This document shows positions 1 to 64,000 of a stretch of 64,000 nt of DNA, one piece after another. Positions within the stretch are counted from its first letter, which is position 1, and every line of letters begins with the position of its first letter. Below the pieces are notes generated by a model. It saw only the letters and a program-made list of their open reading frames with translations. It searched no databases and had not been told where the DNA came from. A program made the position numbers and the translations under genes. The stretch is from Actinophytocola xinjiangensis (GTDB lineage Bacteria; Actinomycetota; Actinomycetes; Mycobacteriales; Pseudonocardiaceae). The DNA is taken from the NCBI RefSeq assembly GCF_001921215.1, contig NZ_MSIF01000021.1, forward strand, positions 1 through 64,000, given 5' to 3'.

Positions 1-624
1 CCGGTCGCCGTGCTCCCGCCGCCGCCGGCCGCCACGGCCACCGCCGCGCTGCCGACCGCCGCCGTCGCGTCACGGCCGGTGCCCGGCCCGAAGGCGGCCC
101 CGCAGCGCAACCTGATGATCGTCGCGGTGTCGGCCGTCGTGGTGCTGGCGGCGGCCGTGACCACGGTCCTGATGATCAACTCCTCCGGTGACGGGAACGA
201 CCGGCAGGCGGGTCCGCCGCCGTCCTCGGTGAGCTCGTCGGCGCAGCGGCCGGCGGAGTCCTCGGAGTCGCCGACGCCCACGCCGACGCCGATCCCGCCC
301 AGCGCGCCGATCGGCTGGAGCGAGGCCGGCCAGCTGGTGATCAACTACTACGGCACGTTCACCGACCCGGCGGCGCGCTGGGCGATGCTCTCCTCCAACG
401 CGCAGAACCTCTTCGGCAGCCGCGAGGCGTTCGACGAGTACTGGTCGACCTACACCAACGTCAGCTCCCGCAACGCCAACGGCGTCACCCCCAACGCCGA
501 CAACTCGCTGAACGTGCCGGTCGACGTCACCTTCACCAAGGGTGACGGCTCCCAGCAGATCAAGCGGCACGTGCGGGTCACCAGGGAGAACGGCAAGCTG
601 GTCATCGACTCGCTGGCGCAGTGA
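1..624 (+). CDS. C-terminal part of a membrane-anchored protein, possibly a Ser/Thr kinase tail (5' end outside window)
   Basis: The frame is open to the left window edge, so only the last ~207 residues are visible. They hold a Pro/Ala-rich stretch, one hydrophobic segment at about residues 38-59 (a membrane span), a Ser/Thr/Pro linker with a PTPTPTP run, and a ~100-residue C-terminal domain (NYYGTF, AARWAMLS) with an NTF2-like look that would lie outside the cytoplasm. Actinobacterial transmembrane Ser/Thr kinases often end this way, but no kinase domain is in the window, so that identity is inference. The 3' end overlaps the convergent acyl-CoA dehydrogenase gene by 23 bp. Confidence 0.6.
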   Translation, partial: PVAVLPPPPAATATAALPTAAVASRPVPGPKAAPQRNLMIVAVSAVVVLAAAVTTVLMINSSGDGNDRQAGPPPSSVSSSAQRPAESSESPTPTPTPIPPSAPIGWSEAGQLVINYYGTFTDPAARWAMLSSNAQNLFGSREAFDEYWSTYTNVSSRNANGVTPNADNSLNVPVDVTFTKGDGSQQIKRHVRVTRENGKLVIDSLAQ

Positions 625-1894
625 GCGCGTCGAGCACCCTGGCGCGGTGCCAGGACCGGGTGCCCCACGCCTCGCGCAGCGCCCGCACCGCGAGCAGCCG
701 CCGGGCCAGGTCGTACTCCTGGGTGTAGCCGAGCGCGCCGTGCACCTGCAGGGCCGTGCGGGCGGCGAGGTAGGCGGCGTCGGCGGCGGCCACCTTGGCG
801 GCCGAGACGTCGCGGGCGGCGAGGGTCCTGGCGGCCTCGAACACCAGCGGCCGGGCGAACTCCAGGGCCACCAGGACGTCGGCCAGCTGGTGTTTGACAG
901 CCTGGAACTCCCCGACCGGCCGGCCGAACTGCCGCCGCGCCCGGACGTGGGCGCAGGCCAGGTCGAGCATCCCGTGACCCAGCCCCAGCAGCCGCGCGGC
1001 GACACAGACCACGCCGAGACCGAACCCGTCACCGGCCGGCCCGAGCGCCTCCCCCGGTGTCAGCGCGAACAGCCGCCGCGCGGGATCGACGGACTCCGAC
1101 CGCTCCCCGACAAGTCCTGTGTAGACGGTCGAGCCGATGACCAGCAACGGCGTGGCGACGTCGGCGTCAGGCGCGAGGCCGGCATCCACAGCCCCCGGCC
1201 TTCCCGACGAGAACTGTCGGTGCCCGCCGCTAGACTGGAAAACGGGGGGATCCCCGCGGCCCGACCCGGGAAACTGTGGAATCGGTGCCATCGTCGGTCG
1301 TTCGCGGTTGTCCACAGGAGTCTTGTTCGTGGCCGGGAACTGTCGGCCCTGGTCGGTAGACTGGAAAACGGGGGGATCCCCGTGGCCTGGCCCCGGTAGA
1401 GCTCGGGAATCGGTGCCAGCCGCCAGCTGTTCGCCGTTGTCCACAGCCGCCCCGTCCAGGGCCGGGAACTGTCGGGGCCCGTCGGTAACGTGGTCACCGG
1501 GGGCCGGAGGCCACGGGGGCAGCACCGGCAGCGCCGGCAGGGCCACCGTCGCCAGCTCGCCGGCGACCAGCCGGGGCAGCAGCCCGGCTGCGACCGGCAG
1601 CGCGGCCACCACCGCCGGCACCACGGCGAAGGACTCCACCAGCGGGCCGGGCACGGCGTGGCGGCCCAGCGTCTCGAACACCACCGCCAGTTCGACCGCC
1701 CCGGCGCCCAGCCCGCCGAACCGCGTCGGCACGGCCAGTCCGCACGCGCCGAGGTCGGCCAGCCGGGCGAGGAGGGCCAGCCCGGCGGCGTGCTCGCCGG
1801 CGGCCCAGTCGCGGGTCAGGGCGGCGGTGTCGGTGTCGGACAACAGGTCGTGCAGGCTGGCCGCGAGTTGGCGGTGCTCGTCGGTGGGCGTCAT
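602..1894 (-). CDS. Acyl-CoA dehydrogenase, FadE32/FadE33 type, with an in-frame repeat insertion
   Basis: Encodes 430 residues. The N-terminal helical part (GLAVPTRFGGLGAG, residues ~50-65) and the C-terminal part (RRQFGRPVGEFQAVKHQLAD, then ALQVHGALGYTQEYDL) are typical of an acyl-CoA dehydrogenase subunit. Actinobacterial steroid dehydrogenases work as alpha2beta2 pairs; the partner here is the FadE31-like gene just upstream, whose stop overlaps this start (ATGA). FadE32/33 proteins are near 320 residues, so this one is about 100 too long; the excess, roughly residues 133-236, is a tandem repeat array with peptide motif GDPPVFQS, placed in the middle beta domain. Whether the product folds is unknown. 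FadE32 versus FadE33 cannot be decided by eye. Confidence 0.8.
   Translation of the reverse strand: MTPTDEHRQLAASLHDLLSDTDTAALTRDWAAGEHAAGLALLARLADLGACGLAVPTRFGGLGAGAVELAVVFETLGRHAVPGPLVESFAVVPAVVAALPVAAGLLPRLVAGELATVALPALPVLPPWPPAPGDHVTDGPRQFPALDGAAVDNGEQLAAGTDSRALPGPGHGDPPVFQSTDQGRQFPATNKTPVDNRERPTMAPIPQFPGSGRGDPPVFQSSGGHRQFSSGRPGAVDAGLAPDADVATPLLVIGSTVYTGLVGERSESVDPARRLFALTPGEALGPAGDGFGLGVVCVAARLLGLGHGMLDLACAHVRARRQFGRPVGEFQAVKHQLADVLVALEFARPLVFEAARTLAARDVSAAKVAAADAAYLAARTALQVHGALGYTQEYDLARRLLAVRALREAWGTRSWHRARVLDALTAPASR
1185..1492 (-). repeat. Tandem repeat array 1 (two full units and a partial), inside a fadE gene
   Basis: TCCACAG marks recur at 1185, 1311 and 1440, so the unit lengths are 126 and 129 bp, both divisible by three. 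GAACTGTCGG recurs at 1211, 1337 and 1466, and GACTGGAAAACGGGGGGATC twice. The third unit fades out after about 1492. Read on the minus strand, in the frame of the host gene, the units encode RQFPA..VDN..GDPPVFQS and contain no stop. TTGTCCACA occurs at 1308-1316 and 1437-1445. The same family, in the same sense as the minus strand here, forms a second array at 22011-22386. Confidence 0.9.
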
Positions 1895-2973
1895 CGGGGC
1901 AGGCCGAGCAGGCGTTCGGCGATCACGGTCCGCTGGATCTCGTTGGTGCCGGCGTAGATCGGGCCGGCCAGGGCGAACAGGTGGGCGTCGCGCCATGGCG
2001 CGTCGAGTTCGGCGTCGGCGCCGAGCAGGCTCAGCGCGGTCTCGTGCAGGGTCAGGTCCAGCTCCGACCAGAACACCTTGGTGAGGCTGGCCTCCGCGCC
2101 CGGCGCGGCGTCGGAGTCGAGGCCGGCGAGGGTGTGCAGGTGGTAGGCCCGCGCGCCGATCCACGCGTCGACGACGTCGTCGCGCAGTGCCGGGTCGGGG
2201 CGGGCGCGCCACAGGTCGAGCAGGCGGTCGGCGGCGGCCAGGAACCGGCCGGGCGCCCGCAGGGTCAGGCCGCGTTCCCGGCCGGCGGTGCTCATCGCGA
2301 TCCGCCAGCCGTCGCCGGGTTCGCCGATGACGTCGCGGTCGGGCACGAACACGTCGTCGAGGAAGATCTCGGCGAAGCCGGGGGTGCCGGTGAGCTGGGT
2401 GATCGGGCGGACGGTGACGCCGGGGGCGCGCAGGTCGAACATCAGGTAGGTGAGGCCGTGGTGGCGCCGCGCCCCGCTGCGGAACAGGCCGAACGCACGG
2501 TCGGCGAAGGCGGCGCGGGAACTCCAGGTCTTCTGGCCGGACAGCAGCCAGCCGCCGTCGGTGCGGGTGGCGGTGGCGCGTACGGCCGCCAGGTCGCTGC
2601 CGGCCTCCGGTTCGGACCAGGCCTGGGCCCAGATCTCGTCGGCGCGCGACATCGCCGGCAGGATCCGCGCGCGCTGCTCGGCGGTGCCGTGGGTGAGCAG
2701 GGTCGAGCCGAGCAGCGCGATGCCGTTGCCGCTGACCCTGGCCGGGGCGCCGGCCGCCCAGTACTCCTGTTCGACGGCCAGCCATTCGCGCACCGAGGCG
2801 TCCCGGCCGCCGTAGGCCGCCGGCCAGGACACTGTGGACAGTCGGGCCTCGGCGAGGCGGTGTTCCCACGCGCGGTGCGCGGCGAAGCCGGCCTCGGTGT
2901 CCATCGGCGGCAACGGTTGGGCCGGCACGTTGGCGGCCAGCCACGTGCGGGCCAGCGCCGCCAGCCCGGTCAC
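1891..2973 (-). CDS. fadE31: Acyl-CoA dehydrogenase FadE31
   Basis: 360 residues, a full-length dehydrogenase subunit. Diagnostic segments are WPAAYGGRDAS (~residue 49), WAQAWSEPEAGSDLAAVR (flavin/substrate region, ~113-130), and the C-terminal GPIYAGTNEIQRTVIAERLL, which carries the usual FAD-contacting end. The whole protein reads like M. tuberculosis FadE31 (Rv3562), a KstR2-regulated gene of HIP (methylhexahydroindanone propionate) breakdown. It starts with GTG at 2973, overlapping the stop of the upstream enoyl-CoA hydratase (GTGA), and its own stop overlaps the next fadE, so the three genes are coupled. The likely role is as subunit of a heteromeric dehydrogenase with that next gene. 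Confidence 0.88.
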   Translation of the reverse strand: MTGLAALARTWLAANVPAQPLPPMDTEAGFAAHRAWEHRLAEARLSTVSWPAAYGGRDASVREWLAVEQEYWAAGAPARVSGNGIALLGSTLLTHGTAEQRARILPAMSRADEIWAQAWSEPEAGSDLAAVRATATRTDGGWLLSGQKTWSSRAAFADRAFGLFRSGARRHHGLTYLMFDLRAPGVTVRPITQLTGTPGFAEIFLDDVFVPDRDVIGEPGDGWRIAMSTAGRERGLTLRAPGRFLAAADRLLDLWRARPDPALRDDVVDAWIGARAYHLHTLAGLDSDAAPGAEASLTKVFWSELDLTLHETALSLLGADAELDAPWRDAHLFALAGPIYAGTNEIQRTVIAERLLGLPR

Positions 2974-3806
2974 CGGCGCTCGCGCATCGCGCGGGCGTCG
3001 AGCCCGGCGAGGGCGTCGGTGGAGGTCTCGGCGTTGTGCGCGTGGGCGAAGTGGTGCAGGCCGAACACCGACTCCATCCCGGTGCGCAGCCCCATCTGGT
3101 CCTCGGCCTGGTTGACCGCGCGTTTGGCCAGCGCCAGGCCGAACGGGGGCATCCGGGCGATCCGGCCGGCGAGTTCACGGGTCCGCGCGGTGAGTTCCGC
3201 GCGCGGCACGACCTGGTTGACCATGCCGAGTTCGCGCGCGCGGTGGGCGTCGAACCGGTTGCCGGTGAACAGGAACTCCTTGGCGGCGCGCGGTCCCAGC
3301 TCCCACGGGTGGGCGAAGTACTCCACGCCGGGGATGCCCATCGCCACCACCGGGTCGGCGAAGAACGCGTCGTCGGCGGCGACGATCAGGTCGCACACCC
3401 AGGCCAGCATGAGACCGCCGGCGATGCACGCGCCGTGCACCATGGCGATGGTGGGTTTGGGGATCTCCCGCCAGCGCCGGCACATGCCGAGGTAGACCTC
3501 CATCTCCCTGGCGTAGCGCTGGTCGCCGCCGGGTCGGCCGACGTGGTCCCACCACAGCACGGCGCGGCGCGGGAAGCTGGTGTCGACGTCGCGTTCGGGG
3601 GTGCCGATGTCGTGGCCGGCGGAGAAGTGCTCGCCGGCGCCGGCCAGGACGATGACCGCCACCTCGTCGTCGTCCACGGCGCGGGTGAACGCGTCGTCCA
3701 GGGCGTAGGTCATGGCGGAGTTCTGGGCGTTGCGGTACTCGGGGCGGTTCAGGGTGACGGTCGCGACCGGACCGTCGCGTTCGTAGCGGACGACCTCGGC
3801 CGGCAC
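2970..3806 (-). CDS. Enoyl-CoA hydratase/isomerase family protein
   Basis: Crotonase-fold protein of 278 residues. Oxyanion-hole segments are visible: EHFSAGHDIG and HGACIAGGLMLAWVCDLIVA. GTG at 3806 was chosen because GGAGG lies 8 nt upstream; a longer GTG start at 3845 would run through the operator. It heads the echA-fadE31-fadE32/33 unit, so it probably hydrates an unsaturated CoA thioester made by those dehydrogenases in HIP degradation. It also resembles EchA13, which in M. tuberculosis sits with another dehydrogenase pair, fadE17-fadE18. The exact substrate is unknown. Confidence 0.82.
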   Translation of the reverse strand: MPAEVVRYERDGPVATVTLNRPEYRNAQNSAMTYALDDAFTRAVDDDEVAVIVLAGAGEHFSAGHDIGTPERDVDTSFPRRAVLWWDHVGRPGGDQRYAREMEVYLGMCRRWREIPKPTIAMVHGACIAGGLMLAWVCDLIVAADDAFFADPVVAMGIPGVEYFAHPWELGPRAAKEFLFTGNRFDAHRARELGMVNQVVPRAELTARTRELAGRIARMPPFGLALAKRAVNQAEDQMGLRTGMESVFGLHHFAHAHNAETSTDALAGLDARAMRERR

Positions 3807-3817
3807 GTCGACCACCT

Positions 3818-3834
3818 CCAAAGCAATTGCTTGG
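3818..3834. promoter_or_regulatory. Candidate operator between echA/fadE31 and fadE30/ipdF
   Basis: CCAAAGCAATTGCTTGG contains the perfect 12-bp palindrome AAGCAATTGCTT (3821-3832). It lies in the 41-bp gap between two divergent HIP units and would cover both promoters. A close copy (WAGCAWTTGCTTGG, 12 of 14 shared) stands before echA20. It does not match the KstR consensus and does not have the spacing of the mycobacterial KstR2 box (ANCAAGNNCTTGNT). A TetR repressor of KstR2 or Mce3R type is the natural suspect, by inference. Confidence 0.6.
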
Positions 3835-3847
3835 TAGGGTAGCACTT

Positions 3848-4990
3848 ATGGGCCTCGCCGAGTTCCGCGCGACGGTGCGCGAATGGCTGTCCGACAACCT
3901 TTCCGGCGAGTTCACCGACCTGCGCGGGCGCGGCGGCCCCGGCCGCGAACACGAGTCGTTCGGGCGGCGCCTGGCCTGGGACCGGCACCTGGCCGCCGCC
4001 GGCTGGACCTGTCTCGGCTGGCCGGCCGAACACGGCGGCGCGGACCTGGACCTGGCCCACCAGGTCGCCTTCCACGAGGAGTACGCGCGGGCCAGGGGCC
4101 CCGCCAGGGTCAGCCACCTCGGCGAGGAACTGCTGGGCCCCACGCTCATCGCCCTGGGCACCCCTGCCCAGCGGGCCCGGTTCCTGCCGCCGATCCGCGC
4201 GGTCGGCGAACTGTGGTGTCAGGGCTGGTCCGAACCCGAGGCCGGCTCGGACCTGGCGTCGGTCACCACCGCCGCCCGCCGCGACGGCGACGAGTGGGTG
4301 ATCGACGGCCAGAAGGTCTGGACCTCGCTCGCCCACGTCGCCCAGTGGTGCTTCGTCCTGGCCCGCACCACCCCCGGCTCGCGGCGCCACGCCGGCCTGT
4401 CCTACCTGCTGGTCCCGCTGGACCAGCCCGGCGTCACCGTCCGCCCGATCACCCAGCTCACCGGCGGCGCCGAGTTCAACGAGGTCTTCTTCGACGGCGC
4501 CCGCACCGCCGCCGACCTGGTCGTCGGCGAACCCGGCGACGGCTGGCGGGTCGCCAGGCGCACCCTCGGCTTCGAACGCGGCGTGTCCACCCTCGGCCTG
4601 CAGGTCGGCTTCCGCCACGAACTCGACGCCCTGGTCGACCTGGCCCGCTCCACCGGCGCGGCCGACGACCCGCTGCTGCGCCACCGCCTGGCCAGGGCCG
4701 CCCTGGACCTGGACGTGCTGCGCTCGCACGCCCTGCGCACCCTCGGCGGCACCGGCCCCGAGTCGTCGGTCACCAAACTGCTGTGGGCCACCTGGCACCG
4801 CGCCTTCGGCGACCTGGCGATGGACGTGCTCGGCACCGCCGGCCTGCTCACCGCCGACGACGGGCCGACCGACTGGCAGCGGCTGTACCTGTTCAGCCGG
4901 GCCGACACGATCTACGGCGGCGCCAACGAGATCCAGCGCAACGTCATCGCCGAGCGGATCCTGCGCCTGCCCCGCGAGGTGATCGGATGA
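3848..4990 (+). CDS. fadE30: Acyl-CoA dehydrogenase FadE30 (HIP-CoA pathway)
   Basis: 380 residues from ATG 3848, with only a weak purine run before it, so possibly near-leaderless. Reads like M. tuberculosis FadE30 (Rv3560c) throughout: GPGREHESFGRR near residue 37, WCQGWSEPEAGSDLASV (~120), GQKVWTSLAHVAQWCFVLAR, and C-terminal DTIYGGANEIQRNVIAERIL. FadE30 introduces the double bond in the propionyl side chain of 5-hydroxy-HIP-CoA. The next gene is ipdF with an ATGA overlap, the same fadE30-ipdF order as in mycobacteria, which strengthens the call. Confidence 0.92.
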   Translation: MGLAEFRATVREWLSDNLSGEFTDLRGRGGPGREHESFGRRLAWDRHLAAAGWTCLGWPAEHGGADLDLAHQVAFHEEYARARGPARVSHLGEELLGPTLIALGTPAQRARFLPPIRAVGELWCQGWSEPEAGSDLASVTTAARRDGDEWVIDGQKVWTSLAHVAQWCFVLARTTPGSRRHAGLSYLLVPLDQPGVTVRPITQLTGGAEFNEVFFDGARTAADLVVGEPGDGWRVARRTLGFERGVSTLGLQVGFRHELDALVDLARSTGAADDPLLRHRLARAALDLDVLRSHALRTLGGTGPESSVTKLLWATWHRAFGDLAMDVLGTAGLLTADDGPTDWQRLYLFSRADTIYGGANEIQRNVIAERILRLPREVIG

Positions 4991-5757
4991 ACGCGCCCGC
5001 CGGCCGGAACCTGTTGTCCGGCAAGGTCGTCGTGGTCACCGCCGCCGCCGGCACCGGCATCGGGTCGGCCGTGGTGGACCGCTGCCTGGCCGAGGGCGCC
5101 CGGGTCGTGGTCAGCGACCGGCACGAACGCCGCCTGGCCGACACGACCGCCGGGCTGCGCGCCGGGCACGGGGACGCGGTGCACGCCATCGCCTGCGACG
5201 TCACCGTCGAGGACCAGGTCCAGGCGCTGGTCGACGGCACGGTGGCGCACTTCGGCCGGCTGGACGTGCTGGTCAACAACGCCGGCCTCGGCGGGACGGC
5301 GTCGGTGCTGGAGATGTCCGACGAGCAGTGGTCGCGGGTCATCGACGTGACGCTGACCGGCACGCTGCGCGCCACCCGCGCCGCGCTGCGCCACCTCGTC
5401 GAGCAGGGCGAGGGCGGCGCGATCGTCAACAACGCCTCGGTCGTGGGCTGGCGCGCCCAGCGGGGCCAGGCGCACTACGCCGCCGCCAAGGCCGGGGTGA
5501 TGGCGCTGACCCGCTGCGCGGCGCTGGACGTCGCCGAGCACGGGATCCGGGTGAACGCGGTGGCGCCGAGCCTGGCCGCGCACCCGTTCCTGGCCAAGGT
5601 CACCAGCGAGGAGCTGCTGGCCACGCTGGCCGCCCGGGAGGCGTTCGGCCGCGCCGCGCTGCCGTGGGAGGTGGCCACCGTGGTGGCCTTCCTGGCCAGC
5701 GACTACGCCTCCTACCTGACCGGCGAGGTCATCTCGGTGAGCAGCCAGCACCCGTGA
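4987..5757 (+). CDS. ipdF: Short-chain dehydrogenase IpdF (5-hydroxy-HIP-CoA oxidation)
   Basis: 256 residues, classical SDR. The cofactor loop reads VVVVTAAAGTGIGSA, the unusual TAAAGTGIG form typical of IpdF (Rv3559c); NNAGLGG, the catalytic Ser (NNASVVGW) and Tyr-Lys (HYAAAKAG) follow, and the end TGEVISVSSQHP also matches. IpdF oxidises the 5-hydroxyl of HIP intermediates during C/D-ring breakdown. The start codon overlaps the fadE30 stop. Confidence 0.92.
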   Translation: MNAPAGRNLLSGKVVVVTAAAGTGIGSAVVDRCLAEGARVVVSDRHERRLADTTAGLRAGHGDAVHAIACDVTVEDQVQALVDGTVAHFGRLDVLVNNAGLGGTASVLEMSDEQWSRVIDVTLTGTLRATRAALRHLVEQGEGGAIVNNASVVGWRAQRGQAHYAAAKAGVMALTRCAALDVAEHGIRVNAVAPSLAAHPFLAKVTSEELLATLAAREAFGRAALPWEVATVVAFLASDYASYLTGEVISVSSQHP

Positions 5758-5795
5758 CCCGCCTCGGGCTACCCTCACCGCCAAGGAGGTGCCCG

Positions 5796-7181
5796 ATGGC
5801 CATCATGCCCGTGACGGACTCGATGTTCCTGCTCGCCGAGGCCCGCGAACACCCGATGCACGTCGGCGGCCTCCAGCTCTTCGAGCTCCCCGACGGCGCC
5901 GGCCCGGACTACGTCAGCGACCTGCACCGCCAGCTGCTGGAGACCGTCGACGTCCGGCCGCTGTTCCGCCGCCGACCGCGCGGCCCGGTCGGTGTGCTCG
6001 GCCAGTTCGCCTGGACCAACGACGACCAGCTCGACGTCGAGTACCACGTGCGGCACTCGGGTCTGCCCCGGCCCGGCCGGATCCGCGAGCTGCTGGAGCT
6101 GACCTCGCGGCTGCACGGCACGCTGCTCGACCGGCACCGCCCGCTGTGGGAGTTCACCATCATCGAGGGCCTGGGGGACAACAGGTTCGCCACCTACAGC
6201 AAGATCCACCACGCGCTGCTCGACGGCGTGTCGGCGTTACGCCTGCTCGGGTCGACGCTGTCCGAGGACCCCGACGACCGCGGTGTGCGCCCGCCGTGGT
6301 CCCCGCCGGTGCGCACCGACGTGTTCGACCGCCCCGGCCGGCGCGACGCCGACCCGCCCGACCCGTTCGCGGCGGTGTCGGCGTTCGTCAAGGAGGTCGC
6401 CGGGCTGGGTTCGGCGGCCGCGCGGGTGGTCAACGAGGCGTTCCGCGAGCAGTCGGCGACCCTGGCGTTCCAGGCGCCGAAGTCGATGTTCAACGTGCCG
6501 ATCACCGGCGCCCGCCGGTTCGCCGCGCAGGGCTGGCCGCTGGAGCGGATCCGGGCCGTTGGCCGCGCCTCGGGCACCACGGTGAACGACGTCATGCTGG
6601 CGATGTGCTCGGGCGCGCTGCGCCAGTACATGATCGACCTGGGCCGGCTGCCGGACAGGCCGCTGGTCGCGGCCGTGCCGATGTCGCTGCGCACCCGGAC
6701 ACCGGCCGGCGAGACCGCGCTGGGCGGCAACGCGATCGGCCTGATCCTGTGCGACCTGGCCACCACCGACCCCGACCCCACCGCCCGGCTGCGGACCATC
6801 CACGAGTCGATGCTGCGCGGCAAGGCCGTCTACCACGGCATGAGCCGCCTCCAGGTCACCGCGCTGAGCGCGATCCCGTTGGTGCCGCTGGCGATCGGGA
6901 CGATCCCGGGCCTGACGACGGTCACCCCGCCGGCGTTCAACGTGATGATCTCCAACGTCCCCGGCCCGCGCCGGCCGCTGTACTGGAACGGCGCGCGGAT
7001 GCAGGGCGTGTACCCGCTGTCGATCCCCTACGAGGGCCAGGCGCTCAACATCACCGTCACCAGCTACGCCGAGAGTCTGGAGTTCGGTCTGACCGGCTGC
7101 CGGCGCACGGTCCCGCACCTGCAACGGCTGCTGGGCCTGCTGGAGGAGTCGCTCACCGACCTGGAGAAGGCCCTGTGCTGA
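5796..7181 (+). CDS. Wax ester synthase / diacylglycerol O-acyltransferase (WS/DGAT)
   Basis: 461 residues. The active-site motif HHALLDG is at residues 138-144 and a PLWEFTIIEGL segment precedes it; the C-terminal half has VMISNVPGPRRPLYWNGARM. These mark the bacterial WS/DGAT family, which esterifies acyl-CoA to diacylglycerol or alcohols, making storage lipid at the membrane. A strong AAGGAGGT precedes ATG 5796. It stands 38 bp after ipdF and may be transcribed with it, which would tie storage-lipid making to steroid use. Its 3' end overlaps the convergent ipdC by 29 bp. Confidence 0.92.
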   Translation: MAIMPVTDSMFLLAEAREHPMHVGGLQLFELPDGAGPDYVSDLHRQLLETVDVRPLFRRRPRGPVGVLGQFAWTNDDQLDVEYHVRHSGLPRPGRIRELLELTSRLHGTLLDRHRPLWEFTIIEGLGDNRFATYSKIHHALLDGVSALRLLGSTLSEDPDDRGVRPPWSPPVRTDVFDRPGRRDADPPDPFAAVSAFVKEVAGLGSAAARVVNEAFREQSATLAFQAPKSMFNVPITGARRFAAQGWPLERIRAVGRASGTTVNDVMLAMCSGALRQYMIDLGRLPDRPLVAAVPMSLRTRTPAGETALGGNAIGLILCDLATTDPDPTARLRTIHESMLRGKAVYHGMSRLQVTALSAIPLVPLAIGTIPGLTTVTPPAFNVMISNVPGPRRPLYWNGARMQGVYPLSIPYEGQALNITVTSYAESLEFGLTGCRRTVPHLQRLLGLLEESLTDLEKALC

Positions 7182-8214
7182 GCCCGGCGATGATCGCCTC
7201 CGCGTCGGCCACGATCCCGGCGACCAGTTCGGCGCAGGCGGGCAGGTCGGTGATGGCGCCGCTGACCTGACCGGCGGCCAGCACCCCGGCGTCGGTGCGG
7301 CCCTCGACCAGCCCGGCGCGCAGCAGCATCGGGGTGTTGGCGGCCATCAGGACCTGCGCCCAGCTCAGGTCGCGGCCCCGGCGCATGGCTCGGCCGTCGC
7401 GCAGCAGGTCCGCCCAGGTCAGGCCGGTCAGCCGGCGCAGGCGGGCGGCGTTGCGCAGCGCGCGGGGCAGGCCGGTGAGCCGGCCGGAGCGTTCCAGGGC
7501 GGCCACCAGGTCGGTGCGCAGCACCCGGTGCGGCACGCCGTCGACGCGGGTGGTGACGACCGTGCCGGTCAGGTCGCTGTCCAGGTAGGCCTGTTTGACC
7601 TGGTCGGGGACGGTGCTCTCCTCGGTCAGCAGGAACCGGGTGCCCATGGCGACCCCGGCGGCGCCGTAGGCCAGGGCGGCGGCCAGGCCCCGGCCGTCGT
7701 AGAAGCCGCCGGCGGCCACCACCGGGAGGTCCACGCTGTCCACGACCGAGGGCAGCAGCAGGGTGGTGGCCACGCCGCCGGTGTGTCCGCCGCCCTCGCC
7801 GCCCTGCACGATCACCGCGTCCGCGCCCCAGCCGGCGACCTTGCGCGCGTGGCGCACCGCGCCGACCGACGGGATCACCAGCACCCCGGCGTCCTTGAGC
7901 CGCCCGACGAGGGACTCCTGGGGCGCCAACGCGAAGGAGGCCACCGCGACGCCCTCGTCGATCAGCAGGGCCACCCGGTCGGGGGCGTCGGTGGCGTCCG
8001 CGCGCAGGTTGACCCCGAACGGCGCGGTGGTGCGGGCCTTCGTCTCGGCGACGGCGGCGCGCAGTTCGTCGAGGGTCATGGTGGCCGAGGCGAGGATGCC
8101 CAGCCCGCCGGCCCGGGCGACGGCCGACACCAGGCGCGGGCCGGCGACCCAGCCCATCCCGGTCTGCACCACCGGGTGCCGGATCCCGACCAGGCGGGTC
8201 AGCGCGGTCTCCAT
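7153..8214 (-). CDS. ipdC: IpdC, nitronate-monooxygenase-family flavoprotein of HIP degradation
   Basis: 353 residues, FMN TIM barrel of the nitronate monooxygenase / 2-nitropropane dioxygenase family: GIRHPVVQTGMGWVAGPRLV near the start, IVQGGEGGGHTGG in the middle, and VVAAGGFYDGRGLAAALAYGA as the phosphate-binding part. The sequence and its place directly after ipdAB fit IpdC (Rv3553), thought to make the double bond needed before EchA20 opens ring D. ATG 8214 overlaps the ipdB stop (TGATG). Confidence 0.9.
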   Translation of the reverse strand: METALTRLVGIRHPVVQTGMGWVAGPRLVSAVARAGGLGILASATMTLDELRAAVAETKARTTAPFGVNLRADATDAPDRVALLIDEGVAVASFALAPQESLVGRLKDAGVLVIPSVGAVRHARKVAGWGADAVIVQGGEGGGHTGGVATTLLLPSVVDSVDLPVVAAGGFYDGRGLAAALAYGAAGVAMGTRFLLTEESTVPDQVKQAYLDSDLTGTVVTTRVDGVPHRVLRTDLVAALERSGRLTGLPRALRNAARLRRLTGLTWADLLRDGRAMRRGRDLSWAQVLMAANTPMLLRAGLVEGRTDAGVLAAGQVSGAITDLPACAELVAGIVADAEAIIAGLSTGPSPGR

Positions 8215-8915
8215 CAGCCGGGCACCGCCCGGTCGCGTTCGCCGGCCGGGTCGAGGTCGCCGATCAGCGCGATCTCGGCGGCGCTGGGCTCGCGGGTCAC
8301 CGCGACCTCGTCGACGTGCGGGGTGAAGCCGGTCGCGGCCAGCACGTCGTCGACGGTGACGCCGGGGTGCACCGAGACCAGCCGCATGGTGCGGTCCGGC
8401 CCGCCGAAGTCCAGCACGGCCAGGTCGGTCACCACCCGGTACAGGTCGTGGAAGGGCCCGCCGTCGCGGTCGTGGCCGACGCCGCAGACCACGTCGACGG
8501 CCGGCACGAACACCCGGGGCGTGTGCCGGGGTACCCAGTAGCTGGTGCGGTGGTTGACGGTGTTGCCCGGCGCGCCCCGGAACCCCAGCAGTGCCCGGGT
8601 GGGCCGGGCGTGCGGGCCGATGCCGGAGATGTTCTGGTTGCCGTACCGGTCGAGCTGGTTGGCGCCCATGACGACGTGCCGGCGCCCGTGGGCCACGACG
8701 TCGAACACCGCGCGGTAGGGCAGCCAGCCCTCGGGGGTGCCGGCCGGGTCGAGCAGGGTGGCCTCGCCGTCGGAGAGCAGCAGGTCCGGTGCGGTGGTGA
8801 GTCTGGCCAGCCGCGCGCCCAGTGCCGGCACGGGTCCCATGGGGCTGGCCAGGATCTCGCCGTCGCCGGCGAACAGGTCGGCGCACGCGGTCACACAGAC
8901 CTCGGCCCTGGTCAC
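8214..8915 (-). CDS. ipdB: IpdB, beta subunit of the COCHEA-CoA ring-opening hydrolase
   Basis: 233 residues, CoA-transferase fold. SDGEATLL, GANQLDRYGNQNISGIG and GGPDRTMRLVSVHPGVTVDDV are class I CoA-transferase features. With IpdA it forms a hydrolase (not a transferase) that opens the last steroid ring in HIP catabolism. GTG 8915 overlaps the ipdA stop (GTGA), consistent with equal subunit output. Confidence 0.9.
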   Translation of the reverse strand: MTRAEVCVTACADLFAGDGEILASPMGPVPALGARLARLTTAPDLLLSDGEATLLDPAGTPEGWLPYRAVFDVVAHGRRHVVMGANQLDRYGNQNISGIGPHARPTRALLGFRGAPGNTVNHRTSYWVPRHTPRVFVPAVDVVCGVGHDRDGGPFHDLYRVVTDLAVLDFGGPDRTMRLVSVHPGVTVDDVLAATGFTPHVDEVAVTREPSAAEIALIGDLDPAGERDRAVPG

Positions 8916-9745
8916 GACACGGCCGCCTGGTAGGCGGCCTCGTCGCCGGCGAGGTAGCGGTCGGCGAACGCGGGCCAGTCACCGGCGGCGGCCTGGGCGT
9001 AGGCGCGCTGGAAGTGCTCGTCGCGGCCGTAGTCGGGCACGCAGCTGGTGAAGTGCGCGCCGCCGGGGGTCTCGACGACGCCGTCGACCATCATCCGGTT
9101 GAGCAGCAACGACTGCGGCGGTCCGAGACCGGCCAGCTCCGCTGTGTCCACAATGGACTCACAGGACAGGTAGCGGCGGGTGGCGGCCAGGCAGAACAGG
9201 TCGTCGAAGTACGGGTCGGGCCCGAGGTAGCGGCCGTTGCCGTACCGGTCGGCCCGGTTGAGGTGCACCAGCGCGACGTCCAGCGGGATCGGCGGCATGG
9301 CCAGCACCTCCTCGTCGCCGTAGGGCGAGCGGACGGTCCGCAGGCCGGGATCAACGGCGAGCACGTCCGAGCCGAGCCCGGCGCGGATCGGCAGGAACGG
9401 CAACCGGTGCGCGGCCGCGCGGAGTCCACACTGGAGCATGCCCTCGTCCATCTCCCGCGCGCGCACCGCGCCGGTCTCCCGCGCCCGGCGGAACCACGGG
9501 TCGTAGGGGATGGAGTCCAGCGACACGAACCCGTACACCACCTCGGCGACCTTGCCGGCCGCGCACAGCAGCCCGACGTCCGGGCCGCCGTAGGACACGA
9601 CCGTCAGGTCCCGCACCGGCGACCGCAGGATCGCGCGCACCAGCGCCATCGGTTTGCGCCGCGAGCCCCAGCCGCCGATGCCGACGGTCATCCCGTCGGT
9701 GAGCGTGCCGGCCACCTCGTCGGCGGTCATCCGCTTGTCCCTCAC
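8912..9745 (-). CDS. ipdA: IpdA, alpha subunit of the COCHEA-CoA ring-opening hydrolase
   Basis: 277 residues from GTG 9745, which has a GGGAG run upstream; an in-frame ATG a few codons on is the alternative. GIGGWGSRRKPMALVRAILR and EMDEGMLQCGLRAAAHRLPF match IpdA (Rv3551), as do LLLNRMMVDGVVETPGGAHF and PDYGRDEHFQRAYA near the C-terminus. It works with IpdB and starts 10 nt after echA20 ends. Confidence 0.92.
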   Translation of the reverse strand: MRDKRMTADEVAGTLTDGMTVGIGGWGSRRKPMALVRAILRSPVRDLTVVSYGGPDVGLLCAAGKVAEVVYGFVSLDSIPYDPWFRRARETGAVRAREMDEGMLQCGLRAAAHRLPFLPIRAGLGSDVLAVDPGLRTVRSPYGDEEVLAMPPIPLDVALVHLNRADRYGNGRYLGPDPYFDDLFCLAATRRYLSCESIVDTAELAGLGPPQSLLLNRMMVDGVVETPGGAHFTSCVPDYGRDEHFQRAYAQAAAGDWPAFADRYLAGDEAAYQAAVS

Positions 9746-9755
9746 CGGTTCTCCC

Positions 9756-10490
9756 TCACCGCTGCTCCAGGAACGCCGCCCTGGCCGCCCCGGCGGCACC
9801 GGTGAGGTTGAGCTCGTAGGTGAAGCCCTGCTCGTAGCGGTAGCTGCGGTGCACGTCCTGCGGATCGATGCCGTTGAGCGCCGCCTTGGCCGCGCGGATC
9901 ACCCTCGGGTCCTTGGCGGCGATCACCCCGGCCAGCGCCAGCGCCGCACCGTCCAGTTCGGACGCCTCGACGACCTGGTACACCGACCCGTGGTGGTGCA
10001 GCTGCGCGGCGGTGACCGTCGAGGCGGTGAGGTACAGCGCCCGCATCAGGTGCTGGGGCACCAGCCGGGCGAGGTGGGTGGCCGCGCCCAGCGCGCCCCG
10101 GTCGACCTCGGGCAGGCCGAAGGTGGCGTCGGTGGCGGCGAGCACGACGTCGGCGTTGCCGACCAGCCCGATCCCGCCGCCGAGGCAGAACCCGTGCACG
10201 GCGGCGACGACCGGGACCGCGCAGTCGTAGACCGCGCCGAAGGCCGCGTGGCAGCCGGTGTTCGCGCCGACGATGGCGTCCTCGCGCTGGATCTCCTTGA
10301 GGTCGACGCCCGCGCAGAACCCGCGCCCGGCCGCCCGCAGCACCACGACCCTGGTGTCGGGGTCGTGGCCGGCGGCGGTGACCGTGTCGGCCAGGTCGTA
10401 CCAGCCGCGCACCGGCACCGCGTTGACCGGCGGGAAGTCCAGGGTCACCACGACGATTCCCGGCCCGCCGGAGCCGCTCGACACACCCAT
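9756..10490 (-). CDS. echA20: EchA20, crotonase-family ring D hydrolase
   Basis: 244 residues, crotonase fold, with GRGFCAGVDLKEIQ and HGFCLGGGIGLVGNADVV as oxyanion-hole regions and PEVDRGALGAATHLARLVP around the active site. In M. tuberculosis EchA20 (Rv3550) opens ring D of a HIP-derived CoA thioester; it is next to ipdA and ipdB as here. It is the first gene of echA20-ipdA-ipdB-ipdC. A candidate operator lies 26 bp upstream of ATG 10490. Confidence 0.88.
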   Translation of the reverse strand: MGVSSGSGGPGIVVVTLDFPPVNAVPVRGWYDLADTVTAAGHDPDTRVVVLRAAGRGFCAGVDLKEIQREDAIVGANTGCHAAFGAVYDCAVPVVAAVHGFCLGGGIGLVGNADVVLAATDATFGLPEVDRGALGAATHLARLVPQHLMRALYLTASTVTAAQLHHHGSVYQVVEASELDGAALALAGVIAAKDPRVIRAAKAALNGIDPQDVHRSYRYEQGFTYELNLTGAAGAARAAFLEQR

Positions 10491-10494
10491 GCGA

Positions 10495-10520
10495 CCGCCT
10501 AACCTAGCCGCCTAACCTAG
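10495..10520. repeat. Two tandem copies of a 13-bp sequence upstream of echA20
   Basis: CCGCCTAACCTAG occurs at 10495-10507 and again at 10508-10520 without a base between. It lies in the short leader of echA20, and its second copy runs into the palindromic operator. Role unknown; it may be a duplication that moved the promoter relative to the operator. Confidence 0.8.
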
Positions 10521-10531
10521 CATTTGCTTGG
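10516..10531. promoter_or_regulatory. Candidate operator before echA20-ipdABC (second copy of the HIP palindrome)
   Basis: CCTAGCATTTGCTTGG is a near-palindrome (CCWAGCA / TGCTWGG). It shares 12 of 14 bases with the element at 3818-3834. Its place before a second HIP unit supports a shared repressor distinct from KstR. Confidence 0.55.
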
Positions 10532-10537
10532 TTGAGC

Positions 10538-11656
<1,119 letters not shown>

Positions 11657-11666
11657 CTACCCAAAG

Positions 11667-11680
11667 TAGAACCAGTTCCT
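11667..11680. promoter_or_regulatory. KstR box before fadA5
   Basis: TAGAACCAGTTCCT keeps the AAC-2 nt-GTT core of the KstR consensus (TNNAACNNGTTNNA), with the last base off. It is 11 bp upstream of the fadA5 start, where bound repressor would block transcription. Confidence 0.75.
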
Positions 11681-11732
11681 TTACCGAACAAGGCGCACTT
11701 CACTTACTGGCTGAGCCTGTGTTTCAATCAAA

Positions 11733-11746
11733 TAGAACGCGTTCTA
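11733..11746. promoter_or_regulatory. KstR box before cyp125
   Basis: TAGAACGCGTTCTA is a perfect 14-bp palindrome and a full consensus match. It ends 17 bp before the chosen cyp125 GTG. Confidence 0.92.
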
Positions 11747-11763
11747 CTATGCTGGAGGCATCT

Positions 11764-12987
11764 GTGGCGCGACCGCGGCTTCCCGACGGCTTCGACTTCA
11801 CCGACCCCGACCTCTACGCCGAACGCATCCCGGTCGCCGAGTTCGCCGAGCTGCGCGCCACGGCGCCGGTGTGGTGGAACGCGCAGCCCCACGGCGTCGC
11901 CGGCTTCGGCGACGACGGCTACTGGGTGGTCAGCCGGCACGCCGAGGTCAAGGAGGTCTCGCGCAACAGCGAGGTCTTCTCCAGCGCGGAGAACACCGCG
12001 ATCATCCGCTTCACCCCGGACATGCCGAGGGAGAAGATCGAGGCCCAGCGGATGATCATGCTCAACATCGACCCGCCGCAGCACTCCAAGGTGCGCGGCA
12101 TCGTGTCCCGGGGCTTCACCCCCAAGGCGGTCGACCGCCTGCGCGAACGGCTCGCCGAACGGGCCGAGCGGATCGCGGCCGAGGCCAGGGCCAAGGGCGG
12201 CGGCGACTTCGTCACCCAGATCGCCTGCGAGCTGCCACTGCAGGCGATCGCCGAGCTGATCGGCATCCCCCAGGGCGACCGGCACAAGATCTTCGACTGG
12301 TCCAACCAGATGATCGCCTCGGACGACCCGGAGTACTCGATCGACCCGGAGGCCGCCTCCGCCGAGCTGATCGGCTACGCCTGGCACCTGGCCGAGCAGC
12401 GCAAACAGTGCCCGATGGACGACATCGTCACCAAGCTCGTGCACGCCGACATCGACGGCGACGCGCTGGGCTCCGACGAGTTCGGGTTCTTCGTGCTGCT
12501 GCTGGCGGTCGCCGGCAACGAGACCACCCGCAACGCCATCTCCCACGGCATGCACGCGTTCCTGACCAACCCCGAGCAGTGGGAGCTGTTCAAACAGCGG
12601 CGCCCACCGACCACCGCCGACGAGATCGTGCGCTACTCCACGCCGGTGATGTCCTTCCAGCGCACCGCGACCCGCGACACCACCCTCGGCGGCGTGGAGA
12701 TCCGCCGGGGCCAGCGGGTCGGCATGTTCTACAGCTCGGCGAACTTCGACACCGAGGTGTTCGACGACCCACAGCGCTTCGACATCCTGCGCGACCCCAA
12801 CCCGCACCTGGGTTTCGGCGGCACCGGCGCGCACTACTGCATCGGCGCGAACCTGGCCAGGGTGGAGATCGACCTGATCTTCAACGCCGTCGCCGACCAC
12901 CTGCCGAACATCCGCGCCGCCGGCGAGCCGCGCCGGCTGCGGTCGGGCTGGATCAACGGCGTGAAGGAGCTGTTGGTCCGCTACTGA
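11764..12987 (+). CDS. cyp125: Cytochrome P450 CYP125, cholesterol C26/27 hydroxylase
   Basis: 407 residues from GTG 11764, preceded 5 nt upstream by GGAGG; ATG 11749 is in frame but overlaps the KstR box region. LPDGFDFTDPDLYAERIPVA at the N-terminus, the I-helix AVAGNETTRNAI, the K-helix region and the heme loop FGGTGAHYCIGANLAR (heme ligand Cys359) all match CYP125 (Rv3545c). The enzyme starts side-chain breakdown by oxidising the terminal methyl to a carboxylic acid. The gene's 3' end overlaps a convergent marR by 7 bp. Confidence 0.95.
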   Translation: MARPRLPDGFDFTDPDLYAERIPVAEFAELRATAPVWWNAQPHGVAGFGDDGYWVVSRHAEVKEVSRNSEVFSSAENTAIIRFTPDMPREKIEAQRMIMLNIDPPQHSKVRGIVSRGFTPKAVDRLRERLAERAERIAAEARAKGGGDFVTQIACELPLQAIAELIGIPQGDRHKIFDWSNQMIASDDPEYSIDPEAASAELIGYAWHLAEQRKQCPMDDIVTKLVHADIDGDALGSDEFGFFVLLLAVAGNETTRNAISHGMHAFLTNPEQWELFKQRRPPTTADEIVRYSTPVMSFQRTATRDTTLGGVEIRRGQRVGMFYSSANFDTEVFDDPQRFDILRDPNPHLGFGGTGAHYCIGANLARVEIDLIFNAVADHLPNIRAAGEPRRLRSGWINGVKELLVRY

Positions 12988-13451
12988 CCGAGCGCCTCGG
13001 CCTCCCGCCCGCCGGCGGCCGCGACCTGGGTGAGGAACCCGGCGATCAGCGCGAGCTGCTCGGGGTCGAGGTCGGCGCAGATGTCATCGACGGCGGCGCG
13101 CATCCCCCCGAACAGGCGGTACAGCTCGCCGCCGCGCTCGGGTCGCAGGACGATGGTGACGGCGCGGCGGTCGCGCTGGTCGCGTTCCCTGACCACCCAG
13201 CCGTCGCGTTCGAGGCGGTCCAGGATGCCGGTCATGGTGGCCGGGTGCAGGCCGGCGAGCCTGGCCAGGGCGGTGGGGCTCTGCGATCCGTTGCGGGCGA
13301 GCAGGTCGATGCAGTCCAGGTCGACGTCGCGCAGCGCGAGACGCAGGCCGACGTGGTGGTTGAGCAGGGAGAGCTGGCTGTTCATCTCCCGCAGCGCACC
13401 CATCACGTCCACGACGCCGCGCCGCCACCGCCCCTCTGGTACGTTGTTCAT
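12981..13451 (-). CDS. MarR-family transcriptional regulator
   Basis: 156 residues. A winged helix-turn-helix runs through ALARLAGLHPATMTGILDRLERDGWVVRERDQRDRR (shown here in part: ALARLAGLHPATMTG, wing DQRDRR), the MarR hallmark. It is divergent from an NAD(P)-binding protein gene, and two near-palindromic sites lie between them, one over its own start codon, so it likely represses both. The ligand is unknown. Confidence 0.88.
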   Translation of the reverse strand: MNNVPEGRWRRGVVDVMGALREMNSQLSLLNHHVGLRLALRDVDLDCIDLLARNGSQSPTALARLAGLHPATMTGILDRLERDGWVVRERDQRDRRAVTIVLRPERGGELYRLFGGMRAAVDDICADLDPEQLALIAGFLTQVAAAGGREAEALGQ

Positions 13452-13475
13452 ATAGTATGACTTTCATATTGTATG
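13449..13475. promoter_or_regulatory. Twin MarR-type sites
   Basis: CATATAGTATG (13449-13459) and CATATTGTATG (13465-13475) differ at one base, each has CATA/TATG arms, and their starts are 16 bp apart. AT-rich in a GC-rich setting, and between divergent marR and its neighbour, they fit MarR operators. Confidence 0.6.
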
Positions 13476-13512
13476 TGTGGCAGAGCCCAATGTACCCGCA
13501 CGGGAGTGACCC

Positions 13513-14154
13513 ATGAGGCTGACAGTTTTCGGCGCGACAGGCAGGATCGGCGGCCACCTCGTGCGCCAGGCCCTGGACGAGGGCCACCAGGTCACCGCCG
13601 TGGTCCGCGACCGCTCCCGGTTCACGGTCGGTGACCACGAGTCCCTGACCGTCGCCGTCGTCCCGGCCCTGACCGACCCCGCCGCCCTGGTCGGCGCCGT
13701 CGACGGCGCCGACGCCGTCCTGTCCGGCATCGGCCCCGCCGGCCGCCGGGACGCCGGAATCACGACGGTCGCCACCAGAACGATCCTCGCCGCCATGGCC
13801 ACGACCGGCGTGCGCCGGATCGTCGTGGTCAGCGCCATGCCGGTGGGCCCACCCCCGAAGGGCGAGAGCATCGTCGGCCGGTGGATCGCCTACCCCCTGA
13901 TCACCCGCGTCCTGCGCCCGGTCTACGACGACCTGGCCACCGTCGAGGCCGACCTGCGCGCCAGCGGCACCGACTGGACCGTGATCCGCCCCCCGCGCCT
14001 GACCGACAAACCCCTGTCCCACCACTACCGCACGACGATCGGCGCCAACGTCCCCAACGGCCTGTCCGCCAGTCGCGCCGACGTCGCCGACGCCATGCTC
14101 GCCGCCCTCACCAACCCGGCCACCGTCAGCCAACCAGTCGGTATCGCCCGCTGA
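13513..14154 (+). CDS. NAD(P)-binding Rossmann protein, NmrA/atypical SDR type
   Basis: 213 residues. The N-terminus MRLTVFGATGRIGGHLVRQA is the GxxGxxG dinucleotide-binding loop of the atypical SDR a5/NmrA group; VVRDRSRF follows. A YxxxK active site is not evident, so it may be a redox sensor or quinone/flavin reductase-like protein rather than a dehydrogenase. The pairing with a divergent marR is common for quinone or electrophile stress genes. It ends directly against the stop of the convergent SnoaL-like gene. Confidence 0.85.
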   Translation: MRLTVFGATGRIGGHLVRQALDEGHQVTAVVRDRSRFTVGDHESLTVAVVPALTDPAALVGAVDGADAVLSGIGPAGRRDAGITTVATRTILAAMATTGVRRIVVVSAMPVGPPPKGESIVGRWIAYPLITRVLRPVYDDLATVEADLRASGTDWTVIRPPRLTDKPLSHHYRTTIGANVPNGLSASRADVADAMLAALTNPATVSQPVGIAR

Positions 14155-14622
14155 TCAGCTCCGCCGGAATGTCGCGGCCGCGCGGTCGGTCTCCCAGAAC
14201 GCCCGCACCGACAGCAGCTTCCCGGCCTCGTCCACGCGGTAGGTGAACACGCCCTCGGTGTCCACGACGGACCCGCCGGGCAGGTGGGCGGTGATCGTGC
14301 CGACGTTGGCCACCTCGTTCCCGGCGGCGAACGAGTCGCGGATGACGAACTCGAACCGCTCCACACCGGCGATGGCCCTGTCCCAGAACGCGCCGATGGC
14401 CTCGCGGCCGTGATGGCCGGTGCCCTCGGGGTCGAACATCGACACGCCGATCGGGTCCTCGACGACCGCGTCGTCGGCGAACAGGGCGAGCCAGTCACGT
14501 TTGGCGCCCCGGGACACCGCGTCCATCGACCGGCGCGCCGCCGTGCGCGCCGGATGCGCGGCCTGCGGGCCGTTCCAGGTCACCGCGCCCTGAGTTGGTG
14601 GTTCGCCCACACGCTCACTCAC
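14155..14622 (-). CDS. SnoaL-like / NTF2-fold protein in the ltp operon
   Basis: 155 residues from GTG 14622 (GTGA overlap with the upstream stop). DWLALFADDAVVEDPIG and GREAIGAFWDRAI are typical of SnoaL-like polyketide cyclase / ketosteroid isomerase folds. As last gene of a KstR-controlled unit it probably acts on a steroid intermediate, for instance as isomerase or dehydratase, but the catalytic residues cannot be assigned by eye. Confidence 0.8.
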   Translation of the reverse strand: MSERVGEPPTQGAVTWNGPQAAHPARTAARRSMDAVSRGAKRDWLALFADDAVVEDPIGVSMFDPEGTGHHGREAIGAFWDRAIAGVERFEFVIRDSFAAGNEVANVGTITAHLPGGSVVDTEGVFTYRVDEAGKLLSVRAFWETDRAAATFRRS

Positions 14623-15488
14623 AGCTTCTCCATGATCTGTTCGGCGAACCGCTTCATGCCGTCCTTCTTCTCCCGCAGCGGGCCGTCGAGGCCGACGCCG
14701 TGGAACACCCACGGCACGACGATCGCGTCGGTCACGCCGAGGTCGGCCTGTGCGCGGTACCCGTCGACGCCGAACCGGTCGACGCACACCGCCTGGATCT
14801 CGAACGGCTCGTCGGCGCGGCCGTACTCGGCGCGCAGCGCCCGCAGCCGTTCGACGGTCTCGCGCAGGTCGTCGAAGCGGATCATCGCCGAGGTCCAGCC
14901 GTCGCCGGTGCGGGCGGCGCGGCGCAGCGCGGCCTCGGTGTGCCCGCCGACGTACACCGGCACCGGTTCGGTCGGCGCGGGGCTCATCCGCAGGCGGTCG
15001 AAGTCGTGGAAGCGGCCGTGGTACTCGACCATCCCGCCGCCGAGCACCAGCCGCAGCACCTCGACGGCCTCGTCGGCGCGGGCGCCTCGGTGGTCGAACC
15101 GCCCGCCGCACCACCGGGACTCCTCCGGCGACCAGCCGAGGCCGACCCCCAGCCCGAACCGGTTGCCGGTGAGCACCGCGACCGAGCCGACCTGGCGGGC
15201 CAGCAGCAGCGCGTTGCGCGGGTTGAGCTTGAGGACCTGGGTGTAGAAGCGGATGGTGGACGTCACCGCGCCCATCGACGCGGCCGCCACGAACGGGTCG
15301 ACCCACGGGGTGGTCTCGTCCCAGAACCGGCTGCCGTCGGCGGTGTACGGGTAGGACGCGGACACGGCCTCGGAGTAGAACAGCGAGTCCGGCAGCGCCA
15401 CCGACGCGAACCCGCACTCCTGCGCGGTCCGCGCCAGCTCGCCGAGCTGGTCGAGCGGGCTCATCGCGACGGCGACGGTGAACTTCAT
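14619..15488 (-). CDS. LLM-class (luciferase-like, probably F420-dependent) oxidoreductase
   Basis: 289 residues from ATG 15488 (ATGA overlap). The luciferase-like barrel shows in the N-terminal strand FTVAVAMSPL, in LARQVGSVAVLTGNRFGLGVGLGWSPEE (in part: GNRFGLGVGLGW) and in VPVYVGGHTEAALRRAARTG. A redox step on steroid CoA esters is inferred from its place after ltp3 and ltp4. Distinct from the Rv3520c-like paralogue at 19384. Confidence 0.85.
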   Translation of the reverse strand: MKFTVAVAMSPLDQLGELARTAQECGFASVALPDSLFYSEAVSASYPYTADGSRFWDETTPWVDPFVAAASMGAVTSTIRFYTQVLKLNPRNALLLARQVGSVAVLTGNRFGLGVGLGWSPEESRWCGGRFDHRGARADEAVEVLRLVLGGGMVEYHGRFHDFDRLRMSPAPTEPVPVYVGGHTEAALRRAARTGDGWTSAMIRFDDLRETVERLRALRAEYGRADEPFEIQAVCVDRFGVDGYRAQADLGVTDAIVVPWVFHGVGLDGPLREKKDGMKRFAEQIMEKL

Positions 15489-16639
15489 GGCCTCTGCGCT
15501 CCCACGACCCACATCGAGAAGTACTGCGACCCGCCGCCGTAGGCGTGGCCAAGGGCCCGCCGCGCGCCGTCGACCTGGTGGTCACCGGCGCGGCCCATGA
15601 CCTGCATCGCCGCCTCGGCGAACCGCAGCATCCCGGAGGCGCCGATCGGGTTGGACGACAGCACGCCGCCGGACGGGTTGACCGGCAGCCGCCCGCCGAG
15701 GGCCGTCTCGCCGGCCTCGGTGAGTTTCCACCCGGCCCCTTCGGCGGCGAAGCCCAGGTTCTCCAGCCACATCGGCTCGAACCAGGAGAACGGCACATAC
15801 AGCTCCGCGACGTCCACTTCGGACAGTGGGTCGGCGATGCCGGCCGCCCGCCACAGCGCGGCGGCCGCGTCCCGCCCGGCCCGGGGGTTGACCTGGTCGC
15901 GCCCGGCGAAGGTGGTCGGCTCGGTGCGCATGACGGTGGCGTGGATCCACGCCGCCGGCCGGCCCCGCGCGGCCGGCTCGTCGCCGATGACGACCGCGCA
16001 GGCGCCGTCGGAGGACGGGCAGGTCTCGTCGTAGCGGATGGGGTCCCACAGCATCCGCGACGCCCGCACGGACTCGAGGGTGATGTCGGCCTGCCGCAGG
16101 TGGGCGTAGGGGTTGAGCGCGCCGTTGCGCCGGTCCTTCACCGCGACCACGGCCCCGACGTGGCCGGGCGCGCCGGAGCGGCGCAGGTAGGACCGCACGT
16201 GCGGCGCGAAGTACCCGCCGGCGCCGGCACCGACCGGCAGGCTGAACGGCGGCGCGATCGACAGCGCCCACATGGCGTTGGACTCCGACTGTTTCTCGAA
16301 GGCGACCGCCAGCACCCGCCGGTGCTCCCCCGCGTGCACGAGGCTCGCGGCGACGTTGGCCGTCGAGCCGCCGACGGAACCGGCGGTGTGCACGCGCAGC
16401 AACGGTTTCCCGGTGGCGCCGAGGGCGTCGGCGAGCATCAGCTCGGGCATCATGACGCCCTCGAACAGGTCGGGGGCCTTGCCGAGCACGACGGCGTCGA
16501 TGTCGTCGAACGTCAGGTCCGCGTCGGCCAGCGCCCGGTCGACGGCCTCGCGGCACAGCCCGGCCATCGACACGTCGGTGCGCCGCGCGCGGTGGTGGGT
16601 CTGCCCGACCCCGATGACGGCGGCGAGGTGGCGGGTCAT
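15485..16639 (-). CDS. ltp3: Ltp3-like thiolase / sterol-carrier-type lipid-transfer protein
   Basis: 384 residues, thiolase fold: IGVGQTHHRARRTDVSMAGL at the start, HTAGSVGGSTANVAASLVHA where thiolases carry the nucleophilic Cys (here Gly/Ser, so no classical thiolase Cys), and LPVNPSGGVLSSNPIGASGM near the C-terminus. Members lacking the Cys act as aldolases; Ltp3 and Ltp4 in Rhodococcus cleave C24-branched sterol side chains. Gene order (DUF35, ltp4, ltp3) mirrors Rv3521-Rv3523. Confidence 0.85.
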   Translation of the reverse strand: MTRHLAAVIGVGQTHHRARRTDVSMAGLCREAVDRALADADLTFDDIDAVVLGKAPDLFEGVMMPELMLADALGATGKPLLRVHTAGSVGGSTANVAASLVHAGEHRRVLAVAFEKQSESNAMWALSIAPPFSLPVGAGAGGYFAPHVRSYLRRSGAPGHVGAVVAVKDRRNGALNPYAHLRQADITLESVRASRMLWDPIRYDETCPSSDGACAVVIGDEPAARGRPAAWIHATVMRTEPTTFAGRDQVNPRAGRDAAAALWRAAGIADPLSEVDVAELYVPFSWFEPMWLENLGFAAEGAGWKLTEAGETALGGRLPVNPSGGVLSSNPIGASGMLRFAEAAMQVMGRAGDHQVDGARRALGHAYGGGSQYFSMWVVGAQRP

Positions 16640-17677
16640 CTACTCGCCCTCCAGTACGCACACGAGGTTCTGCTGGAGCAGCGGCCCGCTGGTGGCGTGG
16701 GCGAGCGCCCGCTGTCCCGGCGCGACCCGCCGCGCCGCCTCACCGATCCGCGCCAGCCCGGCGGCGAACATCGGGTTGGCGACCAACGCTCCCCCCGACG
16801 GGTTGACGTCGACGTCACCGGCGATCCCCAACGCCCGCCGCAGAATGATCTCCTGGTGGGTGAACGGCGCGTGCAGCTCGGCCAGCGCGACCCCGTCCAC
16901 CCCGGCCGCCCGGGCGGCGTCCACCGTGGAGGGTGAGGCGGTGAGGTCCCGGGCGCCGAGGTGCGCGGTCTCCACGCGGTGGGCGAGCCCGGTGATCCGC
17001 GCCGGGTGGTCGGTGAGGTCACGCGCCCGCCCGGCCTGCGCCAGGACGACGACGGCCGCGCCGTCGGTGACCGGCGGGCAGTCGTGCCGGCGCAGCGGGT
17101 CGGCCAGGTAGGGCCGGCGCAACAGTTCCTCGGCCGTGACCCGCTCGTGCACCGGCGCCGCCGGGTTCGCACCCCGGCTGCGGGCGGCGACCTCGGCCAG
17201 GTCCCGTTCGCTCCACAGTCCCCGGTCCAGGCCCAGCCGCGCCTGGAGCCCCGCGAGGCTCACCGGGTCCGGCCACAGCGGGGCGACGGTGTACGGGTCG
17301 AGTTGCAGGCTCAGGACGCGCCGCAGCTCGCCGGCCGAGGACTTGCCGAAGCCGTAGACCAGGGCGGTGTCGACCTCCCCGGTCCGGATCTTGATCCACG
17401 CCTCGTAGAGCGCCCAGGCCGCGTCGGCCTCCACATGGGACTCGTTGATCGGCGGATACGCGCCGATCGCGTCGACGGCGGCGATGAACGAGAACGCCCG
17501 CCCCGCCAGGTAGTCCGAGGATCCCGAACACCAGAACCCGATGTCGTGTTTGGTGAGGTTCGCTGCCCGCAGCGCCTCGCCGATGATCGGTACGAGCATC
17601 TCGACGCCGTTGGTGGTCCCGGCGGTCTCCCGCACGTCCGGCGCCGCGGCGTAGGAGACGACGCTGACCTCACTCAC
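16640..17677 (-). CDS. ltp4: Ltp4-like thiolase-fold aldolase
   Basis: 345 residues from GTG 17677 (GTGA overlap with the DUF35 stop). GFWCSGSSDYLAGRAFSFIA and INESHVEADAAWALYEAWIK match the Ltp4 (Rv3522) pattern; DVDVNPSGGALVANPMFAAG is the thiolase C-terminal loop. It likely works in a complex with the DUF35 protein upstream, as Ltp2 does with ChsH2, to cut the side chain by retro-aldol reaction. Its stop is directly followed by the ltp3 start. Confidence 0.85.
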   Translation of the reverse strand: MSEVSVVSYAAAPDVRETAGTTNGVEMLVPIIGEALRAANLTKHDIGFWCSGSSDYLAGRAFSFIAAVDAIGAYPPINESHVEADAAWALYEAWIKIRTGEVDTALVYGFGKSSAGELRRVLSLQLDPYTVAPLWPDPVSLAGLQARLGLDRGLWSERDLAEVAARSRGANPAAPVHERVTAEELLRRPYLADPLRRHDCPPVTDGAAVVVLAQAGRARDLTDHPARITGLAHRVETAHLGARDLTASPSTVDAARAAGVDGVALAELHAPFTHQEIILRRALGIAGDVDVNPSGGALVANPMFAAGLARIGEAARRVAPGQRALAHATSGPLLQQNLVCVLEGE

Positions 17678-18681
17678 AGGTGCCCCGCATAGGTTTCGTA
17701 GGGGGCGTCGGGTTCGCCGGTCGGCCGGAAGTGGTCGATGTTCTCCAGGGTGGTTCCCCACTGGTCGCGGGGTTTCCAGGCGGCTTCGACGCGCAGGCCC
17801 ATCCGCACCTCGTCGGCCGGGCACCCGAGAACCAGGTGCAGGAACGCGATGTCCGCCCCGTCGAGCAGAACGTAGGCGGCGACGTAGGGGGGTGTGATCC
17901 GCTGCCCGAGGAACGGCACGTTGACGATGCAGAAGGTGGTGACGATGCCCCGGTCCGGCAGTTCGACCTCGTCCACGGTGGGCACGCCGTCGGTCGGGCA
18001 GGCACCCCGGGGCGGCAGGTAGACCTTGTCACACGCAGGGCAGCGTTGCCCGAGAATCCGCCCCTGCGCCAACCCGCGCAGATACCGGCTCTCCTCGGGC
18101 GAGGCGGAATGCCGGTACCGCAACCGGATCGGCGTGGTGACGGTCGTGACGACCTCCGCCTGCCGCGTCCGCACGTCACCTCGACCGCCGCCCTGACCAA
18201 TGCCCTGACCGCCGCTCTGACCGTCGCCTTGACCGTCGCCTTGACCGTCGTCGGGAACGAAGTAGGCCAGGTCGCGGATCCCGTTGCCCTGGGTGTCAGC
18301 CCAGTGCGCCCGTACCCGCATCCCGGTGGCGACGCGCGGTGCGTCCACGGCGTGCACCAGTGGCGTGTCGGCCCCGTCGAGCCGGATCATCGCCCAGCAG
18401 AACGGATGCCGAAGTGGTTGCCCCTCAAGGGGTTGCGGCTGCGCGGCCCAGGTGACGACGGTGCCGACCTGCCCGACCTCGACCAGTTCGGTCAACGGCG
18501 CCCCGGTGCCCGGATCGTACTCGGGCGGCGGGACGTGCACCCGCCCGTCGCTGCCCCGGGCGCCCAGCACACGCCGCTGGGCCAGCCCGGTCGCGAACCG
18601 CCCCAACGTCGACCCGAGCGACCGGGTGTAGTCGAACTCGATGTCCAACGGCGCGGACAACGGCGGCAGACTGGACGTCAC
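17674..18681 (-). CDS. Double DUF35 (zinc ribbon plus OB-fold) partner of Ltp proteins
   Basis: 335 residues with two OB-fold halves (about 1-145 and 185-335). The second has a zinc ribbon, CPACDKVYLPPRGACPTDG; in the first the cysteines are gone. Between them is a low-complexity linker made of GQGDGQ-type repeats. It resembles Rv3521. DUF35 proteins bind CoA esters and dock onto thiolase-fold aldolases. It is the first gene of the ltp operon and has a KstR box 9 bp upstream of GTG 18681. Confidence 0.87.
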   Translation of the reverse strand: MTSSLPPLSAPLDIEFDYTRSLGSTLGRFATGLAQRRVLGARGSDGRVHVPPPEYDPGTGAPLTELVEVGQVGTVVTWAAQPQPLEGQPLRHPFCWAMIRLDGADTPLVHAVDAPRVATGMRVRAHWADTQGNGIRDLAYFVPDDGQGDGQGDGQSGGQGIGQGGGRGDVRTRQAEVVTTVTTPIRLRYRHSASPEESRYLRGLAQGRILGQRCPACDKVYLPPRGACPTDGVPTVDEVELPDRGIVTTFCIVNVPFLGQRITPPYVAAYVLLDGADIAFLHLVLGCPADEVRMGLRVEAAWKPRDQWGTTLENIDHFRPTGEPDAPYETYAGHL

Positions 18682-18689
18682 CCCTCAAG

Positions 18690-18703
18690 TGAAACAGGTT
18701 CTA
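18690..18703. promoter_or_regulatory. KstR box before the DUF35-ltp4-ltp3 operon
   Basis: TGAAACAGGTTCTA matches TNNAACNNGTTNNA at every fixed base. It sits just upstream of the DUF35 start. Confidence 0.85.
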
Positions 18704-18731
18704 CTTTGACGGGCAAGGGCCGATCACGTCG

Positions 18732-19028
18732 TCACCCCGACAACCCCAGCTCCACCTTGAGGTCGTCCCACGACACGGCACCAGCTATCGACTCCCCGGT
18801 GCGCAGGGTGCGCTCGGCACGTTCGAGCATCCGCCGGTAGCCGTCATACCCCAACTGGGAAGCGAGCACGGCTCGACGACGCCCGGAGTCCAGTACCCGC
18901 GACACCTCCACCGGATCACCGATCTCCACCGCCCGGCACCACTGACGCTCGAACTCCGCCCGCTCCTCCGGAACGAGGGCCACCAGAACCTCGCCGGGTG
19001 AGGCAGCCCGAAAATCGTGCGACCGCAT
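18732..19028 (-). CDS. Small protein, DUF6247-like, copy A
   Basis: 98 residues, no membrane span. The N-terminal segment AASPGEVLVALVPEERAEFE is shared with the next gene upstream. This resembles small actinobacterial proteins of the DUF6247 group, which have no known function; I am only fairly sure of the family. Start ATG 19028 overlaps the stop of copy B (TGATG). Confidence 0.6.
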   Translation of the reverse strand: MRSHDFRAASPGEVLVALVPEERAEFERQWCRAVEIGDPVEVSRVLDSGRRRAVLASQLGYDGYRRMLERAERTLRTGESIAGAVSWDDLKVELGLSG

Positions 19029-19294
19029 CAGCAGCCCAGACGCGCCTTGGTCACCACGAACGGCTCAGCCATAGGCACCTCCTTTCCCGCGTAGGCAGCG
19101 GCCGCACGCCGCCACATCTCGCGATAGTCATGATGGCCCGACGACACCGTCAGCCAGGCGATGCGCCGCCAGTCGTCGAGGTCCTCGCCGCCGGACCGGT
19201 CGAACTCCGCCCGCTCCTCAGGGATCAGTGCCGCCCGGACCTCGTCAGGCGAGGCGGCGTGGAAATCGTGACGAACCGACGGATTGGGGACCAT
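19028..19294 (-). CDS. Small protein, DUF6247-like, copy B
   Basis: 88 residues from ATG 19294; GTG 19300 is also possible and no clear ribosome site decides. It shares AASPxEVRAALxPEERAEF with copy A and so forms a tandem duplicated pair. DUF6247 proteins are often found near small toxin-like genes, but none is seen here. Confidence 0.6.
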   Translation of the reverse strand: MVPNPSVRHDFHAASPDEVRAALIPEERAEFDRSGGEDLDDWRRIAWLTVSSGHHDYREMWRRAAAAYAGKEVPMAEPFVVTKARLGC

Positions 19295-19383
19295 GTCCAC
19301 AGCCTAGGTGACCAGCCCGAACAGGTCACGGTATCGAACGGGTGAACTATTCGGGTCGCCGTGTCCCGCCCTACCATGCCCGC

Positions 19384-20424
19384 ATGAAACTTGGACTTCA
19401 GCTCGGGTACTGGGGTGCCGGCCTGCCGCCGCACGCGGCCGAGATGGTGGTCGCCGCCGACGAGGCCGGGTACGACGCCGTGTTCACCGCCGAGTCGTGG
19501 GGGTCGGACGTGTTCACGCCGCTGGCCTGGTGGGGGTCGGCGACCACCCGGGTGCGCCTCGGGACGGCGGTCGCGCAGCTGTCCGCCCGGGCGCCGACGG
19601 CCACGGCCATGGCCGCCCTGACGCTGGACCACCTGTCCGGCGGGCGGGTCGTCCTGGGGCTGGGCGTGTCCGGACCGCAGGTCGTCGAGGGCTGGTACGG
19701 GGCGCCGTTCGGCCGGCCGCTGGCCAGGACCCGGGAGTACGTCTCGATCATTCGGGACGTGCTCGCCCGGGAGGCTCCGGTGACCAGTGCCGGCCCGCAC
19801 TATCCGTTGCCCTACAACGGTTCCGGGGCCGACGGGTTGGGCCGGCCGTTGCGGGCGATCACCCACCCGCTGCGGGCGGACCTGCCGATCTGGCTGGGCG
19901 CCGAGGGGCCGCGCAACGTCGCGCTGGCCGCCGAGATCGCCGACGGGTGGCAGGCGGTGTACTTCACCGCGGCGCTGGCCGAGGAGTACAACACCTGGCT
20001 GGACGACGGGTTCGCGCGGGCGGGCGCGCGCCGGTCGCGCGCGGACTTCGAGGTGGCGGCGTGCGCGACGGTCACCGTCACCGACGATCCGGCGGCGGAG
20101 TACGACCGGCACCGGCCGGTGATCGCGCTGTACGCGGGCGGGATGGGCGCGGCGACGAAGAACTTCCACGCCGACCTGTTCCGGCGCATGGGTTACGGCG
20201 AGGTCGTCGACGAGATCGGGGCGCGGTTCCGGGAGGGGCGCCGCGCCGAGGCGGCGGCCGCCGTGCCGGACGAGCTGGTGGCGCAGACGACGATCATCGG
20301 TGACGCGGCGACGATCCGGCGGCGGGTCGCCGAGTGGGGAGATCTCGGCGTGACCATGCTGATGGTCGGCGCGCGCGACGCCGGGCAGGTCCGGGAGATC
20401 GCCACGGTCCTTGCCGAGAACTGA
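19384..20424 (+). CDS. F420-dependent LLM oxidoreductase, Rv3520c-like
   Basis: 346 residues. TAESWGSDVFTPLAWWGSAT, LTLDHLSGGRVVLGLGVSGP and VVEGWYGAPFGRPLARTREY follow Rv3520c of the M. tuberculosis cholesterol region closely. This family uses F420 or FMN in a TIM barrel. Rv3520c lies beside ltp4 and ltp3 in mycobacteria; here it is across from that operon. Substrate unknown, presumably a steroid-CoA intermediate. Its stop codon overlaps the KstR box of the next gene. Confidence 0.88.
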   Translation: MKLGLQLGYWGAGLPPHAAEMVVAADEAGYDAVFTAESWGSDVFTPLAWWGSATTRVRLGTAVAQLSARAPTATAMAALTLDHLSGGRVVLGLGVSGPQVVEGWYGAPFGRPLARTREYVSIIRDVLAREAPVTSAGPHYPLPYNGSGADGLGRPLRAITHPLRADLPIWLGAEGPRNVALAAEIADGWQAVYFTAALAEEYNTWLDDGFARAGARRSRADFEVAACATVTVTDDPAAEYDRHRPVIALYAGGMGAATKNFHADLFRRMGYGEVVDEIGARFREGRRAEAAAAVPDELVAQTTIIGDAATIRRRVAEWGDLGVTMLMVGARDAGQVREIATVLAEN

Positions 20425-20435
20425 AACGCGTTCTA
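20422..20435. promoter_or_regulatory. KstR box before an unassigned fadD
   Basis: TGAAACGCGTTCTA fully matches the consensus and is almost a perfect palindrome. It covers the stop of the upstream gene and ends 10 bp before GTG 20446. Confidence 0.88.
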
Positions 20436-20445
20436 GATTGGGGCG

Positions 20446-21960
20446 GTGGCCTCGATCGGACTGTGGAACATCGCCCGCGATCGGCCCGACCACCCCGCCG
20501 TGGTCGATCCCGGCGGGCACACCGCGACCTACCGTGACCTCGCCGGGGCCGCCGACCGGTACGGGCGGGGCTTCCAGTCGCTGGGCCTGCGGCCCGGCGA
20601 CTGTGTGGTCGTCATGCTGCCCAACGGGTTCGACCTCACCTCCGTCTACTTCGGAGCGTTCCAGACCGGGTTGTACGTCGTCATGGTCAACTGGCACCTG
20701 GTCGGCGCCGAGGTCGCCTATCTGATCGAGGACAGCGGCGCGAAGGCGTTCGTGGCGCACGAACGCCACGGCGAGGTCGCGACGGAGGCCGCCGCGCGCG
20801 CCGGGTTGCCGGCGGGGGCCCGGTTCGCGGTCGGCGACGTGCCGGGGTTCGCGCCGCTGGCCACGCTGGGCGAGGGCGAGACCGGCCGACCGGACGTGCG
20901 CACCGCCGGGTCGCCGATGCTCTACACTTCCGGCACGACCGGGCGGCCCAAGGGCGTGCGCCGGGCGCTGTCGGGCGCCGACCCGGACGAGGTGCCGCCG
21001 GCGGCCACCTGGTTCTTCGGGATCTTCGGCCTGCACCCCTTCGACGGACACGTGCACCTGTGCGGGTCGCCGATGTACCACACCGCCGTGCTGAACTTCG
21101 TCGTCAACTCCGTCCAGTTGGGACACACCGCGGTGCTGATGGACGGCTGGGACGCCGAGCGGATGCTCGCGCTGGTGGCGCGGCACCGGGTGACCCACAG
21201 CCACCTGGTGCCGACCCAGTTCCGCCGCCTGCTGGCGCTGCCCGAGCAGGTCCGGGCGGCCTACGACGTGTCGTCGCTGCGGGTCGCGATCCACGGCGCG
21301 GCACCGTGCCCACCCGAGGTGAAGCGGCGGATGCTCGACTGGTGGGGCCCGGTCGTCACCGAGTACTACGCCGCGACCGAGGGCGGCGGCACGGCGATCA
21401 CCGCCGACGAGTGGCTGGCGCGGCCCGGGTCGGTCGGCCGGGCGTGGCCGGGTTCGGTGGTCCGCGTCCTCGACGACCAGGGCCGCGAACTGGGCCCCGG
21501 CGAGCCGGGCCTGGTCTACCTGCGCATGGGCACCTCGACGTTCGAGTACCACCAGGACGAGGCCAAGACCCGCGAGTCCCACGTCGGCGACCTGTTCACC
21601 CTCGGCGACCTCGGCCACCTCGACGAGGACGGCTACCTGTACCTGCACGACCGCAAGGCCGACCTGATCATCAGCGGCGGCGTGAACATCTACCCGGCGG
21701 AGATCGAGAACGAACTGTCCTGCCACCCGAAGGTCGCCGACGTCGCGGTCATCGGCGTACCGAACGCCGACTGGGGCGAGGAGATCAAGGCCATCGTCGC
21801 GCCCACCCCCGACGCCACCCCGGGCACCGCGCTGACCGAGGAACTGCTGGCCTTCGCCGCCACCCGCCTGGCGCGGTTCAAACTCCCCCGCACCGTCGAC
21901 TACGTCACCGAACTCCCCCGCGACCCGAACGGCAAGCTGTACAAGAGAAAACTCCGCTGA
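20446..21960 (+). CDS. Acyl-CoA synthetase, unassigned FadD
   Basis: 504 residues, ANL adenylating enzyme. The P-loop reads LYTSGTTGRPKGVRR (~residues 166-180), the A5 region YYAATEGGG, the A7 motif FTLGDLGHLDEDGYLYL, A8 DLIISGGVNIYPAEIE, and the catalytic A10 Lys in DPNGKLYKRKL. It is neither FadD17 nor FadD19, both present elsewhere here. The KstR box upstream implies a steroid-acid substrate. A repeat array fills the 435-bp gap to the convergent echA19. Confidence 0.9.
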   Translation: MASIGLWNIARDRPDHPAVVDPGGHTATYRDLAGAADRYGRGFQSLGLRPGDCVVVMLPNGFDLTSVYFGAFQTGLYVVMVNWHLVGAEVAYLIEDSGAKAFVAHERHGEVATEAAARAGLPAGARFAVGDVPGFAPLATLGEGETGRPDVRTAGSPMLYTSGTTGRPKGVRRALSGADPDEVPPAATWFFGIFGLHPFDGHVHLCGSPMYHTAVLNFVVNSVQLGHTAVLMDGWDAERMLALVARHRVTHSHLVPTQFRRLLALPEQVRAAYDVSSLRVAIHGAAPCPPEVKRRMLDWWGPVVTEYYAATEGGGTAITADEWLARPGSVGRAWPGSVVRVLDDQGRELGPGEPGLVYLRMGTSTFEYHQDEAKTRESHVGDLFTLGDLGHLDEDGYLYLHDRKADLIISGGVNIYPAEIENELSCHPKVADVAVIGVPNADWGEEIKAIVAPTPDATPGTALTEELLAFAATRLARFKLPRTVDYVTELPRDPNGKLYKRKLR

Positions 21961-22010
21961 ACAGCCCGCCCCACACCCGATACCAGCGGCCGCGGTCCTC
22001 TGATTTCCCC

Positions 22011-22386
22011 AGGTCAGGCCACGGGGATCCCCCCGTTTTCCAGCCTATCGCGCAGCACCGACAGTTCCTGGCCAGGAACAGGGCGGCTGTGGACAACCGC
22101 GAACAGCGCTGGCGCCCCGCGCCCGCCGTCCGTACCCGTCGGCGACCGCAGGCAGCCAGCACCGATTCCAGAGCTTGACCGGGGTCAGGCCACGGGGGAT
22201 CCCCCCGTTGTCCAGTCTACCGACCAGCACCGACAGTTCCCGGCGACGAACAAGCCCACTGTGGACAACGGCGAGCAACTGATTCCACAGTTTCCCTTGC
22301 CAGGCCACGGGGATCCCCCCGATTTCCAGTCTATCGCGCAGCGCCGACAGTTCTCGGTGGTGAGCGAAGGGGGTGTGGACAACTGA
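22011..22386 (+). repeat. Tandem repeat array 2 between convergent fadD and echA19
   Basis: The 435-bp gap between the two stops (21960 and 22396) is almost all repeat. GGGGATCCCC recurs at 22023, 22195 and 22309, and TGTGGACAA at 22088, 22260 and 22374, so the spacings are 172 and 114 bp, less regular than array 1. Each unit also has an ACCGACAGTTCC or GCCGACAGTTCT segment. TCCACAG at 22284-22290 pairs with CTGTGGA at 22259-22265. The plus strand here corresponds to the minus strand of array 1 and in one frame again spells GDPPVFQ and VDNRE. No gene is supported in it. Confidence 0.9.
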
Positions 22387-22395
22387 GGTGGCGGG

Positions 22396-23172
22396 TCAGC
22401 GGTCGTGGAAGTTCGGGGGGCGTTTCTGGGTGAAGGCGCGGGGGCCTTCGCGGGCGTCGTCGGTGGCGAAGACCGGGAGGCCGATGCGTGACTCGATCGC
22501 GAACGCCTCGGTTTCCGGGAGGGCTTCGGTGTCGCGCATGGTGCGCAGGATCGCGCGGACGGCCACCGGGCCGTTGGCGGCGATCGAGCGGGCCACTTCC
22601 AGTGCGCGGCCCAGGGCGTGGCCGTCGGGGACGACCTGGCCGATCAGGCCCATCGACAGGGCTTCGGGGGCGGTGATGTGGCGGCCGGTCAGCAACAGGT
22701 CGGCGGCCAGGGTGTAGGGGATCTGGCGGGGTAGCCGCACGGCGGAGCCGCCCAGGGGGAACAGGCCCCAGCGTGCCTCGGACACGCCGAAGCGGGCGGA
22801 TTCGCCGGCGATGCGGATGTCGGTGGCCTGGAGGATCTCGGTGCCGCCGGCGATCGCGGGGCCTTCGACGGCGGCGATCAGTGGCTTGGTGAGGCGGCGG
22901 CCCTTGAGCAGGGGTTCGATCACCGACAGGTCACGGGTGGGGGTGTCGCCGGGGTGGGTGGCGCTCATGGCCTTGAGGTCGGCGCCGGCGCAGAAGGCGC
23001 CGCCGGCGCCGGTGAGGACGCAGGCGCGGATGGCCGTGTCGCGGTCGACGCGGTCCCAGGCCTCGCGCATGACCGTGAGCATCTCGGCGGACAGGGCGTT
23101 GCGGGCGTGTGGGCGGTTCATCGTCACGACCAGGACGGGTCCGTCCTGCTCCACCAGGCAGTCCTGCGGCAT
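22396..23172 (-). CDS. echA19: EchA19, steroid enoyl-CoA hydratase
   Basis: 258 residues from ATG 23172 (GGAG 9 nt upstream). [20 protein letters not shown] and the C-terminal [18 protein letters not shown] are near-identical to EchA19 (Rv3516). It hydrates the 24-ene CoA of the cholesterol side chain in the first beta-oxidation cycle. Divergent from fadD19, as in mycobacteria, with one KstR box between them. Confidence 0.94.
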
Positions 23173-23204
23173 CGGCGGCTCCGGGAGAGGGGATTGCCAG
23201 GAAC

Positions 23205-23218
23205 GATAACACGTTCTA
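23205..23218. promoter_or_regulatory. KstR box shared by echA19 and fadD19
   Basis: GATAACACGTTCTA has the AAC-2 nt-GTT core and the final A; only the first base departs from consensus. It lies between the divergent starts at 23172 and 23229. Confidence 0.82.
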
Positions 23219-23228
23219 GTTTGGTCTG

Positions 23229-24875
23229 GTGGCACTCAACATCGCTGACCTTTTCGAGCATGCCGCCGACGCTTTTCCGGAGCGGGTCGCGATCGCCTGC
23301 GGAGACCGGACCGCGACGTTCGCCGAACTGGAACGGCGATCCAACCAACTCGCCCATCACCTGGCAGCACAAGGGTTCGGGGCCGGTGACCACCTCGGGC
23401 TCTACAGCCGGAACTCGATCCAGGCCGTCGAGACCATGATCGCCACCTACAAACTGCGGGCCGTGCCGGTCAACGTCAACTACCGGTACGTCGAGAACGA
23501 GTTGCGCTACCTGTTCACCGACGCCGACCTCACCGGCCTGGTCCACGAACGCCGCTACGCGCCGCTGGTCGAGGCCGTCGCCCCGGACACCCCCGCCGTG
23601 CGGCACCGGATCGTCGTCGAGGACGGCACCGACACCGCCTGCGCCAGCACCCCCTACGAGCCCGCGCTCGCCGCCCAGCCCGGCGGACGCGACTTCGGTG
23701 AGCGCAGCGCCGACGACCTCTACCTGCTGTTCACCGGCGGCACCACCGGCTACCCGAAGGGCGTGATGTGGCGCCACGAGGACGTCTGGCGCACCCTCGG
23801 CGGCGGCATCGACTACGTCACCGGCGAGGTCCTGCCCGACGAGTGGGCCCAGTCGCGGCGCGGCGCGGCCAACCCCGGCCTGACCCGGCTGGTCTGCGCG
23901 CCGCTGATCCACGGCGCCGCGCAGTGGGCCGCCCTGCCCTCGCTGTTCAGCGGTGACAAGGTCGTCCTGCTGCCCCGGTTCGACCCGGACGCGGTGTGGC
24001 GGGCGGTCGGCCGCCACCGGGTCCAGGTGATGACGATCGTCGGCGACGCGATGGGCCGGCCGCTGATCGAGGCCTACGAACGCGGCTCCTACGACGCCAC
24101 CACCCTGGTCGCGATCTCCAGCCACGCCGCGCTGTTCTCGCCGTCGGTCAAGGACCAGTACCTGGCCCTGCTGCCCAATGTCGTGATCACCGACGCGATC
24201 GGCTCCTCGGAGTCCGGGTTCAACGGGCTGGCGATGATCACCAGGGACTCGCCGCGCACCGGCGGCGGCCCCCGGGTCCGCGGTGGACCGAGCACGATCG
24301 TCATCGGCGAGGACGACCGGCCGGTCGCGCCCGGCGAGGTCGGCCGGATCGCGCGCGGCGGGCACGTCCCGCTGGGCTACTACAAGGACGAGGCCAAGAG
24401 CGCGCGGATCTTCGTCGAGGTCGACGGCGCCCGCTACGTCGTGCCAGGCGACTTCGCCCGGCTGGAGACCGACGGCTCGATCACCTTGCTGGGCCGGGGA
24501 AACGTCAGCATCAACACCGGCGGGGAGAAGGTGTTCGGCGAGGAGGTGGAGGCCGCGCTCAAGTCCCACCCCGACGTGTTCGACGCGCTCGTGGTCGGTG
24601 TGCCCGACGACCGGCTCGGCCAGCGGGTCGCCGCGCTGCTCCAGCCCCGCGACGGCGCGGTGATCGACTTCGCCGCCCTGGACGCGCACGTCCGCGAGCG
24701 GATCGCCGGCTACAAGACCCCGCGCAGCCTGTGGGTCGTCGACCGGGTCGGCCGGGCGCCGAGCGCGAAACCCGACTACCGCTGGGCCAGGGCGCACACC
24801 GAGACCCACCCGCCCGACTGGCGGGCGAGCAGCGGAACGACGGGCGGTGGCGTCCATGCGCAACTCCCTGGCTGA
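23229..24875 (+). CDS. fadD19: FadD19, sterol side-chain CoA ligase
   Basis: 548 residues. [18 protein letters not shown] is the P-loop region, GGGPRVRGG and YYKDEAKSA lie mid-protein, and [20 protein letters not shown] plus [20 protein letters not shown] complete the ANL C-domain. The [17 protein letters not shown] start also fits FadD19 (Rv3515c). It activates C26/27 steroid acids and is needed for C24-branched sterols in Rhodococcus, which fits ltp3/ltp4 nearby. The last 29 bp overlap the next gene. Confidence 0.94.
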
Positions 24876-25965
24876 CCGGTTCGGCATCGAGCACCCGATC
24901 TTCGGCTTCACCCCCTCCGAGCACGTCGCGGCCGCCATCAGCCGCGCCGGCGGCCTGGGCGTGCTGGGCTGCGTGCGGTACAACGACCCGGCCGACCTGG
25001 ACGCCGCACTGTCCTGGATGGACGAGAACACCGACGGCCGCCCCTACGGCGTGGACGTCGTCATGCCGGCCACGGTCCCCGACGAGGGCACCCCGACCGA
25101 CCTGGCCGCGTTGATTCCCCCCGGCCACAAGGACTTCGTGGAGCGCACGCTGCTCGCGCTGGGGGTCCCGCCGCTGCCGGGGACGGCCGGGTCGGGGGTG
25201 CTGGGCTGGCTGCACTCGGTCGCCCGTTCGCACGTCGACGTCGCGCTGGCGCACCGGCCGGCGCTGATCGCCAACGCCCTCGGCCCGCCGCCGCCGGACG
25301 TGATCGGCCGCGCGCACGACGCCGGGGTGCCGGTCGCGGCGCTGGCCGGGCGGGCCGACCACGCGCTGCGCCACGTCGAGGCCGGCGTGGACCTGGTGGT
25401 GGCGCAGGGCTACGAGGCCGGCGGGCACACCGGCGAGATCGCGTCGATGGTGCTGGTGCCCGAGGTGGTGGACGCGGTCGGTGACCGGGTGCCGGTGCTC
25501 GCCGCCGGTGGGATCGGCAGCGGCCGGCAGATCCTGGCGGCGCTGGCGCTGGGCGCGTCCGGCGTGTGGCTGGGTTCCTACTGGCTGACCACCACCGAGT
25601 ACCGGCTGGGCGACGGACCGGACACCGTGCAGCGCGCGCTGGTCAGGGCCGGTTCCGGCGACACCGTCCGGTCGCGGGTGTACACGGGGAAACCGGCGCG
25701 GCTGCTGCGTACCCGGTGGACCGAGGCGTGGGCGCAGCCCGGCGCGCCGGAGCCGCTGCCGATGCCGTTGCAGAACCTGCTGGTCGGCGAGGCGCACCGG
25801 CGGATGATGCTGGCCAGCGACCCGGACGTGGTGGCGATGCCGGTGGGGCAGGTCGTCGGCCGGATGAACGAGGTGCGTCCGGTGGCCGAGGTGATGGCGA
25901 GGCTGCTGGCCGAGGTCGAGGACGCGCGCTCGCGGGTGTGGCGGGCACACTGGGGCGGTGACTGA
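24847..25965 (+). CDS. Nitronate-monooxygenase-family flavoprotein
   Basis: 372 residues from GTG 24847; ATG 24856 is three codons on. IEHPIFGFTPSEHVAAAISR, VAQGYEAGGHTGEIASMVLV and PVLAAGGIGSGRQILAALAL mark the FMN barrel of the 2-nitropropane dioxygenase group, as in IpdC but clearly a different branch. Overlap with fadD19 suggests co-transcription. It may be a flavin-dependent double-bond enzyme for CoA esters; substrate unknown. Confidence 0.85.
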   Translation: MASMRNSLADRFGIEHPIFGFTPSEHVAAAISRAGGLGVLGCVRYNDPADLDAALSWMDENTDGRPYGVDVVMPATVPDEGTPTDLAALIPPGHKDFVERTLLALGVPPLPGTAGSGVLGWLHSVARSHVDVALAHRPALIANALGPPPPDVIGRAHDAGVPVAALAGRADHALRHVEAGVDLVVAQGYEAGGHTGEIASMVLVPEVVDAVGDRVPVLAAGGIGSGRQILAALALGASGVWLGSYWLTTTEYRLGDGPDTVQRALVRAGSGDTVRSRVYTGKPARLLRTRWTEAWAQPGAPEPLPMPLQNLLVGEAHRRMMLASDPDVVAMPVGQVVGRMNEVRPVAEVMARLLAEVEDARSRVWRAHWGGD

Positions 25966-26515
25966 CCAACCCGCCATCCGGACCCTGTCCAGCCGGCTCG
26001 TCTACGAGAACGCGTGGCTGGCCCTGCGCGAGGACCGGATCGAGCGCGCCGACGGCACGCCCGGCCTCTACGCCGTGATCGACAAACCCGACTTCGCCGT
26101 GGTGATCCCGTTGGAGGACAACGGTTTCCACCTGGTCGAGCAGTACAGGTACCCGCTGGGCACGCGCCGCTGGGAGTTCCCCCAGGGGGCGTTCCCGCAG
26201 GGCCGCGACGGCACGCCGGAGGAGTTGGCGGTGGCCGAGCTCGGTGAGGAGACCGGGTTCACCGCCGGGCGGCTGGAGCGGCTGGGCTACCTCAACTGTG
26301 CGCAGGGATTCACCGGCCAGGGGTATCACGTCTTCCTGGCCACCGATCTCACGCCGGGCACGCCGCACCGCGAGGTCGAGGAACAGGACATGCGTCAGCA
26401 GTGGTTTCCGCGCGCGGAGTTCGAGCGGATGGTGTGCGACGGCGAGATCACCGACGACTCGACGCTGGCCGCCTACCTGCTGCTGACGATGCGGCGGCCA
26501 CCGTCGGATCGGTGA
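25958..26515 (+). CDS. NUDIX hydrolase (ADP-ribose pyrophosphatase-like)
   Basis: 185 residues. The Nudix box is PEELAVAELGEETGF (~residues 86-100), where the usual Arg of REUxEExGU is Ala; the metal-binding glutamates are kept. The preceding LVEQYRYPLGTRRWEFPQG is the ADP-ribose/sugar-nucleotide type. It overlaps the upstream stop by 8 bp, so is probably co-transcribed with the flavoprotein. Substrate not predictable beyond nucleoside diphosphate derivatives. Confidence 0.85.
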   Translation: MTDQPAIRTLSSRLVYENAWLALREDRIERADGTPGLYAVIDKPDFAVVIPLEDNGFHLVEQYRYPLGTRRWEFPQGAFPQGRDGTPEELAVAELGEETGFTAGRLERLGYLNCAQGFTGQGYHVFLATDLTPGTPHREVEEQDMRQQWFPRAEFERMVCDGEITDDSTLAAYLLLTMRRPPSDR

Positions 26516-26519
26516 GGGG

Positions 26520-26717
26520 TCAGCCCGACTTGCGGCGGAAGGTGCGCTTGGCGGAGACCGGACCGTGCGCGTCGCGCACCTTGGACCTGGCGTCCGCGTG
26601 CTCCTCACCACTGCGGGTCAACGCCTGCTTACGCTCCAGCGCCTCACGGAAGCGCTGCTTCACGTCGGCCTCGGGCTCGTTGTCGTCCTCGATGGCGGGC
26701 TCGGGTGTGTCAGGCAT
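26520..26717 (-). CDS. DUF5302-like small protein
   Basis: 65 residues, highly charged: acidic N-terminal half, then FREALERKQALTRSGEEHAD and a basic FRRKSG end. This layout is that of the actinobacterial DUF5302 family, function unknown. It starts 4 nt after fadD17 ends and shares its transcript; it ends just short of the convergent NUDIX gene. Confidence 0.75.
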   Translation of the reverse strand: MPDTPEPAIEDDNEPEADVKQRFREALERKQALTRSGEEHADARSKVRDAHGPVSAKRTFRRKSG

Positions 26718-26721
26718 ACCG

Positions 26722-28365
26722 TCAGCGTCGCACGGATCGGGCGCCCCAGTCGAGTCTAATTGGGTCGCTGGCCGGCGTGAGTGGCTCGAATCGCAGGTCG
26801 TCACCGGGGCGCCACCACACCTGGTCAGGGGTTCGCCAGTGCTGGGCGGTGAGCGTGCGCTTGAGCACCTTGTAGGTGGCGGTGCGGGGTAACCGGGTGG
26901 TGACGCGGACGAACCGGGGCACCTGCCGGGGCGCGAGGTCGGCCTGCCCGGTCAGGAACGCGGCGAACTCGGCCGCGTCGAACTCCAGGTCCTCGCGCAG
27001 GACGAGAGCGGCCATCACCTGGTCGCCGGCCCGCGGGTCGGGCACGGCGTAGACGGCGACCTCGGCCAGGTCGGGGTGGCGTTGCAGGATCCGTTCGACG
27101 GGCGCGGCGGCCAGTGGTTCGCCGTCCACGCGCAGCAGTTCGGCGGTGCGGCCGGCGTAGTAGCAGTGGCCGTCCTGGTCGCGGTAGGCGAGGTCGCCGC
27201 TCCAGAACAGGCCGTCGCGCAGCCGGTCGGCGTCGGCCTCGGTGTCGCCGTAGTAGCCGGCGAACAGGCCGGTGCCCCGGGTGTTGACCAGTTCGCCGAC
27301 GGCGTCGGCCTCGTTGGTGAGCCGGCCGTGTTCGTCGTGGACGGCCGGCGGGCAGGGCACGCCGGTGGCCGGGTCGAGCACGGCGAGGTCGGCGCCGAGG
27401 CGGCCGATGGCCTCGGCGGGCAGGCCGGGTGGGCGTTCCAGGACGATGCCGCCCTCGGTGGAGCCGTAGGCGTCGTGGACCTGGCAGGCGAAGCGGTCGG
27501 CGAACGCGGCGATGTCGTGGCGGGTGCCTTCGTTGCCGAACATCACCCGCAGCGGGTTGTCGGCGTCGTCCTCGCGCGGCGGCGTACTGAGGATGTAGGA
27601 AAGCGGTTTCCCCAGGTAGGTGGCGTAGGTGGCGCGGAGCCGGCGGATGTCGTCGACGAACGCGGAGGCGGAGAACCGGCGGCGCAGGGCGATGGCCGCG
27701 CCGGCGGCCAGGCCGGTGGCCCAGCCGGCCATGACCGCGTTGGAGTGGAACATCGGCATCGAGACGTAGGCGGTGTCTCCGGCGCCGAGGCCGTAGCGGT
27801 CGGCCAGGATCCGGCCCGGTCCGGCGATCTTGGCGTGGGTGCAGCGCACGGGGACCGGCTCGCCCTCGGTGCCCGAGGTGAACAGCAGCATGAGCAGGTC
27901 GTCGGGGGTGGCGGGGACCGGGTCGAGCGGGCTGTGGGTGTGCCGGAAGGAGGTGACGTGCCAGGCGGCGGAGTCGATGTCGAGCACCCTGGCGCCGATG
28001 TCCAGGCCCTGTAACAGCTCGACGTAGCGGCTGTCGGTCAGCACGATCTGGCAGTCGGTGCGCCGGATGTCGCTGACCAGCGCCTCGCCCCGGCGGCTGG
28101 TGTTCAGGCCGACGAGGACCGCGCCGGCCAGTGCCGCGCCGCCGAGCAGGAAGGAGAACTCGGGCACGTTGTCGAGCAGGACGCCGACGTGGAACGGGCC
28201 GGGGCGGCGCAGTTCGTTGAGCAGCGCGGCCCGGTTGGCGCTCTCCTGGACGTGGTGCGCCCAGGTCCATCTGATGTCCTCGTAGATCAGGCCGGGGTTC
28301 ACGTCCTCCGCACGGGCGAGCAGCAGCTCGGTGACGGTGGGGAACGTATCCCCTGGCGTGGCCAT
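26722..28365 (-). CDS. fadD17: FadD17, steroid side-chain CoA ligase
   Basis: 547 residues with a strong GGAGGT before ATG 28365. FPTVTELLLARAEDVNPGLI at the start, LLFTSGTEGEPVPVRCTHAK (P-loop; the usual Lys is Val), YVSMPMFHSNAVMAGWATGL and YATYLGKPLSYILSTPP match FadD17 (Rv3506). It activates shortened side-chain acids. It is the last enzyme of fadE26-fadE27-fadD17, the same order as in M. tuberculosis. Confidence 0.92.
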   Translation of the reverse strand: MATPGDTFPTVTELLLARAEDVNPGLIYEDIRWTWAHHVQESANRAALLNELRRPGPFHVGVLLDNVPEFSFLLGGAALAGAVLVGLNTSRRGEALVSDIRRTDCQIVLTDSRYVELLQGLDIGARVLDIDSAAWHVTSFRHTHSPLDPVPATPDDLLMLLFTSGTEGEPVPVRCTHAKIAGPGRILADRYGLGAGDTAYVSMPMFHSNAVMAGWATGLAAGAAIALRRRFSASAFVDDIRRLRATYATYLGKPLSYILSTPPREDDADNPLRVMFGNEGTRHDIAAFADRFACQVHDAYGSTEGGIVLERPPGLPAEAIGRLGADLAVLDPATGVPCPPAVHDEHGRLTNEADAVGELVNTRGTGLFAGYYGDTEADADRLRDGLFWSGDLAYRDQDGHCYYAGRTAELLRVDGEPLAAAPVERILQRHPDLAEVAVYAVPDPRAGDQVMAALVLREDLEFDAAEFAAFLTGQADLAPRQVPRFVRVTTRLPRTATYKVLKRTLTAQHWRTPDQVWWRPGDDLRFEPLTPASDPIRLDWGARSVRR

Positions 28366-28380
28366 CCGGACCTCCTGTGG

Positions 28381-29493
28381 TCAGGCGGGTTCCACGCTCA
28401 AGATGGCGCCGATCCGGCGCAGGTGAGTGGTGGACCCGCCGAGGCTGAACTCGTTGCGTTTCGCGGCACCAAAGAATCGGTGGAGCGGGTACGCCACGTC
28501 AATACCCAGGCCGCCGTGAATATGTACCGCCGTATGAGCGACTCGGTGTCCGCCATCGGACGCCCAGTACTTCGCGGTGTGAATCTCTTTGTGGGAAGGA
28601 AGGTTTTCCGACACTCGCCAGGCGGCCTGCCAGAGCGTCAGCCGGATCGCCTCGACGTCGATGTAACAGTCGGCGAGCCGTTGTCCCACCGCCTGAAATG
28701 TCCCAATCGGTCGTTCAAATTGCACTCTGCGATTTGCATACGAGGCCGTAAGCTGCATCGCCGCCTCGCAAACACCCAGCTGGTGGGCGCACAGTCCGAC
28801 CGTGGCGTGTGCGGTGAGCCACTCGACGACCCGCGCGCCCTCCCCCGGCCGGCCGAGCACCCGGTCGGCGCCGAGAGGCACCTGGGCCAGCTCCAGGAGC
28901 CCGTCGACGCCTCCGTCGGAGACGGTCTGCGGGTGCACGGTGACGCCGAAATCATCCGGAGTGATAAGAAACACAGTCAGTCCGTCGGCCGTCCGCGCGG
29001 GCACCAGGAAAAGGTCGCTGACCGTTCCGAACGGCACGACCGCAAATGCGCCTTGCAGATGCCAAAGTGCAGATGCACTTGCAGATGCCCGTTCAGCCCG
29101 GATCGGCGAGGCTTCGGCGAGTGCCGCCGTCAGTGCCGCCGTGAGTGCCGCCGTCACCACGAGTGACCCCGCGGCGGCCGGCACCGCCCACCGCGCGCAC
29201 TGCTCCTCGGTGCCGAACTCGGCCAGCGCGGCCGCGCCGACCGCGACCGAGGCGAGATAGGGCACCGGCGCGACCACCCGTCCCAGTTCGACCAGCACCG
29301 CGCACCGGGCGAGCACCCCCAGCCCGCTGCCGCCGGCCCGCTCGGGCAGCGCGGCGGCCAGCACCCCGGCCCCGGCCAGGTCGCTCCACAACGCCCGGTC
29401 GAAGTGGACCGGTCCGGTGGGCGTGTGGTCGGCGGCGATCGTCGCGGCCAGCGCCGCCAGTTCCCGGTCGGCCTCGTCCAGTTCGAAGTCCAT
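28381..29493 (-). CDS. fadE27: FadE27 (ChsE5), steroid acyl-CoA dehydrogenase subunit
   Basis: 370 residues from ATG 29493. FERPIGTFQAVGQRLADCYI, HTAVHIHGGLGIDVAYPLHR and EFSLGGSTTHLRRIG match FadE27 (Rv3505). It pairs with FadE26 in an alpha2beta2 enzyme that dehydrogenates C8/C5 side chains. A TAALTAALTAAL repeat lies near residue 125. The stretch 28440-28760 and part of 28930-29110 uses more AT-ending codons (AAT, TAT, AAA, ATA) than its neighbours, which hints at exchange with another source. Confidence 0.92.
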   Translation of the reverse strand: MDFELDEADRELAALAATIAADHTPTGPVHFDRALWSDLAGAGVLAAALPERAGGSGLGVLARCAVLVELGRVVAPVPYLASVAVGAAALAEFGTEEQCARWAVPAAAGSLVVTAALTAALTAALAEASPIRAERASASASALWHLQGAFAVVPFGTVSDLFLVPARTADGLTVFLITPDDFGVTVHPQTVSDGGVDGLLELAQVPLGADRVLGRPGEGARVVEWLTAHATVGLCAHQLGVCEAAMQLTASYANRRVQFERPIGTFQAVGQRLADCYIDVEAIRLTLWQAAWRVSENLPSHKEIHTAKYWASDGGHRVAHTAVHIHGGLGIDVAYPLHRFFGAAKRNEFSLGGSTTHLRRIGAILSVEPA

Positions 29494-29512
29494 CGTGGTC
29501 AGTCCCTTCCGT

Positions 29513-30703
29513 TCACCGCTTGGCCACCGGCAGCCCGAGGCCAACGGCCGCGACGATGTCGCGCTGGACCTCGTTGGTGCCGCCGCCGAAGGTGAGGATC
29601 AGCGCGGTTCGGTGCAGCCGCTCGACGTGGCCGGCCAGCACGGCACCGGGCGAGCCGGCGCGGACGGTGGCGGCCGGGCCGAGGACCTCCATCAGCAGCC
29701 GGTAGGCGTCGATGGCGAACTCGGTGCCGAAGACCTTGGTCGCCGAGGCGTCGGCCGGGCTCAGGCCCTGGCCGACGCCCCAGGCGATCTTCCAGTTGAT
29801 CAGCTTGAGGAACTCGGCCTTGGCGTGCACGCGGGCCAGGTGCACCCGCACCCACTCCTGGTCGATCACCCGGCCGCCCTCGGGCGCGGGGGTCCGGCGG
29901 GCCCATTCGGTGACCTGGCGCAACGCCGAGCGCACCGGCGCGGACGAGGTCAGCGCGACCCGCTCGTGGTTGAGCTGGTTGGTGATCAGCGGCCAGCCCC
30001 GGTTCACCTCGCCCACCAGGTTCGCCGCCGGCACGCGGACGTCCTGGTAGTAGGTGGCGCTGGTGGTGACGCCGGTGAGCGTGTGCACCGGCGTCCACGA
30101 CAGGCCCGGCGCGCTGGTGGGCACGATCAGAATCGACAGGCCCTTGTGCTTGGGCGCGTCCGGGTCGGTGCGAGCGGCCAGCCACACGTAGTCGGCGTGC
30201 TCGATCAGGCTGGTCCACATCTTCTGGCCGTTCACCACGTACTCGTCGCCCTCGCGCACCGCCCGGGTGCGCAGCGACGCGAGGTCGGTGCCGGCCTCCG
30301 GCTCGGAGTAGCCGATCGACAGGTGCAGTTCCCCGGCGGCGATCCTCGGCAGGTAGAACGCCTTCTGGTTCTCGGTGCCGTAGCGCATGATCGTCGGGCC
30401 GATGGTGTTGATCGTCAGGAACGGCACGGGGGCCCCGGCGGCCGCCGCCTCGTCGGCGAAGACGAGCTGGTCGAGCATCGGTCTGGCCTGGCCGCCGTAC
30501 TCGACCGGCCAGCCGAGGGTGAGCCAACCGTCCTTGCCCATCTGCCTGATCGTGTCCTTGTAGACCCCGCCCGAACCGTCGCCGGAGCCCTCACCGCCTT
30601 CCAGGGCGAGCGCCTCGCGGCGGTCGGGGGTCATCAGGGTCGCGAAGTACTCGCGGAGCTCGGAGCGCAGCCGCTCCTGCTCGGGTGTGTAGCCGACGCG
30701 CAT
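29513..30703 (-). CDS. fadE26: FadE26 (ChsE4), steroid acyl-CoA dehydrogenase subunit
   Basis: 396 residues, GGGAGG before ATG 30703. MRVGYTPEQERLRSELREYF, INTIGPTIMRYGTENQKAFY, SIGYSEPEAGTDLASLRT and ILTFGGGTNEVQRDIVAAVG match FadE26 (Rv3504), the subunit that holds the catalytic base of the FadE26-FadE27 pair. It heads the fadE26-fadE27-fadD17 unit, divergent from adh and the mce4 operon under a shared KstR box. Confidence 0.94.
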   Translation of the reverse strand: MRVGYTPEQERLRSELREYFATLMTPDRREALALEGGEGSGDGSGGVYKDTIRQMGKDGWLTLGWPVEYGGQARPMLDQLVFADEAAAAGAPVPFLTINTIGPTIMRYGTENQKAFYLPRIAAGELHLSIGYSEPEAGTDLASLRTRAVREGDEYVVNGQKMWTSLIEHADYVWLAARTDPDAPKHKGLSILIVPTSAPGLSWTPVHTLTGVTTSATYYQDVRVPAANLVGEVNRGWPLITNQLNHERVALTSSAPVRSALRQVTEWARRTPAPEGGRVIDQEWVRVHLARVHAKAEFLKLINWKIAWGVGQGLSPADASATKVFGTEFAIDAYRLLMEVLGPAATVRAGSPGAVLAGHVERLHRTALILTFGGGTNEVQRDIVAAVGLGLPVAKR

Positions 30704-30721
30704 TCGTCCTCCCGACTAGAG

Positions 30722-30737
30722 CTAGAACGCGTTCTAG
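30722..30737. promoter_or_regulatory. KstR box between fadE26 and the adh-mce4 unit
   Basis: CTAGAACGCGTTCTAG is a perfect 16-bp palindrome with full KstR consensus. It lies in the 73-bp gap between the divergent fadE26 and adh starts and so can control both the side-chain dehydrogenase operon and the long operon with sterol import. Confidence 0.94.
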
Positions 30738-30776
30738 AAATGTACTAGAGTCCGAGCGGGACGAGGAGGTCGCGCG

Positions 30777-31862
30777 ATGAAGGCAGCCGTGCTGAACCAG
30801 GTCGGGGACACCACCCTCGAACTCCGCGACGACGTCACCACCACCGACGTCGGGCCGCGCGAGATCCGGGTCAGGGTCCGCGCCACCGGGGTCTGCCACA
30901 GCGACCTGTCCGCCATGGACGGCACGCTGCCCGCGCTCGCGCCGGGGATCATCGGCCACGAGGGCGCCGGCGAGGTCGTGGCCGCCGGCGATCAGGTGGA
31001 GCGCCTGGCGGTCGGCGACCACGTCGCCCTGACCTTCGTGCCGCCCTGCGGGACCTGCGTGAACTGCGTCGGCCGGCGCCCGCACCTGTGCTCGATCCAC
31101 GCCATCGCCGCGTTCGTCACCCCCCGCTTCCTCGTCGGCGACACCCCGGCCTTCGGCTACGCCGGCACCGGAACCTTCGCCGAGGAACTCGTGGTGCCGG
31201 CCGACGGCGCGGTGAAGATCCCCGCCGACGTCCCGTTCGAGATCGCCGCACTGGTCGCCTGCGGGGTGATGACCGGGGTCGGCGCGGTGGTCAACACCGC
31301 CCGGGTCGAACCGGGCGCGACCGTGCTGGTGCTGGGCTGCGGCGGGGTCGGCATCTCGGCCATCCAGGGCGCGCGGCTGGCCGGCGCGGCGATGATCGTC
31401 GCGGTGGACCCGGTGGTCGGCAAGCACGGGACCGCCCGGCACTTCGGCGCCACGCACGCCATCACCCCCGACCAGCTCGCCGAGACCCACGCGACGCTGA
31501 CCGGCAGCCAGGGCTTCGACCACGCCTTCGACGTCGTCGGCGCGCCGGCCACGATCCGCTGCGCCTGGGACAACGCCCGGCGCGGCGGCACGGTCGTCGT
31601 GGTCGGCGCCGGGCGCGGCGACGCCATGGTGTCCTTCTCCGCCCAGGAGCTGTTCCTGCACGACAAGCGCCTGCTCGGCTCGTTCTACGGCGGCGCCGAC
31701 GTGCACCGCGACTACCCCCGGCTGCTGGCGCTGTGGCGGGCGGGCCGGCTGGACCTCGACGGCATGATCAGCCGGCGGATCACCCTCGACGAGATCAACG
31801 ACGGGTTGGCCGCGCTGCGCACCGGCGGGGACCTGATCCGCCAGATCGTCACGTTCGGCTGA
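30777..31862 (+). CDS. Zinc-dependent alcohol dehydrogenase
   Basis: 361 residues, medium-chain dehydrogenase. Catalytic zinc ligands Cys40 and His61-Glu62, structural zinc Cys91, 94, 97 and 105, and the NAD loop VLGCGGVGISAIQGARLAG. As first gene of the mce4 operon under KstR it may oxidise the C26 alcohol made by CYP125 or a C22/C24 alcohol; the aldehyde dehydrogenase two genes on could take the product. Strong SD (GAGGAGGT). Confidence 0.9.
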   Translation: MKAAVLNQVGDTTLELRDDVTTTDVGPREIRVRVRATGVCHSDLSAMDGTLPALAPGIIGHEGAGEVVAAGDQVERLAVGDHVALTFVPPCGTCVNCVGRRPHLCSIHAIAAFVTPRFLVGDTPAFGYAGTGTFAEELVVPADGAVKIPADVPFEIAALVACGVMTGVGAVVNTARVEPGATVLVLGCGGVGISAIQGARLAGAAMIVAVDPVVGKHGTARHFGATHAITPDQLAETHATLTGSQGFDHAFDVVGAPATIRCAWDNARRGGTVVVVGAGRGDAMVSFSAQELFLHDKRLLGSFYGGADVHRDYPRLLALWRAGRLDLDGMISRRITLDEINDGLAALRTGGDLIRQIVTFG

Positions 31863-31867
31863 GCCGC

Positions 31868-32755
31868 GTGGATCCGTTGAGCCTGGCCGGTACGGCCGCG
31901 ATCGTGACCGGGGCCGGCGCGGGTCTGGGCCGGGCGGAGGCGCTGGCGCTGGCGGCGGCCGGCGCGGGGGTGGTGGTCAACGACCTGCCGGGGCGCGCGG
32001 CGGACACGGTCGCCGACGTCGAGGCGCTGGGCGCCCGGGCACTGGCGGTGGAGGGGGACGTCGGGGACGCGGCCACCGCGCGGGCGCTGGTGGACGCGGC
32101 GGTCGAGCACTTCGGCGGGCTGCACGTGGTGGTGAACAACGCCGGCCTGACCCGTGACCGGATGCTGTTCAACCTCAGCGACCAGGAGTGGGACGAGGTG
32201 CTGCGGGTGCATCTGCGCGGCCACTTCCTGCTCTCCCGGGACGCCTGCGCGTACTGGCGCGACCGGGCGCGGGCCACCGGCGGGCCGACCTACGGCCGGG
32301 TGGTGAACACGTCCTCGGAGGCGTTCGCGCTGGGCCCGCCGGGGCAGGCGAACTACGCCGCGGCCAAGGCCGGCATCACCGCGCTGACCCTGGCCACCGA
32401 CCGGGCGATGGCCCGCCACGGCGTGACCGCCAACGCGATCTGCCCGCGCGCGCGGACCGCGATGACCGCGCACGTGTTCGGGCCGGCCCCCGAGGGCGCC
32501 GACCCGCTCTCGCCGGACCAGGTGGCGCCGCTGGTGGCCTATCTGGCCTCGCCGGCGTCGGCGGGGGTGCACGGCCAGGTGTTCCTGGTCCACTCCGGGA
32601 TGGTGGCGCTGCTCGCCCCGCCGACGGTCGAGCGCCGGTTCGACAGTCCTTCGTGGACACCACGGGAACTGCACGACACGGTCGGCGCGTACCTGGCCGG
32701 CCGCGAGGCGACGTTCGCCGCGACCACCCTGACGGCCACGGAGGAGGAGCAATGA
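31868..32755 (+). CDS. chsB1: ChsB1-like short-chain (3-hydroxyacyl-CoA) dehydrogenase
   Basis: 295 residues from GTG 31868, 5 nt after adh. TGAGAGLGRAEALALAAAGA is the cofactor loop, NNAGLTRDRMLFNLSDQEWD and VHLRGHFLLSRDACAYWRD are typical of Rv3502c (ChsB1), NTSSEA and YAAAKAG hold the catalytic Ser, Tyr and Lys. ChsB1 oxidises 3-hydroxy steroid CoA esters in side-chain beta-oxidation. It lies upstream of mce4 as in M. tuberculosis, and the long N-terminal extension of Rv3502c is absent here. Confidence 0.88.
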   Translation: MDPLSLAGTAAIVTGAGAGLGRAEALALAAAGAGVVVNDLPGRAADTVADVEALGARALAVEGDVGDAATARALVDAAVEHFGGLHVVVNNAGLTRDRMLFNLSDQEWDEVLRVHLRGHFLLSRDACAYWRDRARATGGPTYGRVVNTSSEAFALGPPGQANYAAAKAGITALTLATDRAMARHGVTANAICPRARTAMTAHVFGPAPEGADPLSPDQVAPLVAYLASPASAGVHGQVFLVHSGMVALLAPPTVERRFDSPSWTPRELHDTVGAYLAGREATFAATTLTATEEEQ

Positions 32756-34260
32756 CGCTGAGCCTGCGCCAGCACCGCGACGAGGTGGGCCTGACCGACG
32801 GGCAGCTGCTCGTCAACGGCGCCTGGCGCCCGGCCGCCGACGGCGCGACCTGGTCGCACCGCCACCCGGCCACCGGCGAGGTCATCGGCGAGTTCCCGGT
32901 CGCCACCGGGTCCGATGTGGACGACGCGGTCCGCGCGGCCCGCGCGGCGTTCGACGGCTGGGCCAACTCCCGGGCCACCACCCGGATCCAGGTGCTGCAC
33001 CGCTTCGCCGAACTGCTGCGCGACCACGCGCCCGAGCTGCGCGCGGTGCAGGCGCTGGACAACGGCGTGCCGCTGTCGTTCAGCTCCGGCATCTACGCCA
33101 CCTCGGTCGGCGCGGCGGCCGACGTGTTCGACCACCACGCCGGCTGGGTCGACAAGGTCGGCGGGCAGACCCTGCCGCCCTACCAGGGCGGCGACCACCT
33201 GGCGATGACCTTCCGCGAGCCGATCGGCGTGGTGGCCGCGATCCTGCCGTGGAACGCGCCGTTCCTGCTGTTCGCGCAGAAGCTCGCGCCGGCGCTGGGG
33301 GCGGGGTGCACGGTGGTGCTCAAGCCGTCGGAGTTCGCGTCGTTCACCGTGCTGCGGATGGTCGCGCTGCTGGCCGAGGCCGGCCTGCCCGACGGCGTGG
33401 TCAACGTGGTCACCGGCCCCGGCACGCCGACCGGCGAGGCGCTGATCACCCATCCCGGCGTGGACAAGGTCTCGTTCACCGGCAGCCGCGCGGTGGGCCG
33501 GCGCATCGTCGAGGCGTCGGCCGCCACACTCAAGCGGGTGTCGCTGGAGCTGGGCGGCAAGAGCCCGACGCTGGTGTTCCCGGACGCGCCCGACGTCGGC
33601 CTGGCGGCGATGACCACGATGGGCACGGTCACCATGGGCCTGTCCGGCCAGGCCTGTGTCGCGCACACCCGCGCGCTGGTGCACCGCGACGTCTACGACC
33701 AGTTCGTGACGGCCGCGCAGCTGATGGCCGGGCTGATCACCTACGGCGACCCGTTCGAGCCGGGGACCACCTCCAGCCCGCTGATCAACGAGCGGCAGCT
33801 GGCGCGGGTGCTGGGGTTCATCGAGCGCGGCCAGGCGGCCGGGGCGCGGCTGGTGTGCGGCGGCGAACGGGCCGACGGTGACCTGGCGGCCGGGAACTTC
33901 GTGCGCCCGGCGGTGTTCGCCGACGTCGACAACGGCATGGAGATCGCCCGCGAGGAGGTCTTCGGGCCGGTGCTGGCGGTGGTGCCGTTCACCGACGAGG
34001 ACGAGGCGGTGGCGCTGGCCAACGACACCGACTACGGCCTGGGCGCCGGCGTGTACACCGCCGACGCCCGGCGCGCGTTCCGGCTGGCCAGGCGGATCCG
34101 GGCGGGCACGGTCGGGATCAACGGCTTCCAGGTCGAGCCGCACCTGCCCTTCGGCGGGTTCAAGCAGTCGGGCCTTGGCCGCGAGGGTGGGCGCGGTGCC
34201 TTCGAGGCCTACACCGAGCTGAAGACCGTGCTCATGCCGTTGACCGACGAGCTGATGTGA
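32752..34260 (+). CDS. Aldehyde dehydrogenase
   Basis: 502 residues, full-length ALDH. Catalytic Cys302 (LSGQACVAHTR), general base Glu266 (SLELGGKSP), PWNAPFLLFAQKLAPALGAG for NAD binding, and EEVFGPVLAVVPF. ATG overlaps the chsB1 stop (ATGA) after GAGGAGGAGC. Probably oxidises a steroid side-chain aldehyde to the acid before FadD activation, by context. Confidence 0.93.
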   Translation: MTLSLRQHRDEVGLTDGQLLVNGAWRPAADGATWSHRHPATGEVIGEFPVATGSDVDDAVRAARAAFDGWANSRATTRIQVLHRFAELLRDHAPELRAVQALDNGVPLSFSSGIYATSVGAAADVFDHHAGWVDKVGGQTLPPYQGGDHLAMTFREPIGVVAAILPWNAPFLLFAQKLAPALGAGCTVVLKPSEFASFTVLRMVALLAEAGLPDGVVNVVTGPGTPTGEALITHPGVDKVSFTGSRAVGRRIVEASAATLKRVSLELGGKSPTLVFPDAPDVGLAAMTTMGTVTMGLSGQACVAHTRALVHRDVYDQFVTAAQLMAGLITYGDPFEPGTTSSPLINERQLARVLGFIERGQAAGARLVCGGERADGDLAAGNFVRPAVFADVDNGMEIAREEVFGPVLAVVPFTDEDEAVALANDTDYGLGAGVYTADARRAFRLARRIRAGTVGINGFQVEPHLPFGGFKQSGLGREGGRGAFEAYTELKTVLMPLTDELM

Positions 34261-34268
34261 GGCGGGAC

Positions 34269-35030
34269 ATGGGACGGCTGGCGGGGAAGGTCGCGCTGGT
34301 GACGGGGGCGTCCGGCGGGCAGGGCGCGGCGGCCGCACGCCGGTTCGCCGCCGAGGGCGCGACGGTGGTGCTCGCCGACGTCGTCGACGAGCCGGGCCGG
34401 GCGCTGGCCGACGAACTCGGCGCGCACTACCGCCACCTGGACGTGTCGGCCGAGGCGGGCTGGGCCGAGGTGGTCGCCGGGATCGCCGGGGAGCACGGCC
34501 CGGTGACGGTGCTGGTCAACAACGCCGGGGTGCTGCACCTGGCGCCGCTGGCGGAGACCACGCTGGCCGACTACCAGCGGGTGATCGGGGTCAACCAGAC
34601 CGGGGTGTTCCTCGGTATGCGCGCGGTGGCGCCGGGAATGGTGGCGGCCGGCGGCGGCTCGATCATCAACGTGTCCTCTGTGGAGGGTCTGGGCGCCGGG
34701 CAGCTGCTGACCGCCTACACCGCCAGCAAGTTCGCCGTGCGCGGGATGACCAAGGTGGCGGCGCTGGAGCTGGCCGGGGCCGGGGTGCGGGTCAACTCGG
34801 TGCACCCGGGGGTGGTGGCGACCCCGCTGCTGCCCACGGCGCTGGGCGGGGTGGACGTCGACCTGTCGTTCGTCGCCAAGCGGGTGCCGCTGCGGCGGGT
34901 GGCGCAACCGGCGGAGATCGCCGAGCTGGTCCTGTTCCTGGCCAGTGACGAGAGTTCCTACTGCACCGGCGCGGAGTTCGTGGCCGACGGCGGAGTGACC
35001 GCGGGCCACGCGTTGTCCAGTTTCGGGTAA
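34269..35030 (+). CDS. SDR, FabG3-like (20-beta/17-beta hydroxysteroid dehydrogenase type)
   Basis: 253 residues. TGASGGQGAAAARRFAAEGA (cofactor loop), NNAGVLHLAPLAETTL, NVSSVEGLGAG with the catalytic Ser, YTASKFAVRGMTK with Tyr-Lys and ASDESSYCTGAEFVADGG resemble Rv2002 (FabG3), a hydroxysteroid dehydrogenase. Sits directly before yrbE4A in the operon. The exact position oxidised is unknown. Confidence 0.9.
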   Translation: MGRLAGKVALVTGASGGQGAAAARRFAAEGATVVLADVVDEPGRALADELGAHYRHLDVSAEAGWAEVVAGIAGEHGPVTVLVNNAGVLHLAPLAETTLADYQRVIGVNQTGVFLGMRAVAPGMVAAGGGSIINVSSVEGLGAGQLLTAYTASKFAVRGMTKVAALELAGAGVRVNSVHPGVVATPLLPTALGGVDVDLSFVAKRVPLRRVAQPAEIAELVLFLASDESSYCTGAEFVADGGVTAGHALSSFG

Positions 35031-35062
35031 CCGAGCAGGCGCTTGGTCGTTTGTCATGACGG

Positions 35063-35857
35063 GTGATGCTCATGGTCCAGCGTCCGCAACCGGCGCCGGT
35101 GCGCGGCCTCGCCCAGGTCGGCCGGCTGGCCACGCTCGCCTGGGAGGTTCTGCGCCACCTGCCGCGCCGGCCCTTCCAGTTCCGCGAACTCGTCCAGCAG
35201 TGCTGGTTCTTCGCCAGCGTCACGATCCTGCCGGCCGCGCTGGTGTCCATCCCGTTCGGCGCGGTCATCGCGTTGCAGCTCGGCTCGCTGACCACCCAGA
35301 TCGGCGCCCAGTCGTTCACCGGCGCGGCCAGCGCGCTGGCCATCGTGCAACAGGCCAGCCCGCTGATCACCGCGCTGCTGATCGCCGGCGCCGGCGGCTC
35401 GGCGATGTGCGCGGACCTGGGTTCGCGGTCCATCCGCGAGGAGATCGCCGCGCTGGAGGTGCTGGGCGTCTCGCCGGTGCAGCGGCTGGTCGTGCCGCGC
35501 GTGCTGGCCGTGATCGTGGTGGCGGTCCTGCTCAACGGGCTGGTCAGCGTGGTCGGGGTGGTCGGCGGCTACTACTTCAACGTCGTCATGCAGGGCGGGA
35601 CCCCCGGCGCGTACCTGTCCTCGTTCAACGCGCTCGCACAGCTGTCGGACCTGTGGATCAGCGAGGTGAAGGCCGTTCTCTACGGGTTCGTCGCCGGGAT
35701 CGTCGCGGCCTACCGGGGCCTGCACCCCGGGCGGGGCCCGCGCGGGGTCGGCGAGGCGGTCAACCAGACCGTGGTGATCACCTTCCTGCTGCTGTTCCTG
35801 ATCAACGTGGTGATCACCGGGATCTACCTGCAGATCGTTCCCCCGAAGGGAATGTGA
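35063..35857 (+). CDS. yrbE4A: YrbE4A, permease subunit of the Mce4 sterol importer
   Basis: 264 residues from GTG 35063 (ATG 35066 is the next codon). MlaE/YrbE family: several membrane spans, with ALLIAGAGGSAMCADLGSRS and IREEIAALEVLGVSPVQRLV as the conserved EExDA-like cytoplasmic loop that meets the ATPase. Part of a Mce4 complex moving sterols across the membrane; the ATPase (MceG) is encoded elsewhere. The 32-bp gap before it holds a weak palindrome. Confidence 0.95.
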   Translation: MMLMVQRPQPAPVRGLAQVGRLATLAWEVLRHLPRRPFQFRELVQQCWFFASVTILPAALVSIPFGAVIALQLGSLTTQIGAQSFTGAASALAIVQQASPLITALLIAGAGGSAMCADLGSRSIREEIAALEVLGVSPVQRLVVPRVLAVIVVAVLLNGLVSVVGVVGGYYFNVVMQGGTPGAYLSSFNALAQLSDLWISEVKAVLYGFVAGIVAAYRGLHPGRGPRGVGEAVNQTVVITFLLLFLINVVITGIYLQIVPPKGM

Positions 35858-35861
35858 CGCC

Positions 35862-36692
35862 GTGGCCAACCGGGTGATCGCCGCCGGCGAGCGGCCGCTG
35901 ACCATGCTGGCCACCCTCGGCGAACAGCTCGCCTTCCACGGCCGGGTGCTCGCCTCGGTGCCGCACACGCTGGCCCGCTACCCCCGGGAGGTCCTGCGGC
36001 TGCTCTCGGACGTGTTCTTCGGGTCAGGGGCGCTGGCGGTCATCGGCGGCACGCTGGGCGTGATGATCGGGATGACCGTGTTCACCGGCCTGATCGTCGG
36101 ACTCCAGGGCTACTCGGCACTCAACCAGCTGGGGACCTCGGCGCTGACCGGGTTCATCGCCGCCTACTTCGACACCCGCGAGGTCGCCCCGCTCGCCGCG
36201 GGGCTCGCCCTGTCGGCGACGGTGGGCTGCGGGTTCACCGCCCAGCTCGGCGCGATGCGGATCTCCGAGGAGATCGACGCCCTGGAGGTGATGGCCGTCC
36301 CGAGCCTGCCCTACCTGGTGACCACCCGGGTGCTGGCGGCGGTGGCGGCGGTCGTGCCGCTGTACCTGGTCGGGCTGCTGTCCTCCTACATGGCGTCCAG
36401 ACAGGTGACCGTGTGGTTCTACGGGCAGTCCGGCGGCACCTACGACCACTACTTCCACCTGTTCCTGCCACCGCAGGACGTGCTCTGGTCGTTCCTCAAG
36501 GTGATGGTCTTCAGCGTGGTGGTGATCATGGTGCACTGCTACTACGGCTACACCGCCACCGGCGGGCCGGCCGGCGTCGGCGTCGCCGTCGGCCGCGCGG
36601 TGCGGGCCGCGATCGTGGTCCAGATGCTGCTGGACTTCTTCCTCAGCCTCGCCATCTGGGGCGCCACCACGACGGTGAGGATCGCCGGATGA
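35862..36692 (+). CDS. yrbE4B: YrbE4B, permease subunit of the Mce4 sterol importer
   Basis: 276 residues from GTG 35862. MlaE/YrbE family: TVGCGFTAQLGAMRISEEID and EALEVMAVPSLPYLV-type coupling loop (here DALEVMAVPSLPYLV), with about five or six membrane spans. Forms the heterodimeric permease with YrbE4A. Stop overlaps mce4A start (ATGA). Confidence 0.95.
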   Translation: MANRVIAAGERPLTMLATLGEQLAFHGRVLASVPHTLARYPREVLRLLSDVFFGSGALAVIGGTLGVMIGMTVFTGLIVGLQGYSALNQLGTSALTGFIAAYFDTREVAPLAAGLALSATVGCGFTAQLGAMRISEEIDALEVMAVPSLPYLVTTRVLAAVAAVVPLYLVGLLSSYMASRQVTVWFYGQSGGTYDHYFHLFLPPQDVLWSFLKVMVFSVVVIMVHCYYGYTATGGPAGVGVAVGRAVRAAIVVQMLLDFFLSLAIWGATTTVRIAG

Positions 36693-37999
36693 AGGTCAGG
36701 TACCCGCTGTACGGGGTCGTGTTCCTGGTGATCGCGGCGCTGTTCGTGGCGCTGTCGATCGCCTTCTACCGCAAGACGTTCGTCGAGGTCGTGCCGGTGC
36801 GGCTGGAGACCTCGCACGCCGGCAACCAGCTGCGCGTCGGCTCGGACGTGAAGTTGCGCGGGGTGGTCGTCGGCGAGGTGCGGGCGGTGCGGGCCGAGGG
36901 CGACCTCGCCGTGCTCGACCTCGCGCTGGACCCGGACACGGTGGCCGGTGTCCCGGCGAACGTGACCGCCCGGCTGCTGCCCAAGACGCTGTTCGGCGAA
37001 CGGTACGTCGCCCTCCAGGCCCCGGCCGGGCCCGCGCCGCCGATCGGGGCGAACGCGGTCATCGGCCAGGACCGCAGCAGTACCGCCGTCGAGCTGGAAC
37101 AGGTGCTGGACAACCTGATGCCGCTGTTGCGGACGGTGCGCCCGGACAAGCTCGCCAGTGCGCTGGGTGCCGTGTCGACCGCGCTGGACGGTCAGGGCGC
37201 GCGGCTGGGCGACACGATCGCCAGCCTCGGCGACCACCTGGGTGAGCTGGAACCGGCGCTGCCCGACCTGCGCGCGGACCTGCGGGCGCTGGCCACGGTC
37301 GCCGACACCTACGCCGTGGCCGGCCCCGAACTGGTCACCGCGCTGCGCGACCTCACCACGACCACCGGCACGATCGCCGAGCAGCGCTCCACCCTGGCGT
37401 CGCTCTACGGCGAGGTCACCAACGCCTCGGTCGACCTGCGCTCGTTCCTGGCCGCCAACCAGGACAACCTGATCGACCTGGTGGCCACCGCCCGACCGAC
37501 CCTGGAGGTCCTCGCGAAGTACGCGCCGGAGTACCCGTGCGTGCTGGGCCAGCTGGTGGACGCGATCCCGGCGGCCGACCGCGCGTTCGGCAAGGGCACC
37601 GCGCACCCGAACGTCACCCGGGTGACCATCGAGATCACCGCCAGCCGGGGCAAGTACGTGCCCGGCCGGGACACCCCGCGCTACGACGACCGCCGGGGCC
37701 CGCGCTGCTACCCGGTCGCCAAGCCCCCGGCGCGGTTCCCGCAGTACCCGGCCGGGGGCCCGCTGGCCGACGGCTCGACCAAACCGCCGCCGCCCCGCTC
37801 GGACCGGCCGCAGGACTTCCTGCCGACCGGACCCCAGGCCGCCGCGTCCGCGCCGGCGCTGGCGAACTCCCCGGCCGAGCGGGACCTGCTGGCGGCGCTG
37901 CTCGCGCCGCAGTTGGGGGTCGAGCCGGCGGCCGTGCCGCGCTGGGCGAGCCTGCTGGTCGGGCCGCTGTACCGGGGGGCGGAGGTGGAGCTGCGATGA
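36689..37999 (+). CDS. mce4A: Mce4A, sterol-binding Mce protein
   Basis: 436 residues. One N-terminal membrane anchor (~10-27), the MlaD/Mce domain (VRLETSHAGNQLRVGSDVKL, LLPKTLFGERYVAL), a helical region with repeated leucines, and a proline-rich tail (PKPPARFPQ-like, PPPPRS). First of six Mce proteins that build the periplasm-spanning channel. CDS overlaps both neighbours by 4 bp. Confidence 0.95.
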   Translation: MKVRYPLYGVVFLVIAALFVALSIAFYRKTFVEVVPVRLETSHAGNQLRVGSDVKLRGVVVGEVRAVRAEGDLAVLDLALDPDTVAGVPANVTARLLPKTLFGERYVALQAPAGPAPPIGANAVIGQDRSSTAVELEQVLDNLMPLLRTVRPDKLASALGAVSTALDGQGARLGDTIASLGDHLGELEPALPDLRADLRALATVADTYAVAGPELVTALRDLTTTTGTIAEQRSTLASLYGEVTNASVDLRSFLAANQDNLIDLVATARPTLEVLAKYAPEYPCVLGQLVDAIPAADRAFGKGTAHPNVTRVTIEITASRGKYVPGRDTPRYDDRRGPRCYPVAKPPARFPQYPAGGPLADGSTKPPPPRSDRPQDFLPTGPQAAASAPALANSPAERDLLAALLAPQLGVEPAAVPRWASLLVGPLYRGAEVELR

Positions 38000-39036
38000 G
38001 GGGCTGGGTCGCGCCGCTGCTCAAGCTGGCGGTGTTCGCGGCGGTCACCGTGACGCTGACCGCGTTGCTTGGTCTGACGATCGCCAACTCGACGGTCGGC
38101 GCGACCGCCGGCTACGCCGCCCGGTTCACCGACGTCACCGGTCTGGGCGAGGGCGACGACGTGCGCATGTCGGGGGTGCGTGTCGGCCAGGTCACCGGGA
38201 TCGAGGTCGCCGGCTCGCACGCGCGGGTGCGCTTCGAGGTGGAGGCCGGGCGCGTGCTGCCGGCGTCGACGACCGCGACCGTCAAGTACCGCAACCTGAT
38301 CGGCCAGCGCTACGTGTCGCTGGCGGTGGGCACCGGCGACGACCCGGCGGCCACCCTGGACCCCGGCGAGGAGATCCCGCTCGCCCGCACCAGCCCCGCG
38401 CTCAACCTGACGGTGCTGTTCAACGGGTTCCGGCCGCTGTTCGAGGCACTGGACCCCGAGCAGGTCAACCAGCTGGCCGCCCAGCTGATCCAGGTCCTGC
38501 AGGGCGAGGGCGGCACGATCGACAGCGTCCTGGCCCACACGGCCTCGCTGACCAGCACGATCGCCGGCAAGGACGAGGTGGTCGGTCGGGTGGTGGACAA
38601 CCTGAACACCGTGCTCACCACCGTCAACGACCGCACGGCCGAGGTCACCGGCCTGATCGACCAGCTCCAGGCGCTGGCCACCGGCCTGGCCGGGCAGCGC
38701 CAGCCGATCGGCGACGCGATCGCCGCGCTGGGCGAGCTGACCGACGCCACCGCCGGCCTGCTCGGCGTCGCCCGCCAGCCGCTGCGCGAGAACATCACCG
38801 AACTCGGTGCCCTGTCGAAGAACCTGGCCGACCACGGCGACACGGTCGACCGGTTCCTGGCCGGCCTGCCGCACAAGCTGCGCACGATCAACCGGGTCTC
38901 CAGCTACGGCGGCTGGTTCAACTACTACCTGTGCTCCGCGTCGGGCCGGGTCGGGGTGTCGGACCTGGGGATCGTCGTTGACCTGCCGTTGCTGCCGCTG
39001 GCCGGCACGCCGATGGTGGACCGGTGCCGGCCATGA
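37996..39036 (+). CDS. mce4B: Mce4B
   Basis: 346 residues. Membrane anchor ~8-30, Mce domain with FTDVTGLGEGDDVRMSGVRV and KYRNLIGQRYVSL, then long helices and the C-terminal SSYGGWFNYYLCSASGRVG typical of MceB. Translationally coupled to mce4A and mce4C. Confidence 0.95.
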   Translation: MRGWVAPLLKLAVFAAVTVTLTALLGLTIANSTVGATAGYAARFTDVTGLGEGDDVRMSGVRVGQVTGIEVAGSHARVRFEVEAGRVLPASTTATVKYRNLIGQRYVSLAVGTGDDPAATLDPGEEIPLARTSPALNLTVLFNGFRPLFEALDPEQVNQLAAQLIQVLQGEGGTIDSVLAHTASLTSTIAGKDEVVGRVVDNLNTVLTTVNDRTAEVTGLIDQLQALATGLAGQRQPIGDAIAALGELTDATAGLLGVARQPLRENITELGALSKNLADHGDTVDRFLAGLPHKLRTINRVSSYGGWFNYYLCSASGRVGVSDLGIVVDLPLLPLAGTPMVDRCRP

Positions 39037-40055
39037 CACCGTTGCGGGAGCGGAACCAGGCCGGGGTCGGCGCGGTCACCCTGGTGCTGCTGACGTTGTC
39101 GGTGCTGGTCGCGTTCAACGCCGACGACCTGCCGATCATCGGCGGCGGCACCACCTACACCGCCGAGTTCACCGAGTCCGCCGGGCTGCGCCCTGGCAAC
39201 GAGGTGCGGCTGGCCGGGGTGAAGGTCGGCGACGTGCGCTCGGTGGAGCTGGCCGGCGCGAAGGTCGTCGTGGACTTCCGGCTGCGTGACACCCCGCTGG
39301 GCGACCGCAGCCGGGCGTCGATCGAGATCAAGACGCTGCTCGGCGACAAGTACCTGGCCGTCAGGTCCGAAGGGGACGGTCCACAGAGTCCGGACGAGCC
39401 GATCCCGACCGACCGCACCGCCACCCCGTTCGACATCGTGCCGGCCGTCGGGGAGCTGTCCCGGACCGTCGAGAAGATCGACACCGGTCAGCTGGCGGAC
39501 AGCTTCGAGGTCGTCGCCGACACCTTCGCCACCAGCCCCCGGCACCTGTCCGACGCCCTGGGTGGACTGAGCGCCCTGTCCCGCACACTGTCCACACGCG
39601 ACACCGAGCTGCGCAGGCTGCTGGCCAACACCGCCGGCCTGAGCCGCACGGTCGCCGACCGCGACGCCCAGCTGCGCGCCCTGTTCGCCGACGCCTCGCT
39701 GCTGCTGGCCGAGCTGAACACCCGCCGCGAGGCCGTGCACCGCCTGCTCACCGGCACCACCGCGCTCGCCCGCGAACTGTCCGGCCTGGTCGCCGACAAC
39801 CAGCGGCACCTGAAACCGGCGCTGGACGAGCTGGGCAGGGTCACCGACATCCTGTCCCGCAACCAGGAGAACCTGAGCGCCTCACTCGCCGCGCTCGCCC
39901 CGTACGTGCGGATGTTCAACAACGTCGTGGGCAACGGCCGCTGGTTCGAGGGCTACATCTGCGGGCTGATCCCGCCGCCGACCGACGTCGGGATCATCGA
40001 CATCAACCCGCAGGGCTGCTCGGTCCCGCTCACACCCCAGGGAGGTGGCCGGTGA
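39033..40055 (+). CDS. mce4C: Mce4C
   Basis: 340 residues from ATG 39033. Anchor ~10-28 (GAVTLVLLTLSVLVAF), Mce domain AEFTESAGLRPGNEVRLAGV and IKTLLGDKYLAV, heptad-like helices (LLANTAGLSRTVADRDAQLR), C-terminal NGRWFEGYICGLIPPP as in MceC. ATGA overlap with mce4B. Confidence 0.95.
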   Translation: MTPLRERNQAGVGAVTLVLLTLSVLVAFNADDLPIIGGGTTYTAEFTESAGLRPGNEVRLAGVKVGDVRSVELAGAKVVVDFRLRDTPLGDRSRASIEIKTLLGDKYLAVRSEGDGPQSPDEPIPTDRTATPFDIVPAVGELSRTVEKIDTGQLADSFEVVADTFATSPRHLSDALGGLSALSRTLSTRDTELRRLLANTAGLSRTVADRDAQLRALFADASLLLAELNTRREAVHRLLTGTTALARELSGLVADNQRHLKPALDELGRVTDILSRNQENLSASLAALAPYVRMFNNVVGNGRWFEGYICGLIPPPTDVGIIDINPQGCSVPLTPQGGGR

Positions 40056-41239
40056 CGTTCCGGACCAGGACCCAGCGCGACGTGTACCGGATCGCCGTAC
40101 TGGCCAGCGTCCTGGCGCTGGTGCTCACCGGCGCCCTGTGGTGGCTGGCCGCGCCGGCCGCCGGCACCACGATCACCGCCTACTTCACCAAGGCCGTCGG
40201 CGTCTACCCCGACTCCGAGGTGAAGGTCCTGGGCGTGGGCGTGGGCCGGATCAGCGCGGTCGAACCGGCCGGCGACCGGGTGCGGGTCACGATGACCGTC
40301 GACACGGGCGTGCCGATCCCGGCCGACGCGCACGCGATGGTGGTCGCGCCGAGCCTGGTCAGCGACCGCTACGTGCAGCTGGCGCCGGCCTACGAGTCCG
40401 GCCCCCTGCTGGCCTCCGGCGCGCGGATCCCGTTGGCGCGCACCGACACCCCGGTCGAGCTGGACGACCTGACGGCCAGCGTCAACGACCTGGCGACCGC
40501 GCTGGGGCCGACCGGCGCGAACGCCGACGGCGCGCTGTCGGACGTGCTGGACACCGCCGCGGCGAACCTGTCCGGCAACGGCGAGCTGTTCAACGCGACG
40601 ATCCACGAGCTCAGCGCCGCCACCGAGACCCTGGCCGGCTCCAGCGGCGACCTGTTCTCCACGGTCGACGACCTGGCGCGGTTCACCGAGGCGCTGGCGG
40701 CCAGCGACCAGCAGGTCCGTTCGTTCAACGACGAGCTGGCCGGGGTGAGCGACTACCTGGCCGCCGACCGCGACGAGCTGGCCGACGCGTTGGGCGCGCT
40801 GGGGCCGGCGCTGGCCGACGTCCAGGGTTTCGTCGAGGCCAACCGGGGCGCCCTGTCGTCCAATGTGGACAAACTGGTGGGGATCACCCGCGCACTGGTC
40901 GACCAGCGCGCGGCGGTCGCCGAGGTGCTGGACGTGGCGCCGCTGGCGATGTCGAACTTCCTGTCCACCTACGACGCCGCGTCCGCGTCCTTCGCCATCC
41001 GGGGCAACCTCAACGAGCTGAGCTACCCGCCGGTCCTGATGCTGTGCCGCACCATCGCCGCCGGCACCCCCACCCAGCTGCCCAGGACACTGTCCGACCT
41101 GTGCCAGCAGCTCGCCCCCTACCTCGACGGCACCCTGAACCTGCCCACCGCCGCCGAGATCCTCGCGGCCATCAGCCGCGGTGAACTGCCGCCGCTGCCC
41201 CTGCCGCTGCTCAACCCGAACCTGGCCGGTGTCCGGTGA
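40052..41239 (+). CDS. mce4D: Mce4D
   Basis: 395 residues from GTG 40052, after GGAGG. Anchor ~17-35, Mce domain YFTKAVGVYPDSEVKVLGVG and VVAPSLVSDRYVQL, central helices, and a C-terminal NELSYPPVLMLCRTIAAGTP region seen in MceD proteins. A lone TTGTCCACA match on the minus strand (40864-40872) falls inside this gene and is taken as chance. Confidence 0.95.
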   Translation: MTFRTRTQRDVYRIAVLASVLALVLTGALWWLAAPAAGTTITAYFTKAVGVYPDSEVKVLGVGVGRISAVEPAGDRVRVTMTVDTGVPIPADAHAMVVAPSLVSDRYVQLAPAYESGPLLASGARIPLARTDTPVELDDLTASVNDLATALGPTGANADGALSDVLDTAAANLSGNGELFNATIHELSAATETLAGSSGDLFSTVDDLARFTEALAASDQQVRSFNDELAGVSDYLAADRDELADALGALGPALADVQGFVEANRGALSSNVDKLVGITRALVDQRAAVAEVLDVAPLAMSNFLSTYDAASASFAIRGNLNELSYPPVLMLCRTIAAGTPTQLPRTLSDLCQQLAPYLDGTLNLPTAAEILAAISRGELPPLPLPLLNPNLAGVR

Positions 41240-42357
41240 GGCGCCTGGTGGTCACGCTGGCACTGCTGGCCACCGGCTGCACCTCGGGCCTCTACGAGGT
41301 CCCGCTGCCCGGCGGCGCGGACCTCGGCGAGCACCCGTACCGGGTGGTGGCGCACTTCGGTGACGTGCTGGACCTGGTGCCCCAGGCCGGGGTGAAGGTC
41401 AACGACGTGGCCGTCGGCCGGGTGGAACGCATCGAACTGGCCGGGGACAACACGACGGCCGTGGTCACCATGCTGGTCAACGGGGACGTTTCGCTGCCGG
41501 CCGGGGCGGGGGCGGAGCTGCGCCAGTCGAGCCTGCTCGGCGAGAAGTTCGTCGAGCTGAACACCGGCGGGTCCACGGCCGGGCGGCTGCGCGACGGCGC
41601 GGTGATCCCGCTGGCGCGCACCGGCCGCAACCCGGAGATCGAGGAGGTGCTCGGCGCGCTGTCGTTGCTGCTCAACGGCGGTGGGGTGGAGCAGCTGCGG
41701 ACGATCGTGGGCGAGCTGAACGCCGCCCTGGACGGCGACGAGCAGCGGATCCGCGCCGCGCTGGCGAACCTGGACACCGTGGTCGGCGTGCTGGACGAGG
41801 AGAAGGGCACGGTCGTCGCCGCGATCGACGCGATGGACCGGCTGTCCACCGCCCTGGCCCGCCAGACCGACGACCTGGCGCGGGCCATCGAGCACCTGGG
41901 CCCCGGCCTGCGGGTGCTCAACGAGCAACGCAACCAGTTGGTGACCATGCTCGGCGCCCTGGACCGGCTGTCCACGGTCGCCGTCGACACGGTCAACCGG
42001 AGCCGCGACGACCTGGTGGCCGACCTGCGCGCGCTGGCCCCGACCCTGCGTGAGCTGGCCGACGCGGGCGCCGACCTGCCCAACGCGTTGCAGTTCCTGG
42101 TGACCTACCCGTTCACCGACTACTTCCTCAACGCCGTCAAGGGCGACTACGTCAACGTGGACGTGACGTTCGACCTGGACCTGAGCGTGCTGCTGGAGAA
42201 CGTGGGCAACGCCAGCACCCCGGTCCTCCCGCCCGCCGGGGCCCCGCCACCGGCCACCTCGACGCCGGCCGCGCCGCCGCTGCCGGTGCCGGTGGTGGCG
42301 CCCCGGCCCTCCGGCGGCCTCACCGGGTGGCTCGGCTCGCTGCTGGGAGGTGCGTGA
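41236..42357 (+). CDS. mce4E: Mce4E, lipoprotein (LprN-like)
   Basis: 373 residues. Signal peptide with lipobox LLATGC, lipid-modified Cys at ~15, as usual for the fifth Mce protein. Mce domain VVAHFGDVLDLVPQAGVKVN and LRQSSLLGEKFVEL; C-terminal VTYPFTDYFLNAVKGDYVNV. Proline-rich tail. TGATG overlap with mce4F. Confidence 0.95.
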   Translation: MRRLVVTLALLATGCTSGLYEVPLPGGADLGEHPYRVVAHFGDVLDLVPQAGVKVNDVAVGRVERIELAGDNTTAVVTMLVNGDVSLPAGAGAELRQSSLLGEKFVELNTGGSTAGRLRDGAVIPLARTGRNPEIEEVLGALSLLLNGGGVEQLRTIVGELNAALDGDEQRIRAALANLDTVVGVLDEEKGTVVAAIDAMDRLSTALARQTDDLARAIEHLGPGLRVLNEQRNQLVTMLGALDRLSTVAVDTVNRSRDDLVADLRALAPTLRELADAGADLPNALQFLVTYPFTDYFLNAVKGDYVNVDVTFDLDLSVLLENVGNASTPVLPPAGAPPPATSTPAAPPLPVPVVAPRPSGGLTGWLGSLLGGA

Positions 42358-43592
42358 TGTTGTCGCGGCCCACCAGGATCCGGCTGCTGGTGTTCGTGCT
42401 GATCGCCGTGGTCGGCGTGGTGTACGTCGGCGGGACCTACGCCGGCCTGGACCGGCTGTTCGGCCAGCGGGGCTACCGGGTGACGGTGAACCTGGCCGAC
42501 TCCGGCGGCGTGTTCCCGAACGCCGAGGTCACCTACCGGGGTGTGGCGGTGGGCCGGGTGGCGGCCCTGCGCCTGTCGCCCGACGGGGTCGACGCCGTCC
42601 TCGACCTGGAGGACTCCCCGCCGATCCCGGCCGACGCGCGGGCGTTCGTGGCGAACCGGTCGGCGGTCGGCGAGCAGTACGTCGACCTGGTCCCCGACCG
42701 GCCCGGCGCCCCCTACCTGACCGACGGCTCGGTCATCCCCCGCTCCCGCACCCACCTGCCGCCGGCCCCGGAGACCCTGCTGGCCAACCTGGACTCCCTG
42801 GTGGCCAGCGTCCCCCGCGAGTCGCTGCGGGTCACGGTCGACGAGCTGGACAAGGCGTTCCGGGACACCGGCCCGGCGCTGCGCCGGCTGCTCACCAACG
42901 CCACCACCCTCACCGAGGCCGCCGTCGAGCACCTCCCGCGCACGCTGTCCCTGCTGGCAGGCGGTCGCACGGTGCTGGAGACCCAGGCCGCGCAGTCCGA
43001 CCTGATCACCGCCTACGCCCACGACCTGCGCCTGTTCGCCGCCCAGCTCCGCGAGTCCGACCCCGCGCTGCGCCAGGTCATCACCACCGCCCCCGGCGCG
43101 GCGGTCCAGCTCAACACGTTCCTGCGTGACTCCGGCCAGGCGCTGAGCGAGGTGACGGCCAACCTGCTGACCACCACCAGGGTCGCCAGCACACGCACCA
43201 GCGCCCTGGAGCACCTGCTGGTGGCCTTCCCGATGATCACCGCGACCGCCCCGGGCGCCAACCCCGACGGCACCGGCCACCTGGGGCTGGTGCTGACGTT
43301 CAACGACCCGTTCTCCTGCACGCGCGGCTACGAGGGCACCCGCCAGCGCCCCGGCGACGACGTCCGGGACGTCGCCCCGAACTCGCTGGCCTACTGCGCC
43401 GAGCCGCCGGGCAGCCCCATCGGTGTGCGGGGTTCGCAGAACGCGCCCTTCGGTGGCCGCCCGGTCGAGGTTCCCCCGCCGGCCACCACGCCCCGCACCC
43501 GCCCCGAGGTGGCGGCCTTCCCGGGGACCCTCACCGCCTCCGGTCTGGTCCCGCGTCCCCTGGCCGATCTCCTCGGCCTGTCACCGGGATAG
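42357..43592 (+). CDS. mce4F: Mce4F
   Basis: 411 residues from ATG 42357. Anchor ~9-27, Mce domain VNLADSGGVFPNAEVTYRGV and NRSAVGEQYVDL, C-terminal LTFNDPFSCTRGYEGT region of MceF. It is the last gene of the operon; the Mce-associated genes that follow mce4F in mycobacteria are missing, since a convergent ltp2 starts here (12-bp overlap of the two 3' ends). Confidence 0.95.
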   Translation: MLSRPTRIRLLVFVLIAVVGVVYVGGTYAGLDRLFGQRGYRVTVNLADSGGVFPNAEVTYRGVAVGRVAALRLSPDGVDAVLDLEDSPPIPADARAFVANRSAVGEQYVDLVPDRPGAPYLTDGSVIPRSRTHLPPAPETLLANLDSLVASVPRESLRVTVDELDKAFRDTGPALRRLLTNATTLTEAAVEHLPRTLSLLAGGRTVLETQAAQSDLITAYAHDLRLFAAQLRESDPALRQVITTAPGAAVQLNTFLRDSGQALSEVTANLLTTTRVASTRTSALEHLLVAFPMITATAPGANPDGTGHLGLVLTFNDPFSCTRGYEGTRQRPGDDVRDVAPNSLAYCAEPPGSPIGVRGSQNAPFGGRPVEVPPPATTPRTRPEVAAFPGTLTASGLVPRPLADLLGLSPG

Positions 43593-44714
43593 CACCAGGC
43601 CGCTGGTCGGCACCCCGGTTCCGGCGGTGACCAGCACGTGCTCGGCGTCGCGGATCTGGTTGGCGGCCGTGCCGCGCAGCTGGCGGACGGCCTCGGTGAT
43701 GCCGTTCATCCCGTGCACGTAGGCCTCGCCCAGCTGGCCGCCGTGCGGGTTGAGCGGCAGCCGGCCGTCCAGTTCCAGGGTGCCGTCGGCCAGCAGGTGG
43801 CGGGCCTCCCCGCGCGCGCAGAACCCCAGTTCCTCCAGCTGTACCAGGACGAACGGCGTGAAGTGGTCGTAGAGCACCAGCGCCGACAGGTCCTCCGGGC
43901 CGATCCCGGAGCCCGCCCACAGAGCCCGCCCGACCAGGCCGAGTTCTGGCAGGCCGGTCAGGTCGTCGCGGTAGTAGCTGTGCATGGTGAACTGGTCGGC
44001 CGCGCTGCCCTGGGCGGCCGCCGCGATGACCACCGGGTGTCGCGGCAGGTCCCGCGCCCGGTCCACGGTGGTCACGACGAGCGCGACGGCGCCGTCGGTC
44101 TCCTGGCAGCAGTCCAGCAGCCGCAACGGTTCCACGATCCAGCGGGAGGCCTGGTGGTCGGCCAGGGTGATCGGGCGGCCGTGGAACCAGGCGTTCGGGT
44201 TGGTGGCCGCCGCCCGGCGGTCCAGGACCGCGACCCGGCCGAAGTCCTCGCTGGTGACGTCGTACTCGTGCTGGTAGCGCCGGGCGAACATCGCCACCGA
44301 GGCCGCCGGGGTGACCAGGCCCATCGGGTAGTGCCAGCCGTTGTCCACGCCGTCGGGGGTGTGCACCTGGCCGAAGCGGCGGCCGGACCGCTCGTTGAAC
44401 GCCCGGTAGCACAGCACGGTCGACGCCGCCCCGGTCGCCACCGCCATCGCCGCGTGCGCGACGACCGCGCAGGCCGCGCCGCCGCCGTAGGGGACCCGGC
44501 CGAAGAACGTCAGCTCCGGCACGCCGAGTTCGCGGGCCAGGGCGGTCTCGGCGTTGGCGTCCATGGTGAACGTCACCATTCCGTCCACATCGGACGGCCG
44601 GAGGCCGGCGTCGGTGATGGCCGCGAGACCGGCGTGCGCGGCCAGCGCCAGCTCGCTGCGGCCGGAGTCCTTGGAGAACTCCGTCGCGCCGATCCCGGCG
44701 ATCGCGGCGGTCAC
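43581..44714 (-). CDS. ltp2: Ltp2, retro-aldolase releasing propionyl-CoA from the steroid
   Basis: 377 residues from GTG 44714 (GTGA overlap with chsH1). IAGIGATEFSKDSGRSELAL, RLLDCCQETDGAVALVVTT, VLYDHFTPFVLVQLEELGFC and NPHGGQLGEAYVHGMNGITE match Ltp2 (Rv3540c). Thiolase fold without the thiolase nucleophile; with the DUF35 part of ChsH2 it cleaves 17-hydroxy-pregnenoyl-CoA type ester to androstenedione and propionyl-CoA. Confidence 0.94.
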   Translation of the reverse strand: MTAAIAGIGATEFSKDSGRSELALAAHAGLAAITDAGLRPSDVDGMVTFTMDANAETALARELGVPELTFFGRVPYGGGAACAVVAHAAMAVATGAASTVLCYRAFNERSGRRFGQVHTPDGVDNGWHYPMGLVTPAASVAMFARRYQHEYDVTSEDFGRVAVLDRRAAATNPNAWFHGRPITLADHQASRWIVEPLRLLDCCQETDGAVALVVTTVDRARDLPRHPVVIAAAAQGSAADQFTMHSYYRDDLTGLPELGLVGRALWAGSGIGPEDLSALVLYDHFTPFVLVQLEELGFCARGEARHLLADGTLELDGRLPLNPHGGQLGEAYVHGMNGITEAVRQLRGTAANQIRDAEHVLVTAGTGVPTSGLVLSR

Positions 44715-45106
44715 CGGCGCACCACCCACACCGTGGCGGTGACGTGGTCACCGAGGCTGTTCGCGCCGACGACCGACACCTCCCAGCGGTCCTCGCCGTC
44801 GGCGACGGCGTGCCCGGTGACCCGGCCGGTGAGCCGCAGCGTCTCGTGCGCGTGGCAGGGCACCCCCAGCCGCAGCGAGATCCGGCGCACCAGCGCGTCC
44901 GGGCCGGCCCAGTCGGTCACGAACCGCGACACCAGGCCGGTGTCGGTGAGGATGTTGAGGAAGATCCCCGCCGACCCGCGTTCCCTGGCCAGCTCGGGGT
45001 CGTGGTGCACGTCCTGGAAGTCGCGGGTCGCCAGGGCGGTGCTGATCACGAACGTCGGAGTCACCTCGATCACCAGCTCCGGCAACACCTCCCCGATCCC
45101 GGTCAT
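44711..45106 (-). CDS. chsH1: ChsH1, small subunit of the steroid enoyl-CoA hydratase
   Basis: 131 residues, MaoC hot-dog fold. Catalytic Asp29 and His34 in ATRDFQDVHHD; DIFLNILTDTGLVSRFVTDW-like segment (here AGIFLNILTDTGLVSRFVTD) follows Rv3541c. Pairs with ChsH2 to hydrate the 17(20)-ene CoA. Overlaps both neighbours by 4 bp. Confidence 0.94.
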   Translation of the reverse strand: MTGIGEVLPELVIEVTPTFVISTALATRDFQDVHHDPELARERGSAGIFLNILTDTGLVSRFVTDWAGPDALVRRISLRLGVPCHAHETLRLTGRVTGHAVADGEDRWEVSVVGANSLGDHVTATVWVVRR

Positions 45107-45963
45107 CGCCGCCGCCAGACCGGCAGCGTCAGCTCACCGTCCACACGGGAGAACCCGACCCGCACCTCAAGTCCGATGTGGACCTCCGAGGGCGGCACCC
45201 CGACCAGCTCCGCCAGCATCCGCACACCCTCCGTCAACTCCACCAGCGCCACCACGAACGGCGCCGCCCGCCCCGGCACCGGCGGATGGTGGTGCACCAC
45301 GTAGCTGTACACCGTGCCCTCCCCGGCGGCAACCACGTACCCGGGCCGCGTCTGTCGGCACGACGGGCACATCGGCCCCGGCGGGTGCCGCAGCCGCCCG
45401 CACCCGCCGCACCGCTGGATCCGCAGCTCGCCCAGCGCCGTACCGGCCCAGAAGAACTCGGTGTCGGAGCTGACCGCCGGCCGGATCGCCGTGCCGGCCA
45501 CCCCCGACGGCCGGAACTTCAGCACCCGGAACATCATCTCCGCCACCGGCTCGTCGCCGACGTACCAGGTGCTGCGGGTCGTGACGAACCAGCCCTCGCC
45601 CAGCGCCGTCCTCTTCGGACCGGTCACACCGTCCAACCGGGACGACACCTCGACCGTCTCACCGGGACTGAGGTAGCGGTGGTAGGTCTGCTCGCTGTCG
45701 GTGGCCACCACCGAGGTGTAGCCGGCCTCGTCGAGCACCGCGACCATCGCGCCCAGCGGGTCGTCGGCCGGCCGCTGCCCGGCCAGCCCGGGCATCGTCC
45801 ACACCTGCGCCATCGCCGGTGGCGCGTAGTGCTCGTAGGTGGGGTTGTCGTCGCCGATCGCCTCGGTCCAGTTGCGGATCATCGGCAGGTTCACCGGATC
45901 CCGGGCGACCCGGCGCGCCGACTCCCCGCGCGCGGCCAGCTCGCGGGCGGCCTCCTCGATCAT
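45103..45963 (-). CDS. chsH2: ChsH2, MaoC-DUF35 fusion, large hydratase subunit and Ltp2 partner
   Basis: 286 residues. N-terminal MaoC-like domain (~1-160; RNWTEAIGDDNPTYEHYAPP) lacking the full active site, then a DUF35 domain with zinc ribbon CGGCGRLRHPPGPMCPSC (~198-215) and OB-fold. Matches Rv3542c. It binds ChsH1 through the MaoC part and Ltp2 through DUF35. ATGA overlap with chsE2. Confidence 0.94.
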   Translation of the reverse strand: MIEEAARELAARGESARRVARDPVNLPMIRNWTEAIGDDNPTYEHYAPPAMAQVWTMPGLAGQRPADDPLGAMVAVLDEAGYTSVVATDSEQTYHRYLSPGETVEVSSRLDGVTGPKRTALGEGWFVTTRSTWYVGDEPVAEMMFRVLKFRPSGVAGTAIRPAVSSDTEFFWAGTALGELRIQRCGGCGRLRHPPGPMCPSCRQTRPGYVVAAGEGTVYSYVVHHHPPVPGRAAPFVVALVELTEGVRMLAELVGVPPSEVHIGLEVRVGFSRVDGELTLPVWRRR

Positions 45964-47108
45964 CGCGGCACCCTCGGCAGGTCAAGACCGGCCACGGCGA
46001 TCAGCTCCCGCTGGATCTCGTTCACCCCGCCGCCGAAGGTCAGCACCAGGTTGCGTTTGGCGGCCACGTCCAGCCAGCCCAGCAGCGCGCCGGTCTCCGG
46101 GTCGGCCGGATCCCCGTGCGCGCCAACGGCTTGCTCCAGCTCCCGGCCGATCCACTGCGCCCGCTCGGAGGAGAACACCTTGGTCGCCGACGCGTCGGCC
46201 ACCGACACCGCCGCCCCGGTCGACGCGACCTGCCAGTTCAGCAGCTCGTTGACCCGCAGCGACGCGTAGGTCCTGGCCAGCGCGCGGCGCAGCTCCGGCC
46301 GGTCGAGCAGGTCCCGGGCCGCGGCCCAGTCCAGCACCCGGTGGTACAGCGCGGCGATCCGCCCGGCCGGGCCGAGCATGACCCGCTCGTGGTTGAGCTG
46401 GGTGGTGATCAGCCGCCAGCCGGCGTTCTCCTCGCCGACCAGCGACTCGGCCGGCACCCGCACGTCGGTGTAGTAGGTGGCGTTGACGTGGTGGGCGCCG
46501 TCGCAGGTGATGATCGGTGTCCAGGTGAACCCGGGGTCGCGGGTGTCGACGATCAGGATGGAGATCCCCCGGTGGCGCGGGGCGTCGCGGTCGGTGCGGG
46601 CCGCGAGCCACACGTAGTCCGCGTCGTGCGCGCCGGTGGTGAAGATCTTCTGGCCGTTCACCAGATAGCCGCCCTCGACCCGGGTGGCCGTGGTGCGCAG
46701 CGCCGCGAGGTCGGTGCCGGCGTCGGGCTCGGTGTAGCCGATGGCGAAGTGGGTCCGGCCGGCGAGGATGGCCGGCAGGAACCGTTCCCGCTGCTCGGGA
46801 GTACCGAAGGTCTGGAGGGTGGGGCCGACGGTCTGCAACGTGACGTAGGGCAGCGGCACGTCCGCGCGCGCAGCCTCGTTGACGAAGATCTGCTGTTCGA
46901 CCGGCCCGAACCCGCGCCCGCCGTACTCGACCGGCCAGCCGACGCCGAGCCAGCCGTCACCGCCCAGTCGCCGCACCAGCGCCCGGTAGCGCTCACCGTG
47001 CCGGTCGGTCACCAGCTCCGCTCTGTCCGCCGTGGACAGCAGGCCGGCGAAGTACGCGCGCAGCTCGGCGGCGAGCGCGCGCTGGTCGGCGGTCAGGTCG
47101 ATGTGCAC
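45960..47108 (-). CDS. fadE29: ChsE2 (FadE29), steroid acyl-CoA dehydrogenase subunit
   Basis: 382 residues from GTG 47108. VGWPVEYGGRGFGPVEQQIF, FAIGYTEPDAGTDLAALRTT, FTTGAHDADYVWLAARTD and LTFGGGVNEIQRELIAVAGL follow FadE29 (Rv3543c). With ChsE1 it dehydrogenates the 3-carbon side chain. Same order as the mycobacterial igr operon. Confidence 0.94.
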   Translation of the reverse strand: MHIDLTADQRALAAELRAYFAGLLSTADRAELVTDRHGERYRALVRRLGGDGWLGVGWPVEYGGRGFGPVEQQIFVNEAARADVPLPYVTLQTVGPTLQTFGTPEQRERFLPAILAGRTHFAIGYTEPDAGTDLAALRTTATRVEGGYLVNGQKIFTTGAHDADYVWLAARTDRDAPRHRGISILIVDTRDPGFTWTPIITCDGAHHVNATYYTDVRVPAESLVGEENAGWRLITTQLNHERVMLGPAGRIAALYHRVLDWAAARDLLDRPELRRALARTYASLRVNELLNWQVASTGAAVSVADASATKVFSSERAQWIGRELEQAVGAHGDPADPETGALLGWLDVAAKRNLVLTFGGGVNEIQRELIAVAGLDLPRVPR

Positions 47109-47111
47109 GTG

Positions 47112-48121
<1,010 letters not shown>

Positions 48122-48122
<1 letters not shown>

Positions 48123-50197
48123 CACGACTCCCTCGGTAGCCCGAGCACCCGCTCGCCGACCAGCGTGAGCAGGACCTGGGTGGTGCCCCCGGCGATGGTC
48201 AGGCAGCGGGACAGCAGCAGCTCCCGCAGCCGGTCGCCGGTCTCGCCGGTCACCGCCGCCCCCGCCGGCCCGAGTACCTCGACGCCGAACTCGGCGACGT
48301 CCTGGCGTTGGCGGGTGGCCAGCAGTTTGCGCACGCTCGCGCCCGGCCCGGGTTCCCGCCCGTCGACCTGGCGTTCGGTCTCGCGCAGGTCGACCATGCC
48401 GACCGCGAGGCCGCTGGCCACCAGCGCGCCGAGCCGTTCCCGGTCGGCGTCCGGTGTGGCCAGCGCGACCAGTTCGTCGACGGTCGAGGTGCCCAGCGCG
48501 ACCCGTTCGGTGGCCAGGGTCGCCCTGGCCAGCCGCCACCCGCCGCCGATCTCGCCGACGACCCGCTCGTGCGGCACGAACACGCCGTCGAGGAACACCT
48601 CGTTGAACCGGGCCTCGCCGGTGATCTCGCGCAGCGGCCGGGTGGTGATCCCCGGCGCGCGCATGTCGACCAGGAAGTAGCTGATGCCGGCGTGTTTGGC
48701 GGCGTCCGGGTCGGTGCGGGCCAGGCAGATCGCCCAGTCCGCCTCGCGGGCCTGGGAGGTCCACACCTTCTGCCCGTCGAGCACCCAGCCGCCGTCGGCC
48801 GGTCGGGCCCGGGTGCGCAGCGACGCCAGGTCCGAGCCGGCGTCGGGCTCGGAGAACAGCTGACACCAGCGCAGCTCGCCGCGCAGGGTCGGGCGGACGA
48901 ACCGTTCCCGCTGCTCGGGCGTGCCGTGCGCGAGGATCGTCGGCACCGCCCACGCGCCGACGACCAGGTCCGGGCGCCGGATCCCGGCGGCGGCCAGTTC
49001 CTCGTCGATCACCAGCTGGGCTCGTGGTGTGGCGTCCAGGCCGTAGGGCCTCGGCCAGTGCGGTGCCAGGTAGCCGGAGTCCGCCAGCCGCACCCGGGTG
49101 TCCTGTTCGGACAGTCCGGCGACTCCGGCGACGAACTCCCGGACCGCGCGCCGGGCCGGCTCGTCCTCGGCGGCCACCCCGGGGGTGCGGCGCTCGCCGG
49201 CCAGCGCGCGGGCGGCCACCCGCCGCCGCCACAGCGCCGTGCCGCCGGCCAGCTGGCGGGTGGCCAGGGCGCGCCGCAGGTACAGGTGGGCGTCGTGCTC
49301 CCAGGTGAAGCCGATCCCGCCGAGCACCTGGACGCAGTCCTTGGCGTTGGCGACCGAGGCGTCCAGCGCGAGCGCGACGGCGGCCGGCGCGGACAGCGAC
49401 TCCGGCTCGCGGACCGCGTCCCAGACCAGCGCGGCGGCCCGTTCGACCCGGCAGAGCATCTCCGCGCACAGGTGTTTGACGGCCTGGAACGCGCCGATCG
49501 GCCGGCCGAACTGCTCGCGCACGGCGGCGTGGGCGACCGCCGTGTCCAGGCACCAGCGGGCCACCCCGACCGACTCGGCCGCCAGCAGCACCGCCGCCGT
49601 CCCGGCCAGCTCCGGCACGGTCCGTACCGGCACGCCGTCGAGGTCCACCGAGGCCAGCGGGCGGGAGAAGTCCAGTGGGGTCAGCGCCTCGACGGTCCGG
49701 GGTTCGACCACGGCCCACACCGTCCGGTCGCCGTCGCGGGCGGCCAGCAGCAGGTGGGCGTCGTCGTGGGCGCCGAGCACGGCCTCGGCCCGGCCGCTGA
49801 TCCGCCCGCCGGTGACCGTGAGCGTGCCGGGTTCGAGCGCGACGCCGGCGCTGGCCCGCCCGGCGACCAGAGCCGGGACGAGGTCCTGGGCGTCGGTGCC
49901 GGTCAGGGCCAGCGCGGCGAGCACGGTGGGCAGGACCGGGCCGGGGGCCAGGCTCCACGCGGCCCGTTCGAGCGCGGCGGCGGTGTCGGCCAGGTCGCCG
50001 CCGGCTCCGCCCAGGCGTGCCGGCACACCGGGGCCGAGCAGGCCGAGGTCGGCCAGGCCGGGCCAGTGTGTGCGCCAGTCGCCGCCGGCTCCCGGTTCCA
50101 GCGCGCGCACCGCGCCCGGCAGTCCGGCGCGGGCGCAGGCCGCCGCCACGGAGTCCCGGAGGGCGTCCTGGATGGCCAGTCGCTCGGTCGTCGCCAC
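48122..50197 (-). CDS. fadE34: FadE34 (ChsE3), fused two-domain steroid acyl-CoA dehydrogenase
   Basis: 691 residues from GTG 50197, about twice a normal dehydrogenase. The first half ends with FGRPIGAFQAVKHLCAEML and VQVLGGIGFTWEHDAHLYLR; the second half carries HWPRPYGLDATPRAQLVIDE, FSEPDAGSDLASLRTRARP and the C-terminal TIAGGTTQVLLTLVGERVLG. This back-to-back build is that of FadE34 (Rv3573c), which acts on the 5-carbon side chain. It is divergent from kstR as in mycobacteria, and heads the ltp2 operon here. Confidence 0.92.
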
Positions 50198-50208
50198 GCC
50201 GCCGAGTA

Positions 50209-50222
50209 TAGAACGTGTTTCA
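50209..50222. promoter_or_regulatory. KstR box before fadE34-chsE1-chsE2-chsH2-chsH1-ltp2
   Basis: TAGAACGTGTTTCA is a full consensus match (TNNAACNNGTTNNA). It begins 12 bp upstream of the fadE34 start. Confidence 0.9.
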
Positions 50223-50310
50223 GTTTTGCGACCAGAACCGCCCGCAACGCCGTGGACACACGTCTGCCACATACCGCCCGAGCCCATCGGATAAACTACA
50301 GCTCACAGGC

Positions 50311-50324
50311 TGGAACACGTTTCG
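50311..50324. promoter_or_regulatory. KstR box before kstR (autoregulation)
   Basis: TGGAACACGTTTCG keeps the AAC-2 nt-GTT core; the last base departs from consensus. It ends 17 bp before the kstR start, so the repressor likely limits its own synthesis, perhaps less tightly than the perfect boxes. Confidence 0.8.
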
Positions 50325-50341
50325 ACAGGGGATCCCTACCC

Positions 50342-50971
50342 ATGGCACGACCGCGCACCTCGGGGGCCAACGCGCTCACCGTCCTGACCGACGACGAACT
50401 CGGCTCGGCGGCCCAACGCGACCGCCGCAAGCGCATCCTGGACGCCACCATCGCCCTGGCGTCCAAGGGCGGCTTCGAGGCCGTCCAGATGCGAGCCGTC
50501 GCCGAGAAGGCCGACGTCGCGCTCGGCACCCTCTACCGCTACTTCCCGTCCAAGATCCACCTGCTGGTCTCCGGACTGGCCCGCGAACTCGAACGCGGCC
50601 AGGAACGCTCCGAACGCAGCCCCATCCCCGGCGACACCCCCTACGACCGGCTGCTGGCCGTCCTGGGCCGGATCACCCGCGCCATGCAGCGCGACCCCAA
50701 CCTCACCGAGGCGATGACCCGCGCGTTCATGTTCGCCGACGCCTCCGCCTCCTCCGAGGTGGACACCGTCGCCGCGCTCATCGAACGGATCTTCACCCGG
50801 GCCCTGCATGACGGCGAGCCGACCGACGAGGACCGCGCCATCGCCAGGGTCATCGGCGACGTGTGGCTGTCCAACCTGGTCGCCTGGGTCACCCGGCGCG
50901 CCTCGGCCTCCGACGTCGCCACACGACTGGAGCTGACCGTACGGCTACTCATCCAGCACCCCGGCGCCTAG
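50342..50971 (+). CDS. kstR: KstR, TetR-family repressor of cholesterol catabolism
   Basis: 209 residues. The DNA-binding part AQRDRRKRILDATIALASKG and VALGTLYRYFPSKIHLLVSG (~24-80) and the ligand domain EAMTRAFMFADASASSEVD and VIGDVWLSNLVAWVTRRASA match KstR (Rv3574). KstR is released by 3-oxo-cholestenoyl-CoA type esters. Its boxes mark eight places in this window. Divergent from fadE34. Confidence 0.96.
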   Translation: MARPRTSGANALTVLTDDELGSAAQRDRRKRILDATIALASKGGFEAVQMRAVAEKADVALGTLYRYFPSKIHLLVSGLARELERGQERSERSPIPGDTPYDRLLAVLGRITRAMQRDPNLTEAMTRAFMFADASASSEVDTVAALIERIFTRALHDGEPTDEDRAIARVIGDVWLSNLVAWVTRRASASDVATRLELTVRLLIQHPGA

Positions 50972-51027
50972 ATCACTACCCGGATGGTCGGTGGACGCGG
51001 CCGCCACGAACGGGGGACGATGCGTTC

Positions 51028-51645
51028 GTGGGTACGGAAAAAGCCGCCGAGGACGCCGTCGCGTTCGACCTGATCGGTCGCCGCTACGACGACTCGTTCG
51101 TCGAGCGGGACGCACAGCTGACCGAAGGGGCGTGGCTGGTCGACCAGCGCCCCGCCCGAGTCCTCGACCTCGGCTGCGGCAGCGGGCTGCCAACCGCCAA
51201 ACAACTGCTCGACGCCGGCATCGAGGTCGTCGGCACCGACGAGTCGGCGGTGATGCTCGACCTCGCCCGCGAACAGGCCCCCGGCGGCACCTACCTGCAC
51301 CGGGACCTGCGCCAGATCGACGACCTCGGCGAGTTCGACGCGGCGGTGGCGTTCTTCTCGCTGCTGATGCTGCCCAAGGCCGACATCCCGCCGCTGCTGC
51401 GCCAACTGCGCGGCCAGCTGCGCGGACCCAAGCTGCTGCTGGTGTCGATGGTGCTCGGCGACTTCGACCTGCTGCCGATCAGCTTCCTCGGCGTGCCAAC
51501 CCGGGTCAGCGCCTACCCGCCCGACGAGCTGCGCGGGGTCCTCACCGACGCCGGGTTCGACCAGTTCGAGCTGCGCGAGGTCAGCGCGGAGGCCGAGCCC
51601 AACCGCATCGAGGTCCAGCTCTACCTGCGAGCCCGCGCGTCATAG
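51028..51645 (+). CDS. SAM-dependent methyltransferase
   Basis: 205 residues from GTG 51028; no in-frame ATG is nearer. Motif I is VLDLGCGSGLPTA (~45-57), motif II region VVGTDESAVMLDLAR, and FDAAVAFFSLLMLPKADIPP follows. Class I fold, small-molecule type; substrate unknown. Stands 56 bp after kstR and may read through from it. Confidence 0.85.
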   Translation: MGTEKAAEDAVAFDLIGRRYDDSFVERDAQLTEGAWLVDQRPARVLDLGCGSGLPTAKQLLDAGIEVVGTDESAVMLDLAREQAPGGTYLHRDLRQIDDLGEFDAAVAFFSLLMLPKADIPPLLRQLRGQLRGPKLLLVSMVLGDFDLLPISFLGVPTRVSAYPPDELRGVLTDAGFDQFELREVSAEAEPNRIEVQLYLRARAS

Positions 51646-51665
51646 AACGCGGGGGTTGACCGACG

Positions 51666-52274
51666 TCACACCCACTCGTGCCGTTGAAGGGCCGTCCGCA
51701 GTTTTGCCAGGGCGCGGTGCTGGGTAACGCGGACCGCGGTGGGCGTGAGACCGACGGCGGTCGCGGTCTCCTGGGCGGACAGGCCGACGACCAGCCGCAG
51801 ACGCAGGATCTCGCGCTGGCGCGGCGGAAGGGTGTCGAGCAGTCCGGCGAGACGGTCTCGCAGGTCGGCGGCCATGATCTGCTGCTCGGGGCTCGCGCTC
51901 ACGTCCACGCCGTCCGGCACGTCGGCGGCGGGGTCCGACCGGTCCCGCCCCGCCCGCCGGTAGTGGTCGGCGACCTTGTGCGCGGCGATCCCGTACACGA
52001 AGGGCAGGAACGACTCCGGTTCGTCGCGGTAGCGGCCCAGCGCGCCGAGCACGGCCACACAGATCTCCTGGGCGACGTCGTCGGCCGAGGAGTACGCCGA
52101 GCCGCTGCGCCCGATACGTGAGCGGCAGTACCGCACGATCGCCGGCCGGATCCAGGTGAACAGGGTCGCGATCGCGTCCCGCTCGCCGGCCATGGAGGAG
52201 ACGACGAGCTCATGGAACGCCGCGCTCTTCAGCCTCGCGAAGATTTCCGTGGCATCGGACGAGATGGCCTGCAT
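51666..52274 (-). CDS. sigD: ECF/group-4 RNA polymerase sigma factor, SigD-like
   Basis: 202 residues from ATG 52274; a TTG start at 52319 would add 15. Region 2 IRPAIVRYCRSRIGRSG and SADDVAQEICVAVLGALGRY, PFVYGIAAHKVADHYRRAGR, and region 4 LPPRQREILRLRLVVGLSAQ match SigD of M. tuberculosis. It directs a stationary-phase or starvation regulon in mycobacteria. No anti-sigma factor gene is adjacent. Confidence 0.85.
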   Translation of the reverse strand: MQAISSDATEIFARLKSAAFHELVVSSMAGERDAIATLFTWIRPAIVRYCRSRIGRSGSAYSSADDVAQEICVAVLGALGRYRDEPESFLPFVYGIAAHKVADHYRRAGRDRSDPAADVPDGVDVSASPEQQIMAADLRDRLAGLLDTLPPRQREILRLRLVVGLSAQETATAVGLTPTAVRVTQHRALAKLRTALQRHEWV

Positions 52275-52411
52275 GTGAGTGATACTCGTAAATGTGGGCG
52301 GATCTCCACCAGGGTCCAAAGGCCCTACGTCGATAGTGCGGTTGCACCGGCACTCACCCCGAAGTCGACCGCGCCCGCGGAGCGACTCGCGCGGATCCGA
52401 ATTGAATCACC

Positions 52412-53137
52412 GTGATCGACTATCGAACTCTGGCCGTGTGGCAATGTATCGCAGAGTACGCGTCCGCTCACAACGGTTCCGTCTCGATCTCCACGGTGTG
52501 CGGGGCGTGTGTTCAACGGGTGGGGATGAGCGGCGCGTGGCTCGCGTGGGGTAACCCGCCACGGGATCGTCCGCACGCCACCGATCCGGTCGCCGCGCGA
52601 CTGGCCGACCTGCACGTCCTGCTCGGTCAGGGCCCCGGGACCGACGCCGTCCGCGAGGGTCGACCGATCCCGGTGGCGGACCTGGGTTCGGTGGCCGCAC
52701 ACCGGTCCTGGCCGGTGTTCTCCGCGACCGCCCAGGCGACCGGGGCGCGGGCGGTGGCGGCCTTCCCGTTACGGGTGGGACGGTCGGTTGTCGGACTGTT
52801 CGGTCTGTACTCGACCGACCCGGTGGCCCTGTGCGACCTGCGACGACGAGAGGTCGCGGTGTTCGCCGACCTCGCGCTCGGGTTGTTGCTCGACCGGGAA
52901 CTCCCGCCGCACGAGGACCTGCCGGGCTGGTTCGCGGCCGAGGCGCTGGTCCACCAGGCGAGCGGAATAATCTCCGTACAACTCGGTGTCGATGTCGACG
53001 AGGCACTCGACCGATTGCGCGCCCACGCCTTCTCCCGGGGCCGGCCGCTAATGGAAATCGCCGGCGAGGTCGTCCACCGACGGCTACGTTTTGAACAGCT
53101 TTCGCAAACCGGCCCGAACGACGCACCTAACTCATAG
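52412..53137 (+). CDS. GAF-ANTAR transcription antiterminator, copy 1
   Basis: 241 residues from GTG 52412. N-terminal GAF-like sensor domain (~10-160, ending PLRVGRSVVGLFGLYST), then a C-terminal ANTAR domain (~175-235; EALVHQASGIISVQLGVDVD, LRAHAFSRGRPLMEIAGEVV). ANTAR proteins bind paired RNA hairpins to prevent termination. Divergent from sigD across 137 bp. Confidence 0.88.
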   Translation: MIDYRTLAVWQCIAEYASAHNGSVSISTVCGACVQRVGMSGAWLAWGNPPRDRPHATDPVAARLADLHVLLGQGPGTDAVREGRPIPVADLGSVAAHRSWPVFSATAQATGARAVAAFPLRVGRSVVGLFGLYSTDPVALCDLRRREVAVFADLALGLLLDRELPPHEDLPGWFAAEALVHQASGIISVQLGVDVDEALDRLRAHAFSRGRPLMEIAGEVVHRRLRFEQLSQTGPNDAPNS

Positions 53138-53158
53138 TGTCGGTCGTAGGCTTATCCC

Positions 53159-53881
53159 GTGACCAGCACACCAGTGGAAGAGCTGGCTGAAACCTTCGTG
53201 GAGCTCTCCGACGCCGTGGCCGTCGAGCCCGATCTCGATCACGTCCTGATCCTGTTGGCCGACCGCTCGGTTCGGCTGCTGACCATCGCCGCGGCCGGGC
53301 TGCTGCTGGTGGACCAGGCCGGCGTGCCCCAGGCCAGCGGCGCCTCCGACGACCGGGTCGCGGCCCTGTGCGAGCTCGACGGCCCGCTGCGGGAGTGTTG
53401 CCGGGCCGGTGCGCCGGTCGCCGTCGACCTGTCCGCCCCGGCCACCGCGCACCGCTGGCCGGAGTTCACCGCGGCCGCCGTGGCGGTCGGTTTCGCCTCG
53501 GTGCACACCCTGCCGCTGCGCCTGCGCGACCAGGTCCTCGGGGCAACGTCGCTGTTCCGCACCGAACCCGTCGGCCCCGACGAACGCACCCTGCGGGTGG
53601 CCCAGGCGCTGGCGGACGTGGCGGCCATCGGCCTGTCCCAGGCGCGCTCGCTGCGCCGGCAGACCGATCTGGCCGCGCAGCTCCAGCACGCGCTGACCAG
53701 CCGGGTGGTGATCGAACAGGCCAAGGGGATCATCGCCGAACGCCTCGGGATCGGCGTGGACGTCGCGTTCACGGCGCTGCGGCACTACGCGCGCAGCAAC
53801 AACAACCGCATCGCCGAGCTGTCCGCGTCGGTGGTGGCCGGCGAGTTCGACGTGGCCCTGCTCCGGCGACGCCGACGCTAG
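53159..53881 (+). CDS. GAF-ANTAR transcription antiterminator, copy 2
   Basis: 240 residues from GTG 53159, 21 bp after copy 1. GAF domain (~10-160; TLPLRLRDQVLGATSLFRTE) and ANTAR (~175-235; SRVVIEQAKGIIAERLGIGV, LRHYARSNNNRIAELSASVV). The classical AKGIIAERLG motif is better kept than in copy 1. 4-bp overlap with the convergent GntR gene. Confidence 0.9.
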   Translation: MTSTPVEELAETFVELSDAVAVEPDLDHVLILLADRSVRLLTIAAAGLLLVDQAGVPQASGASDDRVAALCELDGPLRECCRAGAPVAVDLSAPATAHRWPEFTAAAVAVGFASVHTLPLRLRDQVLGATSLFRTEPVGPDERTLRVAQALADVAAIGLSQARSLRRQTDLAAQLQHALTSRVVIEQAKGIIAERLGIGVDVAFTALRHYARSNNNRIAELSASVVAGEFDVALLRRRRR

Positions 53882-54537
53882 GCGGGCCGCAGGCGCACGA
53901 TCGAGTCCCGCATGTGCGACTCGATCAGGCCGAGCAGCCGTTCCTCGTCGCCGTCGGCGATGGCGTCGACCAGGATGCGGTGCTCGGCCACCAGGTCCTG
54001 CGGTCGCGGGTAGTGGTCCTGTAACGCCGCGAGGCACATCCTGGTCTCCACCAACAGGGTCTGGGCCATCCGCTCCAGCCGCGAGTTGCCCGAGCAGGTC
54101 ACCAGCGCGAGGTGGAAGGCCTGGTCGGCGTCGCTCATCGCGTGCCGGTCACCGGACTCGGCGGCGGTGACCAGCTCGGTCAGCGCCTCGGTCAGGTGCG
54201 CGACGGCCTCGCCCCGGTTGCCGTGCATGATCAGCTCGCAGGCCATCCGCTCGATCGCCAGCCGCGCCAGGTAGATGTCGGCGACGTCCTGCTCGTCGAG
54301 GTCGATGACGAACAGGCCCCGGTGGCGTTCGCCGCGCAGCAGGCCCTCCTGCACCAGCCGCTGCATCGCCTCGCGCAGCGGCCCCCGGCTGACCTCGAAG
54401 CGCGCCGCCAGTTCCGCCTCGGCGAGCTGGGTTCCCGGGGCGAACACCCCGTACATGATCGCTGAACGCAGCTGGTCGGCGATCAGCTCAGCGGTCGACT
54501 GCCTGGCAACCGGCTCCAGCTCGCCCAGCTCGCTCAT
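53878..54537 (-). CDS. GntR-family regulator, FadR/VanR (FCD) type
   Basis: 219 residues from ATG 54537, GGAGG upstream. Winged helix AELIADQLRSAIMYGVFAPG, LAARFEVSRGPLREAMQRLV, then an FCD ligand domain with metal-type residues DADQAFHLALVTCSGN and EHRILVDAIADGD. It ends the leftward unit of the amidase/maleate-isomerase-like locus and likely controls it through the palindrome at 56660. Confidence 0.9.
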   Translation of the reverse strand: MSELGELEPVARQSTAELIADQLRSAIMYGVFAPGTQLAEAELAARFEVSRGPLREAMQRLVQEGLLRGERHRGLFVIDLDEQDVADIYLARLAIERMACELIMHGNRGEAVAHLTEALTELVTAAESGDRHAMSDADQAFHLALVTCSGNSRLERMAQTLLVETRMCLAALQDHYPRPQDLVAEHRILVDAIADGDEERLLGLIESHMRDSIVRLRPA

Positions 54538-54554
54538 CCCCAGTGATCCTCCGT

Positions 54555-55277
54555 TCAGGCGAACAAGGTGCCCAGCCCGGGTCGCGGACCGGCGTCGCCG
54601 ACCAGCCGCAGACCTTCCCACACGCTGACCTGGTTGGCGGTCAGCACGGGCTTTCCCAGACGCTGTTCGAGATCGGCCAGCCAGGCCACCGTGTGCAGTG
54701 CGGTGTCGGGCACCAGCACTGCCTGCGCGTCGGCGTGGTCGTTCGCCGCGACGAACTCGATGACGTCCTCGCGGCCCAGGGTACCGACCTCGGCCGCGGT
54801 GATGATTCCCTTGCAGGACAACGAGACCACGTCGATATCAGCGGTCGCCAGGAATTCGGCGAACCGGTCGGCCACATCCCGCGGATAGGTCGCCGCGACC
54901 GCGACCCGGCGCAGCCCCAGATGCCTGGCCGCGTTGACGAACGCGAACGACGTGCTCGACGCCGGCACCCCGGCCGCGTCCCGCACACCGTCCACTTGGG
55001 ACTTCGCGCCGTCCCAACCGAACACGAAACTGCCGCTGGTGCACGCCCACACCGCGGCCTGGACCCCCTGTTCGCGCAACGCGCGCGCCCCGTCGGCGAG
55101 CACGTCCGCGCCGCCGATGTCGAGCAGCGCGTCCACCCGGTGGGCGTCCTCGCGCATCAGGGTGTGGACCACCGGCAGACTGGCGGCCCGGCCAGAGGCA
55201 GCCAGCAGCCGCTCCATGGTCGGGTACTCGTCCTCCGCGCTGTAGCCCGGATAGAGGAAACCGACGACGTGACTCAT
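54555..55277 (-). CDS. Asp/Glu racemase superfamily protein, maleate-isomerase-like, copy 1
   Basis: 240 residues from ATG 55277. The first catalytic Cys motif is kept (VWACTSGSFVFGWDG), and GKPVLTANQVSVWEGLRLVG near the end is the family signature. The second Cys region, which in copy 2 reads FISCTNVP, is LVPDTALH here, so the second cysteine is absent. Arylmalonate decarboxylase-type enzymes work with one Cys, so decarboxylase or another one-Cys reaction is possible. Confidence 0.8.
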   Translation of the reverse strand: MSHVVGFLYPGYSAEDEYPTMERLLAASGRAASLPVVHTLMREDAHRVDALLDIGGADVLADGARALREQGVQAAVWACTSGSFVFGWDGAKSQVDGVRDAAGVPASSTSFAFVNAARHLGLRRVAVAATYPRDVADRFAEFLATADIDVVSLSCKGIITAAEVGTLGREDVIEFVAANDHADAQAVLVPDTALHTVAWLADLEQRLGKPVLTANQVSVWEGLRLVGDAGPRPGLGTLFA

Positions 55278-55297
55278 GAGTGAGACAATCCTACCCG

Positions 55298-56065
55298 TCA
55301 GGCCGCGTGCGTCCGCGTCGTCTCCGCCAACCACTGGCCGGTGGCCATCATCGGGGAGCCGATCGCCGACAGCGCCGACCACATCGTGACCTGGTTCGCG
55401 GTCAACACCGGCTTGCCGAGCCACCGCTCCAGCGGGCCGATGATGTCGTAGGTCGGCACATTCGTGCAGCTGATGAACAATCCCTCGGCCTCCGCGACAT
55501 CCACCGCGGTGACCGCCTGCACGATCTCGGCGTAGCCCACCTTCCAGATGTGGTCCAACAGACCGAGACCCACACTCGAGACGACCTCCACCCGATGCTC
55601 GTCGAGGAAGGTCAACAGTCGTTCGGTGACGCTGTCGATGTACGGGGTCACCACCGCGATCCGGCGCAGGTTCAACGCGCGCAGCGCGGCGATCAGCCCA
55701 CCGGAGGTCGTGGTGGCCATCGGCGCCCCGGCCGAGAGCATGCTGGCCGACAGCGCCTGCTCGCCGACCGCGCCGTCGATGAAGCTGCCCGACGCGCAGG
55801 CGTAGGTGACCACCAGCGGCTCCGGCGCCAGCACGTCGGCGGTCGCCCGGCGGACCCGGTCCGGGTCGCTCAGCTCGCTGGCCATCTCGATGGTCACCGG
55901 CACCGGCACGAACGGCAGCCGCGTCAGGTAGAGCGAGATGTCGTCGGGCGCCCAGCGCCACAGCTCGCGGTCGAGCGCGAAGTCGAACGGCGCCACCACG
56001 CCGACTCCGCGCTGGGTGACCAGTTCCGGGCCGATGATCTCCACGGCCCTGTCTCTCGGGTACAT
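55298..56065 (-). CDS. Asp/Glu racemase superfamily protein, maleate-isomerase-like, copy 2
   Basis: 255 residues. Both cysteine motifs are present: TYACASGSFIDG (~89) and FISCTNVPTYDIIG (~200), with GKPVLTANQVTMWSALSAIG after them, the pattern of maleate cis-trans isomerases. It may isomerise a cis-dicarboxylate or act as racemase. 12 bp from the DUF3830 gene. Confidence 0.85.
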   Translation of the reverse strand: MYPRDRAVEIIGPELVTQRGVGVVAPFDFALDRELWRWAPDDISLYLTRLPFVPVPVTIEMASELSDPDRVRRATADVLAPEPLVVTYACASGSFIDGAVGEQALSASMLSAGAPMATTTSGGLIAALRALNLRRIAVVTPYIDSVTERLLTFLDEHRVEVVSSVGLGLLDHIWKVGYAEIVQAVTAVDVAEAEGLFISCTNVPTYDIIGPLERWLGKPVLTANQVTMWSALSAIGSPMMATGQWLAETTRTHAA

Positions 56066-56077
56066 GCCGCCCGCCCG

Positions 56078-56587
56078 TCAGCCGGCGTCGGAGTGCGAGG
56101 GGTGGCGCTGGTAGACCAGACGTTCACCGACACTGCCCGAACGCCAGACGTCGTTGCACGCCTCGGCCATGGCCGGCAGGCCTTCGATGATCGTCGCGTA
56201 GACGTTGCCGGGGACCCAGCCGACGTCGCCGTTGAGCAGGATGTTGTTGCGGCCGTAGAAGATGGCCAGGTCGATCACGCCGGGGAGCGCCTCCAGGCCC
56301 TTCTCCTCCTTGAACTCCCGGTCGAGCATGCCGCCGTGGAAGTCGAAGAAGACCACGTCACCGGGAATGGGGGTGACCGTCGGGTTCTCCAGGCCGATCG
56401 GCTCGTCGATGAACCGCTCGACCATCGTGTACACCTCGTTGCGGGCGTACTTGGCGTGATGGACGGGCCCCGCGTGGGGCAGCGACCGCCACACGGCCTC
56501 ACACGTGCGCGGCGCGTCCTTGTCGAGCAGCTGTGCCACACAGGAGACGCCGCGGCGCTCCAACGTGATCGTCATCAACCTGGACAT
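56078..56587 (-). CDS. DUF3830 (cyclophilin-like fold) protein
   Basis: 169 residues from ATG 56587 (GGAG 7 nt upstream). LLDKDAPRTCEAVWRSLPHA, ARNEVYTMVERF and GDVVFFDFHGG resemble the DUF3830 family, thought to have a cyclophilin-like fold. No enzymatic role is established; the family is met near amidase and racemase genes. First gene of the leftward unit, 162 bp from the divergent dehydrogenase. Confidence 0.75.
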   Translation of the reverse strand: MSRLMTITLERRGVSCVAQLLDKDAPRTCEAVWRSLPHAGPVHHAKYARNEVYTMVERFIDEPIGLENPTVTPIPGDVVFFDFHGGMLDREFKEEKGLEALPGVIDLAIFYGRNNILLNGDVGWVPGNVYATIIEGLPAMAEACNDVWRSGSVGERLVYQRHPSHSDAG

Positions 56588-56659
56588 CAGCATTCTCCAC
56601 GGTCATGCAGCACCTGTAGTTCGTTGTCTAGCTCTCCCGCGGGCTGCAGCGACCGCGCC

Positions 56660-56673
56660 GATTGTTGACAATC
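56660..56673. promoter_or_regulatory. Candidate GntR operator
   Basis: GATTGTTGACAATC is a perfect inverted repeat (GATTGT / ACAATC, 2-bp spacer). The core TTGTTGACAA fits the FadR/VanR pattern TNGTNNNACNA. It lies in the only divergent promoter of the locus, between DUF3830 and the 2-hydroxyacid dehydrogenase, where the linked GntR would be expected to bind. Confidence 0.65.
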
Positions 56674-56749
56674 ATACGAGCGACTTCTAGCGTGTCAATC
56701 CCTCGCGGCTCCCCGCGACAGCTTCATTCGAAGAGGGGAGCATCAGGGC

Positions 56750-57742
56750 ATGAGCCCAACACGTTCCGCAACCATCGTGGTCCTGCACGCCGAGTCCGGC
56801 GGCACGGGCAAACCCCCCGCGACCGACCAGATCGAGGCGCTGGGCACCGTCCGGTACGTCACCGAGGACGGCCTGACCGACGCTCTTCGTGACGCGGACG
56901 TGCTCCTGGCCTGGGACTTCCGCTCCCAGACCGCCTCGGCGGCGATCGAGCGCGCCGAGAACCTGCGCTGGGTCCACGCCGCGAGCGCCGGGGTCAACCA
57001 CCTGCTCTCCGCTGGCGTTCGGGCGAACGACGTCGTCATCACGAACTCACGCGGAGTGTTCGACGAGCCGATGGCCGAGTACGTCCTGGCGCTCGTGCTG
57101 GCCATGGCCAAGGACCTGCCCAGCACCCTTCGACTCCAGCACGAGCGCCGCTGGCACCACCGCGAGAGCGAGACCCTGGGGCGCTCCCGGGCGCTGGTCG
57201 CCGGCACCGGCCCGATCGGCCGGGCCATCGGCCGCAAGCTCACCGCCGTCGGCGTGCGGGTCACGGGCCTGGGCCGCACCGCCGTGGACCGCGACCCCGA
57301 CCTCGGCTCGATCCTGCCGACCGAACGGCTGGCCGAGGCCGCCGCCGACGCCGACCACGTCGTGCTGGCCGCCCCGCTGACCGACACCACCACCGGCATG
57401 GTCGACGCCGCCGCGCTGGCCGCGATGAAGCCGACCGCCCGGCTGGTCAACGTCGGCCGGGGCGGGCTCGTGGTGCAGGACGACCTGGTGGCGGCCCTGC
57501 GCGCGGGTGAGATCGCCGGTGCCGCGCTGGACGTGTTCGCCGAGGAACCGCTGCCGCCCGACTCACCCCTGTGGACGATGCCGAACGTGATCGTCTCCCC
57601 GCACATGTCCGGGGACGTGGTGGGGTGGCGGGAGGAACTGGTAGCACTGTTCGTGGACAACCTCACCAGGTATCTGGACGGCCGCCCGCTGCGCAACGTG
57701 GTCGACAAGCAGCACGGCTACGTCCGGGAAGGAGCACGATGA
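56750..57742 (+). CDS. D-isomer specific 2-hydroxyacid dehydrogenase
   Basis: 330 residues. Rossmann loop is GTGPIGRAIGRKL (~151-163), with MKPTARLVNVGRGGLVVQDD (~225) holding the substrate Arg, and SPLWTMPNVIVSPHMSGDV containing the catalytic His. It converts a 2-keto acid and a 2-hydroxy acid with NAD(P). Paired with an amidase by ATGA overlap. Substrate unknown. Confidence 0.92.
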   Translation: MSPTRSATIVVLHAESGGTGKPPATDQIEALGTVRYVTEDGLTDALRDADVLLAWDFRSQTASAAIERAENLRWVHAASAGVNHLLSAGVRANDVVITNSRGVFDEPMAEYVLALVLAMAKDLPSTLRLQHERRWHHRESETLGRSRALVAGTGPIGRAIGRKLTAVGVRVTGLGRTAVDRDPDLGSILPTERLAEAAADADHVVLAAPLTDTTTGMVDAAALAAMKPTARLVNVGRGGLVVQDDLVAALRAGEIAGAALDVFAEEPLPPDSPLWTMPNVIVSPHMSGDVVGWREELVALFVDNLTRYLDGRPLRNVVDKQHGYVREGAR

Positions 57743-59145
57743 CCGGCACGTCGGAGCTGTCCGCGACCGAGCTGATGGAGCGGTACCGCGCCGGCACGCT
57801 CTCCCCGGTCGAGGTCGCGCGGGACGCGCTGGACCGCATCGAGCGCGTCGACGGCGCGGTGAACGCCTACTGCCTGGTGGACCGGGAGGCGACGCTGGCC
57901 ATGGCCGCCGCCGCGCAGGCCCGCTACCGCGACGGCGAGGCGCACGGCCTGCTCGACGGTGTCCCGGTGTCGGTCAAGGACATCCTGCTCACCAGGGGCT
58001 GGCCGACGCTGCGTGGCTCGCGGACCGTCGACCCCGACCAGTCGTGGGACGCCGACGCGCCGGCCGTGGCCCGGCTGCGCGAGCACGGTGCCGTCCTGGT
58101 CGGCAAGACGACCACGCCCGAGCTGGGCTGGAAGGGCGTGACCGACAGCCCGCTCACCGGCGTCACCCGCAACCCGTGGGACACCGACCGCACGGCCGGC
58201 GGGTCCAGCGGCGGCGCGGCGGCCGCGGTGGCCACCGGCACCAGCCCGATCTCCATCGGCACCGACGGCGGCGGCTCGGTGCGCATCCCGGCGTCGTTCA
58301 GCGGCGTGTTCGGCATCAAGCCGACCTATGGCCTGGTCCCGCTGTTCCCGGCGAGCCCCTACGGCACGCTCGCGCACGTCGGGCCGCTGTCGTGGACGGT
58401 CGAGGACAGCGCGCTGGCCCTGGACGTGCTGTCCGGCCAGGACAACCGCGACTGGACCGCCGGCCAGCGCCAGGAGCGCTCGGTGACCTCGACGCTGCGG
58501 GCCGGGGTGGCCGGCATGCGGATCGCGTTCAGCCCGACGCTGGGCTTCGCCTCGGTCGACCCGGAGGTGGCGTCGATCGTGGCGTCGGCGGCCCGGTCGT
58601 TCACCGAGCTCGGCGCGCGGGTGGAGCTGGCCGACCCGAAGTTCGACGACCCGGTGGAGGCGTTCCACGTGCTGTGGTTCGCCGGGGCGGCGGCGTCGGT
58701 GGCGGGGCTGTCGGCGGAGCGGCTGGCGATGCTCGACCCCGGCCTGCGGGAGGTCTGCGAGCAGGGGGCGCGGTACTCGGCGCTGGACTACGTGGCCGCG
58801 ACGGCGGTGCGCGCGGAGGTCGGCCGGATCATGGGCGAGTTCCACGACCACTACGACCTGCTGGTGACCCCGACGATGCCGATCGCCGCGTTCGAGGCGG
58901 GCGTCGAGGTGCCGGCGGGGTCGGCGGCGCACCGGTGGACGGAGTGGACGCCGTTCACCTATCCGTTCAACATGACCCAGCAGCCGGCGGCGAGCGTGCC
59001 GTGTGGGTTCACCTCGGCGGGGCTGCCGGTCGGGCTGCAGATCGTCGGGCCCAAGCACGCCGACGCGCGGGTGCTGACGGCCTGTCACGCGTTCGAGCAG
59101 GCGCACCCGTGGCAGTCGACGCGGCCGGGCGTCGCCAGCGGCTGA
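57739..59145 (+). CDS. Amidase (amidase signature family)
   Basis: 468 residues. The Ser-cisSer-Lys triad is visible: Lys80 (VPVSVKDIL), Ser156/157 (AGGSSGGAAAAVA) and nucleophile Ser180 (TDGGGSVRIPASF). Hydrolyses an amide, nitrogen-containing acid or carbamoyl compound. With the dehydrogenase and maleate-isomerase-like proteins it suggests breakdown of an amidated organic acid. Confidence 0.93.
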   Translation: MTGTSELSATELMERYRAGTLSPVEVARDALDRIERVDGAVNAYCLVDREATLAMAAAAQARYRDGEAHGLLDGVPVSVKDILLTRGWPTLRGSRTVDPDQSWDADAPAVARLREHGAVLVGKTTTPELGWKGVTDSPLTGVTRNPWDTDRTAGGSSGGAAAAVATGTSPISIGTDGGGSVRIPASFSGVFGIKPTYGLVPLFPASPYGTLAHVGPLSWTVEDSALALDVLSGQDNRDWTAGQRQERSVTSTLRAGVAGMRIAFSPTLGFASVDPEVASIVASAARSFTELGARVELADPKFDDPVEAFHVLWFAGAAASVAGLSAERLAMLDPGLREVCEQGARYSALDYVAATAVRAEVGRIMGEFHDHYDLLVTPTMPIAAFEAGVEVPAGSAAHRWTEWTPFTYPFNMTQQPAASVPCGFTSAGLPVGLQIVGPKHADARVLTACHAFEQAHPWQSTRPGVASG

Positions 59146-59153
59146 GCCGTGGC

Positions 59154-59189
59154 CTACTCTAGGGTAGCTCCGTAACTACTCCCGAGTAG
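59154..59189. promoter_or_regulatory. Twin palindromes before fadE24-fadE23
   Basis: CTACTCTAGGGTAG (59154-59167) and CTACTCCCGAGTAG (59176-59189, a perfect arm pair) share CTACTC-2 nt-GRGTAG. Their starts are 22 bp apart, two helical turns, so two dimers could bind the same face. The binder is not in the window as far as can be judged. Confidence 0.65.
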
Positions 59190-59205
59190 GTTGAGGTGAT
59201 GCACG

Positions 59206-60531
59206 GTGTCAGGTGAGGGCCTTGGCGCCAGACCACACCGGCAGGGCGCCCTGGGCGTGACGATGTCGGTACTCAACCGGGTCGCCGGGTCGCGGCTGGT
59301 GGCCAGACTCGGCGTGAAGGCGCCGGTGGACCGCGCGCTGTACCAGGTGACGAGAACGGGGTTCACCGCGGTGAACCGCACGTTCGCCGCGACGCGGACA
59401 CTGTCGGCGCCCCGGCGCCTGCCGGCGGCACCCGAGCGGGCCGTGTTCGACCTGACGCCGACCGAGGAGCAGGCGATGATCGCGGACACGGTCCGCGAGT
59501 TCGCCGCCGAGCGGCTGCGCCCGTCGGCGTCCGAGGCCGACGAGAAGTGCGCCGCTCCCCCGGAGCTGCTGGCCACGGCGGCGGCGCTGGGCGTGACCCT
59601 GATCGGCGTCCCGGAGGACCTGGGCGGCGTGGCCACCGAACGCTCCACGGTGACCAACGTGCTGGTCGCGGAGGCCCTGGCCCACGGCGACCTGGGTCTG
59701 GCGGTGGCGTGCCTTGCCCCGGCGGCGGTGTCCAACGCCCTGGTCCTGTGGGGCGACCAGACCCAGCAGGCGACCTACCTGCCGTCGTTCACCGGTGAGG
59801 ACGTGCCGGCGGCGGCGTTGGCGGTGCAGGAGGCAAGGCCGCTGTTCGACCCGTTCGCCCTGCGCACCACGGCCCACCGCACGACCGGCGGTTTCGTGCT
59901 GTCGGGCGAGAAGTCGATGGTGCCGCTCGCGTCGTCGGCGGAGCTGTTCGTGGTGGCGGCGGAGCTGGCGGGGCGTGGCCCGGCGCTGTTCCTCGTCGAG
60001 TCGTCCAGCCAGGGCCTGTCGGTGGATCCGGAGCCGGCGATGGGGTTACGCGCCGCCGCCACCGGCCGTCTCACCCTGTCGAAGGTGGCGGTTCCGGCGA
60101 CGGCGCTGTTGGGTGACAGCGCCGCGTACGCCGACTGTGTCCGCCTGTCCAGGCTGGGTTGGTGCGCGTTGGCCGTCGGCACCGGCGCGGCGGTCCTGGC
60201 GTATGTCACGGACTACGTCAACACCCGGGAGGCGTTCGGCGAGCCGGTGTCCCACCGGCAGGGCGTGGCGTTCCGGGTGGCCGACATCGGCACCGAGCTG
60301 GACGGCATGCGCCTGGCGACCTACCGCGCGGCGTCCCGGGCGGAGCAGGGAAAACCGTTCGCCCGCGAGGCGGCGCTGGCCAGAACCCTGTGCGCCACCA
60401 AGGGAATGACCATCGGCAGCGACGGCGTCCAGCTGCTGGGCGGTCACGGGTACGTCAAGGAACATCCGGTCGAGCGCTGGTACCGGGACCTGAGGGCGGT
60501 CGGTGTGATGGAAGGCGCGGTGCTGGTGTGA
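59206..60531 (+). CDS. fadE24: Acyl-CoA dehydrogenase FadE24
   Basis: 441 residues from GTG 59206, with GAGGTG upstream; ATG 59263 is a shorter option. A ~65-residue N-terminal extension precedes FDLTPTEEQAMIADTVREFA; REAFGEPVSHRQGVAFRVAD and GVQLLGGHGYVKEHPVERWY are the C-terminal dehydrogenase motifs. With the next gene it forms the FadE24-FadE23 pair in M. tuberculosis order (Rv3139-Rv3140). Confidence 0.88.
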   Translation: MSGEGLGARPHRQGALGVTMSVLNRVAGSRLVARLGVKAPVDRALYQVTRTGFTAVNRTFAATRTLSAPRRLPAAPERAVFDLTPTEEQAMIADTVREFAAERLRPSASEADEKCAAPPELLATAAALGVTLIGVPEDLGGVATERSTVTNVLVAEALAHGDLGLAVACLAPAAVSNALVLWGDQTQQATYLPSFTGEDVPAAALAVQEARPLFDPFALRTTAHRTTGGFVLSGEKSMVPLASSAELFVVAAELAGRGPALFLVESSSQGLSVDPEPAMGLRAAATGRLTLSKVAVPATALLGDSAAYADCVRLSRLGWCALAVGTGAAVLAYVTDYVNTREAFGEPVSHRQGVAFRVADIGTELDGMRLATYRAASRAEQGKPFAREAALARTLCATKGMTIGSDGVQLLGGHGYVKEHPVERWYRDLRAVGVMEGAVLV

Positions 60532-61730
60532 TCAACCTGGAGATCTCCCCGAAGCTGGCCACCCTGGTGGACCAGGCCCGGCAGGCAGCCCTGGCGTTCC
60601 TGCGCCCGAACTCCCGCAAGTACGACCAGGCCGAGCACACCTACCCGACGGAACTGGACACCCTGGCGTCGTTGCTCGACGGCCTCAGCGCGTCGGGCGG
60701 CGGCGCCGGAGCCGCCGGCGTCCGCAAGGCGAAGAAGACGTCGAAGGGCGTGGTCAACGGCGCCAACATGTCCCTGGCCGTCGGCACCATGGAGATGTGC
60801 TGGGGCGACGCCGGCCTGCTCCTGGCGATGCCGAGGCAGGGCCTGGGCAACGCCGCCATAGCGTCGGTCGGCAACGACGACCAGGTGGCCCGCTACAAGG
60901 GCAAGTGGGCGGCGATGGCCATCACCGAGCCGGACACGGGTTCGGACTCCGGCGCCATCCGAACGACGGCGGTCCGCGACGGCGACGACTACGTCCTCAA
61001 CGGCGAGAAGATCTTCGTCACCTCCGGAGAACGCGCCGACTGCGTGGTCGTGTGGGCCACCCTGGACCGCACCAAGGGAAAAGCCGCCATCAAGTCGTTC
61101 GTGGTCGACCGCGACACGCCGGGTTTCGAACTGGTCCGCCTGGAACACAAACTCGGCATCAGAGCCTCCGACACGGCGCACTTCCGCCTGACCAACGCCC
61201 GAGTCCCCGCCAGGAACCTCCTGGGCACCCCCGACATCCTCCCCGACCAGGGCTTCGCCGGCGTGATGCAGACGTTCGACAACACGCGGCCCCTGGTGGC
61301 CGCCATGGCCGTCGGAATCACGAGGGCAGCCCTCGAAAAAACCCGAGAACTCCTCACCGAAGCCGGCATCACCATCGACTACGACCGTCCGCCCCACACC
61401 CAGCCAGCCGCGGCCGCCGCCTTCCTCACCATGGAAGCCGACTACGAATCGGCCTACCTGCTGACCCTCCAGGCCGCCTGGATGGCCGACAACGGAAAAC
61501 CGAACTCCCTCCAGGCCTCCTACGCCAAGGCCAAAGCCGGCCGCAGCGCCACCGACATCACCCTCCGCTGCGTGGAACTCTGCGGCACCGTCGGCTACAA
61601 CGAACAATCCCTCCTCGAAAAATGGTCCCGCGACGCGAAAATCATGGACATTTTTGAGGGCACCCAACAGATCCAACAACTCATCATCGCCCGCCGGCTA
61701 CTCGGGAAGACCTCCGCAGAGCTTAAGTGA
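60528..61730 (+). CDS. fadE23: Acyl-CoA dehydrogenase FadE23
   Basis: 400 residues from GTG 60528 (GTGA overlap). MAITEPDTGSDSGAIRTTAV, KAAIKSFVVDRDTPGFELVR, FDNTRPLVAAMAVGITRAAL and KIMDIFEGTQQIQQLIIARR match FadE23 (Rv3140). This pair is a heteromeric dehydrogenase; its substrate is not settled. Codon choice drifts to AAA and CTC/ACC-rich runs in the last 400 bp. Confidence 0.92.
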   Translation: MINLEISPKLATLVDQARQAALAFLRPNSRKYDQAEHTYPTELDTLASLLDGLSASGGGAGAAGVRKAKKTSKGVVNGANMSLAVGTMEMCWGDAGLLLAMPRQGLGNAAIASVGNDDQVARYKGKWAAMAITEPDTGSDSGAIRTTAVRDGDDYVLNGEKIFVTSGERADCVVVWATLDRTKGKAAIKSFVVDRDTPGFELVRLEHKLGIRASDTAHFRLTNARVPARNLLGTPDILPDQGFAGVMQTFDNTRPLVAAMAVGITRAALEKTRELLTEAGITIDYDRPPHTQPAAAAAFLTMEADYESAYLLTLQAAWMADNGKPNSLQASYAKAKAGRSATDITLRCVELCGTVGYNEQSLLEKWSRDAKIMDIFEGTQQIQQLIIARRLLGKTSAELK

Positions 61731-61742
61731 CCTGCGACAACA

Positions 61743-61784
61743 GACCCGGTCATCGTCATCAACATCGGACCTGATGACCGGGTC
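61743..61784. terminator. Strong stem-loop after fadE23
   Basis: GACCCGGTCATC (61743-61754) pairs perfectly with GATGACCGGGTC (61773-61784) around an 18-nt loop. It begins 12 bp after the fadE23 stop and lacks a T run, as many actinobacterial terminators do. The rest of the gap to 62012 holds no gene I can support. Confidence 0.65.
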
Positions 61785-62012
61785 CGCCACGTTCTTGTCG
61801 ATCTCCATCGGCCGGATCTCCAAGATCAGGCCGCCTCCAGGTCGTGAGAGGGTGGGGACGACCGAGAATCAGGGAGAACTGTTGGACGACGTCGAGGCAG
61901 GTCAGCGGCTCCCAAGACCGAGCGACAGGCCGGTGACGACCCTGCGCGAGACGATGGGCATTGTCGTGGGTGTTCGAGAGGTCATCGCCCACCGTGGTTC
62001 GGCGGAACTCGG

Positions 62013-62531
62013 ATGAGCGCCGTCATCGTTGTCAGCGGGCCGCCCGGGGCGGGTAAGTCCACGACCGCGCGGGCGCTGGCGCGGACGTTCCCCCGGGGCG
62101 TGCACCTGCACACCGATGACTTCTGGCACAACATCGTGTCCGGGGCGATCCCGCCCTACCTCCCCGAGTCGAACGACCAGAACCAGACCGTCCTCGGGGT
62201 GATCGCCGTTGCGGCCTTCCGCTACGCCGAGGGCGGTTACACGGTGGTGGTCGACGGGGTCGTCGGCCCGTGGATGCTGGGCCATTTCCGTACTGGGCCG
62301 CCGGTTCACTACCTGGTGCTGCGGCCCGACCGCCAGGAGACGCTGCGGCGGGCGCAGGCGCGTACCGGGTCGGACGCGTTGGTGGACGAAGGGCCGGTTC
62401 TGTCGCTCTGGGACCAGTTCGCGGACCTGGGCGACCTGGAACGCCACGTGATCGACACCAGCCGGCACTCGCCGGCCGACACGCTGCGGGCCGTCGCGGA
62501 CGCGGTGGCCGGTGGGGACTTCCTGCTGTGA
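62013..62531 (+). CDS. P-loop kinase / AAA-type ATPase, small
   Basis: 172 residues. Walker A GPPGAGKSTTARALA (~9-23), DDFWHNIVSG with a possible metal Asp, and LVLRPDRQETLRRAQART like the lid region of small phosphotransferases. Similar to gluconate-kinase or chloramphenicol-phosphotransferase-like proteins. Substrate unknown. Ends 3 bp before the convergent acetyltransferase stop. Confidence 0.8.
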   Translation: MSAVIVVSGPPGAGKSTTARALARTFPRGVHLHTDDFWHNIVSGAIPPYLPESNDQNQTVLGVIAVAAFRYAEGGYTVVVDGVVGPWMLGHFRTGPPVHYLVLRPDRQETLRRAQARTGSDALVDEGPVLSLWDQFADLGDLERHVIDTSRHSPADTLRAVADAVAGGDFLL

Positions 62532-62534
62532 GTC

Positions 62535-63089
62535 TCAGCGTTTCAGTTCGCGGATGACCCGTGCCGGGTTGCCGGCGGCGAGGACCCCGGGCGGGAGGTC
62601 GCGGGTGACGACGCTGCCGGCGCCGACGACCGTGTTGTCGCCGACCGTGACGCCGGGGCAGACGATGACGCCGCCGCCGAACCAGACGTTGTCGCCGATG
62701 GTGATGGGTTCGGCGCGTTCCCAGCGTTGGCGGCGCAACTCGTGGTCGTCGAGCGGGTGCAGGGCGGTGAGGAGTTGGGCCCGCGGCCCGATCGACACGT
62801 CGTCGCCGATGGTGATCGGGGCGCAGTCCATCAGGATCGCGTCGTAGTTGAGGAAACTGTTGTCGCCCAGGCGGATCAGGTACCCGTAGTCGCACTGGAA
62901 GCGGGGCATGATCCAGGACGACGGGCCGATCCCGCCGAGCAGGTCGCGCAGGATCGGCTGGCGGTCCTCGGCGTCCGCCCGGTTGAACCGGTCCAGGAGT
63001 GACTGGCACCGTTGACGTTCGGCCACCAGCACCGGGTCGCTGTCCTGGTACCACTCGCCGCGCAGCATGCGGGTGCGCTGGTCGTTCAC
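62535..63089 (-). CDS. Sugar O-acetyltransferase, maltose/galactoside (LacA/Maa/NodL) type
   Basis: 184 residues from GTG 63089. N-terminal MLRGEWYQDSDPVLVAERQR, then left-handed beta-helix hexapeptide repeats (ITIGDDVSIGPRAQLL, ITIGDNVWFGGGVIVCPGVT) and GNPARVIREL. Transfers acetyl from acetyl-CoA to a sugar hydroxyl; active His is in LLTALHPLDDHE. GTGA overlap with the membrane protein gene. Confidence 0.93.
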   Translation of the reverse strand: MNDQRTRMLRGEWYQDSDPVLVAERQRCQSLLDRFNRADAEDRQPILRDLLGGIGPSSWIMPRFQCDYGYLIRLGDNSFLNYDAILMDCAPITIGDDVSIGPRAQLLTALHPLDDHELRRQRWERAEPITIGDNVWFGGGVIVCPGVTVGDNTVVGAGSVVTRDLPPGVLAAGNPARVIRELKR

Positions 63090-63379
63090 GGGCGCCGGCG
63101 GGACGCGAGCAGTTCGTAGCAGCTACCGAAGACGGTCATGGCGAGCATGCCGTGCTGCACGGTCCGCAGCCGGCGTTCGGCGTCGGGCTGGTCGGTGGTG
63201 CGCCAGCCGCGGAACAGCAGCGCGGCGCCGGCCAGGTTCGTCGCGGCCCAGACCAGGTTGGTGCGTGGGGACGACCCCGGGCCGCCGAGAGGCGTGAGCA
63301 AGCGTTTGCCGGCCAGGCCCATGACGGTGTGCGGGATCGTGTTGACGAGCAGAACCCCTGTCAGGAAGTCACGTTTCAT
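63086..63379 (-). CDS. Small membrane protein
   Basis: 97 residues. Hydrophobic spans at about residues 5-23, 41-58 and 74-91 (DFLTGVLLVNTIPHTVMGLA; NLVWAATNLAGAALLF; GMLAMTVFGSCYELL). No family recognised with certainty. It is divergent from a TetR gene with twin sites between, so it and the acetyltransferase are probable TetR targets. Confidence 0.75.
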   Translation of the reverse strand: MKRDFLTGVLLVNTIPHTVMGLAGKRLLTPLGGPGSSPRTNLVWAATNLAGAALLFRGWRTTDQPDAERRLRTVQHGMLAMTVFGSCYELLASRRRP

Positions 63380-63389
63380 CGCGGGCCAC

Positions 63390-63443
63390 CTATATGAACG
63401 GTGTACATTAAGGGCGACACGACACTATATGAACGGTGGTCAT
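63390..63443. promoter_or_regulatory. Twin TetR-type sites (direct repeat)
   Basis: CTATATGAACGGTG opens two 19-bp copies, at 63390-63408 and 63425-63443; the tails are TACAT and GTCAT. Each contains an ATGAAC / GT-CAT inverted arm typical of TetR sites. The second copy abuts the tetR start. Confidence 0.65.
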
Positions 63444-64000
63444 ATGACAAGGCGGGGCGCCCCACCGGCCGGAGAACGGCTGACCAGGGACACCGTGGTC
63501 GCCAGGGCGAGCGACCTCATCGAGCGCGACGGCGGCGACACCTTCAGCCTGCGTGCCCTCGCGAAGGACCTGAACGTCCAGCCGGCCGCCCTCTACAACC
63601 ACGTCACCGGCCTCGCCGACCTCCTCGACGCCGTCGCGGGCCGCTTCGTCGCCGACCTCGACCTCCACCTCACCGAGCCCGACACCCACTGGGCCGACTG
63701 GCTCAGGACCGTCGCCTCGACGCTCTACCAGCGGATGTCGGCCCAACCGGAGCTGACCGGGCTGGTCCTCGCCAGGGCACCGCGGACCGCCGCCGGCCCC
63801 GCGCTCCTGCACGGCGTCATCGACCGGCTCGAAGCCGGCGGGCTGACCCGCGCGGTCGCCCATCTCGCCTGGCACGCCGTCCTGACCACGGTCGTCGGCT
63901 CCCTGTCACAGGAACGCGCCAGGAACCGCCACCGGACCGACACGTTCGACGCCGTCCTCGCCGTCGTCATCACCGGCCTCACCGGCGCGTCCACCCGGGA
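63444..64000 (+). CDS. TetR-family regulator (3' end outside window)
   Basis: At least 185 residues from ATG 63444, still open at the right edge. HTH RASDLIERDGGDTFSLRALA and LNVQPAALYNHVTGLADLLD (~20-62), then an all-helical ligand domain of TetR_C type (WLRTVASTLYQRM). It probably represses the divergent membrane protein-acetyltransferase unit and itself via the twin sites. Confidence 0.88.
   Translation, partial: MTRRGAPPAGERLTRDTVVARASDLIERDGGDTFSLRALAKDLNVQPAALYNHVTGLADLLDAVAGRFVADLDLHLTEPDTHWADWLRTVASTLYQRMSAQPELTGLVLARAPRTAAGPALLHGVIDRLEAGGLTRAVAHLAWHAVLTTVVGSLSQERARNRHRTDTFDAVLAVVITGLTGASTR

Follow-up and report, generated by a model that had tools for sequence, protein, structure and literature searches.

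A three-unit array of a small dispersed repeat lies in frame in an IpdE2/FadE33-like gene of Actinophytocola xinjiangensis

Only 1.2 kb from the end of a contig of Actinophytocola xinjiangensis, a gene for an acyl-CoA dehydrogenase subunit is interrupted by a repeat array that leaves its reading frame open, which raises the question of where this array came from and what became of the enzyme. We analyzed the gene within a window of 64,000 nucleotides (the whole stretch of DNA studied, positions 1 to 64,000 of contig NZ_MSIF01000021.1), together with the rest of the genome and genomes of related bacteria. The best reading, to which we assign a probability of roughly 0.8, is that a small block of a dispersed repeat landed in frame in the fadE33-like gene and is tolerated there as a passenger. 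The features of the locus are the following:

602..1894, minus strand: acyl-CoA dehydrogenase subunit gene, IpdE2/FadE33-like, 430 codons plus stop (open reading frame, Pfam and NCBIfam)
1891-2973: partner subunit gene, IpdE1/FadE32-like, adjoining the fadE-like gene
1169..1534, minus strand: inserted segment, residues 121-242, replacing 7 residues (PHTPFAL in congener G005; MAFFT alignment)
1181..1282, plus strand: repeat unit 1, with TGTCGGTG at 1215 and TAGACT at 1231
1303..1411, plus strand: repeat unit 2, with TTGTCCACA at 1308, TGTCGG at 1341 and TAGACT at 1357
1433..1515, plus strand: repeat unit 3, a variant ending CGGGGGCCGGAGGCC (model match 1433-1505, right end by eye), with TTGTCCACA at 1437, TGTCGG at 1470 and TA at 1486

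The 430-residue protein matched the N-terminal acyl-CoA dehydrogenase domain of Pfam at residues 4-83 and the C-terminal one at 293-423, and the part between was unmatched. Its best NCBIfam match was IpdE2, which we take to be FadE33, with a score of 91 bits that is far below the cut-off of 450. The partner subunit contains SEPEAGSD, presumably its FAD motif. For comparison we used the best 29 matches besides the gene itself from a search of 120 family genomes; these orthologues span 280-353 amino acids as extracted, with approximate starts (the first-pass annotation of this DNA put related subunits near 320 residues), and the partner gene was adjacent in all seven loci checked. In the MAFFT alignment, the interval of residues 121-242 holds 122 residues here and 5-7 in 29 of 29 orthologues, so no relative in the set has the same long protein. 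With respect to G005, where the interval takes 21 nt, the 366 nt found here amount to a gain of 345 bp, exactly 115 codons. An insert of about 100 residues at 1185..1492 had been proposed; the insert is real, its size and edges are those given above, and the proposed range clipped the third unit (about 1433-1515). The array is absent from the fadE site of the congeners G001, G003 and G005, and the insert is also absent from the three named-record loci examined among the seven found (Saccharopolyspora sp. HNM0983, a Pseudonocardiaceae MAG and Streptomyces lasiicapitis). Additionally, the PHxP(Y/F)A segment that is common among the orthologues is gone from the insert-bearing gene.

The insert consists of three units of about 105 bp, antisense to the host gene. 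The repeat spacings of 126 and 129 bp that had been noted were both recovered, a tandem-repeat scan giving a period of 129 with 2.2 copies, and the frame was indeed open across all 430 codons. When 22 copies from the same genome were aligned on the TA of TAGACT, they were conserved from about -52 to +53, with little conservation beyond; these copies had been selected by a 25-base core, hence core conservation is by construction, which does not hold for the parts upstream of it. The unit starts with TTGTCCACA, followed after a stretch of some 22 bases by AACTGTCGGTG and, eight bases further on, by TAGACTGGAAAACGGGGGGATCCCC with a short tail, and in many copies a G-rich hairpin lies downstream of the TA (about -10 kcal/mol versus -7 for shuffles, on either strand). 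Motifs were counted in the 105 units (54 from the own genome, 51 from relatives) that passed an anchoring filter, out of 111 distinct ones. With up to one mismatch allowed, 35 own and 32 relatives' units contain TTGTCCACA, which in 34 and 29 of them, respectively, lies 46-50 bases ahead of the TA. TGTCRG was found in 30 own and 33 relatives' units, always (63/63) 16 bases before the TA, the exact hexamer being missing in the other 42, and TANNNT in 54/54 own and 44/51 relatives' units, a count in which the anchoring itself rewards TA. Conservation of the unit is also partly ascertained, because the sequence model was trained on own copies chosen by the core. A subtype without TGTCGG made up seven of the 29 core-picked copies (L013, L018, L022, L024, L026, L028 and L029; L021 aligned alongside); their shared core is the search pattern, and TTGTCCACA is exact in five, replaced by TTATCCACA in L013 and absent from L026. 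The form ending CGGGGGCCGGAGGCC, as in unit 3, recurs among many congener copies.

A second array of the same repeat lies in an intergenic region of the window:

22284..22387, minus strand: array 2 unit C, intergenic, colinear with unit 1 (model match and array alignment)
22164..22272, minus strand: array 2 unit B, intergenic, colinear with unit 2 (111/129 identical)
21995..22101, minus strand: array 2 unit A, intergenic, colinear with unit 3 (model match and array alignment)

Units 1, 2 and 3 of the fadE array align with C, B and A in that order, with spacers common to both arrays. The closest pair is unit 2 and B (86% identity); unit 3 is 76% identical to both A and B, and the pairing rests on order and spacers, since unit 1 is nearer to B and A (80%) than to C (77%). 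Of the 308 bases that could be aligned, 61 differ between the arrays, therefore the copying of the block was not recent, and internal gaps of 12, 42 and 1 bases separate them, the last of which is due to an additional C in array 2 unit B. The motif GDPPVFQS, noticed before in the middle of the enzyme, does occur there twice, at residues 172 and 214; because GDPPVVQS can be read in one plus-strand frame of the intergenic array 2 (window 22195), it is a property of the repeat and not of the enzyme. No unit was found at E≤0.01 between the same gene pair in G001, which has a further small predicted gene there, G003 and G004, nor at the array 2 locus of G005, where a neighbour gene differs, so that the array 2 copies are lineage-specific with respect to the congeners compared. 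Since array 2 occupies the usual, intergenic place of the repeat, it or its ancestor may be regarded as the donor of the fadE block. The gap between the array 2 flanking genes in G004 (L207, after 3039) carries a different short repeat, of the GACTCGCGGG type. A plasmid or phage origin was rejected after blastn of array 2 gave no match in a plasmid collection or a phage collection.

The repeat is dispersed over the whole genome. The 25-mer core with up to three mismatches was found at 29 places, versus none for the reversed control, and at E≤0.1 the sequence model matched 76 times, with 150 of the 13825 candidates scored, in keeping with the many dispersed copies of noncoding MITE-like repeats of 100-200 bp (RPE, ERIC, Correia). 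Of the 80 genomes sampled from the family, 20 had matches at E≤0.001, and these came from 14 of the 46 genera, own included (47 candidates scored per genome). In a class sample with stricter filters (32 candidates scored per genome among the rows listed), two of 118 matched at E≤1e-4, one of them the own genome; absences in both samples are soft because few candidates were scored per genome and the class filters were stricter. An exact 41-base pattern had no match in a broad contig collection, which may omit records near the A. xinjiangensis genome. Placed by a purpose-written codon-usage gene finder, the 56 distinct own units lie between convergent (34), tandem (15) and divergent (1) genes, within genes (5, three of which form the fadE array) and at a contig edge (1).

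Regarding how the unit spreads, end-to-end matching in 20 copies (mean 4.65 versus 4.46, sd 1.05, in shuffles) revealed no terminal inverted repeats, and inspection by eye of the fadE breakpoints against G005, where seven codons were lost, showed no target-site duplication; we therefore speak of copying of the block without implying transposition. A composite transposon between pairs of units was rejected, as no transposase was among the ten proteins scanned there (eight between inverted pairs and two between units of the same orientation), nine of which have metabolic or regulatory domains and one no domain. An origin from DUF222/13E12 elements was also discarded: the own genome has no DUF222, and in 25 DUF222 loci of relatives the profile found no unit and a regular expression two stray motif hits.

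The placement between convergent genes raises an alternative, that the unit is a host-selected 3'-end element (a terminator or transcription barrier) and not a mobile repeat. Convergent gaps hold 34 of the 50 intergenic units, as compared to 11 of 59 gaps of at least 60 bases in loci of relatives that had been retrieved on account of other genes. The p value of this bias (3.6e-13) is a guide only, its 20% baseline coming from the intergenic bases of the window, array 2 included, and its assumption of independent units being weak, as some units form arrays. The G-rich hairpin, which folds better than shuffles, also fits such a function, as do two terminator-like sites predicted in array 2 (0.4 expected); however, both predicted sites overlap the TTGTCCACA portion of unit B and not the hairpin, an equal bias would arise if a mobile repeat were tolerated only at a distance from promoters, and the array 2 copies are lineage-specific. 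We thus regard a 3'-end element as somewhat unlikely.

The motif layout of the unit suggests a promoter ancestry. The RecA-NDp layout was reportedly given by Gamulin in 2004 as TGTCRGTG-N8-TANNNT. The spacing from TGTCRG to TA in the unit fits TGTCRGTG, eight free bases and TANNNT, in part of the copies only; the known promoters differ in preceding repair genes, while the units lie mostly between convergent genes. In the A. xinjiangensis genome, TTGTCRGTGN8TANNNT occurs at seven places (none for the reversed control), one of which (L199) is inside a weak copy of the repeat. The other six are in gaps upstream of genes, of which one is uvrA-like, one is for DNA-alkylation repair, one belongs to the glutamate-cysteine-ligase family, one heads a run in which an HD domain is encoded by the second gene, one has a SWIM domain (on the other side lies a LigD-polymerase gene), and one is a further gene. 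The genome also has a PafBC-like pair, two adjacent WYL genes near tatA, the second of which encodes a PafC HTH domain. RecA-NDp is described as the PafBC target, extending to other Actinobacteria, in two papers (PMC6789036, PMC8223512), and a case in Streptomyces coelicolor is visible in a primer (PMC5087735). In addition, PMC4285127 gives TTGTCCACA as the DnaA box of high affinity in both M. tuberculosis and S. coelicolor. Most likely, then, the unit would be related to RecA-NDp (PafBC-type) promoters and have spread out from them, a DnaA-type box preceding it and a hairpin following. A further, rather doubtful idea suggested by these motifs is that the units are damage-promoter cassettes (DnaA box, PafBC -26/-10 boxes and a start-site hairpin), dozens per genome in this family between convergent genes, which would spread as arrays and add peptides in frame; if so, damage would set off antisense or colliding transcription from them at the ends of genes chromosome-wide, and they could titrate DnaA.

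The fadE gene is not the only host. In a non-random sample of loci, 14 of the 111 distinct units lie within 11 predicted genes of seven genomes, and in seven of these 11 the unit is read antisense, as in fadE. In-frame units were found in the N-terminal tail of ScpB, in the C-terminal tail of HemA, between KS and AT in two polyketide synthase modules of G055 (L143 and L160), between the LPG-synthase and lyase domains of another protein, and in or beside the condensation domain of an NRPS protein; weaker cases are a truncated AMP-binding gene (L111), a gene with no domain (L133) and one with an uncertain start (L146). In an APH-fold phosphotransferase gene of G049, relatives' homologues match before residue 131 and after residue 240; among the matches listed (21 genomes), none spans residues 131-240 save the gene itself and one hit in G253, which covers 22-277 and holds a stop. 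This insert comprises one unit and other low-complexity sequence, the unit thus lying within a larger insert. In-frame copies absent from relatives were seen for the fadE gene and the G049 gene. Furthermore, the first-pass annotation considered a non-coding repeat with a frame free of stops on one strand unusual, which it is not for this repeat: among 19 own copies of at least 95 bp (two of them in the fadE gene), 14 are free of stops in each antisense frame and 7 to 10 in each sense frame, and all three antisense frames are open together in 8 of 19, versus 4.4% of mononucleotide shuffles.

All these data suggest a course of events in which a three-unit block of a dispersed intergenic repeat, of common origin with the present array at 21995-22387, would have been copied into the ipdE2/fadE33-like gene in the A. 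xinjiangensis lineage. The block would have entered antisense to the unit with a length change that is a multiple of three, leaving the frame open and both conserved domains in place. The insertion point falls early in the middle domain, where FAD-binding relatives have the FAD motif and the IpdE2/FadE33-like family does not; in an alignment to the acyl-CoA dehydrogenase 1ukw it is opposite a stretch ending SEP, the start of that motif. The enzyme probably tolerates the insert because this is a place that IpdE2/FadE33-like subunits do without, and the added peptide would be a passenger. Tolerance is the option of the first-pass annotation that fits best, and its view of a dispersed repeat inserted in frame also stands. 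Differences between the arrays are not concentrated at third codon positions (22/102, 26/103 and 13/103 at positions 1, 2 and 3), therefore the added peptide shows no sign of conservation. AlphaFold on four sequences gave a mean pLDDT of 38.5, too poor for use on the structure of the insert.

The gene could also be a decaying pseudogene, in which the insert destroyed the enzyme and the frame is open by luck. The loss of the PHxP(Y/F)A segment, the lack of peptide-level constraint on the insert and the stop-poor antisense frames, which make an open frame cheap, would all suit this. Outside the insert, G000 (A. xinjiangensis) moreover falls 1.6 to 5.1 points behind G005 in similarity to all six other genomes compared, and its partner subunit is 5.8 to 9.7 points less similar to them than that of G005, from which a mild relaxation of the gene may be possible. 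Against this, the 430 codons hold no stop despite the 61 differences between the arrays, the single-base gap lies in array 2, and G000 and G003 are equidistant from G005 outside the insert (69.7% each), so we consider a pseudogene unlikely. For the partner subunit (1891-2973), identity to G005 is 73.7% in G000 and 80.4% in G003. It is very improbable that the insert was recruited and alters the enzyme: the frame remained open during array divergence, but the codon positions lack protein-level constraint and Pfam finds no domain within the insert. Lastly, the idea that an intein or a self-splicing RNA takes the segment out, which had also been raised, has nothing beyond the interruption of the gene in its favour and is hardly credible, as Rfam gave one chance-level hit (E 0.62), with no intron-type match and no family above chance, the RNA folds no better than shuffles (z 0.23, -0.23, -0.37 and 0.76), which together discard a structured RNA, Pfam at E≤0.001 finds acyl-CoA dehydrogenase domains only, so that the insert has no match to an intein or to a domain for splicing or homing, and the same repeat is intergenic elsewhere.

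The tolerance of the array as an in-frame passenger is best read by analogy with the Rickettsia palindromic elements (RPE) and the ERIC elements. RPE are noncoding, about 100-150 bp long, and lie both intergenically and in frame in genes, as outlined in PMC2229807 and PMC10969869; they are palindromic with terminal inverted repeats, which the A. xinjiangensis unit does not have, and the latter forms tandem arrays and bears promoter-like and DnaA-box-like motifs. In Rickettsia, a guanylate kinase that carries an RPE insert is described as active with changed substrate affinity (PMC2229807). The ERIC/RU-1, RU-2 and RU-3 repeats of enterobacteria, of 127, 168 and 103 bp, are likewise intergenic, with open frames, and also inside genes according to PMC2759123; compared by description, they differ in their hosts and in the terminal inverted repeats of RU-1 and RU-3. 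Correia/NEMIS of Neisseria are small dispersed promoter-carrying repeats with a 107-bp form also in frame in genes; however, their promoters are sigma-70-like and they end in 24-bp terminal inverted repeats, whereas the unit has a RecA-NDp-type layout and no such ends. A literature search of titles and abstract openings, mostly outside subscription journals, found no description of the repeat, and neither actinobacteria nor Streptomyces or mycobacteria are mentioned in the main text of PMC10969869. The landing of small repeats in frame within genes, which the reviews consulted describe for Rickettsia, enterobacteria and Neisseria, is now seen in the actinobacterial family Pseudonocardiaceae, with an array in a metabolic enzyme and units in polyketide synthases and elsewhere. 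Because the unit resembles a DNA-damage promoter, it could also illustrate a route from regulatory sequence to repeat DNA and on to coding sequence.

The window holds two further short repeats. At 10495-10521, a 13-bp tandem repeat (CCGCCTAACCTAG, 2.1 copies, 100% match) sits in the gap before a minus-strand gene starting at 10490 and is possibly an operator, and at 47307-47346 there is a perfect GTCGGC hexamer repeat of 6.7 copies.
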